DNA of 64,000 nucleotides from Effrenium voratum (lineage: Eukaryota > Sar > Dinophyceae > Suessiales > Symbiodiniaceae): contig CAUJNA010003002.1 of the NCBI GenBank assembly GCA_963377175.1, forward strand, positions 193,501 to 257,500. The letters run 5' to 3'. Shown here in pieces: positions 1 to 64,000 of the stretch. Each line of letters opens with the position of its first letter. The first letter of the stretch is position 1. The notes beneath the pieces are model-generated. The model saw nothing but the letters and a program-made list of their open reading frames with translations, had not been told where the DNA came from and searched no databases. The position numbers were made by a program, and so were the translations under genes.

Positions 1-159
1 TTTTTCTTTGATCAGGATGTTGATTTGTTAGTGAATGACACGCGATACCACTCATATAAAGCTCGTTAACTTTCATTGATTTGTGTATTTGAAACACGCG
101 TGTTCTTCTTTTTTTCCCCGAAAGCATCGCGAAGGGTTCTTCCGTGCGCAGCCCTTGGA

Positions 160-352
160 CAAGTTACACAGAGCCAAGTTGCACAGAGCCAAGTTGCACA
201 GAGCCCAAGTTACATAGAGCCAAGTTACATAGAGCCAAGTTACATAGAGCCAAGTTACATAGAGCCAAGTTACATAGAGCCAAGTTGCATAGAGCCAGGT
301 GGCACAGAGCCAGGTGGCACAGAGCCAGGTGGCACAGAGCCAAGGTTAGGTA
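160..352. repeat. 15-bp tandem array (AAGTTACATAGAGCC type)
   Basis: About a dozen head-to-tail copies of a 15-base unit, drifting from AAGTTGCACAGAGCC through AAGTTACATAGAGCC to AGGTGGCACAGAGCC. It has no stop codons in several frames, so it yields artificial repeat peptides. It belongs to the same sequence family as the 14-bp arrays at 1.4 kb and 12 kb. Confidence 0.9.
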
Positions 353-414
353 GAGCTTGCGTAGAGCTTCGGCGTTAGCAGGTATGTAAGGCGGGAGTTT
401 GATGGTCGCTCGGG

Positions 415-800
415 ATTGCGACCCTCTGCGGAGATACGAGGTCAAAAAACTGAGGACTTTTTGCGATTTTTAGCATGCGCGCGCGACCCTCTGCGGAGAT
501 TCGCGTGGTCGAGGTTCAAAAACAGGACTTTTTACGATTTTGAGCATGCGCGCGCGACCCTCTGCGGAGATTCGCGTGGCCGAGGTTCAAAAACTGAGGA
601 CTTTTTACGTTTTTTAGCATGCGCGTGCGCGACCCTCTGCGGAGATTCGCGTCGTCGAGGTTCAAAAGCTGAGGACTTTTTACGATTTCTGCGGTCCGCG
701 CGCGATTCTCTGCGGAGATTCGCGTGGTCGAGGTTCAAAAACTGAGGACGTTTTACGATTTCTGCGGTCCGCGCGCGACCCTCTGCGGAGATCGTGCGCG
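415..800. repeat. ~63-bp tandem array, about six copies
   Basis: Each unit contains GCGACCCTCTGCGGAGATTC, then GTGGTCGAGGTTCAAAA and a GAGGACTTTTTACGATTT-like tail. The copies drift, and the last ones lose the tail. A closely related array lies at 11.5-11.9 kb. Confidence 0.9.
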
Positions 801-905
801 TCGAAGCGCTCTCGCTGTGGCGCCGTGCGAATTTGTCTTAGTCTCGGCGAACCCTCTGCGGAGATTGTGCTTGTCGAAGCGCTCTCGCTGTGGCGCCGTG
901 CAATA
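783..905. repeat. Two ~63-bp copies of a GCTCTCGCTGTGGCGCCGTG unit
   Basis: The segment GTCGAAGCGCTCTCGCTGTG followed by GCGCCGTGC occurs twice, joined by the CCCTCTGCGGAGAT block of the preceding array. It looks like a hybrid junction unit at the end of that array. Confidence 0.7.
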
Positions 906-959
906 TTCTTGCTCGCGAAACGGCCTTTGGAAGTTGTCTCGTGGTTTGCGCGCCTGCTT

Positions 960-997
960 TCGCAATCCCGCGGTCGCGGGTTCGATTCCCCCCTGGT
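960..997 (+). other. tRNA-like B-box fragment
   Basis: GGTTCGATTCC matches the B-box/T-arm consensus of tRNA genes (GGTTCGANTCC) and is followed by a CCCTGGTCCGCGG end. No 5' acceptor strand, D arm or well-paired anticodon arm lies upstream, and the T stem is imperfect, so this is a tRNA-derived or tRNA-like fragment and not a gene. The same block recurs at 11.95 kb at the same place between two satellites. Confidence 0.55.
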
Positions 998-1004
998 CCG
1001 CGGC

Positions 1005-1395
1005 AGCTCCGGCTTGAAAATCGCAGCTTTTAAGTACAAACGTAGTACGCGGAGCGTGCTCCTGCAGCTCCGGCTGGAAAATCGTAACTTTTAAGTACAG
1101 ACGTAGTATGCGGAGCGTGCTCCCGCAGCTCAGGCTGGAAAATCGCAACTTTTAAGTACAAACGTAGTACGCGGAGCACACCCCCGCAGCTCCGGCTTGA
1201 AAATCGCAACGTAGTACGCGGACCGTACTCCTGCAGCTCCGGCTGGAAAATCGCAACTTTTAAGTACAGACGTAGTATGCGGAGCGTGCTCCCGCGCAAC
1301 TTTTAAGTACAAACGTAGTACGCGGAGCACACCCCCGCAGCTCCGGCTGGAAAATCGCAACTTTTAAGTACAAAAATAGTATGCGAAGTACATTC
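1005..1395. repeat. ~57-bp tandem array, about seven copies
   Basis: The unit contains GCAGCTCCGGCTGGAAAATC, CAACTTTTAAGTACAAA and CGTAGTACGCGGAGC. One copy is internally deleted near 1290. No coding signal beyond repeat-driven open frames. Confidence 0.9.
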
Positions 1396-1404
1396 CCACA
1401 GCTC

Positions 1405-1850
1405 CGGCAGCACTTGCGCAGAGCAACTTGCGCAGAGTCACTTGCGCAGAGCAACTTGCGCAGAGCAACTTGCACAGAGCAATTGCACAAAGCACTTGCG
1501 CAGAGCAACTTGCACAGACCAACTTGCGCAGAGCACATGCGCAAAGCGCTTGCACGGAGCAACTGGCGCAGAGCACTTGCGCAGAGCAACCTGCTCACAG
1601 CACTTGCGCAGAGCAACTTGCACAGAGCACATGCGCAAAGCGCTTGCATGGAACAACTGCGCAGAGCAACTTGCGCAGACCAACTTGCACAGAGCACATG
1701 CGCAAAGCGCTTGCGCGGAGCAACTGGCGCAGAGCACTTGCGCAGAGCAACTTGCTCAGAGCACTTGCGCAGAGCAACTTGCACAGAGCACTTGCGTGCA
1801 GCAGCGTGCAGCAGCTTGCAGAGAGCAACTTGCGCGCAGCAGCCTGGAAC
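1405..1850. repeat. 14-bp satellite (AGAGCAACTTGCGC)
   Basis: Roughly 30 head-to-tail copies of a 14-base unit with common G/A variation (TTGCGCAG or TTGCACAG). Because 14 is not a multiple of three, the array is read in all three phases and gives a 14-residue peptide period in open frames on both strands. These frames are artefacts. Confidence 0.92.
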
Positions 1851-1859
1851 AATGCAGCT

Positions 1860-3140
1860 TGCGCAGACCACTTTCGTGAGAAATCGCGCGGCGCAGTTCG
1901 AGAGGAAAGTAGTATGATGAGATGGAGCCCTCATGTGACCATACACACTGAGCATCGCCGCGCGCAGACACGCTCGCCGCAGCGATGTAAAAAGGTGTCT
2001 CCGCGGCTGGATGAGCGCCTGTGGAAAAATGCTTTCGGGCCAATCGTCCTCTAGTTCTCTTTCTTTCTCTTCATTCTTCAACCAAGCACATATGTGTTAT
2101 ATATGTTGTTGTAACCCAGTTGGGCGTGTCGTTTTTGATGCTAAGGGAAACCAGCAGGACCAAGATCCCTATTTTGTACCCAGGTGGCTGTTTTTTTGAG
2201 GGAGCCCTTTTTGGAGTAAGGCACGCCAAAGGGAATTATGCGATCTTGGGGTTCCTACTTTTTCTCTAGTTATTTTACAATAAGGTTTTGTGCCCGTAAC
2301 ATGGTTGGTTTCCTTGTTTTTTTTGGGTTTCCTTTTGAATGCTTACCGAAAGGGGGGATTTGCCGTTTTGAGAAAGTCTCATTAAACCTTTCGGAGTCGC
2401 CCATTGTCAGGGGTTCCATAGGCACAGGGGTTCCATTTGAGGCAGACTCAGGCAGGGTGCAAGCTCACCTTTTGGGGAAGACAAGTCCCCTGGCAAAATG
2501 TCAGGAAACACTGGCAAGTACGACAAGGCGGGACTTCCGGTGCGAATTTCTTTTTGTCAAACCCTTTACAAGGCCCCCCCCCAGTTTCCTAATGAGATAA
2601 TAGCCACGAAGCAGGCCTGAGGTCTACCTTGCAACCGGTTGCCTTTTGTGGGAGTGGGGTGTGTCCCTGGGCATGCCCTGACATCCCTTTTGGCACTGTT
2701 AAAGGGAGAGTCGGAAGGGCAGGGGCGGGCGACAGCATGCGGAAGTGACAGTGTCGCTCGCTATGGGAAACATGAGGCGTGGGAAGATGGGTCGCTTTCT
2801 GTGATGCTTACCTGGAGTCTCCCTGCCAGAACTCGTGGTGATGTCCTTGCGATGCTTCTGAAGGAGAAATACCGCGAATGGTTTCGAGGGGACATCAAAG
2901 TTATAACCGACCATTTTAGAGGACAGATCCCCATATTGAGAAACAAACATGGGTTTCTCAAAATAGGAATCGGTCCACTGTGGTCTGTTTCCTTTTGACT
3001 TCCCTTCAAATACCAACCAAAGGACGCTCACCATGCTTTGAACATATTATCTTGTAAGATAGGGGTTTGTACCTCCAAACCGGTTTTCGGCTTTCCCTTA
3101 CGAAGCAAAAGGTTGCGCCTTTCGCCTCAAGCAGCGCGCT
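1860..3140. other. No gene recognised
   Basis: Unique-looking sequence after the satellite. Only short frames without third-position GC bias. No repeat family of the window was recognised here. Confidence 0.4.
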
Positions 3141-3146
3141 GCGCAG

Positions 3147-3251
3147 GCTGAGAGCAAGGGTCCTGTGGGGGTCCTGGCCGAGCAGCCCTTGGCCCACGAG
3201 AAGGCCCGCGAGATGCTTTGGAGGAGCGGAATCCGCGCTGTTGGAATCCGC
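3147..3251 (+). CDS. Candidate internal exon, unknown protein
   Basis: Thirty-five codons open in one frame, with G or C at most third positions, preceded by a GCGCAG acceptor and followed by a GTCTCG donor (phase 0 on both sides). The peptide includes GVLAEQPLAHEKAREMLWRS. It resembles other exons of this window in size and base use but matches no family I recognise. Its gene partners were not found; the next good exon is at 6.87 kb. An upstream CAG acceptor around 3134 would lengthen it by four codons. Confidence 0.4.
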
Positions 3252-3659
3252 GTCTCGGATTTGGAGTTTTTTCTTTGGTGCATTTTGCCAGGGGATGTTT
3301 GGACTTGAACTTTTTTTGCCAACTAAGGGGTTTTCCATTAAACCACGAAAACTTAAGCATTTAGCAAGGAGGCAGAAAGCAACCGAGTTTTGGGGTGCCC
3401 CGTTTTATCGAATCGGACCCTCAAAATGGCTTCGTTGGTTTTTCGGTTTGCAAACCGAAAAGCCACAAGCACGGGGAAAAGGCTCTTTGTCGGCGCCCGT
3501 GTTTTGCCACATCCGTTTTGGGGGGTTGTTCTAAAGCCGAAAGGACACCCACCCTATCGCATGTTAGGGGTTCATCCCTTGGGATGGGACAAAGGTCCAA
3601 AGCGTGACCTGAGGTCACTCTTGCACGGTTTTGATCGGTCTGGATTGGTTTGGAGGATT

Positions 3660-5030
3660 TGAACCACGCAACACCTACCCGAGCCACGAAGTTGTGAACA
3701 TTCTTGAAGTCCAGCGCCCGTTGGATGAGTGGCCTGAACAACTCGTCAGAGTCAATCGCTGTCCACCTTGCCGACAAGCGGCATCCCATATAAAGGCCCT
3801 TGTGATCAACCCCTTTGCGCTGCTAGGGACTTCATGTGGATGGATCAGCCCTGGGACACATGGAGGCCAATGCTCTACCACGACGGTGTGGTCACTTCAA
3901 TCCGAGTCGGCTTCTGTCCCGCTTGCACGTTGAATGCTTTCATGTGCCGCCCGGCCATCTTCTTATGTTCAAGATGCTCGCCTCCAAAAGAGATGCTTCC
4001 AGGGCTTTGAATTCATTTGGGATACACAGCAGTGGTTGATGCTTGAGGTGCGAAAGTAGTGGTCGGCGCGTTAGGATGTCTCAAAGTTACAGAAGCTTGC
4101 AGGGTCCATCAGCCTTTTCTCTTTCTCCGTTTCCTAGATTATCCGAAAGGGGGGGCAGAAGACTCGCGTCAAACGCGGGAGGATCAGCGAGGAGGTGACT
4201 GGCCAGCCCTTCGTGGTATGACGGCACAGACGGTTGGAGGCAAGAAGCGCACGTGTCAAATTTAAGGACCCTTCTTGGTCCGTCAAGGAAACCTCAACAC
4301 ATTCCATTTTTTTTGAGGGGGTTCCAATGTTTGGGATTCCACTTTCGGCTGTTGAAAGCAGGAAACCAAATGATTCGGAAGGGGCACTAATTTTTGCACA
4401 CCCAGAGGGTGTCCTCAAGTTGAACATCCTCTTTCTGGAATTGCTTTCAGAAGAAACTATTGTCCTCTTTCCGTTCCAGCCAATAGAAGATCAATGATTT
4501 CATGTTGAGCTGGCCTAAGCATGAAACCAAAAAGAAGCCAACCATTCGAAAGGACCCACCCCGCAGGCGTTGTCAGAAAGATGCTCAAAGAGTTCTTCCC
4601 CCAACAAGGAGTCCAGTTTAAATTGCTTTTCTGCATACTCCAAATCTCTGGGGCCCAAGCGTGAGGACGTGAGGGGTGGCCTGCCAAAAATTAGCGCAGC
4701 CAAAGTTAAGTTTTTGCATGCCCTTTGTTGGGGAACCTGCGCGAGATTGTTCGGGGCTTTTGTGACGAGCGTTGACAATGAGAGCTTTGTCGAGGACTTC
4801 CTTGGACCTTGCCTTCGTTTGCTTAGAGCTGATGCTTGCGATGCTTCCACGAAGCAAGGATTCGATAAGATGACTTTGGGTGCCTTTAGACAGAGCACCT
4901 GTGAAGCTTTCTTGTTGCGAGGCCGTTTCTGATTGGAGGTGGACAAAACCTTGCATCGGTTGGTAGTTGGATTTTCCTGGCAAAGTGTTTCATCCATCCC
5001 AACTGGTGCGAAGCGGATTTTGCCATCCAC
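3660..5030 (-). pseudogene. Decayed minus-strand coding remnant, unknown
   Basis: Several overlapping minus-strand open stretches in shifting frames read like protein. Examples are LEYAEKQFKLDSLLGEELFE near 4.6 kb and DSDELFRPLIQRALDFKNVH near 3.7 kb. No splice sites separate them and frames change abruptly, which fits an old intron-less (retroposed) copy. Third-position GC is only slightly raised. No family was recognised and the ends are arbitrary. It may simply be chance open sequence. Confidence 0.2.
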
Positions 5031-5039
5031 AGTGGCTCG

Positions 5040-6120
5040 ACTTGAAAATACTGCTCAGGTGGATGTCTCCGGCGCACAGCCTCTCCAACTGCTTGCAGTT
5101 GGGGGAAAGTAGATGCCAAAATTCGCCCATTTTGGTTTGTCTTCCCCTTTACCCACAGGGGATTGCACAATTGCCTTCCCCAATAGCTTTTCCTGCGCTT
5201 GTGCATCGTTTTGCGGAGCATTTGGTGCAGCCCAGCTGCGAGTCGGCTTGAGGGAGCGCGTTTGAGTCACGTCAAGGGCATGGGTCCAAGTAGAGATCTA
5301 AGAGTTGCCTTAATTGCGGTTTCCCTGGACATACCAACCAGAATTGAGCAACTCCCATTTTTCAGGGTCCATTTTGCCCCAGCGAAGCAGACTCCATTCA
5401 GGGAGTCAAGTGGTCAGCTCCTATCGGCTTGACACTAGGCGCAGGTCCAGAAAGCGCGAGAATCCACGCGCCTGGGCACAGTTTGTTCGGCTTTCGGTCA
5501 CTTTTGTGGCCCACTGTCTCGCCAATTTCGCGATGCAAAGGTGACGTTTTCTGGCACTTTTCGTCTCTTCACTGGCGGCAAGTGATGTGTTTGGCATCCA
5601 AAAGGATGGCGGTCGACTCTTCGATGGTGGTGTTTTGGCGGCTTTCCTATGAGGGAAAGGCAGCCACGGCCTTCACGGTTGCGTTTGCTGTGTGGCGTTT
5701 GAGCTGGGAAGTGGTCAACTGGAAGGGCTGCTTTATTTCTGGCAAAATGGCGCTGTTCCTGTGAATTTGAAAACATGTGAGATGCTGATGCTGCGGCAGC
5801 TTGTGTGCCAAATTCTGTTTGCTGGTTATCTTGCGCCGGAGGCCGGGACTTTGTTGCGTGGTTTGAGCTGAGAAATCGATAAGAATACAAAACAACATTT
5901 GTATATATATATATGTATACGTATGTATAACGAACACAATAACGTGGGCAGACAGGCATGCTATGGGTAGTTCGCGTGCTACGCCTGTATTGTCGTGCAT
6001 TCGTGCTGTTCCAAGGCTTCCCGTGCTACTCTTGTACTGAAACCTTGCAGCCAAATGCTCGACAAACGATCACCGAAGAAGCATGTTTTGCACTTTGATT
6101 GGACAACCGTCTTAACACGA
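5040..6120. other. No gene recognised
   Basis: Low-signal sequence with a short (TA)n tract at 5900-5920. Open frames on both strands are short and uncorrelated with third-position GC. Confidence 0.35.
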
Positions 6121-6127
6121 TGAGAAG

Positions 6128-6238
6128 AAAGAAGTGGGTATGGGTCAAAACTTAACCACCAGAAAACCGCAGGTGTTGCTCCATGGTTCCATTTACCAGG
6201 ATTCCATTTTGGGTACATATTTTTGACCCGCAGCCAAG
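6128..6238. repeat. Dispersed short element, family D
   Basis: Starts GGGTATGGGTCAAAACTTAA, passes ACCGCAGGT and TCCATTTACCAGGATTCC, and ends TTTTTGACCCGCAGCC. The outer GGGTCAAAA and TTTTGACCC are inverted repeats. Other copies lie near 19.02, 28.80 and 53.53 kb. Confidence 0.75.
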
Positions 6239-6493
6239 TGATGAATATCATTTGCCAATGTGAATTCGGCCAAGCTTCGTCGCCCCATACGGCTCCGAAG
6301 AAGTGGTCTTGGATTTGTCTTCTAAGTTGTCATGGCCGCGCATGCTGCCCCAAGGACGGGCGGGACAGACACGCGACGGCATGGGCAATCCGTGCTCTTC
6401 GTTTGAAACCTTTTGGTTGAGCTCCCACATGCGACTGAGTCAAAGTCAAGGCTGTTGGGGACCAGCGAGGGCTTTCGGGAACAGAGCTGAAGC

Positions 6494-6690
6494 ATGGCAA
6501 ATGCACTCTGTTCCTTTGTCTTTGGAGCTTCCTGTTCATTCGCGGATGTGTCGGGATGGCGCTTGCAGCTCGGTATCCCCCCCCGCCCTCAGGACGTGCT
6601 TCCAGAGCACTGCGCGTGTGGTGCCCAGATCCGGATGCTGTCGGTGTTGGCTTGTTTGGCCCAACCCATGTGCGCAAAGAAGGTCTACAA
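6494..6690 (+). pseudogene. Possible retroelement ORF C-terminal remnant
   Basis: The frame contains WRLQLGIPPRPQDVLPEHCA followed by CGA. An arginine/leucine-proline stretch leading into CxCG resembles the C-terminal cysteine motif of some non-LTR retrotransposon polyproteins. The expected downstream H and C residues are missing in this frame; a shifted frame offers DPDAVG. Third-position GC is fairly high. Calling it a broken retroelement tail is inference; it could also be an ordinary exon. Confidence 0.2.
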
Positions 6691-6870
6691 TTTCCCTTCT
6701 ATTTCATATGTAGTTGAACATGTACACATATCTATATACATATACAATACTTATATACATACGTCATATCTACGTAGAGTTTTTTTTGTTCTCGGACTGC
6801 AAGACCTACTGCCTAGGTTGGGTCCATTCAAAAATTCTCAACTTCCAGCCAGTCGCTCGAGGTTCTCGAG

Positions 6871-6933
6871 GCCCTCCGCAAGGCGCTCGCCGGGCGGAGC
6901 TTTGCGTGGCAGGCACCGGAAAGAACGCATGCG
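6871..6933 (+). CDS. Candidate internal exon, unknown protein
   Basis: Twenty-one codons, phase 0 on both sides, between a TTCTCGAG acceptor and a GTCGCC donor. About 80% of third positions are G or C. The peptide is ALRKALAGRSFAWQAPERTH followed by A. No family recognised. It may belong with the exons downstream of 15.9 kb or be a separate gene. Confidence 0.35.
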
Positions 6934-6954
6934 GTCGCCTAGTCTCGCAAGGCT

Positions 6955-7065
6955 GTGGGTCAAAACCAATGGATCCCATTTTGGGGTAGGTGAAATCACC
7001 ACCCATTGTTGTCTATTTTAGTGGGGATTGGGATGTTCACTGGGGGTACGGGATTTTGACCCATG
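6955..7065. repeat. Dispersed short element, family C
   Basis: Begins GTGGGTCAAAACCAATGGAT, passes CCATTTTGGGGTAGGTGAA and GATGTTCACTGGGGGTACG, and ends GATTTTGACCCATGGCC. The outer GGGTCAAAA and TTTTGACCC form a terminal inverted repeat. An inverted copy lies at 20.10-20.22 kb and a diverged one at 40.83-40.95 kb. Confidence 0.85.
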
Positions 7066-7069
7066 GCCG

Positions 7070-7970
7070 CAAGAATCATGGAAGCTGATACGAGGTCTTT
7101 GGAAGACTACTGTCTTTTTGGGAGCCCCGAAAACGTTCGCTTTCAGACGGAGGGTAACTGACTCATGTTTGTTCATTCCAGACTTTTAGAAACCTGAAGC
7201 AATGGCAATTTCTGGGCGAAGCGGTTTGTTTTCCTGCCATGCCGCAATGTTTGGGTAGGACATTCGTGTTTGAGGGAAGTGGACTTGGATTGAAGTATCA
7301 GTTTATCAACACCCGGAGCCAGAGCAGGCATTTTTCCCACAGACATATGGTATTACTTATTGCAGATGGAATGTGTGAAGCAGCTTTCAAGAACAAACAT
7401 GTGTTTCACCCTTTGCACCAGCCGAGCTTCTAACAAAGCGAGGATGACGGGAAGCAAGCGTGAGCAGGACATGGAAAGGAAAGCGTGGTTGCCCACATTC
7501 ACCCTAACAGCATTGATCCATCGCCTAGGCGTTCCGTGTGGATATGTTTTTGAAGCAGCGCAGCAAGAAGCCCTGTTTGAACCTTCCCTTCCGCGTGTTT
7601 TGTTGGTTTTGCAAGGGATTCCCTGAGCCGGGCCAGGAGCGGATGAGCACTTGGCACGCCAAGTGTTTTCATATCCAGTGAAAAGAGTGACGCCAATCCC
7701 GAAGCTTTGTCCATCTTGCCGGCGGCTGCAACTGCTTTGCGGGGCTTTGATTGCAGGGTTCGCGCTGGACAAGGCCTGGCTCCATCATGCCCTACACTGG
7801 CACTCGTTTTGGGCTTGACCATTTTGGCGAGCCATCTTACCACGATCAGTCTCGCTTCCGTTCAGCGGGTTCAGGGAAACCACGAATTCCAGAGTCTCAC
7901 TTTGATAGCCCCTAGAAACAGACTCCGAATTACGACCCCAGGCCATGATAAAAGGGGAACCTACCGAAAA
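7070..7970. other. No gene recognised
   Basis: No convincing exon, repeat family or RNA gene. Open frames on both strands are below 140 codons and lack third-position GC bias. Confidence 0.35.
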
Positions 7971-7974
7971 GAAA

Positions 7975-8080
7975 CGATGGGGTACCTGGGTATGTGGTAA
8001 GTAAGCCTGATCCACTTAACGTATACTTGCAACCCGGCAAGTGGGATATACCCATGGTGATTGGTTAGTAGCATCACCCA
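7975..8080. repeat. Dispersed short element, family E (diverged)
   Basis: Shares GGTAAGTAAGCCTG, GATATACCCATGGT and GGTTAGTA modules with the elements at 27.3, 30.2, 44.5, 53.4 and 56.7 kb. It is a weak copy. Confidence 0.45.
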
Positions 8081-8725
8081 AGAATCCCTGGAATGATTCT
8101 GCCGTAAACACCCGCAAGCAATGGTTTCAAGCATTTTTGTCAACGTGGTGGGACATGGATTTTGTTGCGTCGTAATCTCATCACAAACCAAAAAAAGGGC
8201 CCGGTCGTATGGTGATGCCAATCCCCAAGACTCATGGGGTGCCAGGCTCCCAAGGCGGACTGCTATGCCCTGCTTGGCAGGGGCGCCCGAAGTTTGGGGC
8301 TGGCTCTCAAAAACAGAACGAAGAACTGGTTTGGTGGTCGGAGCCCGCGGAACATGTCGGTTTTGGGGGTGTTTTTGGTTGGTTTAGTGGGGGTAGTGGT
8401 TCGGATTGAACCCACAAGGCCAAGGATTTAGCAGAAAATGAGTTTGGACAGCCCAGTAAAGTTGGGTTTTCTTTGGATTCCCTTTTTGAACCACTCGGGT
8501 AGAGGAGGAGCCCTCAAAAAGAAAGACAAAAACAAAGCGACCGCAAGAGGACATGGGAGCATATCCTGCCAGACAGCTTTGGAAAGACACCACATTTGCG
8601 TGGGAGTGGTTCGAGGGTCATGGAAACCCTGCTGGTGCCTGTGCCAATGGTCCTCAGGAAATCCGGTTCCATTCATGAGATGCTCTGAAACTGGCATCTA
8701 GTCAAATCAGAAGATACCCCAAAGG

Positions 8726-10077
8726 CCTCAGCCAGGTGTTGGGGCATCACTGCTCTCTCTCGACGCTGCACGGGACTGTCTCTGTGCTTGGCGGGCGTGG
8801 CAGGCTTGGCATGGCTGCTCAAAGGTAGCGCGCCTGTAACGAGCTCTGAAAACGGCCAGCCCAGCTAACAATACCCCGCGGCGCACCGCCCAGCAGGCAT
8901 GCAACTTGGCGGCACTCATGCCCTGATGCCGAAGCAGGCTGAGCCATGGATTCACTAGCAGGGCCTCCAAGTCTGCCCAAATGGCAACTGGCACAAGAAC
9001 CTGGGAATTGCAAGTTGCAACTTTTGTGTGTCGCTAGGCTCCACAGAATGAAGGCAACAAGGAAAAGCTTAAAAAATCGCGAGTTGGGTTCTGAGAAGGT
9101 TGCTCGAGGGCTACTTACACACGTGTGCTAATACCTAGCGAGCCACACAAGGTCACACACACACGCGGTTGACGAGGCTTGCCCAACACTTGGACAACCA
9201 AGTCAAAGAGAGAAAGCAGCACGACTGTTTCCTAGGTCAGGGTGTGCCACGCTCAAGGGGCCGGGCTTGGCGCAACACACTTGCAAGCTTAGGGCCACTC
9301 AGGGTTGCAGAAGCTGAGCACTCTCTGCCCAGAGCGAGCGTGCAGGTCTAGATTGCGCCGTTGCTGCGCCTGGCGCGAAAAAGCGTTAGGTCCAAACTGG
9401 TCAAGTAAGGCAGGAAAGGCTGAACCTGCTGCACATGGGTTGATGCGCGCTGTCAACGGGCATGCGTAGAGCAGTTTGTTTTTCCTGTTCGCATTGCACC
9501 CGTCGCAATGCATTGGCTCCAAGCTTGTATGGCACTAACCAGCCTTAGCTTTCACTGGGAAACCACGTTAAAAGCCTTAAGAGTTACACCTACCCTAAGT
9601 CAGCGTGGCTGCCAGTTCGTGAACCCGCTTGGCGAGTTTTGACCGCTGAACGGTCTTGCGCTTCAAGCTGAGCCCAAGGAGCTGGCCTACTGCGCAGCCA
9701 CAAAGGGTGTGCAAAGCTTCGTGGACGAGCCAAGCCCGCTCACTGAGGATGGAGATGTCCAGCAAGAAGGCGACCGTGTCGGCTTGGTGATCGGGTGTGC
9801 CCAAGTGCTGTTGCAACTGGCTCAGCAAACTCCGGGCCTTTTCGCACCCCAGACGCTGAGAAGCCACCACCAAGCGCCAGGAGGGCGTTCCATCGCAGGT
9901 AGTGCCAAGCATCCCCGGACTTGGTGAGCCGCTGTCCAGGAATTGCCGGAAGCGTCTGCTTTGGCCAGTCGAGCTGCCCGCTCCTTTATGACGCACTGCA
10001 TCAGATGAACCAGATCTAATCTCAGCACTGCTTGGCGGACAAGCCAACCAAAAAACTATGCACTTTTTCCAAACCAC
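8726..10077 (-). pseudogene. Intron-less minus-strand coding remnant, unknown
   Basis: The minus strand reads well as protein for over 1 kb with high third-position GC and no introns. One block (about 9935 down to 9597) includes ARSLLSQLQQHLGTPDHQAD and ends KRVHELAATLT at a stop. An upstream block in another frame contains LVHLMQCVIKERAARLAKAD, so at least one frameshift separates them. Further downstream blocks (about 9520-9290 and 8990-8728) stay open in other frames; the last contains RHQGMSAAKLHACWAVRRGV. A retroposed and broken gene copy is the simplest reading. No domain was recognised, and no spliced-leader relict was found at its 5' side. Confidence 0.4.
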
Positions 10078-10089
10078 ATGGATGTGTCA

Positions 10090-10580
10090 GGCATGAAATG
10101 GGTCCTGGCGACATTTAGTGCTTGACACCAAGACAAACCCATGAATGTGCTTTCGCACTCCCCAAACTTCCAGCAGGAAGGAGTCGAAGGAGTCGAGAGT
10201 TGGCCAGGTTGGGGCCACGTATTGCCCCCAAAAAGTATTTCTATCTCGCCTGAAAATTGTCAGCCAAACATGGGCTTGACCCTGGTTTAAAGTTGAGCTC
10301 CCAACCCCTTCCCCCAAATTTTGCCCGGAAATTGAACCAAAGCCATGCGGGTTGATTAAATCAAGGGAATCCGTGTTTCTCAAAATGGGAACCCAAAAGG
10401 AAAATCAAAATGTCTCAAGGTTGGTTGTGAACAACTGACTCTCATCCCATGTACAGGAGGACCTGCCTGGGCCAGGGGGCAAGTGAGATATTGATCCACC
10501 CCCCATGTCTTCGAACAAACTGCGTTCGACCCATTCCCGCCCGTGCGCCTCGCTCGCTCGCTCGCTCGCTGGGTCGCCGA
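10090..10580. other. Intergenic, no gene recognised
   Basis: Contains a short run of CGCT repeats at about 10550-10570. Nothing else stands out. Confidence 0.3.
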
Positions 10581-10581
10581 G

Positions 10582-10634
10582 GCGTCTCAGAGTCAGCCTC
10601 CGGCGAAGACATCCGCAAGGCGTACCTGCGGCGC
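10582..10634 (+). CDS. Orphan J-domain-like exon
   Basis: After a GTCGCCGAG acceptor the frame reads GVSESASGEDIRKAYLRR with about 83% third-position GC. This matches the part of a J domain that runs from the end of helix I into helix II (GV-x-x-x-AS-x-x-x-I-K/R-KAY). The rest of a J domain (an HPD-containing loop, helix III) was not found within several kb on this strand, nor an upstream exon with the YxxLG start. It may be an isolated exon with distant partners, a pseudo-exon or a chance resemblance. Confidence 0.3.
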
Positions 10635-11099
10635 CGGGGGCCGCGGGTTCCCTGCAGGATCCCAAACCGAAAAGGTGTTCAAAGGGGGAGGCGTGGTTTA
10701 GGGGAAGTTTTGATTTCCACGCTTCACAAAAAAGATTGAGCATCTCCCAGCTGGAACTGATTGGGGTGCGCGTTTTGGGGGTTGCGAATTTTTGCTTCAC
10801 GGGTTAACCATGAATTTTGGCCTACGGGAGACCAGTGGCTCAATATGGCCATGGGCTGATATGGGTGTGGTTCTGGTTCTCTTTCAAGCCGGGCATGCAA
10901 AGGGAAAGCCGAAGCCAGTTTAGGCTCCCGTTTTGTTTTTGACAAAACATCATGATGGCCATTCCCCACACATTTGCGGATGGAATTTGCGTAGCCGATG
11001 GATCGATCGACCAAGGCGCCAAGGATGCACACCCAGATGTCGCGGGGTCAGGCGGGCTTTGGTGGCAACGGAGCTGAGACTTCAATGAGGATGTGGGTC

Positions 11100-11165
11100 T
11101 GTCGTTCTTTGAAGGTACCCTTTTTTGTGGTTGCTAAGGGGAAACCAAAAGAACAACCACCTTTT
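11100..11165. repeat. Dispersed foldback element, family A (partial)
   Basis: Carries GAAGGTACCCTTTTTTGTGG followed by AGGGGAAACCAAAAGAAC, the two half-sites typical of this family. Confidence 0.6.
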
Positions 11166-11216
11166 TCCCGAAAGCATGGCGAAGGGTTCTTCCGCTGGGT
11201 TCACTTGAGTTGTTCT

Positions 11217-11460
11217 CATGAGAGTCATTGCAAGGAGTCATTGCAAGGAGTCTTGCAAGGAGTCATTGCAAGGAGTCATTGCAAGGAGTCATTGCAAGGA
11301 GTCATGAGAGTCATTGCAAGTTGCAAGGAGCAAGTGCAAGTTGCAAGAGCACGGAGTCAAGTGCAACTTGCAAGCGCGTGGAGTCAAGTGCAAGTTGCAA
11401 GTGCAAGGAGTCAAGTGCAAGTTGCAAGTGCAAGGAGTCAAGTGCAATTGACTTGCGAGG
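11217..11460. repeat. Tandem GCAAGGAGTCATT and CAAGTGCAAGTTG arrays
   Basis: First about eight copies of a 13-base GCAAGGAGTCATT unit, then a mosaic of AAGTTGCAAGTGCAAGGAGT units. Open frames here are repeat-driven. Confidence 0.9.
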
Positions 11461-11504
11461 AGTTAAAATCTCTTCTTAGGGCGGCGGGGTAGTGCCGACG
11501 ACAC

Positions 11505-11915
11505 TCTACGAAAATCGACCCTCTGCGGGGATGGGCGTGGTCGAGGTGCAAAAACTCGAGGTTGTTTTTGCGATTGTGTTTGGCTCGCACGACCCTCTGC
11601 GGGGACCGGTGTGGTCGAGGTGCAAAAACTCGAGGTTTTTTGCGATTTTGTTTGGGCCCGCGCAACCCTCTGCTCGGCGTGGTCGAGGTGCAAAAACTCG
11701 AGGTTTTTCTCGATTTTGTTTTGGCTCGTGCGACCCTTTGCAGGGATCGGCGTGGTCGAGGTGCAAAAACTTGAGTTTTTTTTGCGATTTTGTTTTGGCT
11801 GGCGCGACCCTCTGCGGGGCCGGGCGTGGTCGAGGTGCAAAAACTCAAGGTTTTTTTTGCAATTTTGGTTCGGATCGGCGTGGTCGAGGTGCAAAAACTC
11901 GAGGTTTTTTGCAAC
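11505..11915. repeat. ~65-bp tandem array, about seven copies
   Basis: Units contain GCGACCCTCTGCGGGGA, GTGGTCGAGGTGCAAAAACT and CGAGGTTTTTTGCGATTTTG. It is a sibling of the 415-800 array with G-for-A and C-for-T substitutions throughout. One copy is shortened near 11660 and the last lacks the CCCTCTGC block. Confidence 0.92.
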
Positions 11916-11944
11916 TTTTGTTGTTCGAACTGCTGCTCCCGGGA

Positions 11945-11983
11945 CCGGCGGGTCGCGGGTTCGATTCCCCCCTGGTCCGCGGG
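11945..11983 (+). other. tRNA-like B-box fragment, second copy
   Basis: GGTCGCGGGTTCGATTCCCC and CCTGGTCCGCGG repeat the block at 960-997 almost exactly. The upstream flank is different, so only the 3' half of a tRNA-like sequence is shared. It sits between the 65-bp and 14-bp arrays. Confidence 0.55.
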
Positions 11984-11994
11984 CGGGCTTCGCA

Positions 11995-12800
11995 AGCTGC
12001 ACGGAGCAACTTGCGTAGAGCAACTTGCGCGGAGCAACTTGCGCAGAGCAAGTTGCACAGACCATTTTGCGCAGAGCAACTTGCGCAGAGCAACTTGCAC
12101 AGACCATTTATCACCAGTTTGCGCAGAGCACCTTGCCCAGAGCAACTTGCGCAGAGCAACTTGCGCAGAGCAACTTGCACAGACCATTTATCACCAGTTT
12201 GCGCAGAGCACCTTGCCCAGAGCAACTTGCGCAGAGCAACTTGCGCAGAGCAACTTGCACAGGGCAACTTGCACAGAGCAGCTTGCGCAGAGCAACTTGC
12301 GCAGAGCAACTTGCACAGAACAACTTGCACAGAGCAACTTGCACAGAGACATTTGCACAGAGTCAGTTGCACAGAGCTTCTTGCACAGAGCAACTTGCAC
12401 AACGCAACTTGCGCAGAGCAACTTGCACAGAGCAACTTGCGCAGAGCAGCTTGCACAGAGCAATTTGCGCAGAGCAACTTTGACAGAGCAACTCGCGCAG
12501 AGCAACTTGCACAGAACAACTTGCACAGAACAACTTGCACAGAACAACTTGCACAGAGCAACTTGTACAGAGACATTTGCACATGCAACTTGCGCAGAGC
12601 AACTTGCGCAGAGCAACTTGCACAGAGCAGCGTGCACAGAGCAACTTGCAGGGAGCAACCTGCACGGAGCAACTTGCACGGAGCAACTTGCACAGAGCAA
12701 CTTGCACAGAGCAACTTGCGCAGAGCAACTTGCGCAGAGCAACTTGCACAGACCAGTTTGCGCAAAGCACCTTGCCCAGAGCAACTTGCGCAGAATGGTC
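11995..12800. repeat. 14-bp satellite (AGAGCAACTTGCGC), long array
   Basis: Around 55 copies of the 14-base unit, with a higher-order duplication of about 82 bases (the stretch containing CCATTTATCACCAGTTTGCG at about 12103 and 12185). The open frames of 300-450 codons that cross it are repeat artefacts. Confidence 0.93.
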
Positions 12801-12909
12801 ACGGGGCTGTGATGCTTTCGGGCCAACCGTGGTTTAGTTAGTGGGTCCCCCCATAAAGACATATCCATGTGAGGTTCAGTTAATTTATGTTGTTTGGTGT
12901 ATGGTCAAT

Positions 12910-13611
12910 TTAGGAATCCGATCTTGTCTGTCTGAAGTCGTTGATTTGGGTTCGGTACTTTCGCAGACTTACTGAATGTTTCTTCTTTCGAATCGCAAGA
13001 ACAGGTTTTCTCGTTCGGGCAACCACGTAGTGATTTTGATTCGAAACCGGGTGAGTCAGACACGTAGGGGCCACTTGAGACCTATCAGAGCGCCGTGCGC
13101 TGTTTCGCATCTGTTTTTGCTGGCACCTGCTCAGGTACCCCGTTATGGGTGGTTGGGATTTTGGTGATTTGAACCCCAGTTCCTTTCTTCCCAAATGGGG
13201 AAGGTACTCCGAAACTCCACCAATCCAAACCACCAATTTGGGGAAAGGTGCGCCACAAAGAAAACCAGTTGGATGGGGTCCCTTACTCAGTGATGTTGGT
13301 TGTTTGATGTTTAGGCTGGGATCAACTTGACGGCAAGCAAGGAAACCTGCAACCCACGTGGGGATGCGTTGGGCGGAATTCGCATAGCTCTCCCCGTTTC
13401 GCAAGGCGTGAGCCGTGTTTGCTCTTTCCAGTTCATGATCTTCGAGTTTGGCCGACTCGTTCCTGGAAACTTTGATTGATCGGGTACCACCAAAGGAGGG
13501 CCGAGGTCGCCTTTTATGGGTTTCATGTGGCTGGAGGCCAGCCGTTTTTTCCGAAATGATCGCTTTGGCGGTCAACAAACCTAGTCTGACTCGTTCAGTT
13601 GGCAGGCTCAA
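12910..13611 (-). CDS. 233-codon minus-strand ORF, doubtful
   Basis: A single frame stays open for 233 codons with an ATG start. It contains IKVSRNESAKLEDHELERAN. Third-position GC is not raised and no domain is visible. One or a few frames this long are expected by chance in 64 kb, so it is recorded only as a possible intron-less gene or remnant. Confidence 0.15.
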   Translation of the reverse strand: MSLPTERVRLGLLTAKAIISEKTAGLQPHETHKRRPRPSFGGTRSIKVSRNESAKLEDHELERANTAHALRNGESYANSAQRIPTWVAGFLACRQVDPSLNIKQPTSLSKGPHPTGFLCGAPFPKLVVWIGGVSEYLPHLGRKELGFKSPKSQPPITGYLSRCQQKQMRNSARRSDRSQVAPTCLTHPVSNQNHYVVARTRKPVLAIRKKKHSVSLRKYRTQINDFRQTRSDS

Positions 13612-13654
13612 GTTTAGCCTCTGGCTCAGTCCGCCGATATTGCATTTCCCATGA

Positions 13655-14200
13655 ATGTCCCCGCTGATTTCCCTTCATTTCCCCTTTCTTCTCGGCATTT
13701 CCCTTCATTTCTCCTCTTCCCTTCATATGCCTCTCATGGCCCTTTCATGTTCGCTTCATCCCCCCTTCATTTCCCATTACTTTCCCTTGCATGTCCCATT
13801 CAGTTCCCCTTCGTTGCCCTTTCATTCCTCTTCATCTCGTTTCATTTCCCTGTATTTCCTCCTCATCGCTCTTCATTCCCCTTCGTTTCCCATTCATTTC
13901 CCCTGCGTTTCCCTTTCAATTCAATTTGCCCTTAATTTCCCTTCATTGCTCTCCACTTCGTTTCCCCTTCGTTTCCAATTCAGTTCCTTGTCATTTTCGC
14001 TTCGTGTCCTCTTCATTCGCCATTGATGTCCAATGCATGTCCTACTCATTTCCCCTTGGTTTCCCTGTCATTTCTCCTTCATTTCCCCTTCATTTCAATT
14101 CATTTCCTCCTCATTGCTCTTCATTGCCCTTTCATTTCCCCTTCCCTCTTTGTTTCCCTCTCATTGCTCTCCGTTTCCATTTCTCTTCATTCCCTCCATC
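13655..14200. repeat. Degenerate pyrimidine-rich array (TTCATTTCCCC)
   Basis: About 45 loose copies of a 10-13-base motif built from CATTTCCC and CCCTTCATTT, irregular in length. The + strand is almost purely pyrimidine plus the A of CATT. All six frames are compositionally biased and not coding. Confidence 0.85.
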
Positions 14201-15890
14201 CCTGGAGGGAAGACCCGAGCCGGCAAAGAGCCGGCAGCCGGCATTCGAGCCTGAGAAGGCCTGTTTTTTCACACACCCTACGTATCAGACGTGTCCCGGC
14301 AAGGGACTACCGGGGGTTAACCTCTATCCTCTCTTAGGTTGTCCGACACCCTGAACAAGGTCGGCGGATTTCTGCCGACCCCACCCCGAAGTGTCGCATT
14401 CCTCCAAGAGTCGTCCCGCTCTTTGAGGCGTCGGAGACATGGTGCAGCTGAACCTGTGTCGCCGGCTTAGCGCGCTTCAAGCTGGGCTTGAGCGGGTCCT
14501 GGGAATCTTCCACGGACCTAGGGGCGCGTGGCGGGTTTCTTTGTGGAAGGCTCGTTTCTTTGTTGGCTCGTTGGTTTGTTTGTTTTGCTTCTTTGCGCAT
14601 TCGTTCCTTTGCGTGCGTTTGGTGTGGCTGGGCCCACGGCCGTTTTTGGTTGGCAGTGAGCTCCCTGATTTAGCAGCTCATTTCGGCCTCGCTCGGACTT
14701 GGGAAGACACAAACGTCGGTGTGGCCTTTGAGTGACCGTCGGAATCCATCTTGGAGTGGTTTGAGAGTCACCAGCCTTATGAGTTCCGTTTCATAAACAG
14801 GGAACACCCCTGATCGTGGTCGCTAAAATCCGAAGTGGACATTGCTCCTTGTCTCCACGGGGTTTCCCCTTCAAGAACCGAATTCCATTCGGTGAGGCTA
14901 TGAAGCCCTGACGCAGAAGCGCCGGGAGTACGACGCTGCCAAGGGCATAGGCGGTGGCTTGGGGGCGAGGGTTCTCGCTTGGGCCATGCTCAGTTTCTCG
15001 TGCCTGTGCCTTCTTTTGAGTTGGTACCTGTTTAGGGTGGGCTTTTTCAGGGAAACCAAAAGGAAGGCACCCTTTCAGGGACAGACCCAATCTTGAGACC
15101 ATCCCACACATGATCATGGAGACAGAGAACTCTGCAGCATGGGAGGTTCACGTTACCGCAACTTTCCAGGTTGTTGCGGCTGGAAGTGTTTGGTTCAGGT
15201 GTAGTACTTAGGTCAGTTTAGGTACGCACCCAATGTGGCGCAACTGCCTGCAGGTCGCAAGACCTCCACTTCCTACAGCACCAACAATGCACGAGAAGCC
15301 TGGTGGTAAGGGACCTGGAGTGTGATCAGAGAGCGACTCTACGTTTGACCCTTGGAAACCCGTTGAACGGCGTTCTAACGGGGCGGGCGCAGAGTGACGT
15401 TGGAGCGGTGCATGTTTTCTCAGCTAAGACTCGCGCACGCAGCACGAGCGCATGACAGACACGCACACACAATCACCGATTCTGGGACGGCCACATGGCA
15501 ATACCCACATGAGCCACAATCGTGAGTAGATCGATGTTAGTAACCATGAATCGGGGGGGAGGAACCTACGCTTTGCATAGTTTTGGATAGGCCATTCTCA
15601 TCTCGGGTTTCGAGTATGCTTTCATCAAAGGCCGCCCCGCGCACTTGCCGCCGCTCGGGACTCGGGACTCGAGGCGTGCCCAGGGTGGCTTTGACGACTT
15701 CCAGGACTAGGGGCAAACTCTTTGGGGGCCGCGGATTTGGAGTGCCTTGGTTTTGGCTTGGTTTTGGAGCTACTGAAAAAACAAAAAAAAACAAGCCTTT
15801 GCCGGGTTGTTTTTTCAAGGGGGCCCAGTGGCGTCGCCGACAGATGTCAGATGTCCCCAAAGAACGACACCGGGTCTCGGGCCAAGTGGC
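14200..15890. other. No confident gene
   Basis: Two coding-like scraps on the minus strand were noted: LKPSLKRAKPATQVQLHHVS near 14.45 kb and RRQVRGAAFDESILETRDEN near 15.6 kb. Neither has convincing splice sites or high third-position GC. A weak family A copy is near 15.02-15.07 kb. Confidence 0.3.
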
Positions 15891-15895
15891 CGTAG

Positions 15896-15980
15896 GATGA
15901 CTTCCACTCGTTTCACTTCGGGGAGTTCGAACGCAAAGCCCGCCGGGGCCTCATGCACGCGCCTGGCTCGACATTTGACC
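15896..15980 (+). CDS. Kinase-like gene, upstream exon
   Basis: Acceptor GCCGTAG, donor GTGGTA, phase 0 to 1. The peptide includes DDFHSFHFGEFERKARRGLM; about 80% of third positions are G/C. It has no recognised domain and is assigned to the kinase gene only through phase agreement with the next exon. Confidence 0.5.
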
Positions 15981-18900
15981 GTGGTATGGGAACCCGCGCT
16001 TGTCCGCTTTTGCCAAGTCTTTGACTCGACACTTGGCCGTGTTTTTTTTTGGGACAGCACCTCACAAGTGGTTGGTTTTTGCATCAATCCCCACATTCTG
16101 ATGTCCAGCAAAGGGTCCGGGAACCCTTAAAATGCATACCAATATGGGTGTGTCTTTTTTGTGGGTACCCCCTTTTTGGTTGGTTTTAATGAACAAAAAC
16201 AGCAGGAACACCCACCCATTTGGGGGGGCCAAATTCAATTTAAATTCTCAGCCAAGCTTTTGCGTTGCGTGCTGGAAGACAGCTTTCTCAACTGGAGGAC
16301 ACGGCTTTCTGGGTCCATGCTGCCAATGCCGAGCTTTTGACCTTGGTTTTTCCTTCTTTTTGGTCTCTTTCTAGTCAAGGTTCCAAAATGTGAACCTTGT
16401 ATTTTTCAGGCCCAACGGGGGCAAGTGAGTTATGAGAGTTGCATATTTGGCGCTGGCTCTCGTTTGCTGGGGGCGCCGCTTTCCGGATTTCCCCCGAAAC
16501 TTTCTTCCGAGGTTCGAAGAAGAGCCCAAAGCAGGCCACCGGTCGCCGTGCTGGGCTTGGAGCAGACTTGGTGCTGGCAATGGCCCCCATCAAAAGGAAA
16601 TTTGAACGAAATTTTAAGCATGATGGTTTGGACACGCTTGACCTCCCTCGGGGGGTGGATTGGGGATTCCTTTTCTGCGGAGTGACTGCCCTCCTACCGT
16701 GACTCTCCCAAAACATCGTCATCTTCTCGGTACAACACCCCAAGGATGTGTTTTCCGTGTGGGGGTGTCTTTGTTTTGAGGGTATTCTGCTTGGGGTGGC
16801 TTCAAGGGGTGGCTTCAAACCAACAGGAAACCGGGGATCGCTGTGCGACGACACCTTTCAGCCACACGCAAGGATCGTTTTATTTGGACGAGAACAATTG
16901 CCCATTTGGCCAGGGACCCACCCAAAAAAAGGTGGTTTCCTCTTTGGTGTTCCTTTAAAACCACAAAAAGGGGGTGTCGAGCCTCCAAAAAAAGGTATGA
17001 CCGCTCCATTTCGGGTTTGCCCCATGGTGCTTCTCCTCCCAACTGGGCGGCGGTCGTCCTTTTCGCTGAGGGCCCAGCTGGGAGGAGTTTGCTGAGATGT
17101 GGGAGGAAGCTGCCCGGGCCTCGAGGTGAAAATCCAGCCCCATGGCTGGGATTCATGTTGTGGGTGGATAGATTTTCCATGAACGCCACTGACGGATTCG
17201 AATCCCGAAAACAAATGGGATAAACCACCTACCGACTGGTGTCTGTTTTTCAGGGTGCCTTGTTGGGGTTGGTTTCAAGGGAAACCCAAAGGAAAAGAGC
17301 CATTTTGGGGACCCACACCTAAGAAAATGTCCACCAAAGGGTCACTTATTGAATTCCATAGCAATATGGGTGTGTGGCTTTTGGAAGTAGCCTTGTCACC
17401 TTGGTTTAAGGGGAAGCCACCAGGACGACGGGTCTCGGTTGATTTTGACACGTGGCCGATTTGGCAGATTTTAACATTGCTCGCAAATCGGAAAGTCTCA
17501 ACCGCCAAAAGGCCAATGTGACTTGGCTTTGAGCCCCCGGTGAATTTTTCGGAAGCCAGCGCAACAAAAAACATCGTCTCACCCCACCAAAGAAGATAAA
17601 TAGATGCAGTGGCCAAGAATCGTTGGTGGCCTTGCCAGGATTGCTAGCCGCAACATCCAAGGTCGTTGCGAATGCTACAGTCAGCACAAGGATGAAATAT
17701 CAGATGAGATCTCAAACTGAGAATTGGCCAAAGACATGTGGGACGTCAAGATATGCAAAAGAAAGTCAACACTCCTAACACAGGAAAAGGAAGTACGTAT
17801 GGAGTGCCCCCTTTTTCGAGGATCCGGATTGATCCCCGTGAGTCCAGCAGCTCAGGAGTTCGAAGCTCAGTCCCGAGGCGCGATCTTGCGATCGCCGCGA
17901 GAGATGCAAGAATGACCCTCTTTCAAGAATCCCTGCTGGTTTCCTGCTCTGGATGGACGAAATCCATTTCGCACCACTTTGAAAGCATGGCAGCTACAAG
18001 GGAATCGAATCAGAAACCCGGGTGCCTTAGGTGGACTGTGTCCCACGGTGGGGGATCCCCAACGGTTCATTTCCAAAGCCCTGATCCCCTACCGAGAATC
18101 AGCAAGTTTGAAGGAGCCAAGCAGGTTTTTCGAGATTCGTCCAGTGAGGCGAGGCAAGAAGGCTCGCTGCAAGGTATAATCCAGCCGATGTTTTCAAGAT
18201 GCTTTTGGATTTGGGAGGCTAGAAAGTTTGAGAGAGGCCTTGCTTGCCTCGCATTTTGCGATGTCCCCGAAACTCTGCTACGTACCGTAGTGCACGGATT
18301 TTTTTGATGTTGATGAAAGGAGCATGTGCTGCTCACTAGCCTTTTGAACAGCATGTCCTGGTTACATCTCCAGGAGCCGGGAAAGAGGCAACAGCACTTT
18401 TCTGTTTGGCTCCATTTCTCAACGAGGTTTGAACAATTAAGGGGCATTTACGATCCATAAATGACTGCATCTTGAGACGTGAGCCTGGATTGATTTTGGG
18501 TCAATGGTAGCACCTGTTATGACTGCAGCCACTCGACGACCGCGCAGGGCGGCGAGAGGCTCGCCCAAGACGGCGCCGTTCTGCAAAGTGCCCTTTTTGT
18601 TCACCCCAGGAGTCCCCATGTTTCCCATTGGCTTTCCTGTGAACAACCAAAAAAGTCCACGTAGCCAAGGAACCCACCAGCGGGGGTGTAGGGCCTCCAG
18701 TCGGTTCCGTGGCAACAAATATAGCAGGAAGAATAGAGCCACCACTGGACGACAAGATGGCGTGGCTTGCTTATATTGGCATTGGCTTTTGCCTTCATGC
18801 ATGAGTGAGGTACAGAATGTATGACTCGAGCAGCGACGAAGAGGCTGGCCTGTGCACTTGAGAGGGCTTGTGCTGATTGTCAAACTGCTAAGAAAGCGTT

Positions 18901-20350
18901 TTTCGACATCCGACTATGTCTCAAGCACGTAATTCTTCTCTTGCTTGTTGGAGGCAACAGGAACAGACAAAACTCAGATTGCCATTGTCTTTCTTTCCTG
19001 ACCTCATTGACGCACTTTATTTGGGTATGGGTCAAACTTAAACCACCAGCAAAGCCACAGGTTTTGGTCCATGTTTCCATTTACCAGGATTCCGTTTTGG
19101 GTACATATTGGGATGGGCAGCAGCAGCTTCTTGGTGTAGTTGGCTCTACTTCCTTTCTGTGAGGAGACGGAGTACGCAAGGCAACGCCCTGGGCGCAGGC
19201 GGGTCAGGGGAGGTTTCCTCCAACCCAAGCTGTTTGGCCAATCTACCTCCACAGACCTTTCAGTGGACATCTTCAAACTCCCGGGTGGAGGTTTCGATTC
19301 CCAGTTGGGGTTCTGGAATGAGGATTCCCGCACACTTTGCTGTCCCAAGATCTTGACTTGGCTTGGCTTGTGGATGCCTCGAGCAGCATCAGTGCTTGCT
19401 TCAATCCTTGCCTGCCTGCAAGACATTTGGGTGTGGATTTTTTTCTAGAAAAGGCTTTGAAGTGAAGGCAGAAGGCACACTACCATTTTGGTGTCTCCCT
19501 ATTTTGACATTTTGCTGTGGCATAAAGCCAACATGGGGATTCCGTGAGGCAGAAAGACTCCTTCCACGAGGCGCGAGGGGATTTGCTTCAAGCGGCCATG
19601 CGTCTGAAAGACAGGTGTGTATTTGTGTTTGTTTGCTTGTTTGCTTGCTTGCTTGTTTGCTTGTTTGCCTATTTACTTGTTGGCTAGTTCGATTGTCTGT
19701 CTGTCTGTCTGCCTTTTTGCCTGGCTGCCTGCCTGCCTGCCTGTCTGTTTTTGTTTGTATTTGTTTTTCTTTGCGTTTGTGTTTGTGTTCTTTTGAGGTG
19801 GGTTTGAAGGGACACCAATGGGAAACCCACTGTTTTTGGTTCCCATATTCTAGAAGAAACACACCCACACACCCACACAAACCCCACACAGGAAACTTAG
19901 ATGATCGCACGATGCTTCTTGTGCTGGACTACTGCAAACATGGAAGCTTGCTGGAAAAACAATTCTGGCGCCACCTTGCTCGCAGCAACTCGTCAGTTGA
20001 TGACCGGCCTTCGGCGGCGCGTCCATGCGCTGGGATACATCAACTTGGACATCAAGCAACGCAATACTCAAGTAGTTCTGACCATCATTTGGCCATGGGT
20101 CAAAATCCCGTACCTCCAGTGAACATCCCAATCCCCACTAAAATAGGTTCTAAGCTGGGTGGTGCACCTACCCCAAAATGGGATCCCATCGGTTTTGACA
20201 ACCACGGCCATTTTGAATTGAATACCTCTCAGTTGAAGTTGGTAGACTTCGGCTGCGCAGCCAAAGCTGCCGGCACGAGGAAGCTCATGTTTTTTTTTTT
20301 GTGCACAGCTCCCTGGTTTCAGCTTCTGTGGAGCGCTGGCTGCGTTCTGT
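15896..20350 (+). CDS. Protein-kinase-like gene, probably a pseudogene
   Basis: Exons at 15896-15980, 17071-17125, 18529-18587 and 19901-~19990 join without breaking phase (0-1, 1-2, 2-1, 1-). A catalytic-loop exon (~19994-20071) and a DFG exon (20233-~20278) follow, joined in phase 0. Kinase marks seen are LLVLDYCKHGSL (hinge region), VHALGYINLDIKQRN (catalytic loop, with the Asp, Lys and Asn but HRD changed to NLD), KLVDFGCAAKAAGTRK (DFG) and LWSAGCVLY (subdomain IX). The glycine-rich loop, the VAIK lysine and the APE motif were not found. The hinge exon and the catalytic loop lie in different frames (shift near 19985-19993), and a MITE starts directly after LWSAGCVLY. These defects favour a pseudogene or a wrong exon model. 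N-terminal exons are missing. Confidence 0.5.
16141..16230. repeat. Dispersed foldback element, family A
   Basis: Starts GGGTGTGTCTTTTTTGTGGG, has CCCCTTTTTGGTTGGTTTTA and ends near CCCATTTGGGGGGGCC. Lies in an intron of the kinase-like gene. Confidence 0.7.
16911..17003. repeat. Dispersed foldback element, family A
   Basis: CCAAAAAAAGGTGGTTTCCT, GTTCCTTTAAAACCAC and GGTGTCGAGCCTCCAAAA; reverse orientation relative to the 16.14 kb copy. Confidence 0.65.
17071..17125 (+). CDS. Kinase-like gene, exon
   Basis: Acceptor TTTTCGCTGAG, donor GTGAAA, phase 1 to 2. The peptide PSWEEFAEMWEEAARAS is helical and acidic. An in-frame stop just upstream makes the acceptor obligatory for this frame. Confidence 0.55.
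17240..17332. repeat. Dispersed foldback element, family A
   Basis: CTGGTGTCTGTTTTTCAGGG, GGTTTCAAGGGAAACCCAAA and CACACCTAAGAAAATGTCCA. Confidence 0.65.
18529..18587 (+). CDS. Kinase-like gene, exon
   Basis: Acceptor TGACTGCAG, donor GTGCCC, phase 2 to 1. The peptide HSTTAQGGERLAQDGAVLQ has about 90% third-position GC and precedes the kinase hinge exon in phase. Confidence 0.5.
19022..19115. repeat. Dispersed short element, family D
   Basis: GGGTATGGGTCAAACTTAAA, CCATTTACCAGGATTCCG and TTTGGGTACATATT match the 6.13 kb copy. The 3' TTTTGACCC end is lost. Confidence 0.7.
19610..19795. repeat. TTTG/TTGC/TGTC/TGCC microsatellite block
   Basis: A compound tetranucleotide tract (GTTTGCTTGTTTGCTTGC, then GTCTGTCTGTCTGCC and CTGCCTGCCTGCC). 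It lies in the intron before the kinase hinge exon. Confidence 0.85.
19901..20071 (+). CDS. Kinase hinge and catalytic-loop exons
   Basis: After a GGAAACTTAG acceptor the frame reads DRTMLLVLDYCKHGSLLE (hinge region), typical of serine/threonine kinases. From about 19994 a second frame with 80% third-position GC reads LMTGLRRRVHALGYINLDIK and QRN, the helix E and catalytic loop. The two are offset by one base without room for a normal intron, so a frameshift is the simplest explanation. The 3' side has a GTAGTT donor. Confidence 0.6.
20096..20222. repeat. Dispersed short element, family C, inverted copy
   Basis: Reverse complement of the 6.96 kb element: GGGTCAAAATCCCGTACC, AGTGAACATCCCAATCCC and CCAAAATGGGATCCCATCGG. 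It fills almost the whole intron between the catalytic-loop and DFG exons. Confidence 0.85.
20233..20350 (+). CDS. Kinase DFG segment and subdomain IX
   Basis: Acceptor CCTCTCAG, phase 0. The frame reads LKLVDFGCAAKAAGTRK (DFG, metal-binding Asp) and, 30 bases on, TAPWFQLLWSAGCVLYAT (subdomain IX). The activation segment between them lacks a recognisable APE motif and contains a poly-T run before CACAG, suggesting either a wrongly placed intron or decay. Confidence 0.55.
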
Positions 20351-20354
20351 ATGC

Positions 20355-20487
20355 TACTGTGGATGGACGAAATCCATTTCGCACCACCCAAGAAACCCCG
20401 GAATCATGCTTCCCCTGTAAATACCAGCAAGCAATGGTTTTTTCTGGTTTTCAAGCGGTGCGAAATGGATTGTGTCCATCCGCAGTT
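20355..20487. repeat. Family B MITE with TA flank
   Basis: Left end TA-CTGTGGATGGACGAAATC, right end in inverted orientation (GGATTGTGTCCATCCGCAG). The interior carries the conserved CCTGTAAATACCAGCAAGC and CAATGGTTT modules. It begins immediately after the kinase WSAGCVLY codons. Confidence 0.85.
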
Positions 20488-21927
20488 TTTTACGGCCGGA
20501 ACACTGGCAAGTTTCTGGTGGCAGGCGCGCTCTCCCTTCTTTTGGCCCTCGTTTTGGGCCAGCCAATTTGTGGAAAGGCGATGTGTCGGTTGGCCTTCAA
20601 AACGGAACGCCGTGAGAAGGGGAGGTCAGCTTCAGAGACCTTGCAGCATCCAACAAAACAGGCGAACGAAGTTGAAGACTGTCCTTAAGGGAGGAAGGGG
20701 CGATCGAGTGGCTTGGAAACGATCAATTTAAAACCTCCCAGGTTTGAGCGGTTGTTTGACCTGAGTCGTTGGGATCTTTTGCTTGATGGGTTCCAGCCTC
20801 AAAACGGAAGCCCTCTTGCCCATGGTTTCGGTGCGTTTTGGTTTCTGGATTTCCATTTCTGTGCAGATTGCCCTCTTTGTCCTTCCACACGCCAAAGGTT
20901 ACTGCTTCACTCGGCAACCCGTTTGTCAGGCATTTCAAGCCCCTTTTGGGGGAGGGGCACTTGAACCCCCCATTGGACATTGTGGCCGAACAAGCGGGCC
21001 ACTGAAAGACATGCCTACATCCATGATGTTTCAGATTACAAACATCCGGCGCTTGTAGCTTTTGTTTGATGCATGGTGCGGTGGATGCTGAATACTGCAA
21101 GTCAACAACCCGCATTCGACCACAAACCATGCCAATTTACTTTGAATCAGGGGCTTCCCGGGTCTTCTTGCTTGCAATACATTACATCATCCACCGTACT
21201 ACCTTTGTCTCCAAGCCATCCCTCGCCCATCGCTCGGGCAGCCGTCAGCAGTTGCGCTAGGAAGACGAGCCGCGGAGTCGCACGTCCCAAAGATGGGCGC
21301 GGCCCGGGCGGCGAGAGGAAGAGGAGATGCCGAGCCGCGCGCTCAATATGGCATGACTGGGGTGTGTCTTCTCTAGGAGTTGGACCCCCAACATGGTGGT
21401 GTTTTCCTTTGGTTTTGCTTTAGAAGACGGGCACACTCAACAGAAGACACAGCCATGTGCCCAACATCTTTTTGAGGTTGGTTCGCCTTAGGGGTCCAAC
21501 ATTGAACTCAGTCTGGCAGTGAAGCCCTTTGGCTCGGGTTGCCGTGCTTTCGACATGTCAAATGGCTTGCGCCGCGCAAGCTGACAGAGTTGGTGAGCCA
21601 CGCGCAATATTCACCGGCAGAAAGAAACCAAGCTTAAGACACAGCTGTGAGGGACAACGCCATGGCCGAAAATCTGGCGGCACCTGGAGCCCACGCCAGA
21701 AGGGCCAACGCTTTTCATTGTGCCAAATTGCAATGCCCTCGCTCAATATTGCAAGTCACCACAAGCCCGCGGCAAGTGTTGTTCGTTCCTGTGCGACCAT
21801 GGGCAAATTATCCTGCACCAGTTGGGATGGATGAAACGATGAACCCCCTTCACAAAAGCTTGGTGTTCGCCACATTCTGCAAGGGAACCAGGCTCAAACC
21901 CCTGTAACTTGTAACTCACCACAGCAT

Positions 21928-22135
21928 CATACTGTGGATGGTTGCGAACTTCTGCACCACTTAAGAAAAACATTGGAAAAAACGATGTCCTGGTGAATAC
22001 CAACAAACAAAGGTCTTGTGAATACCAACAAACGTGAAGGTTTCCATGGCTTCCAAGTGGTGAACAAACGTGGATGGTTTCCATGGCCTCCACGTGGCGC
22101 CAAAGGGATGTCGCAACCCTCCACAGGGATCCTTG
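21928..22135. repeat. Diverged family B MITE, internally duplicated
   Basis: Left end CATACTGTGGATGGTTGCGA, right end GTCGCAACCCTCCACAG. The GAATACCAACAAAC module of the family appears twice and a TTTCCATGGC module twice, so the copy is longer (about 205 bases) than typical ones. Confidence 0.6.
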
Positions 22136-22208
22136 CCGTTGCGGCTTCCTGGAGCCCAGGCGGCGACACGCCGGAGGAGCTCTGGGTGCTGCGTGCCCCG
22201 TTTTGCCA

Positions 22209-22260
22209 CCGGGGGGGGGGGGGGAGAGGGGTGGGAGAGGGGGGGGGGTGGTTTTGGGGT
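22209..22260. repeat. G-rich run
   Basis: G tracts broken by single A or T residues; four or more runs of at least three G suggest quadruplex-forming potential on the + strand. Confidence 0.8.
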
Positions 22261-24515
22261 GGCGCAGGCGGTTTGCAGTGGATTTGGGTCCATTGGCTGT
22301 TTTTTTTTTCCTTCTTTTGTTTCTTCTTTCTTTCTGTTTTTGTTCTTTTTCAAGGGGGCTTAAGCAAGTGCAAGACTTTGATCCAAATCGGCATGTGGTT
22401 TTGGATTTCTTGGTGAACTTCCAACCTGAATGTCGTTTTGGTTGAAAAGGTGCGCATTCTCCCACTAGCCAGCAGAAGGTTCAAGCCGACACCCACATAA
22501 GGACTGGGTACCAGAGCTTTGTCGTTTGTCGGACTTCAAGTCTGGAGTCGAGGGAAGCTTAACTAGCGCCGGCTCTCCAACACAGCCCGGAAATGCTGGC
22601 AATTGCTTGTCTGGCTCAGGTTTTCTGGAGGTGAGCGAGCAAAACTGTGATATGTTTTGATTGATGGGCCTGTTGAGCTTTCCCTTTGCCAGAGTCGCCA
22701 AAGTGACTAGACGTCCATTGGCGCCTCAGTGGGACAGTTATGCATTGAGTTTTTTACTTTGATTTTCCCAGGGAAATCCCTGGGTTTGAGTCTACCTTGG
22801 GACAGTCCAAAAATGAATCTGCCAAAGGCTGTGAACATTCTGGGACTGAACCATGGGATGAACGTTTGGACATGGCAACTGAGAATATCAACAAGTAGTC
22901 TGCTTGAAGTGTGGGAGGAGACAGGGGGCGAAAAAAAGCAATGGGCTCACGCAAGGTTCCCGAGTCCATCTGGGGAACAAAGAATATTGCCCCATCAAAA
23001 GCCCACAAGTGTAAGAATGCCTATATTCAACTGGACGTGCGTTGCCTGCAAAACCCACCTGTGTGTTTTGTCCCATTGAAAAGGTGCAACACTGAGGAGT
23101 CGCCCTCTTTGCCCCCAGGCAGGAGGGTCAATGGGGCACTTGCGGGGAAAAACACCTCAAACAAGCAGACACAATTCCTCAAGAAACAAGAACGGCAGGA
23201 GTGGCAGGAGGGTCAATAGAGGACTTGCAGGGAAAGACACGTCTCTCCTTTTTTTGGGATTACAAAAGTACCCTCTGGCGTTCTCCTTCTTTTCGAGAAT
23301 AAAAGTTCTCGAGCAAGAGACTTTTGAAACCCACCGGCGTCAGAGTTGCCCAGACGATTTCGAGTCCGCCAGGTGGAGGTATCTCCGGGCCGCAACGTGC
23401 CGCTTGGCAGTTCGACAGGGCCAGGAAAGGGGGGTGCGGCCGGAAGGGGGGGGGGGCGGGGGAAGTATTTGGGTGCGTTCTTTTAAGGCTCGTTGCCCTT
23501 TCTCTTGGCTTGGTTTTCTCGGGAAACCAAACGGAAGACCACGGTTTCGCCCTCTCCGCCCCCCAATCTAGACATGTTCCCCCCCTTTTGTGCCTTGCAC
23601 CTTGCTGCCTTCGGTGGTTCAGGGGGGTGCGGTTCAAACTGTCAGGTGGGCGCAGCTAGCTTCGGGGCCATCCAAGAGTCCGGTCAGATTTCTCCGTTTG
23701 GAGAGGTCGACCGTTCAGGCACTGCTTCGGTATTTGTTTGGTGAGGGTCCTGTTTGGCTCAATTCCCTCAGGCAACCTCGAGTTGCCGGGTTTGGACTTG
23801 CTGCAGGTTCGAGCCCTTGGTTGACAGTATGAATCAACCGGGAAGAGGCGTCTAAAACTTCCCCTCACGCTGACGCTTTTTCCGTTGACCCACCGCTTGC
23901 GACACGAACCGGCCCCGAAACCGAGGCGCCCGAAAACACCCCTTTCACTCCTGAACCTTTGGCACCGGAAAAAAAAAAAAACGGAGCCCACCAGATGGGC
24001 GCCATGTCTTCTTGAGGAAGGCCAAGCCGAAAGGAAGGCTTTTGCGCTGAGGCTGTGGGCTTCCTTGGGGGGCTCCTATGCCAGGCCGGGAGTCATTTCC
24101 ACAAAGGATCTCTCAGATTTCTGGGGGTGGATGGGTGGATCCTGGGGTGGCACCGTGGAGAACGCGGAGGTCTTCGAAGCAACTTTTGAGGCTTGAGGAA
24201 AAACAAACATGAGAAGGCAGAGAGGCATCTAGTTGTTGGCATTGTCAGATCTGCAGCTTGCTTGCCCTGATTTCTGGGGCTCTTGCAGCTGCTATGCAGT
24301 TTTCGCCACAAATGTTGGGTTACAAGCCCCTGCGACAATTCATTGGAGGGTTTGCTCCCAAGACAAAGAACGGTAGACGCCATGCGATGTCAACCAGTCG
24401 AAACCAGGGATGGGCAAGTTGGGGAGAAAGAGAGGCAGGTTGTATGGCGATTGAGTTGTTTTTAGACCATAGTGCTTCATTGCTCTGTTGAAACAAGTGC
24501 CAACCACCAGGAGGA

Positions 24516-24617
24516 AACCGATCTGAAGGGACATTTGTGAGATGGGTTTCTTGCATCTGGTTGAATCGCTTTGAGATCGGGAGGAACCTGATCTGAAGGG
24601 ACATTTGTGGGATGGAT
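24516..24617. repeat. Direct repeat, ~35 bp, two copies
   Basis: GATCTGAAGGGACATTTGTG followed by R-GATGG occurs at about 24522 and again at about 24590, each preceded by a GGAGGAA-like stretch. No function is evident. Confidence 0.7.
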
Positions 24618-24639
24618 GTGTTGCTTTGAGTCTTGGGCT

Positions 24640-24779
24640 TTGAGCTCCTCTCGACTCCGACAATTCAGCATCTGTCTGTCGAGCTCGGGGACCTCGCGCG
24701 ATCTCGCGCCGGCCAGCCGGAGCACAGCGCCAAGTTGGCGTAGGCAGACGAGGCATTGCCATCTCACCACTCTGCACAT
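24640..24779 (-). CDS. Possible minus-strand exon, unknown
   Basis: The minus strand reads RQLGAVLRLAGARSREVPEL and DRQMLNCRSREELKAQD with about 70% third-position GC. If real it would be the only good minus-strand spliced exon in the window, divergent from the J-domain gene 345 bases away. Competing + strand frames are weaker. Confidence 0.25.
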
Positions 24780-25049
24780 GGCTCGAGTGTCACATTCAGC
24801 CTCTCTTTCTTTTAAGAAAGGGATTCAGAAAGGGGCCGGCGAGACATGGGGGAAAAAAAGAGAATCCACCGAGGCAGGGTTCCCAGCAAATCGCTGTTCG
24901 TGTGTTGCTTTTCTGGGCGCGCCCAAAAGGGGAATCCGACTGTTTAATCAAAACAAAGCATGGCGATGGCCTCAGAAGGTGTTGGCGCAATGTGATTTCT
25001 GCCCAGCGCTCTGAATGTCAAAGTGATGAAATTCAAAGAAGCGCCTGTC

Positions 25050-25077
<28 letters not shown>

Positions 25078-25080
<3 letters not shown>

Positions 25081-25123
25081 CAGCCAAATGCCATAAAAGG
25101 AAACGCCACAAACAGCGGCGGCC
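25078..25123 (+). promoter_or_regulatory. 5' leader of the J-domain gene
   Basis: AG dinucleotides at CTCTTAAG (25071-25078) and GCAG (25080-25083) are possible trans-splice acceptors. The start codon context is GGCGGCCATGG, with G at +4 and a purine-poor -3 (G at -3 by counting GCC). The upstream pyrimidine tract is weak, so the acceptor choice is uncertain. Confidence 0.3.
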
Positions 25124-25246
25124 ATGGACGAGGGCAGCCACTACGCGGTGCTGGGGCTGGCAGTGGATGCCTCCCCGGAAGAGGTGAGGAAGGCGCACAA
25201 GAAGCTGGCGCTGAAATGGCATCCCGACAAGGCGGGGGAAGAGAAG
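25124..25246 (+). CDS. J/beta-helix/WW gene, exon 1
   Basis: Starts at the ATG in GGCCATGGAC. Encodes helices I and II and the HPD loop of the J domain (residues 1-41). Donor GTCTCC, phase 0. Confidence 0.85.
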
Positions 25247-26768
25247 GTCTCCGCTTTCTTTATTCCTTAGGGGGGGGAGTTAGTTAGAGCTTTTTGTTTT
25301 GGGGGGGGAGGGAGGAGTATTATTTTTTGGAGTGGATGGCAGTTGTTGGAGGAGTCTTTTTTTTGTTTGAGGGGAGGGAGGCGTAATATTTTTTGAAGGT
25401 TCACGGGGTGTTTTGTTGGTTGGGGGTGCGTATCGGTTGCGTGGGAGTGATTACTATTGCTGAGGAAAGTGTGTATCATCAAGCTAACTCCGCTAAACTC
25501 GATGTAGGAAATTCGCCCAGTCGTTGACGAGTCAGCAAGATTGCGCCCAAAAGAAAGTCAACCAACGAATTGGTAGCTTTCCTCGTATTTTCTCTGCCTG
25601 CACCGTCAACACACAACTTTTGCACAAAGTACATACACTTATGTTTTGCCAAATGAGTCGTCGAGCGTAGCCAACTTTTCCCTTTTGACCCTCTTCCCCT
25701 TTACCATCTTTCACCAGGTCGGGTTTCGGGCGAAGAGCGGCAGGTTTTGGCTCCGGACGAGATCGCCCTGCGGGTGGCCACCCAGCAGTTCCAGCTCGTG
25801 CAGGCCGCCTATGAGGCAGGGCCCCCGAATTGGCAGGTTGGCACCTGGCTGCCAGAAAGGTCCATAAAACAATAGACATCTTTGGAATGCGAGTAGAACC
25901 AGAAGTCGCTAGGTTTTGCGCACACAGTTGTGTGTTACGATTGGCATTTTCCAAACGTCATGAGCATCTGCAAGGTTTGTGCATTCGACACCCCAAGAAG
26001 CACATTTGCAAGCTGAGCTGCTAACCGTTGTCAGAAAGCAAACACATGTGACATAATCGGAAACGTATTATCAGGGCACTTGCCATCAGGGCTCTTGCCA
26101 TCAGTCCCAACTCTAAATCAATTGCTTGAAGCTAGCACTGGGTCGGAAGTGGCCTATCCTTGTCTACAACTTCATTATCAGGCTTACATTGCAGTCATCT
26201 TGTGGAAAACAATGGCAACTACCATCTAGAAACAACATTCATCTTTGTTGATTGGGCGAAGCCAGGCTCTCTTCCATGGTATGACGCGATTGGACTTTGT
26301 GATTCCAAGAATCAGTCGGAGCTGTGAAACGAGGCTTGAAAATGGGTAGGTATTTAAGGTAGGTAGGTTAAACTCCTTTTCGGAGGAACCGTGCAACCAT
26401 TGTACGAGTCAAGAAAGAAGCAAAGCAAGCTTTACGGCCGCATCAAAAAGCCCTGGCAAGTATTTGATACCCCAAAAGTTGGTGCTGCCGACCAAAGCTT
26501 GGCCCCAACTAAAACTGACACCCATCTCAAGCCCGATTGTTTTGCCCGAAGGGCCCATTTGTTCTGGGCAAAACATAAAAAGGGACCTGTTTGATGATGG
26601 TGCTTGGCTTGGGGATTCCAAGTTTCCAATTTTGTGAATCACCATTTGTGCGGGATGGTGTTAGCAGTTGCTGTGGAACCAAAAAATGCCTTGAATTGGG
26701 TGTGCCTGTTTTTGAGGTACTCCTTTTTCGCTGGTTTGAAAGGGACACTAAAAGGAACACTGTCGCGC

Positions 26769-26827
<59 letters not shown>

Positions 26828-29800
26828 GCAATATTAACATTGTTATTATTATCATTATCATTACTACATTTGTTTTTCTATGTGTGTTGGGGGGTCCAAG
26901 TTTTACAAACAAACACACACACACACACACAGAGCCACCAGCTTCAGAGGTCCTCTCCGACGAGCGCCAGCGCCGGCGCTACGACGAGACCTTGGGCCTC
27001 GAGCGCCGGAAGGCGGCGAAGTCCGACGGGGGCGCCGCGGCCAGCTGGGCCCAGAGCGATGCGGTGTGCTTGAAGGAGGGGCCTGGGGCCCGGGGGGGAG
27101 GGGGGGGTGTGGAGGGGAGCGAACATGAAATTTCTGGGAACTTTGCAGCCACCAAGTTTGATGTTTGCAGGTGTGAAGGGTTTCCATGGGAATTTTTCAG
27201 CCATGACCTTCTTTTGATACTTGCAGGGGAATTGAAACATTCCGATTGGGTTTCTTGGGTGGTGCAAAGTTTCGGCCATCCACAGTATGGTTGTCCTGGG
27301 CCGACTTAAAGGGTTCGGGTACGGCAGGTAAGTGAGTAACCATGGTGTGAGCCCACTTAAGTGTCCTAAGTGGATAACCAGGCTTACTAACCACTTGCTG
27401 GGTACCCGGTACCCTGCCCCTTGAAGTAGGGGCCTCGTAATAAGCCCTAGGGCCGAATCGTGTTCTTTTTGGCTGACACGGGTTTGCCTCAAAATAGGGA
27501 AGCCTTTTTTGTTGTCAATTCGCATTCCCCTTGAAAACACCTCTCCTAAAAAGGGTACCATCAAACACAGGCATGCCCATACTAGTTTGCAACCACCTCC
27601 TTTAGGAGGGAGGTATGATTCATTTGTGGTCTATTTGGCAACCACGTTTTTTGGGGTATTCTTTAAGAAAGTGTAAAGAGTCTTGCTCGAAATGTACATT
27701 CTAGGTGTCTATGGCAGTGGGCGGGAAAGGGGAGGGGCATATTGTGGCTCTTTGTCTGTTTTGTTTGATTTGGCGGTCAATTGATATGTTCTTATTGTTG
27801 CCACGCAGAAAAGAACACCCTATGGGGTTACATCTGTGTCTGTTGTTCTTTAGGCAACCCCCGCAAAATGATGGTTTTCCTTTGGTTTCCCTTTAAACCA
27901 ACCCCAAAAAAGGTTCCCTCGAAAACTCAAACAAGAGGGCCGATTTTCCAAAAGAACCAGCTGGACACCCGGCATTACTCCCTCCCTCGCGCCTCAAGCG
28001 CTCCTGCCAGAGGTGCCGGCGGAGGTGGCGACCATTGCTGCGGCGGTGGACCGGTTGTCGGCCAAGGGGGGCCTCATCTCTGTGGCTAAGGGCACCTACG
28101 AGGCGCGCGTGTGGTGGGGTGAGGTGGGGTGGTGGTGAAGGGGGGCGGTGGGTGCGTGACGTTGGGGCGATGTGCACTTGGAGTTTCGAATTTGCAGCAC
28201 CAAGCAACAAAGAAATACAAGGCTTTTTGAAGAAGGGGGGTGGGCGCAGCGGGGGGTCAAACTTGCAAGGGACGGAAGTTGTTTCATTTCACACCTGGTT
28301 CTGGGCTCCTTTGACCCCCAGTTTTTGGATGGCGTCCTTACAGCATTACCATCAATCACTTTTGCGGGCCACCCTCCGTTTCACACTGACCTCTCCAGTG
28401 CGGCCACGAAGGTGGCCGAGTTCTTCAACCTACTTTTCTGGATTCGATATATGTCCCTTGAAGCCATTTAGCCCCTTCAGCCACGTGGGTTTTCCCTTCA
28501 CCCCCTCAAAGACGGAGCCGCCTTCCTATCTGCCCGAGTCAGGGCCTGGTGGTGGTGTCGAAGCCCTTCGTGCGTCTCGTTGGGGAGGTGGGGGCCGTGC
28601 TCCGCGGCCAGGCCGAGAAGGGTGCAGCGCATGTGGCGGGGGGTGAGTTTGGAAAAATCCAGGGGATCTTTCGAAGTGTTGCCGGCCAGGATTGTTTGAA
28701 CGAGGGGTATGAGTCGAAATTCACCCACCAGGTGGGGTTTTGGGCTGCGTTTCGAAGAATCCCAGGATCTTTCGAATTGTTGCTGGCCAAGTAGGCTGGC
28801 AGATTATGACTTGGGTATGAGTCAAATTCAATCACCAGGGGACCGCAGGATGCAGTCTCTGTTTCCGAATGCCAGGGTTCCATCTAGGGGGGAAAAGCAG
28901 AGGTCAAAACAGCGGTTTTCCGCTTGGGTGAGGTAGCGACGGCTTTGGTTCGTTTCTGCAGGAACCACAAGAGGATGGTATTTTGTTTGATTCCTTTCCA
29001 GAGCTGTTTTCCACCCAGGTTGGGGTAGCTTTGTAGTAGTTTGTTGGAAGAGGAATTGCCTTTAGACAATTGGGGATGCCTTTCGTTTCCTCACTTTGCG
29101 GCAACAGTTTTTTGGAGTTTGCCGCCGAATTCAGCCACAGCTCCCTTACCCCCCGATGCGATGCGACCCAGCGGCCAGGTGGTCTTCCGTGAGTGCGCCA
29201 CTGGGGCGCGGCTGCAGAACTTCCAAGTCCTGGCCCAGTGCAGCGGAGGGGCGGTGGATCTGAAGGGCGTCAAGGCCAGTGCCATTTGTACCCCCCCGGT
29301 GGTCCCTCGCGCGGTTTTTTGCGGTGCTTTTCGGTTTTTTGTTTGTCTTGCGCAAGAGAGTCGCTCTTCCGAAAATTGGGTTGGCAGCCGTTTTCACCTG
29401 CTTGCAGCCGGGCGCGCGTGCATGCTCCAAACTGCTGTCAGAAGTGGCAAAGCCTGGCGTGGTCAAAGGTCTTCACGCCTCAAACTGCAAATGATCCAGC
29501 GGGGCAATGCAGTTGCAAGAAGCAGACGCGCTGACCCTGTCTTCTTCATTTTGGCCCATGTTTTGTTCACACCATTTTGGACAAATCTATGGCTATCAAT
29601 TTTTTGAGGTCTTGCAAAAGCCCTAGAGCTGGTCCTAGACACGGGTGTCCTTTTATAGGCGCCCCCCAAAATAGTGGTTTTCCTTTCGGTTTCCTCAAGA
29701 AACGGGCTCAGACGAAGAAGGCTAGAGGACCCTGACAGCTGGGTCGAAGATCCTGCGTTTGGGATTTCGGCCCAGGTTCCAGGCAGGTTCCGGGATTGGG

Positions 29801-32800
29801 CTTATCATGCGTTGTTTGTTTGTTTGTTTGTTTGTTTGTTTGTTTGTTTGCTTGCTTGCTTGCTTGCTTGTTGGTTGGTTGGTTGGTTGGTTGGTTGGTT
29901 GGTTGGTTGGTTGGTTGGTTTGGGGTGGTTCATTGTGCCTTGGTCTATTTGTTTGTGTGTGTGTGTGTGTGTGTGGGTGTGTGTGTGTGCTTGTTTTTGT
30001 GTTTGTGCAGTTTCTTTCGGCGAGTGGTAATTAGCGGTGCATGCAGCTTCCCGACGTCAGGGCGACGTGGAGATCGAGGGCTGCGAGATCAGCAACGAAT
30101 CCTCCGCGGGTTTGGTGCTCGCAGCTTCGGCTGTGACGATTGGGAGAGAAGAGCTCTGGGTTTCCCATGGATGTCCAAGCAACGTCAGGCAAGTAGGTTA
30201 TACCCATGGTTGTAACTTAGGCAACTGGGGTTGGTCCCATAAGAGTCATGAGTCATGAGTTTATAAACTACTTACTAAGTTGGTTGAACTTCCAAGTAAA
30301 TCTCGAAGGGTGGCGTTTGGGGAGTGAGGGTCATGGTGCTCTCTTCCAAGAACCATGCAAGTGGACTTTTTGGGGCGTTTCCAAAAGGAGAGTAGTCGCG
30401 CAACACCCTTCTGTTGGCTTCCATGATTGTTGGAGGGGGGGTATCTCGAGTCCTTAAGGCTTATTAGGGGCTTATCCTTGGCTTGGCTTATCTGAAGGTC
30501 TGCGATTTTCGGTCGGGGGGACCAGCCCGAAGGCAACAGAAGGCTTCGCTTGCAAAAGTCGAAAGGTCATGCTGCCAGTTTCCCTGAACCAGGATCTTTT
30601 GGGGAAACACCCTGAACCAGGATGGCGGATGTCAGGTTCAAATGGCCCAGGGAATTGTTGCAAGCGCATACACGCGTTCTGCCGCAAAGGCTACGTGGGT
30701 CAGTCACTGGCGATTTCACTATTTTTAACACAATCAGATTGACTTGACAGTCTCCCAGTCGATTTCTTCCAGCGGTTCGCAAAATGGATCGTGTCTCCAA
30801 ACACGTTGTTTTGGGGTGATTTGCATTTTGAGATTCCTACCCGGCCGTTCATCGTTTCGACTTGGGCCAAACAGGGCGCTGAGTTGGCTCTCTGGATAAG
30901 GAACACGCAGGAGCGGTTGGCATCAACCCATTGGCGTAAAGCATGCTCACCAGGTCCTTTACTCGCTTTTTCTTCTTCCCCTTTTGCTGATGGCAACCGC
31001 TTCAAGCCAGGCCTGGGTAAGTAGCTTTGCTTGGCTTCTCCATCCTAGGCCTCCCACGAATCGCGGTTTCGGCCCACAGCGCAAGATGTTCGGTTTCCAG
31101 ACCGCAGAAGAAAGAAAAATAGCATATAAACAGCTCTGGGCCGTGTTTCTTTCTTTTCGCCGTGGGTGAACCCCCCGCAAACACGGGCGGGGCATCCACC
31201 GAAACACCGCTTCGCCTCCTCGCTCGGCTGAGCTGCGAGTCGCGAGGGGAGCGATGGATTCCGAAGTCAGGAGGCCTGCTGGGGCCAGGTGGCGGTGAAG
31301 AGCTGCCGCATCGCGCAGTGCAAGTTCGACGGGGCGCGCCTTCGGAGAGTCGGCCGTCGGGAGTGGCTTGGTGGGGGGGAGAGAAGCAGACCAAAGGCGC
31401 AAGGAGGCGATCGATTTCGCGGACTTTTGCTTGATTTAGAGTGGTGGTTTGGTTTGGTTTCCCACTCCTTAACTTGCTTCCCCATTTTTCTCAGCTGTCA
31501 GTCCGGGTTTGTGGCTTCGTGGTTTTCCGTTTCGCAGAGTCTTGGAAAGGGACAATGGTTGACATAGGTCTTTGCTGCTTTCGTCAGATGATGGATAGAT
31601 GAATCCAGGGACAACCGTCTTTTCCTTCTAAGCCTGGTTTCCATTTCGCTATCTGCCAGGTATGGAGGCTTATATACCACCAATACGAGCTGGTAAGGCA
31701 GTATACCGATATACCCCTTAAAACGGTGGTATATAACCTCCATACCTCAGACACCCCTACCACGTGTTTTGCAGGGACGTCGGAATTGTGCAGGTTGGGC
31801 TGCACCAACTGGACGCTGCAAAAATCGGAGCCATGGCGAGCGGAGGATGCCGGCTGACCTTGGAGCAGTGTGAGGTGGGTTGGGAAGGGGAGGGGAGGCG
31901 GGAGAAGCAGGGGGGTGGTGGGTGGTAGCTGGGTGGTGTTGGTGACTGGGTGGTGGGTGGTGGGCGGGGGCGGGTGGTGGGTGGGTGGGTGGGGGTGGGC
32001 GGTGGGTGGGGGTGGGCGGTGGGTGGGTTCAAGGAAAACCCATGAAGAAGGGGCTCTTGCCAGACCTGCCTATTTTGTGGGGGGAGGGTTGTCGCCGTGA
32101 AAGTTGTCATCAGCTCACCAGTGGATAAATTGATCTCAGGCATGATGAAGGTTCTTTGCGAAGGGGTTCCTTATCTTCACTTGGTGAATTATTCTTAGCA
32201 TGGTTGGCAGACGCGGATGGTTTATCTAGCGCGAAGGAAGAAGCAGAATAAGAAGAATACTATTAATAGGAAGAAGAAACATAAAAAGGACAAGAAGAAG
32301 AAGGAGGAGGAGAAGAAGACGAAGAAGACAAAGAAGAAGAAGAAGCAGAAGAAGAAGAAGAAGAAGAAGAAGAAGAAGAAGAAGAAGAAGAAGAAGAAGA
32401 AGAAGAAGAAGAAGGAGAACACATGTTGAACTTGCCCAGTTGATTGCAATAACAGAACAGGGAAGCCCTTACTTGGTGGTTTGGGTGGGAGAAGGGCCAA
32501 TGCAAGCTTTCAGAGCTCATCCCTTCACAACACATCCTCTTCTTCCATTTAACAAGCTTTGGTTTGGTAGGTGCCTTCGTGGGGTTCTCCCGTTTTTTGG
32601 AGAACCTAGAACCTTCAAACGACTTCATCGGCATGTCCCCCCATGAGACGCGCCGCCCCCGTTTGCTGTTTGCTGATGTTGTTCCGCCAGGCAGCACCCT
32701 CGTCGTGTTTTTTTTTTGTGCGAAATCACATTATTTGTGTTGTTCGGATTCCCTCCTTTTAGACTCTCCACCAAGCAACGGACCGAGCGACTGTTTTGGA

Positions 32801-35800
32801 CCTGCCAGGGGCCGGACGGAACCAAGCCTTGCCCGACGGCCTGGAATCTGTCGTTTGGTATTCTTGCCGGGGGCCGGAAAAGACAACAACAAGAACATAC
32901 GTCAGGCTCTCGAGGAAGTTTTCGGCCCAGGGCGAGACTCCACTGCATGGCTTAGATTTTTCTCCTCCCACCTTCCGTTCAGGTGGAAGGCAACGGCTAC
33001 GATGGCCTCTACCTGGGGGACCCCCGATATGTGGTGGAGCTGCGCCAGTGCAAGGCCGGCCCTTGGCCCAGCAACACACCGCCCCTATTTTTTTCCGACC
33101 CCCCCAACAAAATGTATATATATATATACAAACAAAACACAACAAGAAAGGAGGCGAGAGTTCCCCATCGGCCTCTTCCTGACTGACCTTGTGTGCGACT
33201 CTTTTCAACTCTGACCAAGATCGTTCTCACTCGACACCTTTGCTCCAGGGTTCTCAGAGTCCGGTTGCTTCAAGCAGCTTTCCAGGGATGGCCATGAAAA
33301 AGCCAGCGCCGCCAGCCTTAGGGTCACAAAACGCGCCAGGGGGATGGTTTTTGCGGGAATCGATGGACACCAGCTGGCGAATTCCAACTGGTGCGCGAAG
33401 TGCATTTCCGTCCCATCCGTGTGGAGGCTTCTTGAAATGAGCCTGCAAGTCGAATTTCTTTTCGCAGCCCAACTGGATTTCGCGGGTTTCGGCGGATCTC
33501 GTCCCGTGAAATACGTTGGAGGCTCCTTCCGCAACGCGGAAGGACTCTGGTTTCCGCGCTTTGCAGGTGCTGCGGAACCAGCGGCACGGGGTCATGGTCC
33601 GAGGCTCCCAGTTCTCCATGGAGGAGAGCCAGGCGTGGGCTTTAGGACGCGCTCTAAGCTTAGGGATTCCAAGGACTGTATCGGTTGGATATCCAAGAAA
33701 CACCACATGTTAGCTTCACATCCATAGCATCCATGACTAGAAACGTCCATTTGGGGGTTCCTGGTTTCTTCCGGTTGGATATCCAAGGAATCGACATGGT
33801 AATTTTAACATCCAAGGTGACAAGCAACCACCAACATGTCGGGAAGAGGAACATTTGCCCAGATCCCGAGTGAGGATGGCTGCGAGCTCCATTTCGCACC
33901 ACGAACTGAATCCATGGGCATGATCATTCCAGAACCTTTTGCCGAGATCCACCTCGGGGAATCGAAAAGCGTTCCATGGGATGTTCTTGGCTGGCGCGTG
34001 GCATGGGATTTCGCCTCTCGGACTCAGAGAGGTGGAGGAGAACGGCGGCGAGGCGGTGCGCTGGGAAGGCTTCGTAGAGAAGACCAACCCCCGAGGCGGG
34101 GCGCCAGCGCCAGCGCCATGGGCATGGTGAAACAGGAGGTTCATGGTAGGGGTTTGCGTCCTTTGTGTTTTTTGGGGACCCTACGAGGTGGGTGGTTTTC
34201 CTTTCGTTTCCCTTGAACAAAAACCTGCGAGGAAAAGTGCACCCTGCAACAAAGAGCCACACCCAGTTGGGTTCCTGTCAATAGGGCACCAAAAAAGACA
34301 TACCCTATGTCCGTGGATGTCTGAAACATCTTTTTTGGGCTCTGGCAAAGGGAACCAAAGGACACCGTTGCCATGTTTGGGGGTCTAAATCCGAAAAAAG
34401 GGCATCCCCAAAATGAGGAATCGAGCTTCTCCAACTGGTCAGTGTTCTTTTGGTCTCCCTTCGTTTCAAAACGTCGGGAGTTGTTCCAGAAGGGAATGTC
34501 CCAAGAGGAGTTTGATCCCTCCCTCTTTGCGTACCTGAAAGAATCACCCAACATGGGGTCTCCCATTTCGAGACATATGTGGGACCCAAAGTTTCCTGAC
34601 TGTGATAGTGGGGTCTCTGAAAAGGGCAGAGGTGTCAAGCCGCTTCCGGCCCTGGGTTTTGGTCAGGGCCACCTCTGAGTCGATGGGCTCTTGCGAGCGA
34701 CCTGAAGACCCCACTGTTGAGCACTCCGCCTGCGAATTTTAGGGCTGGGGATGTCATTCAACAGCACATTTTGGGCTTAGCAGATTTTGATCAGCCGGAG
34801 CCATCCTCTTTAGGATTCGGCGTTTAACGGGGGTGAGGCCCCAACCAATGACTCAAACACAACGCCTTCAGGATTCCATTTTCAGCTCACACCTTCATAC
34901 CACATCCTAAAAGCCATGCAACAATCTGCCCCACGTGTTGCCCAGTCCACTACACCCGTCCCCCCGCAAAAAAAATGAAGAACAAGAACAAAAACTCCCC
35001 AAAAACAAAATCCTTCCGCTCAAGCCCTCCGCTCAAGCCCTCCGCTCAAGCCCTCCGAGGCACGGTGCGGGCGGGCAAGGCGCGGGAGGTGGTCGGAGCT
35101 TCGCTGCCCGAGGGCTGGCGGGCCTTCAAGAACTCCGAGGGTCTGACGCCGCTCGCCTCTCAACGTGGAGTCAGGGAGGGGAGGCCGAGGGGTGGAGGGG
35201 TAAAGGGCAGCGTCCGCGGTGCCTTTTTTTTTTTAGAGGCCGACGAGGATAGCCCTGCAGAAGGAGTTTCCAGAAAAACTATGCCCGTCGACCAATTTTC
35301 CACCTTGGGACCTGGGCAGGCCGAGTTTCCGTTTTTCCTCGCCTGCTGAAAAGGTTCGTAGCTCAGTTGGATCCTGTCGTTCATTTGTGCAGAGTACAGT
35401 TCTCGTGCAGGGAGTGCTTTTTGTCGTTTTCGTTGCCTGCTTTCTTACCATTCCTTGTTTCTTGCAATTAGTAAAACAAGCAACACTATTTCTGTGACGT
35501 TGATTTGAATCCTCAACGCGATGTGATTGTACGAGGTGTTCTGCACATGTACTAAGGATGTTCGAGGCTTTTGTTGCTCACTGCCCTGCTCCAGCTTTTT
35601 TCTCATGAAAACCGCGGGGCATGAAGAATCTGGAGGCCACAATGGACTGGGTAATCAGCAAGCCGCAAGGGACTCTGTGGACAGCAAGTGGCACGAAGAA
35701 GCAACCGCGGTTGTCCTGCTTGCCAGCTTTTAACATATAAGAGTCCTTGACATTCGCGTTTGGGCCATTTGATTGGGGCTAGGTGTGGTTTCGTGTTTCG

Positions 35801-36275
35801 TGGGTTGGATATGGCTGATACTTTTTTCACTGGGCTTCCTAACTTGAGAGCCGCGAAGTGCGCCAGTTGAGCTTCCCATCCCTTCCAACAGTGCGAGATA
35901 ACTTTGAGCAGTTTCGGAGAGGATCATCAACAAACTCCTCTGCAGACTAAAGGGCCGGGAACCCGACAAAAAACAACCATTTCTTTTTGAACTGGGCCTT
36001 TTCTTGGGTTCCTTGACGTTTTACCATTGCAGAGGGCCCAGGTCTCGCGTTCGGGGAAGCCCAACATGCAAGTTGGGAAAACAGCGTTGGCACCTTTGGC
36101 ACCAAAGTTGAAGCACCTGACACCTTTGGCACCAAAGTTGCAGCATAGGTACTACTACCACCTGCAGACGGGCACCACCAGATGGTCCGTGCCGGGAGAA
36201 GAGGGTCCGGAGGCTGAAGTGGCGCCTGCGCCTGCAGCGCTGACTGAGGGCAAGAAGCGCAACAGATGGAGCTAG
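25124..36275 (+). CDS. J-domain / parallel beta-helix / WW-domain protein (14 exons)
   Basis: Fourteen exons make a protein of about 420 residues, complete from ATG to TAG. Residues 1-~85 are a J domain: [20 protein letters not shown], then [10 protein letters not shown] with the HPD triad at residues 33-35, helix [13 protein letters not shown], then [13 protein letters not shown]. From about residue 105 to 335 short Gly/Asn-turn and V-x-V-x-x-C strands recur ([81 protein letters not shown]), the pattern of a right-handed parallel beta-helix. The C terminus carries a WW domain ([13 protein letters not shown], then [12 protein letters not shown]) and a Lys/Arg tail ending KKRNRWS. J domains stimulate Hsp70 ATPase; WW domains bind proline-rich ligands. 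No signal peptide or membrane segment. Six introns start GC. The last junction is one base off with standard sites. The combined role is unknown. Confidence 0.85.
25744..25815 (+). CDS. J/beta-helix/WW gene, exon 2
   Basis: Acceptor GCGGCAG, donor GCAGGG (GC type), phase 0 on both sides. Encodes [20 protein letters not shown] and AAYE, J-domain helix III. Confidence 0.82.
26767..26829. repeat. (ATT)n microsatellite
   Basis: About 21 uninterrupted TTA repeats, followed by an interrupted ATT/ATC tail. Lies in intron 2 of the J-domain gene, next to a family A half-element at 26.70-26.77 kb. Confidence 0.97.
26950..27063 (+). CDS. J/beta-helix/WW gene, exon 3
   Basis: Acceptor TTCAGAG, probable donor GTGTGC, phase 0. 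Begins [20 protein letters not shown], the end of the J domain and a charged linker. The frame stays open past the donor, so the end is the least certain of the early exons. Confidence 0.78.
27168..27292. repeat. Family B MITE, left end decayed
   Basis: The right end TTTCTTGGGTGGTGCAAAG, then GGCCATCCACAGTA is conserved; the left end has lost the CTGTGGATGG block. Intron 3 of the J-domain gene. Confidence 0.6.
27315..27425. repeat. Dispersed short element, family E
   Basis: GGCAGGTAAGTGAGTAACCA, GATAACCAGGCTTACTAACC and ACCCTGCCCCTTGAAG match the 53.40 kb copy in inverted or direct parts. Intron 3. Confidence 0.7.
27835..27935. repeat. Dispersed foldback element, family A
   Basis: GTGTCTGTTGTTCTTTAGGC, CTTTGGTTTCCCTTTAAACC and CCTCGAAAACTCAAACA; the Y-rich and R-rich halves can pair. 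Confidence 0.7.
28013..28102 (+). CDS. J/beta-helix/WW gene, exon 4
   Basis: Acceptor TGCCAGAG, donor GCGCGC (GC type), phase 0. Encodes [20 protein letters not shown] and [10 protein letters not shown], which looks like the first strand of the beta-helix (compare the IxVxxGxYxE signature of parallel beta-helix proteins). Confidence 0.8.
28543..28642 (+). CDS. J/beta-helix/WW gene, exon 5
   Basis: Acceptor CCGAGTCAG, consensus donor GTGAGT, phase 0 to 1. Encodes [20 protein letters not shown], a typical turn of a beta-helix following GxYxE. Confidence 0.85.
28803..28880. repeat. Dispersed short element, family D (diverged)
   Basis: TTGGGTATGAGTCAAATTCA, CACCAGGGGACCGCAGGAT. Intron 5. Confidence 0.5.
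29141..29274 (+). CDS. J/beta-helix/WW gene, exon 6
   Basis: Acceptor AGCCACAG (an in-phase alternative ends at 29134), donor GCCAGT (GC type), phase 1 to 0. Encodes [20 protein letters not shown] and [12 protein letters not shown]. Confidence 0.8.
29813..29990. repeat. Compound (TTTG)n-(CTTG)n-(TTGG)n-(TG)n microsatellite
   Basis: Four simple arrays in a row, each a one-base variant of the previous unit, then a short unique piece and a (GT)n run. Intron 6. Near mirror-image arrays (CAGC)n-(CAAC)n occur at 47.1 kb. Confidence 0.95.
30061..30132 (+). CDS. J/beta-helix/WW gene, exon 7
   Basis: Acceptor CCGACGTCAG, donor GTGACG, phase 0. Encodes [20 protein letters not shown] and AASA, one beta-helix coil. 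Confidence 0.83.
30185..30295. repeat. Dispersed short element, family E
   Basis: CAACGTCAGGCAAGTAGGTT, CCATGGTTGTAACTTAGGC and CTTACTAAGTTGGT; the same CAACGTCAGG start occurs in the 44.47 kb copy. Intron 7. Confidence 0.65.
31289..31335 (+). CDS. J/beta-helix/WW gene, exon 8
   Basis: Acceptor TGGGGCCAG, donor GCGCCT (GC type), phase 0 to 2. Encodes [15 protein letters not shown]. Confidence 0.8.
31655..31745. repeat. Palindromic element, ~90 bp
   Basis: AGGTATGGAGGCTTATATAC at the left is mirrored by GTATATAACCTCCATACCT at the right, with ACC/GGT extending the arms and a ~45-base loop. Found once in the window; a MITE-like hairpin in intron 8. Confidence 0.75.
31775..31874 (+). CDS. J/beta-helix/WW gene, exon 9
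   Basis: Acceptor TTTTGCAG, donor GTGGGT, phase 2 to 0. Encodes [20 protein letters not shown] and [13 protein letters not shown]. Confidence 0.82.
31875..32035. repeat. G-rich (GGTG/GGTGGGC)n tract
   Basis: Starts at the exon 9 donor and continues for about 160 bases with almost no C on the + strand; quadruplex-prone. Confidence 0.85.
32240..32420. repeat. (AAG)n purine tract
   Basis: About 150 bases of A and G only, largely AAG repeats. Intron 9. Confidence 0.95.
32983..33054 (+). CDS. J/beta-helix/WW gene, exon 10
   Basis: Acceptor CCGTTCAG, donor GCCGGC (GC type), phase 0. Encodes [20 protein letters not shown] and RQCK; NGxDGLYL is a typical beta-helix turn. Confidence 0.85.
33567..33632 (+). 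CDS. J/beta-helix/WW gene, exon 11
   Basis: Acceptor CTTTGCAG, donor GCGTGG (GC type), phase 0. Encodes [20 protein letters not shown] and SQ; the exon 10-11 join gives [11 protein letters not shown], the classical beta-helix turn. Confidence 0.83.
33670..33800. repeat. Short direct repeat (GGTTGGATATCCAAG)
   Basis: The 15-mer GGTTGGATATCCAAG, which contains the palindrome TTGGATATCCAA, occurs twice about 90 bases apart in intron 11, with ACATCC/GGATGT pieces between. Confidence 0.6.
34032..34095 (+). CDS. J/beta-helix/WW gene, exon 12
   Basis: Acceptor CAGAGAG, donor GCGGGG (GC type) after CCCCGAG, phase 0 to 1. Encodes [20 protein letters not shown] and R. The frame remains open into an Ala-Pro stretch if the donor is not used. 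Confidence 0.75.
34160..34405. repeat. Two dispersed foldback elements, family A
   Basis: First copy GTGTTTTTTGGGGACCCTAC, TTCGTTTCCCTTGAACAAAA; second copy CACCAAAAAAGACATACCCT and AAAGGGAACCAAAGGACACC. Intron 12. Confidence 0.65.
35060..35140 (+). CDS. J/beta-helix/WW gene, exon 13
   Basis: Acceptor CCCTCCGAG, probable donor GTCTGA, starts in phase 1. Encodes [19 protein letters not shown] and the first strand of the WW domain (RAFKNSEG). Frame agreement with exon 14 needs GG/G-TAC, one base different from the GT donor. Confidence 0.75.
36085..36146. repeat. ~30-bp tandem duplication before the last exon
   Basis: ACCTTTGGCACCAAAGTTG followed by AAGCA or CAGCA occurs twice in a row, ending three bases before the exon 14 acceptor. 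The second copy supplies an extra CAG. Confidence 0.8.
36149..36275 (+). CDS. J/beta-helix/WW gene, exon 14 (terminal)
   Basis: Acceptor GCATAG. Encodes [19 protein letters not shown], completing the WW domain, then an Ala-Pro stretch and [11 protein letters not shown] before TAG at 36273. Confidence 0.82.
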
Positions 36276-37550
36276 GCGCGGGTGATTCGGTTGGCTGCAA
36301 CCAATCGCGTCCTGCAAAAGCCTGGTAAGTTGGGGTAAATGGGATGATTTCCAACTTGTTCTCCCCTACTTGCAACCTTTGGGGAACCCTCCATCGGGAA
36401 TATATAGGCAAAACTGGGAGCCGTGTATATGGCCTTCGGTCCGGTTGGTCCGGTGGGTCTGCTTGGTGGGTTGGTGGGTTGGTGGGTCGGTCTGTCGGTC
36501 GGCTGCCAGGTTCCCGATAAAGACCCTGTCCTCCTGTCCTCACTTGGAGCTGTGGTCAGATTTCCCGCCTCACCCAAAGACAGACAAGTGGCGGCTCGAG
36601 GGCGAGTGCCAGCATTTCACAGCTTATTCTTTGAGTTGATTTGGGTTTTTGGTGCTTGGCGCCCACACATCGATGAGACATGCGGCAGCGTGCACACGAC
36701 CAATGTCACTTGAGTGACTTGTACAGCCAGTGCAAGCTTTCGTACCAGAAGAAGCCTATGCCAAGCAAGTTAGTAACCAACCGATGGTTTTTGAAATCAT
36801 GAACAAATCATCCAGTTCACTCGTTGGACTAAGCCAAGTGCCTCCAAGCTTCGCTTGCCAGAAATTCCGCCCAGGCCGCGCCCTGCTCACTCCACGCCGA
36901 CTTCAGTGCGACCTGGCGATCGAACTCAGCGCGCGGGCAGAGCGAGACCTTCGAAGGACCAGCTGAGACGCCCGGTGCGCGCCGCGAGCGGACGCCGAGC
37001 AGATCGCCGCGAGCCGCGAGCCGACGGACCCGAGCCGGAGGCAAGCCCAACCGCGGCCAGCCAAAAAGCTGGGGGCGAAAAAGCAGCAGCTGCTCGCAGA
37101 AAGCTCGAGATACGGTTTGGACACAGGTTCGGTTTGGAGTCTTCTTTTGTGTTGAAGACGGGGAAATTGTCTCTAAGAACACATTCAACGACCTCGAGTG
37201 CCCGAGGCTGCCAAAGGACTTCAATGAGCGGCCGGCCGGGAGCCTATGGTGCGGTAGGGCGATTTCCAGGATTTCAGCCGGGTTCCTTGGGTCCGACATG
37301 AAGCCAGGGAGTCGATGTCAACTTGTTGGGTTTTTGTGGCGCCCATATGCTCATCACTTCACTGGGCAATTGGGCTCGTTTGTTTTCCCCTTCAATTTCG
37401 GCATCTTTCAATTTTGAGACATACCCAATTCTGTTCAGGGCCCTGTGAGGGAGCCTTGAATCGATGACTGGGCCTTGGGAGCTTGGGAATTTCAGTTTGC
37501 TTTGGAGCCTCCTGACTAGTTGTCGCGATTGCCACCTTGTTGAGTCTGCT
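36276..37550. other. Intergenic; one GC-rich block of undecided strand
   Basis: 36.85-37.11 kb is GC-rich and open in several frames. Minus-strand FDRQVALKSAWSEQGAAWAE and plus-strand EASPTAASQKAGGEKAAAAR both read like protein, and neither has clear splice sites. A GGTTGGTGGG tract lies near 36.47 kb. No other features. Confidence 0.3.
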
Positions 37551-37580
37551 TTTTTTTCCTTTTTCTTTCGCACCTGCAGC
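37551..37580 (+). promoter_or_regulatory. Strong polypyrimidine tract and CAG acceptor
   Basis: CTTTTTTTTCCTTTTTCTTT followed by CGCACCTGCAG is the best acceptor-like sequence in the window. It lies 87 bases before the ATG of the small gene at 37668, where a spliced-leader trans-splice site is expected. It could instead be a cis acceptor. Confidence 0.5.
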
Positions 37581-37667
37581 CTTTGAGTCTTTCTTGGCTT
37601 TCTTGACCATGTCTTACCCGATGGACGAAAACACATTGCAAGGAGAAAGCGCTTTGAGCGAACCCGG

Positions 37668-38564
37668 ATGGACAACCCACACGACTTTGGCCACGCAGCG
37701 AACTCGCAGCCAGCCACCGTTCTGCAGGCCTTTGTGCGGTCGGGGGACCGCGAGCTCTTTATCTTCTGGAGCCAGCAGCGCTGGCGCTTGGTGATGTCGG
37801 GGGAATGGCATGAATCGCGGGGCTCTTTGGTGTTTAGGGGACCCCAACTGAGTTTGAACGTTTCAAGTTGATACTTGCACTTGTGTGTTTTTTGTTGTCC
37901 GCATGTCGTCGTGTGCTCCCATGCAGCCTCTGCCCCGCAGCGCACAACCACGGAACCCTCAAACAGCAGTTTTGCAAGGTGTGTTAAGATTCCTTTGTGT
38001 CGGAATCGGCAGTGGCTGCAAGTTGCAATCTGTCGGAATCGGCTGCAAGTTTTTATGACTGGCTTTCCATATTCAAGACTTGAGTCAGCCTTGCAAGAAG
38101 CAATTGAATAGTAGATGAAACCTTTATGCATCTTTTGAACATGGGTGTGTGTGTGTGTGTGTTAAAATAGGGGGGTTCCCTTGAAAACCACCCAACGTCA
38201 TGCAACCTGCCCCCCTCAGCGTGCGAAGGTTTGGGGACTGGAAGATCGCGGACCGCCTGCAGGACGATGGCGCGTGCGGGGAGCTTGGCCGTTTGCTTCG
38301 GAAGGGGAGGGTAGCTATGGACAAAATCCACTTCGCGGCAGTTGATAGGTTTCATATTTGTCCCGTCATTCACAGGGCTTACATATTTGTCCCATGACTC
38401 GTAGGGCTTTATATATATATATATATATTGATAGGCTTTCATACATCCTTTTGGTGCAGGATTTGCTCCAATTGCTGTGGGAAACCAGGACACGAAACTG
38501 CGTGCGGCTCCCAGCCGCCCTTCTTTGCGGCCTGGCACGGCCCCTGAAAGAGGAAATTGCTTAG
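37668..38564 (+). CDS. Small three-exon gene, unknown (~107 aa)
   Basis: Exons 37668-37795, 38220-38310 and 38460-38564 join in phase (324 coding bases) from ATG to TAG. Donors are GTCGGG and GTAGCT; acceptors are CCCTCAG and TTGGTGCAG. Third-position GC is high (over 80% in the second exon). The peptide has VRSGDRELFIFWSQQRWRLV, then RRFGDWKIADRLQDDGACGE and a Leu/Arg-rich helical end (LLQLLWETRTRN). No signal peptide and no family recognised. Two alternatives weaken the model: an extra 52-base candidate exon at 37927-37978, which breaks the frame, and a different frame of the last exon reading CSNCCGKPGHETAC, close to a CCHC zinc knuckle but with spacing C-x2-C-x5-H-x3-C. A non-overlapping upstream ATG at 37610 opens a different frame. 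Confidence 0.5.
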
Positions 38565-38593
38565 GGATCAATCTGGAGAATGGTTGATGGACC

Positions 38594-38732
38594 TACTGTG
38601 GATGGACGAAATCCGTTTCGCACCACTTGGAAGCCATGGGGAACCATTGTTTGTTGGTATTTACAGGAGAATCAAATCATTCCAGGGCTTCTGAACGGTG
38701 GTGCGAAATGGATTTCGCAACCATCCACAGGA
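38594..38732. repeat. Family B MITE
   Basis: TA-CTGTGGATGGACGAAATC to GGATTTCGCAACCATCCACAG. Interior CATTGTTTGTTGGTATTTAC and CATTCCAGGGCTTCT are shared with other copies. It begins 30 bases after the stop codon of the small gene. Confidence 0.9.
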
Positions 38733-38739
38733 AATCCCC

Positions 38740-38931
38740 AACTGATGTCCACCAGGGTCCCCACAAGCCAAGTGGACGCGGATCCATCCACGAGCCCCAG
38801 CGCCCTAGCGCCGCGCGGTTCCGGTCGTTTGAGGCCTGGGATTCGCGGAGGACATCAAGGGCCGCCGGAGGCGACGCAGCCCTGGGGGGGTCGCGTCGGG
38901 GAGTTGCAGGAATCGAAGGAGCTCACCCGGG
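38740..38931 (+). CDS. Exon-like GC-rich block, frame undecided
   Basis: Two + strand frames are open with 70-73% third-position GC: one with RVGELQESKELTR ending at a GTTTGG donor, the other with RPSAARFRSFEAWDSRRTSR. A CACCAGG acceptor lies at about 38749. The protein is unknown. Confidence 0.3.
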
Positions 38932-39618
38932 TTTGGAGACAAACGGGGGGGTCCAGCTAAAAAAAATCTGGGTGTAGAACAGGAGTGGTTTTATCCTTTG
39001 GATGAAAACCACCTCAAGAAAAGACACACCCGTTCCTGTGTGGCAGATTGTCTCCCTTCCATTGCGTGGAGCAGAAATAATTCGATGCTTGCTCTTCTTG
39101 AACATGCGCAAGATCTGTTCGACAATCGAATGCTTCTGCTTTGTATAACCGCAAAATCGTTGCTGCCCAACGATCATGCCTATACCCAATCTAGTGCTGC
39201 CCATTGGATACTTGATGCTTGTGCTGCCCAACGAAAGCAATATGCGCTGCTTGACCATTTCCTGCAAACGCGGACGCAGGGGCCATCCTAAACCGAGTAT
39301 CCAGCCGGGCGCAAACATTGCCACGAACAGACCCGGCAAGTCGTCACCTATGAGCGCTAAACATGGGCGCGTGCGGGGGTGCGTGCGGAAATTTGCCGGA
39401 AGAGTAGATCCTGCAAGCACCTGCTGCTTTCTTTCATCCGCTTTACCCCGAAAACCATCAACAGTGACTGAAAAAAGCCGCAACTTGGCTAACTGGGGCC
39501 TGTCAACCGGAGAAGGGCTCTCCGGAGCATGGGCTCGCTGCGGGTCCCATGAGCTGTGGCCCGGGGGTTTGGAGGGGACTTGGGGGTCTCTGAGGTGGCA
39601 GAGTCGGACGGACTCCAC
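38923..39618 (-). CDS. 231-codon minus-strand ORF, doubtful
   Basis: One open frame with ATG. It contains a hydrophobic stretch LPGLFVAMFAPGWILGLGWP and a basic stretch ILRMFKKSKHRI. Third-position GC is about 58%, only slightly raised. It could be an intron-less remnant or a chance frame. Confidence 0.2.
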   Translation of the reverse strand: MESVRLCHLRDPQVPSKPPGHSSWDPQRAHAPESPSPVDRPQLAKLRLFSVTVDGFRGKADERKQQVLAGSTLPANFRTHPRTRPCLALIGDDLPGLFVAMFAPGWILGLGWPLRPRLQEMVKQRILLSLGSTSIKYPMGSTRLGIGMIVGQQRFCGYTKQKHSIVEQILRMFKKSKHRIISAPRNGRETICHTGTGVSFLEVVFIQRIKPLLFYTQIFFSWTPPFVSKPG

Positions 39619-40009
39619 TGGTCGTTTTGGGGTTGCCCTTTTTGAGACACACCTTGGGCCATGTGGGTCTGTCTTTGTTCAGGGTTCCCCCCTTTCGCGG
39701 TTTCCAAGGGCAAACAGACAGGAAAGAGCCGCTATTCTTGGGGCGTTCCCCCTTTTTTTGAGACGACCCCGTGTGTGAATCTGTGGGTGTGCCCCCTTTG
39801 TTTCAAGGCCATCCCCTTGACTGGTGGTCACCAGTTGCCCCTGTTTGGAGTCGGCCGCGTCGTGAGCCAGGCCTTGGTTGGCTCACCCGCCGCTGCCTGG
39901 GCCCCGCAGGAAAAAAACAAAAGCGGGGTCGCCGCTTGCCACCGGCCTTTCTGTTTGTGGAGAACCGTTGTTTGGTTGGGTTTGCCGGATTTTTATCCAA
40001 GAAACCATT

Positions 40010-40110
40010 GAGTTGTTTTTTTCTTCTTCTTTTGGGAACCTCGTTTTTGGTTGGCTTTAAAGGGAGACCGAAAGGAACATAGCCATTTTCAAGGGTTGCG
40101 TAATCTGGAG
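40010..40110. repeat. Dispersed foldback element, family A
   Basis: TTTGGGAACCTCGTTTTTGG, TTTAAAGGGAGACCGAAAGG and TGGAGACACACAACTT. Confidence 0.65.
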
Positions 40111-40833
40111 ACACACAACTTAGGAGGGACGATAAGCAGGGAAGGGTCAGAAGCAGGGAAGGGGTGGGAAAGTAACGAAAGTATGACGGCCGTCTAATTT
40201 AGACCAACACATGCAATTGCAACGAGCAAAGCCCCCATGTTTCCACAGCGCAGTTGATCAACACCAGCAGCATTTTGCGCTGCACTGTTCTCCGCTCTGC
40301 AACTTCAATGTGAGTCATTGATTCCTGTGGCATCTCATAGTCCATTTTCATGTGGGGAAGTAAAGCAACGACGCATTTGTTTTGCTGACTCTGATCTAGT
40401 TGTTCGATCGATTTCGAGACTTGATTTCTTTTCCCGCAGACGGTGGTCAAGCAGAAAGTTGATTCTCATTCAAGGTTCGACTTGGAGCTGGCCCTCTTTT
40501 GAACACCTCCTTTGGACTTTCGGGCAAACTCATGGGTGGCAACTCACTTTTTCTAGACGACTCCATTGCTTCATTTCCGGGGCTCAAATGCGGATCATTT
40601 GGGACGGCCACGGCCAGTGCGAGCCCGCAAGATGACAGGTGGAATGTCAAGCTCATGCGATGACCGTGGGTAGCAGAATTAAGAGAACGTAGATGGCACG
40701 TGTGAAAACTGGGTAAAGGGCACGACTCTAAACCAAGGATACTTTTCATGAATGGAGTGTCCAGCCAGAAAAAATCCTCAAGTTCGCCGGCCATTGATGG
40801 AATTTCCCGGGTTTGGCCTGGCGCATTGTCCCA

Positions 40834-40945
40834 TTTGGCTGTGGGTCAAAACCAATGGGATCCCATTTTGGGGTAGGTGAAGTCACCACCCATTTTGGAT
40901 TGCGATGTTCACTGGGGGTACGATCTGGCTTTTGACCTATGTTCA
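40834..40945. repeat. Dispersed short element, family C
   Basis: TGTGGGTCAAAACCAATGGG, CCATTTTGGGGTAGGTGAAG, GATGTTCACTGGGGGTACGA, with a weakened TTTTGACCT right end. Confidence 0.8.
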
Positions 40946-41048
40946 TTTACTTAGGATACATTCTACATTTCTTATGTTGTCCAAACTTGTTTTGGAAAAA
41001 CTGGGATGTCATAGTGCCAAGTGCTTGTGAACTTGGTTGTACGACTGC

Positions 41049-41070
41049 CTCGGGGCCATTTTGGCTCAAG
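41049..41070 (+). other. Relict dinoflagellate spliced leader
   Basis: GCCATTTTGGCTCAAG matches the last 16 bases of the 22-base dinoflagellate spliced leader exactly; with the six preceding bases 18 of 22 agree. It sits 120 bases upstream of an intron-less reading frame, as expected when a trans-spliced mRNA is reverse-transcribed back into the genome. Confidence 0.75.
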
Positions 41071-41880
41071 TCCCTGACTTGATCCTTGGTTCGATCTCGG
41101 ATCTTTTCATTTGAATCTTGTGAAGCGCTGTATCCGCCTCAGGGGACTTTTGGATTCTTTCAGGGACTGTGGGTACTGCCTTGGAGAAGAATGGAAAAGG
41201 CGGAGGTCTTTCAGGAGCTTGAGGACAAGCTGGGTGGGGACGCAGGGACGGGTCTCCTCGACCTCTTCACCCAGAACCATATTTGGTGGCCTGCAGTGGT
41301 CCGCTGGCACGGCCTTGAGGAGGACCCGATCAACGCCCTGACGGCTGCCCAGAAATGGCACACCCTCCGCAAGGAGGAACGGGTGCTGATCCGCTCCAAC
41401 TGGGATGGGGCGGACGTGCTGGCACGGGCGGGCCCGGATGCGGCCTTGATCTCATCTCGAGGGGGAAGACTCCTAAGATGCCGGCGCAGATTCCGGCCCT
41501 CTGCTGGATCCCAGCGTTGACGGAGAAAGACCTTCAGGACACGGATATGCGTGTCACGCAAGCGCACGACGCTAAGAAGGGGCCCTACCGCATGGTGGAG
41601 CCGGACCACTTCCCGAACAAGCTTTTTGACCGTGAGACTGCGGGCATCCTCAGATGCCTACCAATAACGGTGCTCACAAAGTTCAGCCAGGCCTGGGAGG
41701 GCGACGGTGTGAAGCCGTCAAGCGAGAAGATGGGCGCAACAGGCACCCTACATCTGCGGCACACCAAGATGTGGAGCTCGCTTTGAGAACGATCGCCGGG
41801 CACGGCGCCTGCTCTGCGCTGCCAGTTCTGGCCAAGAACGCGACCCTACAGTCCCCCAGAGCCATCTGGCAAGGGCTGGC
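41049..41880 (+). pseudogene. Retroposed gene copy with SL relict, unknown protein
   Basis: No introns from the spliced-leader relict through about 830 bases. Translation can start at ATG 41191 (MEKAEVFQELEDKLGGDAGT). It stays open with high third-position GC to about 41460, shifts frame by one at a GGGGG run (RGKTPKMPAQIPAL, then KKGPYRMVEPDHFPNKLFDR) and reaches a stop at 41786. A third frame then reads ICGTPRCGARFENDRRARRL from about 41745, suggesting another frameshift. Two or more frameshifts mean it is no longer functional unless they are sequencing errors. The protein family was not recognised. The 3' end runs into a foldback; no poly(A) tail was seen. Confidence 0.65.
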
Positions 41881-42122
41881 AGATGGTGAAAAACGTTTGG
41901 GAACAACAGTCGAAGAACTTTCGGGATGAGTTCAAGTTCCAGTATGGAGTCAAGCAGTCCCAATCCCTGGCGGTGCAGTTCACAGGAGCTGGAGGGCCTC
42001 CCGCTCGGATTGGGGCAACCTCGACTTCAGTTGGACTGTTTGACTTCATACTGGAACTTGAACTCATCCTGAAAGTTGTTCGATTGTGGTTCCTAAACGC
42101 TGTGTTCGCAGCTCTGCCCGCC
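41872..42122. repeat. ~250-bp foldback (imperfect inverted repeat)
   Basis: The arm at about 41887-41960 (GGGATGAGTTCAAGTTCCAG) is repeated in reverse complement at about 42033-42104 (CTGGAACTTGAACTCATCCT), about 70 bases each at roughly 90% identity, with a 72-base loop. Weaker pairing may extend further out. It directly adjoins, and may derive from, the end of the retroposed copy. Confidence 0.85.
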
Positions 42123-42248
42123 CTCAAATTTTGGATTTCAGCCACTCGCGCGGTCTCCAAAAAGATTCTTTGGGGAGCGCTGCAGACTGCACTGTGACTT
42201 TGCCGGTGAGTCACAGTGAAGCCAACACCTTGGCACGTTGTGTTCACT

Positions 42249-42298
42249 GTTGCGATCGTTTTTTGGGCTAATGTTCATGGAAAAAAAACGATCGCAAC
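42249..42298. repeat. Perfect 16-bp stem hairpin
   Basis: GTTGCGATCGTTTTTT pairs perfectly with AAAAAACGATCGCAAC across an 18-base loop. It is not followed by a terminator context and could be a decayed foldback tip. Confidence 0.85.
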
Positions 42299-42349
42299 TG
42301 GCGATCCAGGTTTTTCCATTTGAACGGAACACCCGCCGCGGCCATCAAG

Positions 42350-42430
42350 GCGCTGGCGGCTCTGGGAGCCCGGCGCGCGGCGCTTCGTGCCGCGCCGCCG
42401 GGGACCCCGACGGGCCCAGGCAAGCGCCAG
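42350..42430 (+). CDS. Candidate exon, Ala/Arg-rich, unknown
   Basis: Acceptor CCATCAAG, donor GCGAAA (GC type), phase 0. The peptide ALAALGARRAALRAAPPGTP and TGPGKRQ has above 80% third-position GC. Partners unknown. Confidence 0.4.
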
Positions 42431-43378
42431 GCGAAATCCAGCGAGCGACGATGGGCGGATTTTGTGGGCTTTTGGGTGGGATTCACATGGGGAAACCCGT
42501 TTTTGGTGAACTAACATGGGAAAAGCCCCCTTTTTGGTGAACCAGTCAAAAGGACGACATTGCAACCAGAAGGGTGGATTCCCCCTTCTGCGATGTTTAT
42601 TGCATCTACTCGACTGCGTGGCATCCGGAACAAGCACACCCAACATAGCACATTGACCTGTAGGGCATGCGCACACTCGACTTTATGCTTATTGTGAACG
42701 TAGCGTGAGCTGATTTTGCAGGACCTTCGTACGCGGAAGGGAGACGGCATTTTCCAGTCTCTGCACGTTTGGAGGCCCGCAGGCCATCCCGCAAGCAATT
42801 GAAATCTGAGCTTTGGCTTGAAGTTGTCTTCCCTGGCCACGAATCAATGGGAACCCCAGATGAATCAACCTTAGTTTATTCATAAGGGGGTGTTTTTGTT
42901 TGTTTGTTTTTTTGGGGGGAATCAGACCACTTTCGGAGGGGCACCCCCGCCAATAAATAAACATTGAAATTGTTCTGGGGTCAACATGAACAGTGACTCC
43001 TGCTTGGTGACTAGTCGAGAGCGTTGGCGCCCAGGCGATCCTTCAGGCAGAATTTTGGGTGATTGGAGTTCTGCGTGCGGCAAAACAATCCTCCAAAGGA
43101 TTTGCATGAGGATGGGGCCCAAAAAATGGGTGCTCACCCATGATGAAGTTGGAAAGCCTGAAATACCTTGCTACACTTTTGTAGACATGATCGTGAACAT
43201 GAATGCGTGATGGCAATACCCTTTGGTGACGCTCCACCTTCTTTTCAGAGCTTTTCCCGGAGCCTTGGCTTGTGCCGGCTTCCTGCAACTCAGTGTTTCA
43301 TGTGATCCAAATGGAGCATGTCCATGTTGCCCAACTTGAGTCTGCGCCAATCAGCGGGTCCGGAAACGTCGTCTGCCG

Positions 43379-44350
43379 GTGGCTTGCCAAGTTCTGTCGT
43401 CCGAGGCCTGCACATCGATACCAGCGCCCCAGAGGAGGAGGTTCCAGGTGCGGAACCTGAGTGTTGGGTTCCGCGCCTCCGGGGTTTCTGAGGGTTCCTA
43501 TGGTGTGATTTTTGTTCAAAGGACATCGAAACGAATCGGTCCCTTTACATGGATCCAATGGAAGTGGGCTGACAGGAAGAGCCTTGTTGGCACGCATTTG
43601 AAGTCACAAGCACGGAAGCGGAGCTCAAGGCTGACATACGACCTGTCGAAGTCTGGAGTTCAGGTGGCCCGAATTGCTTGGGCCCTTGTCCGCTTGGCGT
43701 ACAGGTCAATATTTACTGTCTACGGTTGGGACGAGGTTGCGAGTACATGTTCGCGACTTGTCAAACCGGTTGGCAAATCCCACGAAACATCTGTGCTACA
43801 AGCCAGACAGTGCAGCTGTCAGCTGTCCCTCTCCAACAAAACCTCTGCGATCCCTTGCAAAGCCCGGACTCAAATGCTGAAGCCAGAACGTGCTCCAGCG
43901 TGCTTTTTTAAGGGGTATTGCTTTTGGTGTGGTTTTAAAGGGAAGTCAACAGGAGAACCAAAATCCATTTCGGGAGGTTGCCTAAGCGTGGCTCACACGG
44001 AGATTGGCAGGCAATCGCCTCATTCTTTGATTCTTTGGCCGCCGCGGCTGAGGCGGCGAGTGGCCGGGCGAGGACCGGCCGGTGAATTTCCCAAGCGGGG
44101 AGGTCCCTGTTTCAGTGCAGAGGGCTCCACTTTTTTAGGCGGTTCATCCCAAAAGGAGGACCCTGGATTAAAGTCTACCTTGGGGTGGTCAAAAAGTGGA
44201 ACCCTGTTTGAGTGCGTCTTTTGTAGGGGGCCCCTTTGGAGGTTGGCTGAAAGGGAAACGGAAGACTACCATGTTTTTGGGTTCCCCTATTTGGAGACAT
44301 ACCCATTTGCTAGGGGGAAACACACACACGCACACATATTTGACAGATGA
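43379..44350 (+). CDS. 323-codon ORF crossing two repeats, doubtful
   Basis: This frame is unusually long for non-satellite sequence. The start (QVLSSEACTSIPAPQRRRFQ, with a GTGCGG donor right after) may be a true exon. The rest crosses two family A elements in frame (43.90 and 44.21 kb) and has no third-position bias, so most of it is probably non-coding. Confidence 0.2.
   Translation: MACQVLSSEACTSIPAPQRRRFQVRNLSVGFRASGVSEGSYGVIFVQRTSKRIGPFTWIQWKWADRKSLVGTHLKSQARKRSSRLTYDLSKSGVQVARIAWALVRLAYRSIFTVYGWDEVASTCSRLVKPVGKSHETSVLQARQCSCQLSLSNKTSAIPCKARTQMLKPERAPACFFKGYCFWCGFKGKSTGEPKSISGGCLSVAHTEIGRQSPHSLILWPPRLRRRVAGRGPAGEFPKRGGPCFSAEGSTFLGGSSQKEDPGLKSTLGWSKSGTLFECVFCRGPLWRLAERETEDYHVFGFPYLETYPFARGKHTHAHIFDR
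44205..44325. repeat. Dispersed foldback element, family A
   Basis: GAGTGCGTCTTTTGTAGGGG, CTGAAAGGGAAACGGAAGAC and TATTTGGAGACATACCCAT. Confidence 0.7.
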
Positions 44351-44464
44351 GCAGACGCCCAAGTTTAAGAAACCTGGGTCCAATTCTGCCGACCTTTCCG
44401 CTTCTTCGCGTCCCTTAAATCGACGGCATGGCAAGACCGGAACCTCTCTTGGATGTACCAACGT

Positions 44465-44545
44465 CAGGTATGTAGGTTATGACCATAAGCCCAGTTACTC
44501 AATGAACCATGGTTATCCTTACTAAGTTGGCACGTCCAAGCTGGT
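44465..44545. repeat. Dispersed short element, family E
   Basis: AACGTCAGGTATGTAGGTTA, ACCATGGTTATCCTTACTAA and GTTGGCACGTCC. The 5' end resembles a splice donor (CAG|GTATGT). Confidence 0.65.
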
Positions 44546-45332
44546 TTCCTTGGCTGGCCCTGGACAAATGACACCATTAGAGGAATTTGAGCAGGAGGAT
44601 GAGGTGCCATGGTCCCGTCCTCCTTGGCAGGGTGCCTCAGATGGCAATCGAAAACGTCATCGAACAAATTTGGGTGTCGAATCATTGCAATTGTTGAGTC
44701 CATGTGAACATTAATTTCCGGAGTGACGTTGGGCCTGGCGTGCTGCTTGACGACGATTTTATGTTTGTTCTGGGAGGGTTGTCAAAATATCGGCCCCCTT
44801 TTGGGCCCTAAAATGACTTATTTTGTGCCGAACAAGGGTCCAACATGTTCGTAACTGCGACCCAGCTGTAGATGCAGATCAGGTGTGCGTGCTCCGTGTT
44901 TCGCGTGTGGATTTTCTTCCCATTTAATCCTGATATACGTGAAGTTCCCTTTGCGACGGAAGTCGAGTGCACTGTCGATGATGAGTTTCACACGCACCGG
45001 CATGGCCAGGGCTGGTCATCAACATGTCCAAAGCGCAAGGATTCTTTTCGCAGAGAAGCCAAAGCCAACCCCCATCATAGGAGGATTTCAGGGGGCAGCC
45101 AACACTCAGGTTTCTGCAAGAAAGGGGTTGTTTCAGTAAATCTATGCTACCTGTCCCAGACAAAGCCCTACTAGAGTGACATCCATTTTCTGAACTTCCT
45201 TCAGAGTGTCGATTGTGGCGAACCTGATGCTTGTGATTTTTTAGTATCCTATATTTGTTTTACGGCCATAGGTTGCCGCGCTTTTCCTTTCATTTCTAGG
45301 GTTGGACACTTTTGTGGACCTGGACATGACCA

Positions 45333-45459
45333 TACTGTGGATGGACGAAATCTTGCACCACCCAAGAAACCCTGGAAGGATTCGATTCCCCTGCAAATAC
45401 CAACCAACAATGGTTTCCCATGGTTTCAAAGTGGTGCAGGATTTCGTCCATCCACAGTA
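45333..45459. repeat. Family B MITE, complete
   Basis: TA-CTGTGGATGGACGAAATC to GATTTCGTCCATCCACAG-TA, with near-perfect terminal inverted repeats extended by TGCACCACC/GTGGTGCA. Interior CAAATACCAACCAACAATGG. Confidence 0.95.
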
Positions 45460-45839
45460 GGATTCCACTCCCCGTGCCCTTTTGGGTTCGCCTGCCGTCT
45501 GACGGGACGGCCGAGGTCGCAATGGTCCACCAACGACTTGCTCCGCCGCTCCGCCCGCTTTGCGCAACGTGCCGCGGATCGAGCGCCTCGCTTGGCGCAG
45601 CTTTTGGCTGGTGATTCAAAGGGAAGCCAAAGGAACCCACCCCCCCTCAAAAACCCTATCTTGAGACAAGCGGGGTTGTTTCACTTTAATCAAGCTAAAG
45701 GTGGAGAATGAGTATGGTATCATGGATGGCGCCAGTTGCAGTGACACAACAAAACTGGGGCCCTGTCTTTCGTACGCAGGCTTCACCCTTGCAAGAGGTC
45801 ATGCCAGCGTCAGATTCACCTGCGCGGCGCGTACTGTTG

Positions 45840-46240
45840 AAAGGAGCACCCTGAACTGATATCGATCTGCTACATCAAGTGGAACTTTTGATGATCAATT
45901 TGGTCCTTGCAGTTCGGAGCCGACTTGGCTGGCTGCAGCTGATACATGTTGAGGCCCTGCAGCTCTTCCATCTGCGTTTCCCGCAGAATCCGGGTTGCGG
46001 AGCTTGATTTCCAGGGCCTAGCGCACCCAAAGCCCCAAAGATCTGCATGAACATACTGTGAGCATTTTTCCGCAATGGAGGCTCACTGCTTCAAGCGAGC
46101 CGAGAGAACTCCCGAGGGTAGGAACTTGGATGCCTTAAGGCTCATCCATCGGGTGTGTCCTTTTCTTGAGGCTAGCCCTTTTTGGGGTTAGTTTGCCCTT
46201 GGGAAATCAAAAGGAGAACCGAAGCAATTTCCGCAATCTC
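45840..46240. other. No gene recognised
   Basis: No convincing exon. A family A copy begins at about 46150. Confidence 0.3.
46150..46225. repeat. Dispersed foldback element, family A
   Basis: GGGTGTGTCCTTTTCTTGAG, TTGGGAAATCAAAAGGAGAA. Confidence 0.65.
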
Positions 46241-46245
46241 CGAAA

Positions 46246-46280
46246 AAGGCCGCAGAAACGTAAGGCAAATCGATCCGCAG
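46246..46280 (+). CDS. Candidate short exon, basic helix
   Basis: The frame RKRPQKRKANRSAELRAR runs from about 46240 to a GTGGTG donor at 46298. The peptide is basic and helical. A competing frame reads PGWCERRKIDITGCFDREAR across the donor. Boundaries are uncertain. Confidence 0.2.
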
Positions 46281-46397
46281 AGCTCCGTGCCAGGGTGGTG
46301 TGAGCGTCGCAAGATCGACATCACCGGCTGCTTTGATCGGGAGGCGCGGTCGAGACCTCGCTGGTTGGCCAGGAGAGCTGTGTTGATGCGAAGGCGG

Positions 46398-46505
46398 GTG
46401 TGCTTTTTCTTTTTGGCGGGTAGCCTTCTGAGGTTGGTTTTCAAGGGGAACCAAAGGGACACCAGCCACTTTTAGCGGCCCCTATCTTGATACGCACCCA
46501 TGTCT
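46398..46505. repeat. Dispersed foldback element, family A
   Basis: GTGTGCTTTTTCTTTTTGGC, AAGGGGAACCAAAGGGACAC and CTTGATACGCACCCAT. Confidence 0.7.
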
Positions 46506-47075
46506 TGCCAGCTGGTAATTACTGACGTGTGTCCTATTAGATTCCGATCATAGCCGTGACGGTTTCTTCATCCGGAACACGGCTTTTCTGCGATTCCACT
46601 GGGAAGAAGAACATGTGGTTTTCGCAACTTCTGGAAACCGTGCTCGCTTTCTATGGGACGGGAAAACACCTACGGTGGCTCAGTCTTGGTGGAATGAAGC
46701 TCAGCACTTGCAATTCTGTGTCCCATGACATCCACCATTCCAGCCCATGGGCCGCTTGAAGGCCGCGAAGAGGTTTCCACTATCGGCCTCTTGAACTCCT
46801 GGTTTTCATTCGCGCCCCCAAGAAAGGGGTGCTGAGACTTTACCTTTTTCTGATAACAAGCATCACTTCTTGGTTGTCATTTCAAAATGAGCTGTTGGTG
46901 AGGGCAGACAAGGAGCCTGGTCCCTTCCATTTTGTTTCAGTACTGGAGGGCATGGAATTGGGTGCCTCTCAGGGCCTTCCAATGTATCCCCTGGTTTGGG
47001 TAGCGGGTTCCCCTAAGGCCCATTTGATTCTGTCCCGTGAGAGAAGAGTCCCCCTTTGGGCCGGATTCCCTAGTC

Positions 47076-47103
47076 CCACCCACCCACCCACCCACCCACC
47101 CAC

Positions 47104-47150
<47 letters not shown>

Positions 47151-47226
47151 AGCAACCAACCAACCAACCAACCAACCAACCAACCAACCAACCAACCAAC
47201 CAACCAACCAACCAACCAACCAACCT
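47076..47226. repeat. (CACC)n-(CAGC)n-(CAAC)n microsatellite
   Basis: Three consecutive tetranucleotide arrays, each one base different from the last; 150 bases. It ends nine bases before a candidate exon and may serve as its polypyrimidine-poor upstream. Confidence 0.95.
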
Positions 47227-47235
47227 ATTCCCAAG

Positions 47236-47282
47236 GCGGTCCTGGACCGCGTCGAGGTCTTCGTCCGGGAGGCTCAGGACGG
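47236..47282 (+). CDS. Candidate exon, unknown
   Basis: Acceptor TTCCCAAG, donor GTTGAA (or a GC donor inside), [16 protein letters not shown] with 93% third-position GC. It is the best exon in the 42-49 kb stretch; partners unresolved. Confidence 0.5.
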
Positions 47283-47907
47283 GTTGAAATGTGCTACTGG
47301 GATCCCACCCCCCAAATGAACCAACTTTAGACTTTAAGGGTTACTTCATATGGGCCAAAGTCAAGACTATTCCAGCTAAGGTAGTCCTCTTTGGCTGAGG
47401 GAGCCTCCTTTTCTTGGATGCCGGGCCGGCATGCTCGCCGCTTCTTGTCATTGTCTTGTTTGGTTCTGGCTCGTTTGCTTGATTTGGAGGATGACACAGG
47501 TTTTGAGGCAAGCAGGGGCACTCACAGCCAGATTTCAGGTGTCTCTCTTTTTGCAGTGAAAGCAACAAGAGTTGATGTTGAAACAATCATTTCTCCAAGC
47601 TTTTGATCCACGTTCGAGTGGTTGTTAGGCCCACCCGTGATAGAACGTGCACACGCCAACCAGCGAAGATAGTAGATTTCACTGACCGGAAAACAACAAG
47701 AAGCACAACAGTAACACCGCAGATTGCAGCGACAGCCTCAGAAACAGCAACACCAACAGCGGCGGCAGACGCAGCCAGAGGTAGCCCTATGGTGGATGGC
47801 CCGCGAATGCAAACATCTGTTCCTTATGCGCCACGTCGAGCAAACATGTAGCAACACTATGATGGAATCCCTAAGCGCGGTGGGTATAAGGGGGGTGAGA
47901 GCCCTAG

Positions 47908-47957
47908 GGACCCCCGCCTTTTCCGTGGCCCCCTTCTCCACGACCACCGGTCTCAAG
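47908..47957 (+). CDS. Candidate exon, unknown
   Basis: Acceptor GCCCTAG, donor GTGACG. The better frame (88% third-position GC) reads TPAFSVAPFSTTTGLK, phase 1 to 0. A second frame reads DPRLFRGPLLHDHRSQ and would join the 47236 exon in phase. Confidence 0.35.
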
Positions 47958-48044
47958 GTGACGCCCACACATTCTCCTGGCAGGAGACGGCGGATGCTGG
48001 CTCCGAGAGCGACAGGAGAGCTATTTGGAGCTCGTTTCTTCTTT

Positions 48045-48150
48045 CTCCTTCCTCTTTTTTTGGGGTACCCACAAAATGGTTGGTTTGCCTCTTGGTTACC
48101 CTTTAAAACAAGACAGAAAGGGGGGTACCCCCCAAAAAAGCACACCCAGA
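48045..48150. repeat. Dispersed foldback element, family A, best copy
   Basis: CTCTTTTTTTGGGGTACCCA at the left and GGGTACCCCCCAAAAAAGCA-CACCCA at the right are inverted; the interior has ATGGTTGGTTTGCC and ACCCTTTAAAAC. Confidence 0.85.
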
Positions 48151-48923
48151 TGCTTTTTTGGGGTTCCGTTCAGTTTCAGGTTATCCAGCAGACTTTGTGG
48201 TGGGATGCGTTGGTGGTTGAACCCCATTCGTCCTAAAGGCCCTATGCTGGTTTAGCCATGGCCTATGACCAGTTGGAGCGACTCCGAGCACAAGCCTCCC
48301 TTTGCCCGGCATTCCTGACAAGCAATGTGCAGGTGATCCTCGTAGGTCAAACATATTCAAGTCCCAACGGAGCCGACTCTGTAGGGAAACCTCCACAATC
48401 CCTTGGGGCAAGTAAGGGTAAAGCATTGCTGTAAAACGGGGTGTTGGAACCATCAGGCACCCAAGCCGTGGGCTACCTTGAGGTCTATTCAAAAGGCAAC
48501 CACTACTGTATGACACCGACCACCCACGAGACACCACCAAAAGATTACCCAAACATAGCTGGGATATCACCAAAGCACTAGCAAAACACCACTGGAAAAG
48601 CACCACCAAAACCACTAATTTTATTTTTGGCACCGCGAATCCCCCACTTGCCACAGCCAGGAGGGCCGGGGCCTGTTTTGGGCCCATCCGCATCGCCTCG
48701 CGCGTGGGGTGACCCAGATCGGAAAGCGAGGGTCGGGAGGCTGCAGCCCGTTGGTGGGGTAAGGTGAAGCCCTGAATCCACGTGCCTTTCAAGCAACATG
48801 TCACACTAGATTCCCAGAAAGCTTTGCAGCTCGCTATTTTTGCATGTTCATTGCGAGAACCGCATATTTTGGCCTGGCTCACGGAAGGCCCGTATGTAGG
48901 AATAGATCTTCAAAGAAGTTCAG

Positions 48924-49015
48924 GAAGCACCAGTTTTGGAGAGGCAGAAACGGCAGAGCGCCGTGGGTGCCAACAGCTGCGCTCTGAGTTTGCTCTGAGG
49001 CTTCTGTTGGAAGGG
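48924..49015 (+). CDS. Candidate exon, unknown, two readings
   Basis: Acceptor AAGTTCAG, donor GTGACG. Reading one (phase 1 to 0): GEAETAERRGCQQLRSEFAL. Reading two (phase 0): EAPVLERQKRQSAVGANSCA and a stop. Third-position GC does not separate them. Confidence 0.25.
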
Positions 49016-49559
49016 GTGACGACTTGTCCCCCCCGATTTCCCTATATACAGCAAAAGTTTTTCCGTGGGACATCTCACCTGAACGGCAGCGCTTGCATGA
49101 GCAATTTTGTCAATGGCTAGTGAAACTGGAAGCATCGTATTTCACGACATGGATTGAATGACTCATGGCATGATCTCCCTGAAGCCACTGATCGGTCCTT
49201 TGTTCTTCTAACAGTGCGCCTAGACACTTTTCAGCGGTAGGGAGGGACGGAGGGATTTGGCTGACATGTGTAAAGAGTATCCAGGCTCTTTGGGATGATC
49301 TATCACGCTGCTCCGGTGAAGTGAAGGGCCTCACAGGTGACCACAGCCCTAAGCGGCCCATTGGTTTCTCACTTCGACAGCCACCCTTCGGAGTCCAAGT
49401 GGATGTTAGGAGAGCCGCTGATTTGAAGCTCTTGGTTGTCTTTTCAGGTTGGGGTAAGTTTACGAAGTCCATGCCCCGTTCCGACTTGACCGTGTGACCC
49501 TGCGCCCCGACGTTTTTTTTTTTTTTGGTTTATGGGATTCGGATGGCGATGGCCTCCAG

Positions 49560-49607
49560 GAGCGACAGACCAAGGCGGCTGCTCTCCAGCATGAGCTGGA
49601 CCTTCGA
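49560..49607 (+). CDS. Candidate exon, helical, unknown
   Basis: Acceptor GGCCTCCAG, donor GTATCA, phase 0. ERQTKAAALQHELDLR has heptad-like Leu/Ala spacing. Confidence 0.35.
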
Positions 49608-49872
49608 GTATCAAGATTCGAGTTCACTACACTTGGTTCCCCTCAAGTTGCAAACCACAGAAGGATGATTAAGCTGAAAGTTGGATCTTTGACCTTTCAA
49701 ATTCAAAAAAACAAGTGGTCTTCCTTGTTCGCTTGCGACTGGATATGAATTTTACGAATTGGAACCACCTGAGTGACAGGTGGACGTGAACCCCCGCCCC
49801 CATTTTTGGATGTCCATCAGTTTGCGTCCCCAATTAAACTTCACATCCTATTCATTTGCATCCTATCCGGAG

Positions 49873-49954
49873 GTAAAGACGGATGGGTCCTACACGAAGC
49901 CCCCCTCCCTGGACCGCCGGTGCTCCACTTACGGCCGGAACCTCAATTGGGCAG
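49873..49954 (+). CDS. Candidate exon, unknown
   Basis: Acceptor ATCCGGAG, donor GCAGGA (GC type), phase 0 to 1. VKTDGSYTKPPSLDRRCSTY and GRNLNWA, 81% third-position GC; joins the 49560 exon in phase. Confidence 0.5.
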
Positions 49955-50213
49955 GCAGGATATTTGAACTACCCATTTCTATTTTTGTTGTTCTTCGAGC
50001 GCAGTCTTTTGGATGGCCAACAGAAAACAGCTACAAGGAAATCACCCGATTTTGGGATCCGGCATGCCTCATTTTGGGCCAAACCAGAATATGTGATGGT
50101 CAAAAAGACATGTTGCTGGTGGCAAAGAAGCATTGGCGTCACCCCGTTAGTAAGGATTTGAGAATCACATGCCCGCAAGGTGGCACCATAGTTTGTTGAT
50201 ATTGAGGTATCAT

Positions 50214-50602
50214 CCATCCATCCATCCATCCATCCATCCATCGCCTCTCCCCTCTCCCCTCTCCCCTCTCCCCTCTCCCTTCTCTCTCCCTCTCCTCCTC
50301 TCTCTCTCTCCTCTCTCCCTCTCTCCCCTCCCTCTCTCTCCTTCTCCCCTCTCCTCCTCTCTCCCTCCCCCCCTCTCACCTCTCCCCTCCCCCTCTCTCT
50401 CCCCTCTCCCCTCTCCCCTCCCCTCTCTCCCTCTCCCTCTCTCCCCTCTCCCTCTCCCTCTCTCCCCTCTCCCCTCTCCCCTCTCCCCTCTCCCCCTCTC
50501 CCCCTCTCTCCCCTCTCCCCTCTCCCCTCTCCCCTCTCCCCTCTCCCCTCTCCGCTCTCCCCTCTCCCCTCTCCCCTCTCCTCCCTCCCTCTCTCTATCT
50601 CT
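50214..50602. repeat. (CATC)n then (CTCTCCC)n pyrimidine tract
   Basis: Eight CATC units, then about 355 bases made almost only of C and T, mostly CCCTCTC heptamers. On the minus strand this gives artificial Glu/Gly/Arg-rich frames. Confidence 0.95.
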
Positions 50603-50699
50603 CTCTATGTACACACATTTGGGACCCCAATACGCCCTCCGTCACATTTAGCAAGAAACAGAGGCCTACTGTCTTTCTTCCGGGAGACAGTCAAAGACA

Positions 50700-50811
50700 A
50701 AGCCATGCGAGGCGATACTCACTGGACCACGCGGGAAGCTTCACGCTGGGCAAATACATCAAACCCGGGTCAGAGGTGGAAGGGGTTCCCCCCTTCCGAT
50801 TGCAGGAGGAT
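50700..50811 (+). CDS. Candidate exon, unknown
   Basis: The frame reads HARRYSLDHAGSFTLGKYIK and PGSEVEGVPPFRLQE, then a stop two codons later. A CAAAG acceptor is likely; the donor would be non-canonical (GATCAA or GAGGAT), unless this is a terminal exon. Confidence 0.4.
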
Positions 50812-51396
50812 CAATAGCAGTGCTGTAGCCTCATGGCCCGGGAACGGACCTGGCTTCGGGGCGTACCTTTGGGCGTCTTGTTTTTGTTCGAGCATTAAGT
50901 TGGACCCCTCTACTGCGCCTTATGCATCTTGAAAGAGAGAGGCGCTCGGCCCTCTTTCCATTGGAAAAGGCTGGTTTCGACGCCGAACGGTCAACTCAGA
51001 AGGTGACATCCACAAGGATTGTTGGATTGTGTCCCCAACCCAAGGGCCTTTTTGCCAATTAAGCCCATGACATTCCAAGATTTTGCTCTTGGGTTGATTT
51101 CTTGAGTTGTGCAAGAAGGTAACAAGAGAGTGGGTTGTCAAGTTTCCCCGCGATTCGCCGGGGTTTGTTGGCAGTGGTTGGTTTGCGGCCAGCCGTTGGC
51201 CACCAGGTTTCTTTGACGACCGAGAAAAGAACGCCACGTGTTCATGGAATCCCTAAGGGGAGTGTCCAAGGCGGATCTTCCCTTAAGACTCCCCATAGGG
51301 AACCCTAGGGAAGCCTTTAAGAACCTTTTGGGGGCGCTCAACTACCCCCCCGGTAACCTACCCGCCGCCGGACCAAAGAACTCCTTGGCTCCCGAG

Positions 51397-51458
51397 GCAA
51401 TCGCTTGGAGCGCTTCTCCGGGGATGAGACCGACGTGCTGCTGGGAGCCCCGGGTGGG
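51397..51458 (+). CDS. Candidate exon, KH-like GxxG loop
   Basis: Acceptor GGCTCCCGAG (or 18 bases earlier at ACCAAAG), donor GTGGAT, phase 1 to 0, 80% third-position GC. With the longer start the peptide is ELLGSRGNRLERFSGDETDV, then LLGAPGG. LLGSRGNRL resembles the I-G-x-x-G-x-x-I loop of KH RNA-binding domains, but no other KH strand is visible, so the call is weak. A MITE begins 20 bases after the donor. Confidence 0.4.
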
Positions 51459-51477
51459 GTGGATTTGATCTCTTGAT

Positions 51478-51614
51478 ACTGTGGATGGACGAAATCCGCT
51501 TGGCACCACCGTTCAGAAGCCGGAATGATTTGATTCTCCTGTAAATACCAACAAACAATGGTTTCAACCATGGTTCTCCAAATGGTGCGAAATGGATTTC
51601 GTCCATCCACAGTA
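51478..51614. repeat. Family B MITE, complete
   Basis: TA-CTGTGGATGGACGAAATC to GATTTCGTCCATCCACAG-TA. Interior CTCCTGTAAATACCAACAAA and CAATGGTTTCAACCATGG. Confidence 0.95.
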
Positions 51615-51629
51615 TCATTTGGGTTTGTC

Positions 51630-51735
51630 AGGAGTTTTAGGGGACCCCCGCCAAAATGGCATTGGTTTTCCTTTGGGTTTCCTTCCCCTTAAAGCCATAA
51701 AACGATGGGTACCCTCAAAAAAGACACCCATGTGG
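51630..51735. repeat. Dispersed foldback element, family A
   Basis: TTTTAGGGGACCCCCGCCAA, TTCCTTTGGGTTTCCTTCCC and GGTACCCTCAAAAAAGACAC-CCAT. A weaker copy follows at 51810-51910. Confidence 0.8.
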
Positions 51736-51949
51736 GTCAGAATTTTATCAGGGGACCTTTGTGGGGATTGTCCACCAACTACTTGTGTGGTTCCATATTG
51801 AAATTCAGCCATTTGGGTATATGTTTTTGAGGGTATCATGTTCAGCTTGGTTATATAAAGGGAAGCCAACAGGAAAGCAGCAGCCGTTCCTCTATTGTGA
51901 CACGTACTCATTTAAGTAGCTGACAATATCATTGGCTCTAATCATACAG

Positions 51950-52027
51950 ACAAGTGCCACATCGTTCACGAAGACATTCGCCCGGATACTGTGGGAGAAC
52001 TGGTGCTCTGGTATTGGCCTACTCTTG
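51950..52027 (+). CDS. Candidate exon, two readings
   Basis: Acceptor ATCATACAG, donor GTTTGG. In phase 0 it reads TSATSFTKTFARILWENWCS, in agreement with the 51397 exon. In phase 1 it reads HEDIRPDTVGELVLWYW, which resembles the third helix of a SANT domain. Third-position GC favours the first slightly. Confidence 0.25.
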
Positions 52028-52539
52028 GTTTGGGGATGAGATTGGGCACGGCACCCAGACGTTTCCCATGCCCAAGAAAAAAACACGTCTCATGTTCTCC
52101 GTGTCTCAACTGGAAGTCGGGGACCCCCAAAACAGATCGGTTTTGCTTCGATTTTGTCTTGTGAAACAGCCACTAAAAGCGCAAGAAGCTAAGTCATACC
52201 CCAGGTCATGAGTTGTGGTTGGAAGGCACACCCTCGACTCGCATGAGCAATTAGGATACGCTGTTAGCATCCATGACATAGATGTTAGTGGCCTTTGCCA
52301 GAGCCAAATCTTCTACTCCCACTCAGCTAAAGCACACTTTTGATTCATCCAGCATACCAATCAGAGAGTTCCCCTAGTGTAGATACTCCCCCCACCAAAT
52401 GGTGCATTAGACTCGCAGCACCTTTGGTTTTGGTAAAACTCCCTCCCTCCAACCACTTAGGTGGCCGAAAAAGAAAAAAGAAAAAAAGCAGAGGCCCGCC
52501 TGTCCGTTTTTCTCTGTGGGTCGGAAGTTCGTCTCAAAG

Positions 52540-52642
52540 GCCATGGCTCTACAGCAGCGGCGACCGGAGCCGGCTCTACGGGATCTTCTTCGGCCGGGAG
52601 CCGGCGGCCCCAGACCTGCGAGGCGTCAGCGAGGCGTCCGCG
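52540..52642 (+). CDS. Candidate exon, unknown, strong
   Basis: Acceptor GTCTCAAAG, donor GTGCGT, phase 2 to 0, about 95% third-position GC in its main part. The peptide contains WLYSSGDRSRLYGIFFGREP and APDLRGVSEASA. Unrecognised; one of the clearest exons right of 42 kb. Confidence 0.6.
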
Positions 52643-52704
52643 GTGCGTTTTGCAGAGGGTGGGAACCGAGGAAACCAGCGGAGCGACCTGGTGGAGTTCG
52701 ATTT

Positions 52705-52907
52705 CTCTTTTTTTTTGGGGGGTTCCTTTTTTTGTGGGTGGGTTTCGTCACTTTTGGAGGGAACCTTTTCTTTTCTTTTGGGGGGGGTGTCCAATTCCTT
52801 TTTGGTGGGTGGGTCGTCACTTTTGGAGGGAACCTTTTTTTTCTTTTGGGGGGGTGTCCAATTCCTTTTTGCGGGTGGGTCACTTTTGGAGGGAACACCC
52901 CCTCCTG
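52705..52907. repeat. ~68-bp tandem array, three copies
   Basis: GTCACTTTTGGAGGGAACC with TTTTGGGGGGGTGTCC and AATTCCTTTTTGGTGGGTGG, repeated with T-run length changes. It follows the 52540 exon. Confidence 0.85.
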
Positions 52908-53027
52908 ATACGATGGGTTTGTTGATTGGACCCTCAACATAGCCTGAAAGATGGGGGATTCACCCCATGGGCAGCATCCCACTTTTTTCTTTCGTTTTTT
53001 TTTTCTCCTCCGAGTTTGGGGGTCCAG

Positions 53028-53165
53028 GTGCTCTTCCTAACCCAAATGGCTACGGGAGTGGGAAGTTTGCCAGACGCCTGAACAAGAATAGCAGTGAGTG
53101 GGCTGCGGCTGTCGATTGCGAGGCCACCGGTCTCTCATTGGATGCTCTCTTCAGAGGAAATTTCG
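53028..53165 (+). CDS. Doubtful exon
   Basis: Acceptor GGGGTCCAG. The open frame reads ALPNPNGYGSGKFARRLNKN. Third-position GC is only about 55%. It contains AAATGGCTACGG, which is similar to the reverse complement of the spliced leader by chance. Confidence 0.2.
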
Positions 53166-53397
53166 CAGCCCTTCAAATCGGTTGTGGGATCACTCGGGGT
53201 TTCTCCAACCACTTCTGTGATACAAGGGAATCCCCCTTTTTGTGAACAAAATAGTCTTTAAGCCCTTTCTGTATCACAGATTCGTGGATTCCATTCCCGG
53301 CCCTGTGCAACTCCACCCGGGTTCTTCTCGAGTCCCGTGACCTCCAAAAGTGGCGGAAGAGGCACTTAGCAACTGTTGGAAGATCCCACGAGTCCAC

Positions 53398-53520
53398 TTA
53401 AAGGGGCAGGGTACTTGGTAAGTGGTTAGTAAGCCTGGTTATAACCCGCTTAAAAGACTTATAACCACGGTAGGTGGGTCAAAACCATGCTTATTACTAA
53501 GAACAATGCCCCTTTAAGGA
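53398..53520. repeat. Dispersed short element, family E, best copy
   Basis: CTTAAAGGGGCAGGGTACTT at the left and ATGCCCCTTTAAGGACAG at the right form inverted ends; the interior has GGTTATAACCCGCTT and AGCCTGGTTATAACC. Confidence 0.8.
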
Positions 53521-53527
53521 CAGATTT

Positions 53528-53636
53528 GCCTGTGGGTCAAAATTAGGCCACCAGGCGACCGCAGGTTTTAGTCTTTGGCTCCATTTACCAGGGCAAGCCA
53601 TTTTGGGGTTACCCGATTTTTGACCCACAGCCATTT
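53528..53636. repeat. Dispersed short element, family D, complete
   Basis: TGCCTGTGGGTCAAAATTAG to GATTTTTGACCCACAGCCA; ends are inverted (TGTGGGTCAAAA / TTTTGACCCACA). It starts eight bases after the family E copy. Confidence 0.85.
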
Positions 53637-53862
53637 TGCACACGCCGAGGTTTGGCTACAGCCTGGTGTGGAAGAGGCACGCCTGTCGCGCACGCGCGAC
53701 TTGCGCGCCACTTGCGCACTCCGAAAGCCGAACAATGCGAGCTGAAACCGTGGTTCGGGACATGGTTCAGACACGGCAAAGCATTGCTGCCACACGGGAG
53801 AGGATATGATGTTTGGTTGCCTTCAGCCTATGGTAAAAAACTTGGGGGGGACCGTTACATGT

Positions 53863-53983
53863 TACTGTGGACGAAATCCTGCACCAGATTGAATCCATGG
53901 TTGACACCATTGTTTGTTGGCATTTGCAGGGGAATCACCATTCCAGGGTTTCTTGGGTGGTGCAGGATTTCGTCCATACAGTA
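53863..53983. repeat. Family B MITE
   Basis: TA-CTGTGGACGAAATCCTGC to GGATTTCGTCCATACAG-TA; both ends have lost internal bases of the GGATGG block. Confidence 0.9.
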
Positions 53984-53989
53984 TGGGCT

Positions 53990-56400
53990 GTGTGTGGTCA
54001 GGGAGAAATTCATTTCTTCAACAGTCCATTGATCCACCCTGTCACGGGGCTTTGAATTTTAGGTCAAGCCTATGGCTAGTTTCCAAACCATCATAGTATG
54101 CCCTCAGACCATGGTACATTTGGCAGTTGACACACAACTGGTGACGGGCAAACCTTGGCAGGAACCCATTCCCCTGCCTCACATGAGCCACTTGCTCAAA
54201 ACCCGGTAAGATGACGGTTAGTAAGGGATAGTCGGGTAAACCATTTTAATGCTCTCTTTCACTGTTCAGAAAAAATGTGGCAAGCGCCTTCAAGGCTCCA
54301 CGTAAGCAATGATCAAACCCCTGAAACATCTGGGGCTTGATCAATATTCCGTTTGGCCCCCAGTTTTGACCGTTAATTTTTCCCATGTGGCTGAAATATT
54401 GTTTTCCAACCAATGGTCATCCCATGTTTGCTGGACCTTTCATCAACCCCAATTTAACCACGTCCAACGAGAAACTGCACGAAGCTGAAAGTTGCCTTGG
54501 GAGCGGTAGGGCAACCCTGGCAGAAACCCAGCTGAGTTGAACAGAAGAACACCCATCACTGGCTTTTCACTTCTTGCAGGGACCCACAGACGCCAGAGGG
54601 TCCCTATATTTGCTTGGTACTTTAAACGTCACCTTGTTCTGTCCAGTTTGGGTGAGTTCCCTTGGTAGGGGATATGTACCCTCCCATCAATTAATATGGA
54701 CCCTGAAAGGGGGTCCCTGTAGGACGCGTGTCAAGTTCCATGGTTGATTGGTGGGAGTAGGGAACCCTGCAGGCCCTCTGAAATGTCCGGAACTTCCACC
54801 GTGCCGCACCAATGCCACGCTCCGCAGGCAAAAGTTCTGGGGCAGGCCCGGCAGGACCGGGAGGGACGTGCCAGGGCGAGCATGGGCGTCAAGGGTGCCC
54901 GTCCATCAGTTGGATGCCACGAGAATCGTTGCAAGTTGACATTTGGAGGTAAAACATGTCACCGCAAAAGAAAGCACGGGACATGACAGTTCTGGCCTCG
55001 AGCGAATGAAACCCAGACTCTCGGTTCTGTTTTTGGCAGGTGTTTCCTAAAGGGGGATTTGTTTTTACCGCGAGGACTGCCATCGCTTTGCTTAGCATAG
55101 TTCTGGCGGCCGGAGCCCGTGCTGGACTTGGGGAAGATGTTCTTTTGACTTTGCAAACAGAATCCAAAGTTCACCAAAGCACTGGCTGGTGGATGTTGTT
55201 GGGACGAGAGTAGTGCAAGCAATCCACCTTGGATGCCAACCGCGCAGAACCTATCAGCAGACTCGTGCAGAAGCAAGAAACGCCGGGTTTTGTCCGGGTC
55301 GACTTGCATCGACTATGTCCACTCCAATTACCCACTGGCAAGCTCCTCATGCCAACACTGCCCGCCACTTGGTGGGTCCCAATGGACCGACTGATTCTGT
55401 GCCGCCTTTGCGCTGATCCTCAGGAGCCAAGCGGAAGAGAGCTGCTAACCGGAAAAAGACACATCGGCACGAGCGGCTTTGGTGGGGGTGTAGCCGTAAG
55501 AGTTGCAGGGCTGCGCTTGCTGGGAACCACTCGAGATGTGTTTACAGCGAATTCTGCCGCCCTGGCCCAAGCTGGACAAGTGACATGGACGGCCACCCCC
55601 AAATTCGGCATAAGATCGAATTCCACCGCACGCTCTGTGTCTTTGGCGTGCGAACGCATCTGAAATTCGCATGCTTCAGTGGCTTTGGTGTCAGAGGATA
55701 AGGGATCCAACTGGCCGACACCTCGTCGGGGGAACCCAAAGTGGGATGAAAGCGGCAGAGCAGCCTTGGTTTTCCGCATGGGCGACGCCACTTGCATGTG
55801 CCTTTTGTTGGGCCCCTACTTGGGGGTCGGTCTCAAACCGGTGGCTTGCAAGGAAATGACATATAGAAGACAGCTGCCAAGCAAAGGCCAAAGGAAACCG
55901 GCCGCTCAGTCTGAAATGAATCCAAAACATGGTTGTCGTTGGGAAACATTTTACATTTTTGCTTCTTGTGGTTTAGTGGGAAATCCCCACTTGACTGCTA
56001 AAATTTAAATTTTTGCTCCCCTTCCAACGTCAACCAAGAAAAGGCAGGATCCCTTAGAAACTTGAGAGCCCACTCCAAAAGCTACAGCCAACCCACAGCC
56101 CAAGTCGAAGTTTTTCCGGCGCGCGCCGGACCCAGCCGGGGCGCCATGCTGAACGTGGAGGCGAAATTCCGGCACCGCGGGAAGGGGGAGACGGATCCCG
56201 TTGATCCCGTTGAGCGGGGTTAGGCAAAAGTGGATCAACCACCCAGACCCTCGTTTCCTTGAAAGGAAAGCCAGCCTCAGTGGTTTTGCATGACCAAACA
56301 CGGGGCCCAACCGTAGTAGTTCAGACACATCGCATGCACATGCTGGGGAGAGAGGGCGGCTTCAGATGTTGCCTTTTTGTTGTTTGGGGGGTTCCTTTGC
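53990..56400. other. No confident gene
   Basis: Doubtful coding scraps lie at 54.75-54.92 kb, 55.43-55.66 kb (GTSGFGGGVAVRVAGLRLLG on +; the minus strand is open as well) and 56.14-56.22 kb (GAMLNVEAKFRHRGKGETDP and a stop). None has clear splice signals. Confidence 0.3.
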
Positions 56401-56404
56401 GCAG

Positions 56405-56490
56405 CTCTGGGCACGGCCACTTCGATGGATTGCTTAGCTACTCTGTGCGGAATGCCGGGGGAGTGGTCAATTCGGACGGCCTGTACTCAC
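56405..56490 (+). CDS. Candidate exon, unknown
   Basis: Acceptor TTTGCGCAG, donor GTACAG, phase 2 to 1. SGHGHFDGLLSYSVRNAGGV and VNSDGLYS. A second frame is open with similar base use. Confidence 0.35.
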
Positions 56491-56692
56491 GTACAGCGTA
56501 GTGCATATACCTTTCTTTTGGAGCCAAAGCCTGACGCCTTTGGTTGCGGGAAAAAATGGATGGGTGAGGATGGCAAACCAAACTGACTGTTCATCGCACC
56601 TGAAGCTGACCACGTTTACCGATCAGAGCGGCTACACCAAGCATGTAAGCCGGACAAAAAGTCAGCTCTCTAGACTCTTTGAAGACTACTTA

Positions 56693-56815
56693 AAGGGGTG
56701 TACTGAATAAGTTGTTGGTAACCATGCTTGTAACCCACTTTGGAGACTTACAACCTGGTAAGTCGGTTATAACCATGCTTACCAGCCACTTTCTAAGCAG
56801 AATGCCCCTTTAAGT
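56693..56815. repeat. Dispersed short element, family E
   Basis: ACTTAAAGGGGTGTACTGAA to AGAATGCCCCTTTAAGTGG; interior GTCGGTTATAACCATGC. Inverted ends as in the 53.40 kb copy. Confidence 0.8.
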
Positions 56816-57005
56816 GGTTGATTTCATGGAATCCGGATCACTTTTGCCCCAAGCGAATCGGCCCTATGTGACCTCTCGGTTTTTCCATGTTGCCTTCCCA
56901 TTTTTAGTGGCCCAAGGGGTGCTCCCCTTTCATCTCGATGTCCCGAGCCAGTTTCTCGGGAACCGATTTGGACCTTGTCCTGCCAAGGTTCAAATAAGGT
57001 GATCA

Positions 57006-57130
57006 TACTGTGGATGGACGAAATCCTGCACCACGTGGAAACCATGGGAACCCATTGTTTGTTGGTGTTTACAGAAGAATCATCATTCCAGGGTTTCTTG
57101 GGTGGTGCAGGATTTTGTCCATCCACAGTA
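57006..57130. repeat. Family B MITE, complete
   Basis: TA-CTGTGGATGGACGAAATC to GATTTTGTCCATCCACAG-TA, terminal inverted repeats of about 30 bases including CTGCACCAC. It lies 50 bases upstream of an exon acceptor. Confidence 0.95.
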
Positions 57131-57180
57131 TTTTCTCATTTCCGGGTCAGTTCGTTCCTCGAATTGGGTCCTTCTCTCAG

Positions 57181-57330
57181 GAGTTCGTGAGCCCGGAGCT
57201 GCGGCTGGCGATGTGCCACGCACGGGGCCCCAGGAATCCCCCCATTCCCCCCCCCCCAGGAGGGCCCGGGGACTCCCAGGGGTCGCACACCGAAGATGGC
57301 CGTGGGGAGATTTCTTCCGCGAGGACCCAG
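57181..57330 (+). CDS. Unknown gene, exon with proline-rich tail
   Basis: Acceptor CCTTCTCTCAG, phase 0. EFVSPELRLAMCHARGPRNP has over 90% third-position GC, followed by a disordered PIPPPPGGPGDSQGSHTEDG stretch. The donor is unclear (GTTCTC near 57333 is possible). Confidence 0.5.
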
Positions 57331-60300
57331 GGCGGTTCTCAAAAATTGGGGGGGGGGGGGGGAGGGGGTCTGGAGGGCTGAGCTTCCTCTTGGGTGGCTC
57401 CCTGTCCTTTGGCTGGACTCCGGAGAGAGCCTGGTGGCCAGGTCGCTTTTCAAAGGGAGAAGCTCAGCTGGGCCGGGTTTGCGGTGGCTTCCTTTCAAGC
57501 GAAAGCAGACCTTCCACGCTTTTGGCCACTTCTCATCCTTTGCCCTTGGCTGAAATTATGAAGAAGCACACGTTTTGAATCCTGGATTTGGGGGGGACGT
57601 TGACCAAGATGTGTACTTGTGCAGGAAATCACTATCACATTACCATCCAACTAAACACATTGGATGAATTGGAAGGCAGGCACATGACTTGTGGAGACAG
57701 ATTCGCTTTCACACTCGTCAGACGTGAGACAGACGAATTGAACAGAAAGCCCAACAATTGAGGTTCTTGAGATTGGCGCAATCCCCCAAGATCACCCAAA
57801 GCGAGGTTCTGATTTTCGGGAAAGACTTCTCGTGCTGTGGCCAGGCCTGCAAGGCATGATCATGAAGCCTCTGCATGAGGGGGTTGTAGGGAAGGCGTCC
57901 ACGCCAATCGGCGAATCGAGGGGAACCCAGATGGTTGGTTTCGTCGATCTCCGCCCTCGAGTCAACACCTAAACCGGAACGACATGAGAGACGCCTTGAG
58001 AAGTGGTTGATTTCCTTTTCAACACCGTTCACCAACCAAACCGCGGAAGGTTCCCCCAAACAACCATTCAAAACCAAGAAACACAGGGGGTGTTTCCCCC
58101 AAGAAGCCATTCAACACCAAGCCAACCCCGGGGCGTTTCCCCCAGAAAACGACCGTCCGCGAGGTAAAGGAGGCCATGCGGATCATTCTGCAGGGTGCTT
58201 GGAGCTGTTGTGGGCACGGGGGGCCGGGGGGGGGCGGGGGGGCTTGGATGAGTTCCTGGAGGTCTGACTGCTTGAGTTCCTCTCCGGACTTTGGTCGGTT
58301 ACTTGGTGGGTTGGGTTTGGAGCCATTTTGGTGGTACACCGTTCGGAGACTTTGGCCAATCCGCTCGATGGGAAGTGAGGGACGTTTCCGGACTCCGTAG
58401 ACGGGATCGTCATGAAGCCGCCAGATCCGAAGTTGCCGTGGGAGAACCGCTGACATCAAGGCATTGGTCTGGGCATTGAGTTCACCATGGTTCTTAGCGC
58501 ATTTGGATCTCAGCTGTGAGACGTTGGCCCGACTTCTTTCATTTTGCAACATCCATGAATGATCAGGGACACGCGAATCACCTTGGAGGTCTGAACTCGT
58601 TGCACGCCTCTCACATTGCCATCCACTCTTTTGCGTGCGGCCGAAGCTAGCATCCGCCTGTTAGGTTCAGGGCTTGTCAAAATGGCTTCGACCCAGAAGC
58701 TGGGTCCCAGCCAGCCCAACACCCCAACAAAACCGGCGTGGTACGCGCGCATTCGAAAGATGCCCGGTTTTTGGTGGGCAGGTTTGACAGCGATGTCGCA
58801 ACTCCTGACCTCCTCCGGAAACGACCGCTTGGCGGTTATTCAGATCTCTGGTCAGGCCAAGACAATTTGTTGCCGCGCATTTGAGTGTTGTCCCGAGTTG
58901 GTACCCTTGTTTTGGGACCCCAAATTCTTGACTTGCCCAGTTCGGTGAGCGTTTTGGACGGGTTCATTTTTGGGAGGGACGAGAAGGGGCCGAACCCTTG
59001 GTGGTCCCACGAGGGGACCCGCCAATTTTTCCGCGTTTTTCAGAGTAGATGCACATTCTGACCTGGTTCATGTGGGCAAGTGTAGTTTTTCGAGGACGGC
59101 CTTCTGGGCTTGCTTTAAAAGGAAGCCAAGGAGAGTTCTACGTATAGACATACGCAGATGAACGACATTCCAACCCAATTTTGAACTGCAGAGCGGTCCA
59201 TACTCATCGTTATTTGTCGCAGAGCCTCGGGCAAACAGCTGGGGAAACAGTTTAAACAGATAAACATGGCCGCTCATGTGTCGCAGTGAGGCACTGCTTG
59301 GTGGTTTGCCGCACCATTGGCGGTGCAGACTCGATAGCGCCGGCCCCAAAGCTTTGAGAGGAGGGGGGACAGGGCACCCGTTTTGCCCATCCCCACAAGA
59401 TCGACCAACAAAACATGCGTTTACTCTTGTCTTCGATTTTTCCTAGAATTATCAGGGCCCCCATTTGCCCCTAGACCTTTTTAGTCCGCTGGAATTGGGG
59501 AATCGCCTCCATTGGGAGGCCCTTGAAAACCATAGGACAAATAAGACTCGGCCGCTCACCTGAAGGCTTTCTCTGTGAAGAATGTTAGAACATGGTAGAA
59601 CAAGCCCGCCCTGTTTCCATTGAACGCAAAGGGAATCAGAACCAATCGCATGGATTCGAGAGACCAAACGAGTGGGTACTACATCCCTTTCAGCCATGCC
59701 CCCAAGGGGAGGTGAGGAGTGAAGGAGGCAGCTAAGTGAGCTACGGAAAGTAGTAGGCTGTTGCTTATTTGGAGCGAACATGGGGGGCCTACATCAGCAA
59801 GTAGTGGCGTTTCGCTTTTTGATAGCGGCTTAGCGCCGCAAAAGTCTAAAACATAGCCGGGGGGTTGGGGGGGGGGGGGCGGCAGCTCCCCCATGATGAT
59901 CGAAAAATTAGGGGCAAAGAATCTGAAAAGTAGCGGTCGCATGATGATCGAAAAAGTGATGATTGAATTAGGGGCAAAAAGTCCAACAAATAGCGGGGGG
60001 GTTGGGGGGGGGGGGCGGCAGCCCCGGGCAGATGCTGTGGAGAGTTGCAAAATCCATTTCGCACCCCGAAATGAAGCCATTGTCGAAGCCCTTGTTTTGT
60101 CCGTACTTCCCTGTGCAATCCATACCGCGGCTGGTCGCGAGCTCCATTTCGCACCGCTTGGAAGTGGGAAGCCCTGCCGTTTCTTCCGGAAACGTTTGGT
60201 TAAGCGAAGATCCTTCCGTTGGGTTCTTCGAAGGGTGCAACACGGCAAAGGACCCGAAGTCTGTGGTCTCCGAGCTCTTTGACGTGGAGTATGTGCGGAT

Positions 60301-63230
60301 CAACGAGCCCCGGCACGTGCAGGTCGGGGAACGCCGAGGCCGAGGTTGAGGGATTCGGGCTCAAAGGACTTGACATGGGCTTGTCGTTTTGTGAAGGCAC
60401 CCTTTTCCGGCAGGTGTTTGTTTAAAAGAAAACTCAAGAAACGCAATCGTTGTTGTTTTTTTGGGGGGGGCCCATTTGAAGACCCAAATTCAGCCAGGCA
60501 ACCCTCAATTGGGCCAGTGGCCACTGGATTTGGACTTGAATTCTTGCAGAAATTAACTGCCTCGAAACCGCTGGGCTCCAAGCCACTCTCAGGGAAGCTG
60601 ATGACAGAGTCCCGTCAGGGGAGTTTTAGCCGCCATCAGATGGCTTTTTGCCGTCAGCCAGCGAATCCTACTTTGAGGGTTTCTAATTGACATTTCTCAT
60701 ACAGCAACATGGCGTTGGTTTCGAGAGGAACCTTTTTGGGGTGGGCCACCTAACACTGTCTTGGAAAGTTTTGAGAAGCTAACAAGCTTGCGGGGGAAGC
60801 CGGCGAGCGATATTTTGGGGAAATGTCCCCCTACACCTTCGAGGGAGCGACCGTCTCTCCCTCGCGCCTCAAATTGGCGGCAGCCGCATCTTTGTCCTTC
60901 AATGGTCAGTCGTTTTCGGGTTGGTTGCAAGGTGTTGTTGAGCGAAACCAAAGGGACACGCGCCCCAAAAATGGGGGGGACCCCTATTTGGAGAAATGGG
61001 CTTGTCTTAAAGGGGGACTTAGAGACAATGGATCGTTGTTCCTTTAAGGTTTCCTTTGTAACCAGCTCCAAAAATGGTACCCTCAGAAAAGACGCCCAAA
61101 TGGGCACGAAAATCAATTCGGGACCCAAACTGGTGAACACCCACTTTTGGTGGGAATTTATGCCTACTCACCTTTGGTGGGGATTCATAGCCAAACGGTG
61201 ATAGTAGTACTGATTCAGATCCAAGGTTTTATTTTGTTTGCACTTTGGTTTCCCTTGTTGCCTTGACCACTTGCTTCACTTTTCTGCATGCCTTTGCGAC
61301 CTGCCCGGCTTCTTGCTCTTGGGGCGATATGGTGCTTTCCATTTTGCAAGCAAACGAACTACACACCCCCAAAACCATGGTACATTGTGGCAATGGGGGG
61401 GGTTCCTGGTTCCCCTGCAATGTTTGGCGATGCATTTTGATCGGGACCCCCCTCAAAAGTAGTCGGTCCCAACCTAAAATGATGCGCGCCACCGCCCCCC
61501 CCCCCAGCCCCCTTCCCCCCCCCTCTCCCCTTCCCCCCCCTTTCCCCCCCTTCCCCCTCCCCTTCCCCCTTAACATCCATACCCATTTATGGCATCCGCC
61601 GTAGGAGCTGGAGAAGACGGTAGAGAGATTCTCCGAGATCTTGGAGAACAACCTGGACAGATCAGGCGCAATCGGATTGCGATGGATTTCGGCTCGAGTC
61701 GAGGCAACCTTTGGGTTCCGGGGCGCTTTCATCAGCGTAGTCTATGTGTTGTGTGTGGGTGTGTGTGGGTGTTTTAGGGTACCTTAAGGGTTGGTTCACG
61801 GGGAAATCCACAGAGACACTACCCATTTTTTGGGAGAAAGCAATTTCGACTACCCAAACAAGGGTGCCCGTTTTCCCATGGGTCGCATGGGAGCCTCGTG
61901 GATCAAAGCCAAAAACACCTTCAATTAGCTTTGTGTTTGGGGTGTCTGAGGACCGTGATTGGCTTTGGCGTCTTTTCAAGACAACTCCAGAAGGGGCAAT
62001 TTGTAATTACCATCAAATACGATGCATTTCTATTGGCCGTGGGCCGTGTATGATTACTTGACGGGCTTTGCGTTGCTGGCCATTATCCCATGGGATGTGG
62101 CCAGCTCTTGCAAGGGTTCCCTCTCAGGGAGGAGCATGGCCACCGCAAGTTTGGAGATTTAGCACATTGTGCAAAAAGTAGAGGGCATGTGTGCCAATCG
62201 GTCTGGATGAAAGGGAGCTAGCCAGCAATTGGCAAAACTCCTGCGTGTGTTGTTGCGAAACTTGAATTCGGTGTTTGTATAGTTTTCCTTCTTTTTTTTT
62301 TGTTTTCCTCTTCTTCTTTATTTCTTTCTTTATATATATATATATGTATAGTACACATTTTTTGAGCCTCTTAGAAGTTCACGCAAATGCATCAGATCTC
62401 CGATCTGCCACATGTCCCGTTTTCGATTGGCGGCGGCCACCGCAAAGAGATATCAAAAAAGAGCCTACCGCTAGGCTACGTCGGCCATGGGTTGCGAAGG
62501 CCTACCGTGGATGGTGGCGAAGTCCAACCAACGCACCACGAAATGAAGCCGTGGTTGAAACCATAAGGTTTGTTGCGGTATTTACGTTGGGGAGTCTAAA
62601 TGATTCTAGGATGTTTCTTGTGCGGAATGGATTTCGCAACCATGCACAGTGTGTTCCCACGGCTGGGCGATGTAACTTGCATCCCAGCCTTGAGCAGATC
62701 TGTTGAGATGATCAGCTCCATGATGCGTTGGACTTTTTGCATGCAATGTGGCTTGCCGAGGAAACTTGGCTGAGGCATATGGGCCTTAAGAGAATTGCAG
62801 CAGCTAGTCATTACTGTATGTTTTAAAGAAACGGTTCACAGCCAGGAGGTCTCTCAGGTTAGGTTCCCACAATCTTCATGTGGTAACCATGGCACACATG
62901 GCTAGCCCCTTGTAATTCCCAAATTTGGGCACCTCCAGATTTCAAGAGGTCGGACCTTGGCCGCTTTACAACAGCGAAGAGGTCTAACAGTTTGGAAGCA
63001 CTCAGGTCGGCTTCGGGCATTCGGGATGTGTGGGGCTTGGTTCAAGACACCAAGGAGAACCACCCCTCAGGTTCTCAGAGCACAAATTTTTAACCACCCC
63101 GAAGGCCCGGTCCTTGAAGGGAGGCCTTTGGCCGGACCCGGCCGTGGGGTTGAGGTCGGGCGCAGCTGCTCTTCAACCTCTACACCGTGAAGGCTCGAAA
63201 GCAGAGCCTGTGGCGCCTCGGCAAGCGAGC
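57181..63230 (+). CDS. Multi-exon gene, unknown protein (partial)
   Basis: Exons at 57181-~57330, 58146-58194, 60234-60322, 60808-60904, 61605-61736 and 63166-~63228. Exons two to four join in phase (0-1, 1-0, 0-1), as do the last two (0-0, 0-). The piece between 60904 and 61605 lacks one exon. The peptides include EFVSPELRLAMCHAR with a proline/glycine-rich tail, KTTVREVKEAMRIILQ, KSVVSELFDVEYVRINEPRH, RYFGEMSPYTFEGATVSPSR, ELEKTVERFSEILENNLDRS and LLFNLYTVKARKQSLWRLGK. Third-position GC is 66-93%. The mix is helical with a basic end; I recognise no family. Neither start nor stop codon was identified, and it may continue past the window or start upstream of 57 kb. Confidence 0.5.
58146..58194 (+). 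CDS. Unknown gene, exon
   Basis: Acceptor TTTCCCCCAG, donor GTGCTT, phase 0 to 1. KTTVREVKEAMRIILQ, 81% third-position GC. Confidence 0.55.
59852..60025. repeat. G-run bracketed duplication
   Basis: TAGC-G(n)-TT-G(n)-CGGCAGC occurs at both ends (about 59855-59886 and 59991-60022). Between them ATGATGATCGAAAAA and TTAGGGGCAAA each occur twice. On the minus strand each end is a C-run. It lies in an intron of the unknown gene. Confidence 0.85.
60234..60322 (+). CDS. Unknown gene, exon
   Basis: Acceptor TTCTTCGAAG, donor GTCGGG, phase 1 to 0. TAKDPKSVVSELFDVEYVRI and NEPRHVQ, 83% third-position GC. Confidence 0.65.
60808..60904 (+). CDS. Unknown gene, exon
   Basis: Acceptor CCGGCGAG, donor GTCAGT, phase 0 to 1. 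RYFGEMSPYTFEGATVSPSR and LKLAAAASLSFN. Confidence 0.6.
60905..61120. repeat. Two dispersed foldback elements, family A
   Basis: Copy one: GTTTTCGGGTTGGTTGCAAG, GAAACCAAAGGGACACGC. Copy two: GGGCTTGTCTTAAAGGGGGA to TACCCTCAGAAAAGACGCCC. They fill the intron start after the 60808 exon. Confidence 0.65.
61490..61572. repeat. C-rich (CCCCTT)n tract
   Basis: About 80 bases of C and T ending 33 bases before an exon acceptor; it may serve as an extended polypyrimidine tract. Confidence 0.85.
61605..61736 (+). CDS. Unknown gene, exon
   Basis: Acceptor ATCCGCCGTAG, donor GTAGTC, phase 0. ELEKTVERFSEILENNLDRS and GLRWISARVEATFGFRGAFI, 70% third-position GC. A second frame (GEDGREILRDLGEQPGQIRR) would match the phase of the preceding exon but has only 47% third-position GC. 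Confidence 0.6.
61745..61850. repeat. Dispersed foldback element, family A
   Basis: GTGTGGGTGTTTTAGGGTAC, GGTTCACGGGGAAATCCACA and ACCCATTTTTTGGGAG. Starts just after the 61605 exon donor. Confidence 0.65.
61860..62500. other. Intron or intergenic, nothing recognised
   Basis: Contains a T-rich stretch and a (TA)n tract at 62.33 kb. No exon seen. Confidence 0.35.
62503..62655. repeat. Diverged family B MITE
   Basis: TACCGTGGATGGTGGCGAAG at the left, GGATTTCGCAACCATGCACA at the right; interior GTTTGTTGCGGTATTTACG. Confidence 0.65.
63166..63228 (+). CDS. Unknown gene, last exon seen
   Basis: Acceptor GGTCGGGCGCAG, phase 0. LLFNLYTVKARKQSLWRLGK and R, 85% third-position GC; follows the 61605 exon in phase. 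The donor may be GCGAGG (GC type). Confidence 0.55.
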
Positions 63231-63329
63231 GAGGGGGATGCTTTTGCATGTGTGTTGGACCAGGTGGACCGCCCAAAATGGGGCAACGGTCTTCCCGGTT
63301 AGTTTGCCTTTAGACACCAAGCAAAAGGA

Positions 63330-63440
63330 GGTTCTTCTATGAATCGTGTTTTTTGGGGACACTGCAGTATAACCCCAAACTGCAGTATAACCCCCAAAGG
63401 GCACCCCGAAGAAAACAGGCACACCCATAGGGGTGCATGG
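63330..63440. repeat. Dispersed foldback element, family A
   Basis: CGTGTTTTTTGGGGACACTG, a duplicated CTGCAGTATAACCCC interior and CCCGAAGAAAACAGGCACAC-CCAT. Confidence 0.7.
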
Positions 63441-63567
63441 TTTTTGCGGAGGTACCCACGCACACTGGGATCCCCATAGTTTGACACACCCATATTTGAG
63501 CTTGGTACCCATTTCCGGGTTTGTTTATGGTCCATTTGGGAGGGGAATTGGGGGACGAGCCCTAAAT

Positions 63568-63593
63568 TTGTGTGTGTGTGTGAGTGTGTGTGT

Positions 63594-63639
<46 letters not shown>

Positions 63640-63640
63640 G
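63568..63640. repeat. (TG)n microsatellite
   Basis: About 34 TG units with single A or C interruptions, leading into another family A half-element. Confidence 0.95.
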
Positions 63641-64000
63641 TGTTTTTTGAGGGTACCCTTTGGAGACAAAGAGGAACCGCCCATTTTGGGCGGTCACCCT
63701 ATGCCCTATTCGGACACATAGGCAATGAACTTTGTGTCGAGGCTCATGTGTGTGTGTGTGTGGCTGTGCCAAATCTAGAAAGGGAAGAAGACACACCCAG
63801 TTTCTGTGTTTCCATACGATTGTTTCTATCTTTTGCAACGGGCCAGGTTTTCCCCGGCAGCTTGCCACGGATCGTGTCTGCTGCCAAGAGGAACGCTTTT
63901 TTACACCGCCAGAAGGCCTTGTTTTTGACACTCAGAACTTGCTTTTGTTGCGACCTACAGCCAACCCGCAAACTTGACAAGGTTCAATGTCGTTTGGTCT

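Follow-up and report, generated by a model that had tools for sequence, protein, structure and literature searches.

J proteins confer specificity on Hsp70. The class C members DNAJC17 and Cwc23, both linked to splicing, combine an N-terminal J domain bearing HPD with a noncanonical C-terminal part; DNAJC17 carries an RRM. DNAJC17 has been described as interacting with the splicing machinery (PMC5958099). Intracellular right-handed beta-helices are found among eukaryotes in FBXO11 and CASH proteins, and the beta-helix of FBXO11 serves substrate recognition (PMC8825234). The WW domains of PRPF40A bind PPLP and polyproline segments of SF1 and SF3A1, and Prp40 additionally has FF domains (PMC11079029). 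A "DnaJ domain" and a "WW domain" are named for kinetoplastid CCCH proteins, in passages that do not place the two in one protein (PMC2873481). The first-pass annotation of the locus described here knew of no protein with the order J domain, beta-helix, WW domain, and among the open-licence papers listed in literature searches none was, by title, about such a protein or about a J protein using a parallel beta-helix as its specificity module.

The gene lies on the plus strand of the window (the whole 64,000-nucleotide stretch of Effrenium voratum DNA that was analyzed), running from an ATG at 25124 to a stop codon at 36273-36275 in 14 exons. The spliced product of 1182 nt keeps its frame throughout and encodes 393 amino acids, 389 of which agree with those of P0001, a 393-aa protein of E. 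voratum; the four substitutions (window residue first) are Q175E, Q213R, W312Q, and N390S. Exons were initially called by frame and splice phase, and the ends of exons 1, 3, 7, and 13 were then adjusted to P0001, so the identity between window and P0001 is not fully independent; the earlier model, which predates the finding of P0001, already contained all 14 exons in this order. The features are as follows.

25124..25231, plus strand: exon 1, aa 1-36; start codon, J-domain helices I-II, HPD at 25220-25228; donor GC
25744..25815, plus strand: exon 2, aa 37-60; J-domain loop and helix III; donor GC
26950..27075, plus strand: exon 3, aa 61-102; J-domain end, low-confidence linker, start of first beta strand; donor GA
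28013..28102, plus strand: exon 4, aa 103-132; beta-helix cap helix and rung one; donor GC
28543..28611, plus strand: exon 5, aa 133-155; beta-helix; donor GC
29179..29274, plus strand: exon 6, aa 156-187; beta-helix, putative groove residues D182 and K184; donor GC
30061..30120, plus strand: exon 7, aa 188-207; beta-helix; donor GC
31271..31333, plus strand: exon 8, aa 208-228; beta-helix, putative groove residue E208; donor GC
31794..31874, plus strand: exon 9, aa 229-255; beta-helix, putative groove residues G230 and H232; donor GT (the sole canonical one)
32983..33054, plus strand: exon 10, aa 256-279; beta-helix rung; donor GC
33567..33632, plus strand: exon 11, aa 280-301; beta-helix, putative groove residue R291; donor GC
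34032..34095, plus strand: exon 12, aa 302-323; final beta-helix rung, residue 312 W (Q in P0001); donor GC
35060..35147, plus strand: exon 13, aa 323-352; linker and first half of WW domain; donor GC
36149..36275, plus strand: exon 14, aa 352-393 and stop; second half of WW domain, low-confidence tail
36252..36272, plus strand: C-terminal KKRNRWS, ULM-like (basic run, Arg-Trp, then Ser)

The start, stop, 14 exons, domain order, and WW core given by the first-pass annotation thus proved correct, and the Pfam check that it had proposed placed DnaJ, Beta_helix, and WW on P0001, all above curated cut-offs. One gene encodes a J domain, a beta-helix, and a WW domain in this order, and chance is excluded as the source of the combination because diverged relatives carry identical domains in identical order. 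Intron donors comprised 11 GC, 1 GA, and 1 GT (n = 13), acceptors were AG followed by G in all 13 introns, and 11 of the 13 were in phase 0; the beta-helix exons 4-12 measure 60-96 nt, roughly one rung apiece. The introns of this gene are GC-AG or GA-AG in 12 of 13 cases; a review gives 25-74% for GC/GA-AG introns in Symbiodiniaceae (PMC11453091). That the introns are copies of one another was rejected, as no more than two short patches were common to any of them (intron 3 with 6, and 3 with 12).

A first homologue search returned 55 matches, 29 of which (P0001-P0029) form the family; the other 26 had PF00226 without PF13229 or PF00397 in precomputed domains. An A2 profile search added P0056 and P0057 among the best 120 of 907 matches, and neither PF13229 nor PF00397 was present in the remaining new matches among those 120. 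Four Pfam families in total were matched across the 29 members at E <= 0.01, with DnaJ in 29 rows, Beta_helix in 28, and WW in 19. Most of the 10 rows lacking WW seem to be fragmentary or wrongly modeled. P0021, a transcript flagged complete, stops ahead of any WW, and the Trinity transcript rows P0021, P0028, and P0029 have no WW match, so some reported messages carry fewer than three domains. Relatives are already in databases, nameless or labeled "dnajc21," with labels silent on architecture. Those with names are E. voratum (P0001), Symbiodinium sp. KB8 (P0056), and Gymnodinium catenatum (P0011, taxid 39447), and P0019 bears the label Skav, which we take to be Fugacium kawagutii; P0001, P0011, P0019, and P0056 are all dinoflagellates, and the family is likely dinoflagellate-specific. 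The search for relatives with the same order, as earlier suggested, thus showed it recurring in diverged relatives, the named ones dinoflagellate, beyond this genome and as a real protein family.

These relatives bear directly on whether the J exons and the beta-helix/WW exons come from neighboring genes that were falsely fused. The HPD exon is missing in 12 of the 29 A1 rows and P0057 consists of a beta-helix and WW without J, as such an artefact might produce, but the HPD-less rows retain the second half of the J domain, all 13 junctions in the window are in frame and as in P0001, and the transcriptome entries P0011 and P0018 carry all three domains in one ORF, which answers at the level of the family the transcript check proposed with the annotation. 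Three-domain ORFs also occur in contigs, the longest of 1310-1829 bases; P0007, P0014, and P0020, for example, each consist of a single ORF (419-484 codons) on contigs no longer than 1310-1557 bases, and single ORFs in such short contigs imply spliced messages or intronless genes. False joining was rejected on the in-frame junctions and the family ORFs spanning three domains, and we give it next to no credence.

In a tree of 27 rows, the window and P0001 grouped at 100/100, inside a 13-row group including the Effrenium, Symbiodinium, and Skav rows (support 94/88, where the tool's mark is 95/80), hereafter the Symbiodiniaceae clade. A five-row lineage (100/99) includes P0020 and P0021, in which the beta-helix is followed by two CxxC pairs resembling a zinc ribbon, and P0018, with a similar stretch of CxC plus CxxC; no Pfam domain was named at this Cys-pair stretch.

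The claimed N-terminal J domain is intact. Pfam DnaJ (PF00226) matched residues 6-72 of P0001 (1.2e-19, 70.6 bits against a cut-off of 27.8), with HPD at aa 33-35 between helices 18-32 and 42-63 of the predicted model, and the motif was kept in 17 of 17 rows covering its exon. Recruitment and activation of an Hsp70 would follow from the intact HPD and family precedent. Neither the DnaJ C-terminal domain (PF01556) nor the zinc finger (PF00684) was matched in the 29 members (Pfam, E <= 0.01), which by exclusion places this J protein in class C; its domain order is new. Like DNAJC17 and Cwc23 it has its J domain N-terminal, but its C-terminal part is a beta-helix plus WW, and no RRM was matched by Pfam in the 29 members. 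With DNAJC21, the label of P0056, it shares a J domain; DNAJC21-named entries among the best 120 of 907 matches carry PF21884, mostly plus C2H2-type zinc-finger families. Membership in DNAJC21 was rejected because PF21884 and C2H2-type zinc fingers were unmatched in the 29 members by Pfam, and the "dnajc21" label looks like a transfer based on the J domain only. In the linker between J domain and beta-helix, a basic stretch met a permissive pattern in just 20 of 28 linkers.

Pfam Beta_helix (PF13229) matched residues 177-311 of P0001 (3.5e-13, above the curated cut-off), and the predicted model likewise has a helical beta fold, so that the profile match and the prediction both place it among right-handed beta-helices. 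The beta-helix of the first-pass annotation was therefore recovered by the structure check that it had called for, although not with about seven short repeats: counting by hand from the strand list of the model gave about nine rungs over residues 98-318. Outward PB1 positions of rungs 4-9 are D182, K184, V206, E208, G230, H232, Y265, G267, M289, R291, R311, and E313. Mean majority-residue conservation over these rungs (22 rows of A2) was 0.85 for PB1, 0.42 for PB2, and 0.43 for PB3, with sides and sheets assigned from hydrophobicity and the model strand list rather than from coordinates; across all rungs the means were 0.67, 0.41, and 0.54. The PB1 excess over rungs 4-9 gave a Mann-Whitney p of 4e-5, a guide only because rows are related, sides and sheets were assigned by hand, and rungs 4-9 were picked after viewing the all-rung table. 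K184, E208, G230, H232, and E313 were identical in all rows covering them. The conserved PB1 column could be a binding groove or, its charges alternating compatibly, a structural salt-bridge ladder. Neither this putative groove nor the C-terminal tail described below appeared in the first-pass annotation.

What the beta-helix does is suggested in part by its neighbors. Foldseek returned eight matches at E <= 0.001, led by a phage protein (3.6e-5), but TM-scores over the whole model were low, and a second structural comparison (VIA) was therefore made; its best 50 matches were mostly enzymes, with polysaccharide lyases, epimerases, and phage depolymerases at the top. In polysaccharide lyase-type beta-helix enzymes the PB1 side carries the substrate site, and here K184, E208, H232, Y265, D268, R270, and R291, mostly on the PB1 side, were 91-100% conserved, all of which would suit an enzyme or carbohydrate-binding module whose activity or position depends on the J and WW domains. 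However, a common fold does not reveal function, no enzyme profile exceeded its cut-off in Pfam (29 members) or NCBIfam (3 members), and NosD, a periplasmic copper-binding nonenzyme family, did reach the Pfam cut-off in four rows (P0002, P0003, P0013, and P0018). The NCBIfam matches all fell below their cut-offs: J profiles, weak hits to NosD and to beta-helix repeats, and, over the J region, adenylosuccinate-lyase profiles. With the J domain of P0001 starting at residue 6, its position leaves no apparent space for a signal peptide, and we regard an enzyme or carbohydrate module as improbable. Beta-helix proteins of bacteria and phages, such as AlgE4, pectate lyases, and tailspikes, share 8-18% identity among the structural matches listed and differ from the window protein, whose beta-helix sits within a J protein. 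A search with P0014 residues 112-330, which depends on common exact five-residue words and similar length, returned 18 matches at E <= 1, 18 of 18 in the family, and hence no beta-helix sister without a J domain.

Recognition of a partner by the beta-helix is, from the FBXO11 precedent and the conservation, the role we infer. FBXO11 was not among the best 50 structural matches, but the two folds may still be alike. The window protein would be, like FBXO11 and CASH proteins, an intracellular eukaryotic right-handed beta-helix protein, differing from FBXO11 in having J and WW domains instead of F-box and UBR zinc finger, both of which were unmatched in the 29 family members (Pfam).

Pfam WW matched residues 338-367 of P0001 (3.3e-08, 33.9 bits against a cut-off of 26.9; a preliminary splice model with one residue fewer within the WW scored 26.8), and the W..YYY..W signature, with two Trp and an aromatic block, marks a YYY-type core. 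Most members have one WW; P0007 has a second and P0011 the start of one. The best PDB chains for the 36-residue core were PRPF40A (40.8 and 38.2 bits), Prp40 (38.0), NEDD4L (37.3, summed over four WW domains), WBP4 (35.3), and FE65 (34.4, a single-WW chain). The best single-domain scores, which cover five chains with FE65 outside these, were 24.3 bits for Prp40 WW2, 23.7 for PRPF40A WW2, 20.9 for WBP4 WW2, and 15.9 for NEDD4L; with the longer 70-residue tail as query, NEDD4L was top by summed score. The YYY-type core is thus shared with Prp40/PRPF40A, WBP4, and FE65, the top PDB matches along with NEDD4L, but the FF domains of Prp40 were matched in none of the 29 family members.

The C-terminal end of the window protein, KKRNRWS at aa 387-393, stops one residue past its Trp and has the features of a putative ULM: a basic run, Arg-Trp, and a region predicted at low confidence, as for disorder (pLDDT < 50 for P0001 residues 371-393). 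The SF1 ULM peptide is PSKKRRKRSRWNQD, Atx1 has an RKRR signal inside its ULM and Ser at W+1 (PMC2791216), and Arg-Trp is the key pair in the yeast Hsh155 ULM (PMC6633205). Of 31 family rows scanned, 8 end in a basic run that includes [KR]WS (P0001, P0002, P0003, P0005, P0006, P0008, P0009, and P0010), all within the Symbiodiniaceae clade; Lys replaced Arg before the Trp in three of the eight (P0005, P0008, and P0009). Outside that clade no family row had the tail at its C-terminal end, P0021 showing one internal match. Relative to rows of two other labeled groups, the tail label required one change on the tree; P0004, P0012, P0019, and P0056, 4 of the 13 clade rows, lack the tail, probably through gene-model errors, as their ends look misread. 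Among 112 nonfamily J-domain matches, a control of J-domain matches rather than random proteins, the pattern occurred in one anywhere and in none within the last 12 residues. The tail bears a good likeness to a ULM, and a short motif alone proves nothing.

Together, these features point to a nuclear or cytosolic class C J protein whose J domain would recruit and activate an Hsp70, whose beta-helix would hold a particular client or partner in the conserved PB1-face groove, whose WW domain would dock it on proline-rich partners, and whose ULM-like tail, in most members of the Symbiodiniaceae clade, would dock on UHM-containing partners. The likeliest workplace, because of these docking modules (the WW type and the tail), would be the early, 3'-splice-site-recognizing spliceosome, where Hsp70 would remodel a complex. 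We judge this whole reading probable, with the spliceosomal target in particular a guess from sequence. The chaperone recruiter envisaged in the first-pass annotation, in which the beta-helix or the WW domain would pick the client, is partly supported, by the single gene, the domain order, the intact J domain, the predicted beta-helix, and relatives with all three domains on one message.

The same architecture and Hsp70 recruitment could instead serve transcription, ubiquitin, cytoskeletal, or other proteins with proline-rich segments, a possibility to be taken seriously even if we would not expect it. PDB WW matches include FE65, NEDD4L, YAP, SETD2, and TCERG1; the best single-WW chain, FE65, is no splicing factor, the scores of the NEDD4L and YAP chains likewise count against a splicing target, and the ULM-like tail is confined to one clade. 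Against this stand PRPF40A and Prp40 as the best chains for the WW core, and a tail with Trp-Ser in eight of eight rows that adjoins a variable segment (mean pairwise identity of the eight rows, 0.72 over the last 7 residues versus 0.24 over the preceding 17).

A bolder version of the early-spliceosome reading, which we offer as a long shot, is that the beta-helix grips one conserved component of the spliceosome while the WW domain takes hold of proline-rich segments like those of SF1/SF3A1, and that a ULM newly acquired in Symbiodiniaceae ties the Hsp70 recruiter to a 3'-splice-site UHM protein; it may aid the splicing of the unusual GC-AG and GA-AG introns of these cells. As a compact system, the family could be used to test how clients might be presented to Hsp70 by a beta-helix, and it may connect chaperones with the unusual splicing seen in dinoflagellates.

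Non-canonical donors were found in 12 of the 13 introns of the J-beta-helix-WW gene (11 GC and one GA; introns within 25232-36148), the only GT-AG intron being intron 9 (31875-32982). This share, albeit from a small sample of 13 introns, exceeds the 25-74% quoted in PMC11453091 for GC/GA-AG introns of Symbiodiniaceae. Several of the introns carry repeats, and other elements lie in the flanking sequence:

19357-20688, + strand, long open frame with a kinase-like stretch, LKLVDFGCAAKAAGTRK
20359-20483, MITE-like element, about 125-137 bp class, inverted ends
27214-27302, dispersed-repeat patch in intron 3, with 81-89% matches in the window near 45403, 53924, 57091 and 20398
29814-29922, long GTTT/GTTG simple repeat inside intron 6
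32294-32417, long GAA simple repeat inside intron 9
38593-38729, MITE-like element, about 125-137 bp class, inverted ends
51481-51610, MITE-like element, about 125-137 bp class, inverted ends

By these matches, the intron 3 patch is a dispersed repeat. The three inverted-end elements resemble MITEs: their ends span roughly 24-30 nt (GTGGATGGACGAAATCC.TTTCGC), and a 24-mer of these ends had six matches in the window at up to 3 mismatches, versus 0 expected. The open frame may belong, as one exon, to a kinase gene next to this one; Pfam Pkinase scored it at 20.4 bits, under the cut-off of 31.7.

Among the relatives, one family lineage carried cysteine pairs between the beta-helix and the C-terminal end (two CxxC each in P0020 and P0021, CxC plus CxxC in P0018) that look zinc-ribbon-like. 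The exon encoding the HPD motif was absent from the public entries P0003, P0005, P0006, P0008-P0010, P0012 and P0022-P0026, whose N-termini either start at or after exon 2 or consist of unrelated sequence. In the gene studied here exon 1 has a GC donor, a possible reason for gene predictors to overlook this exon.
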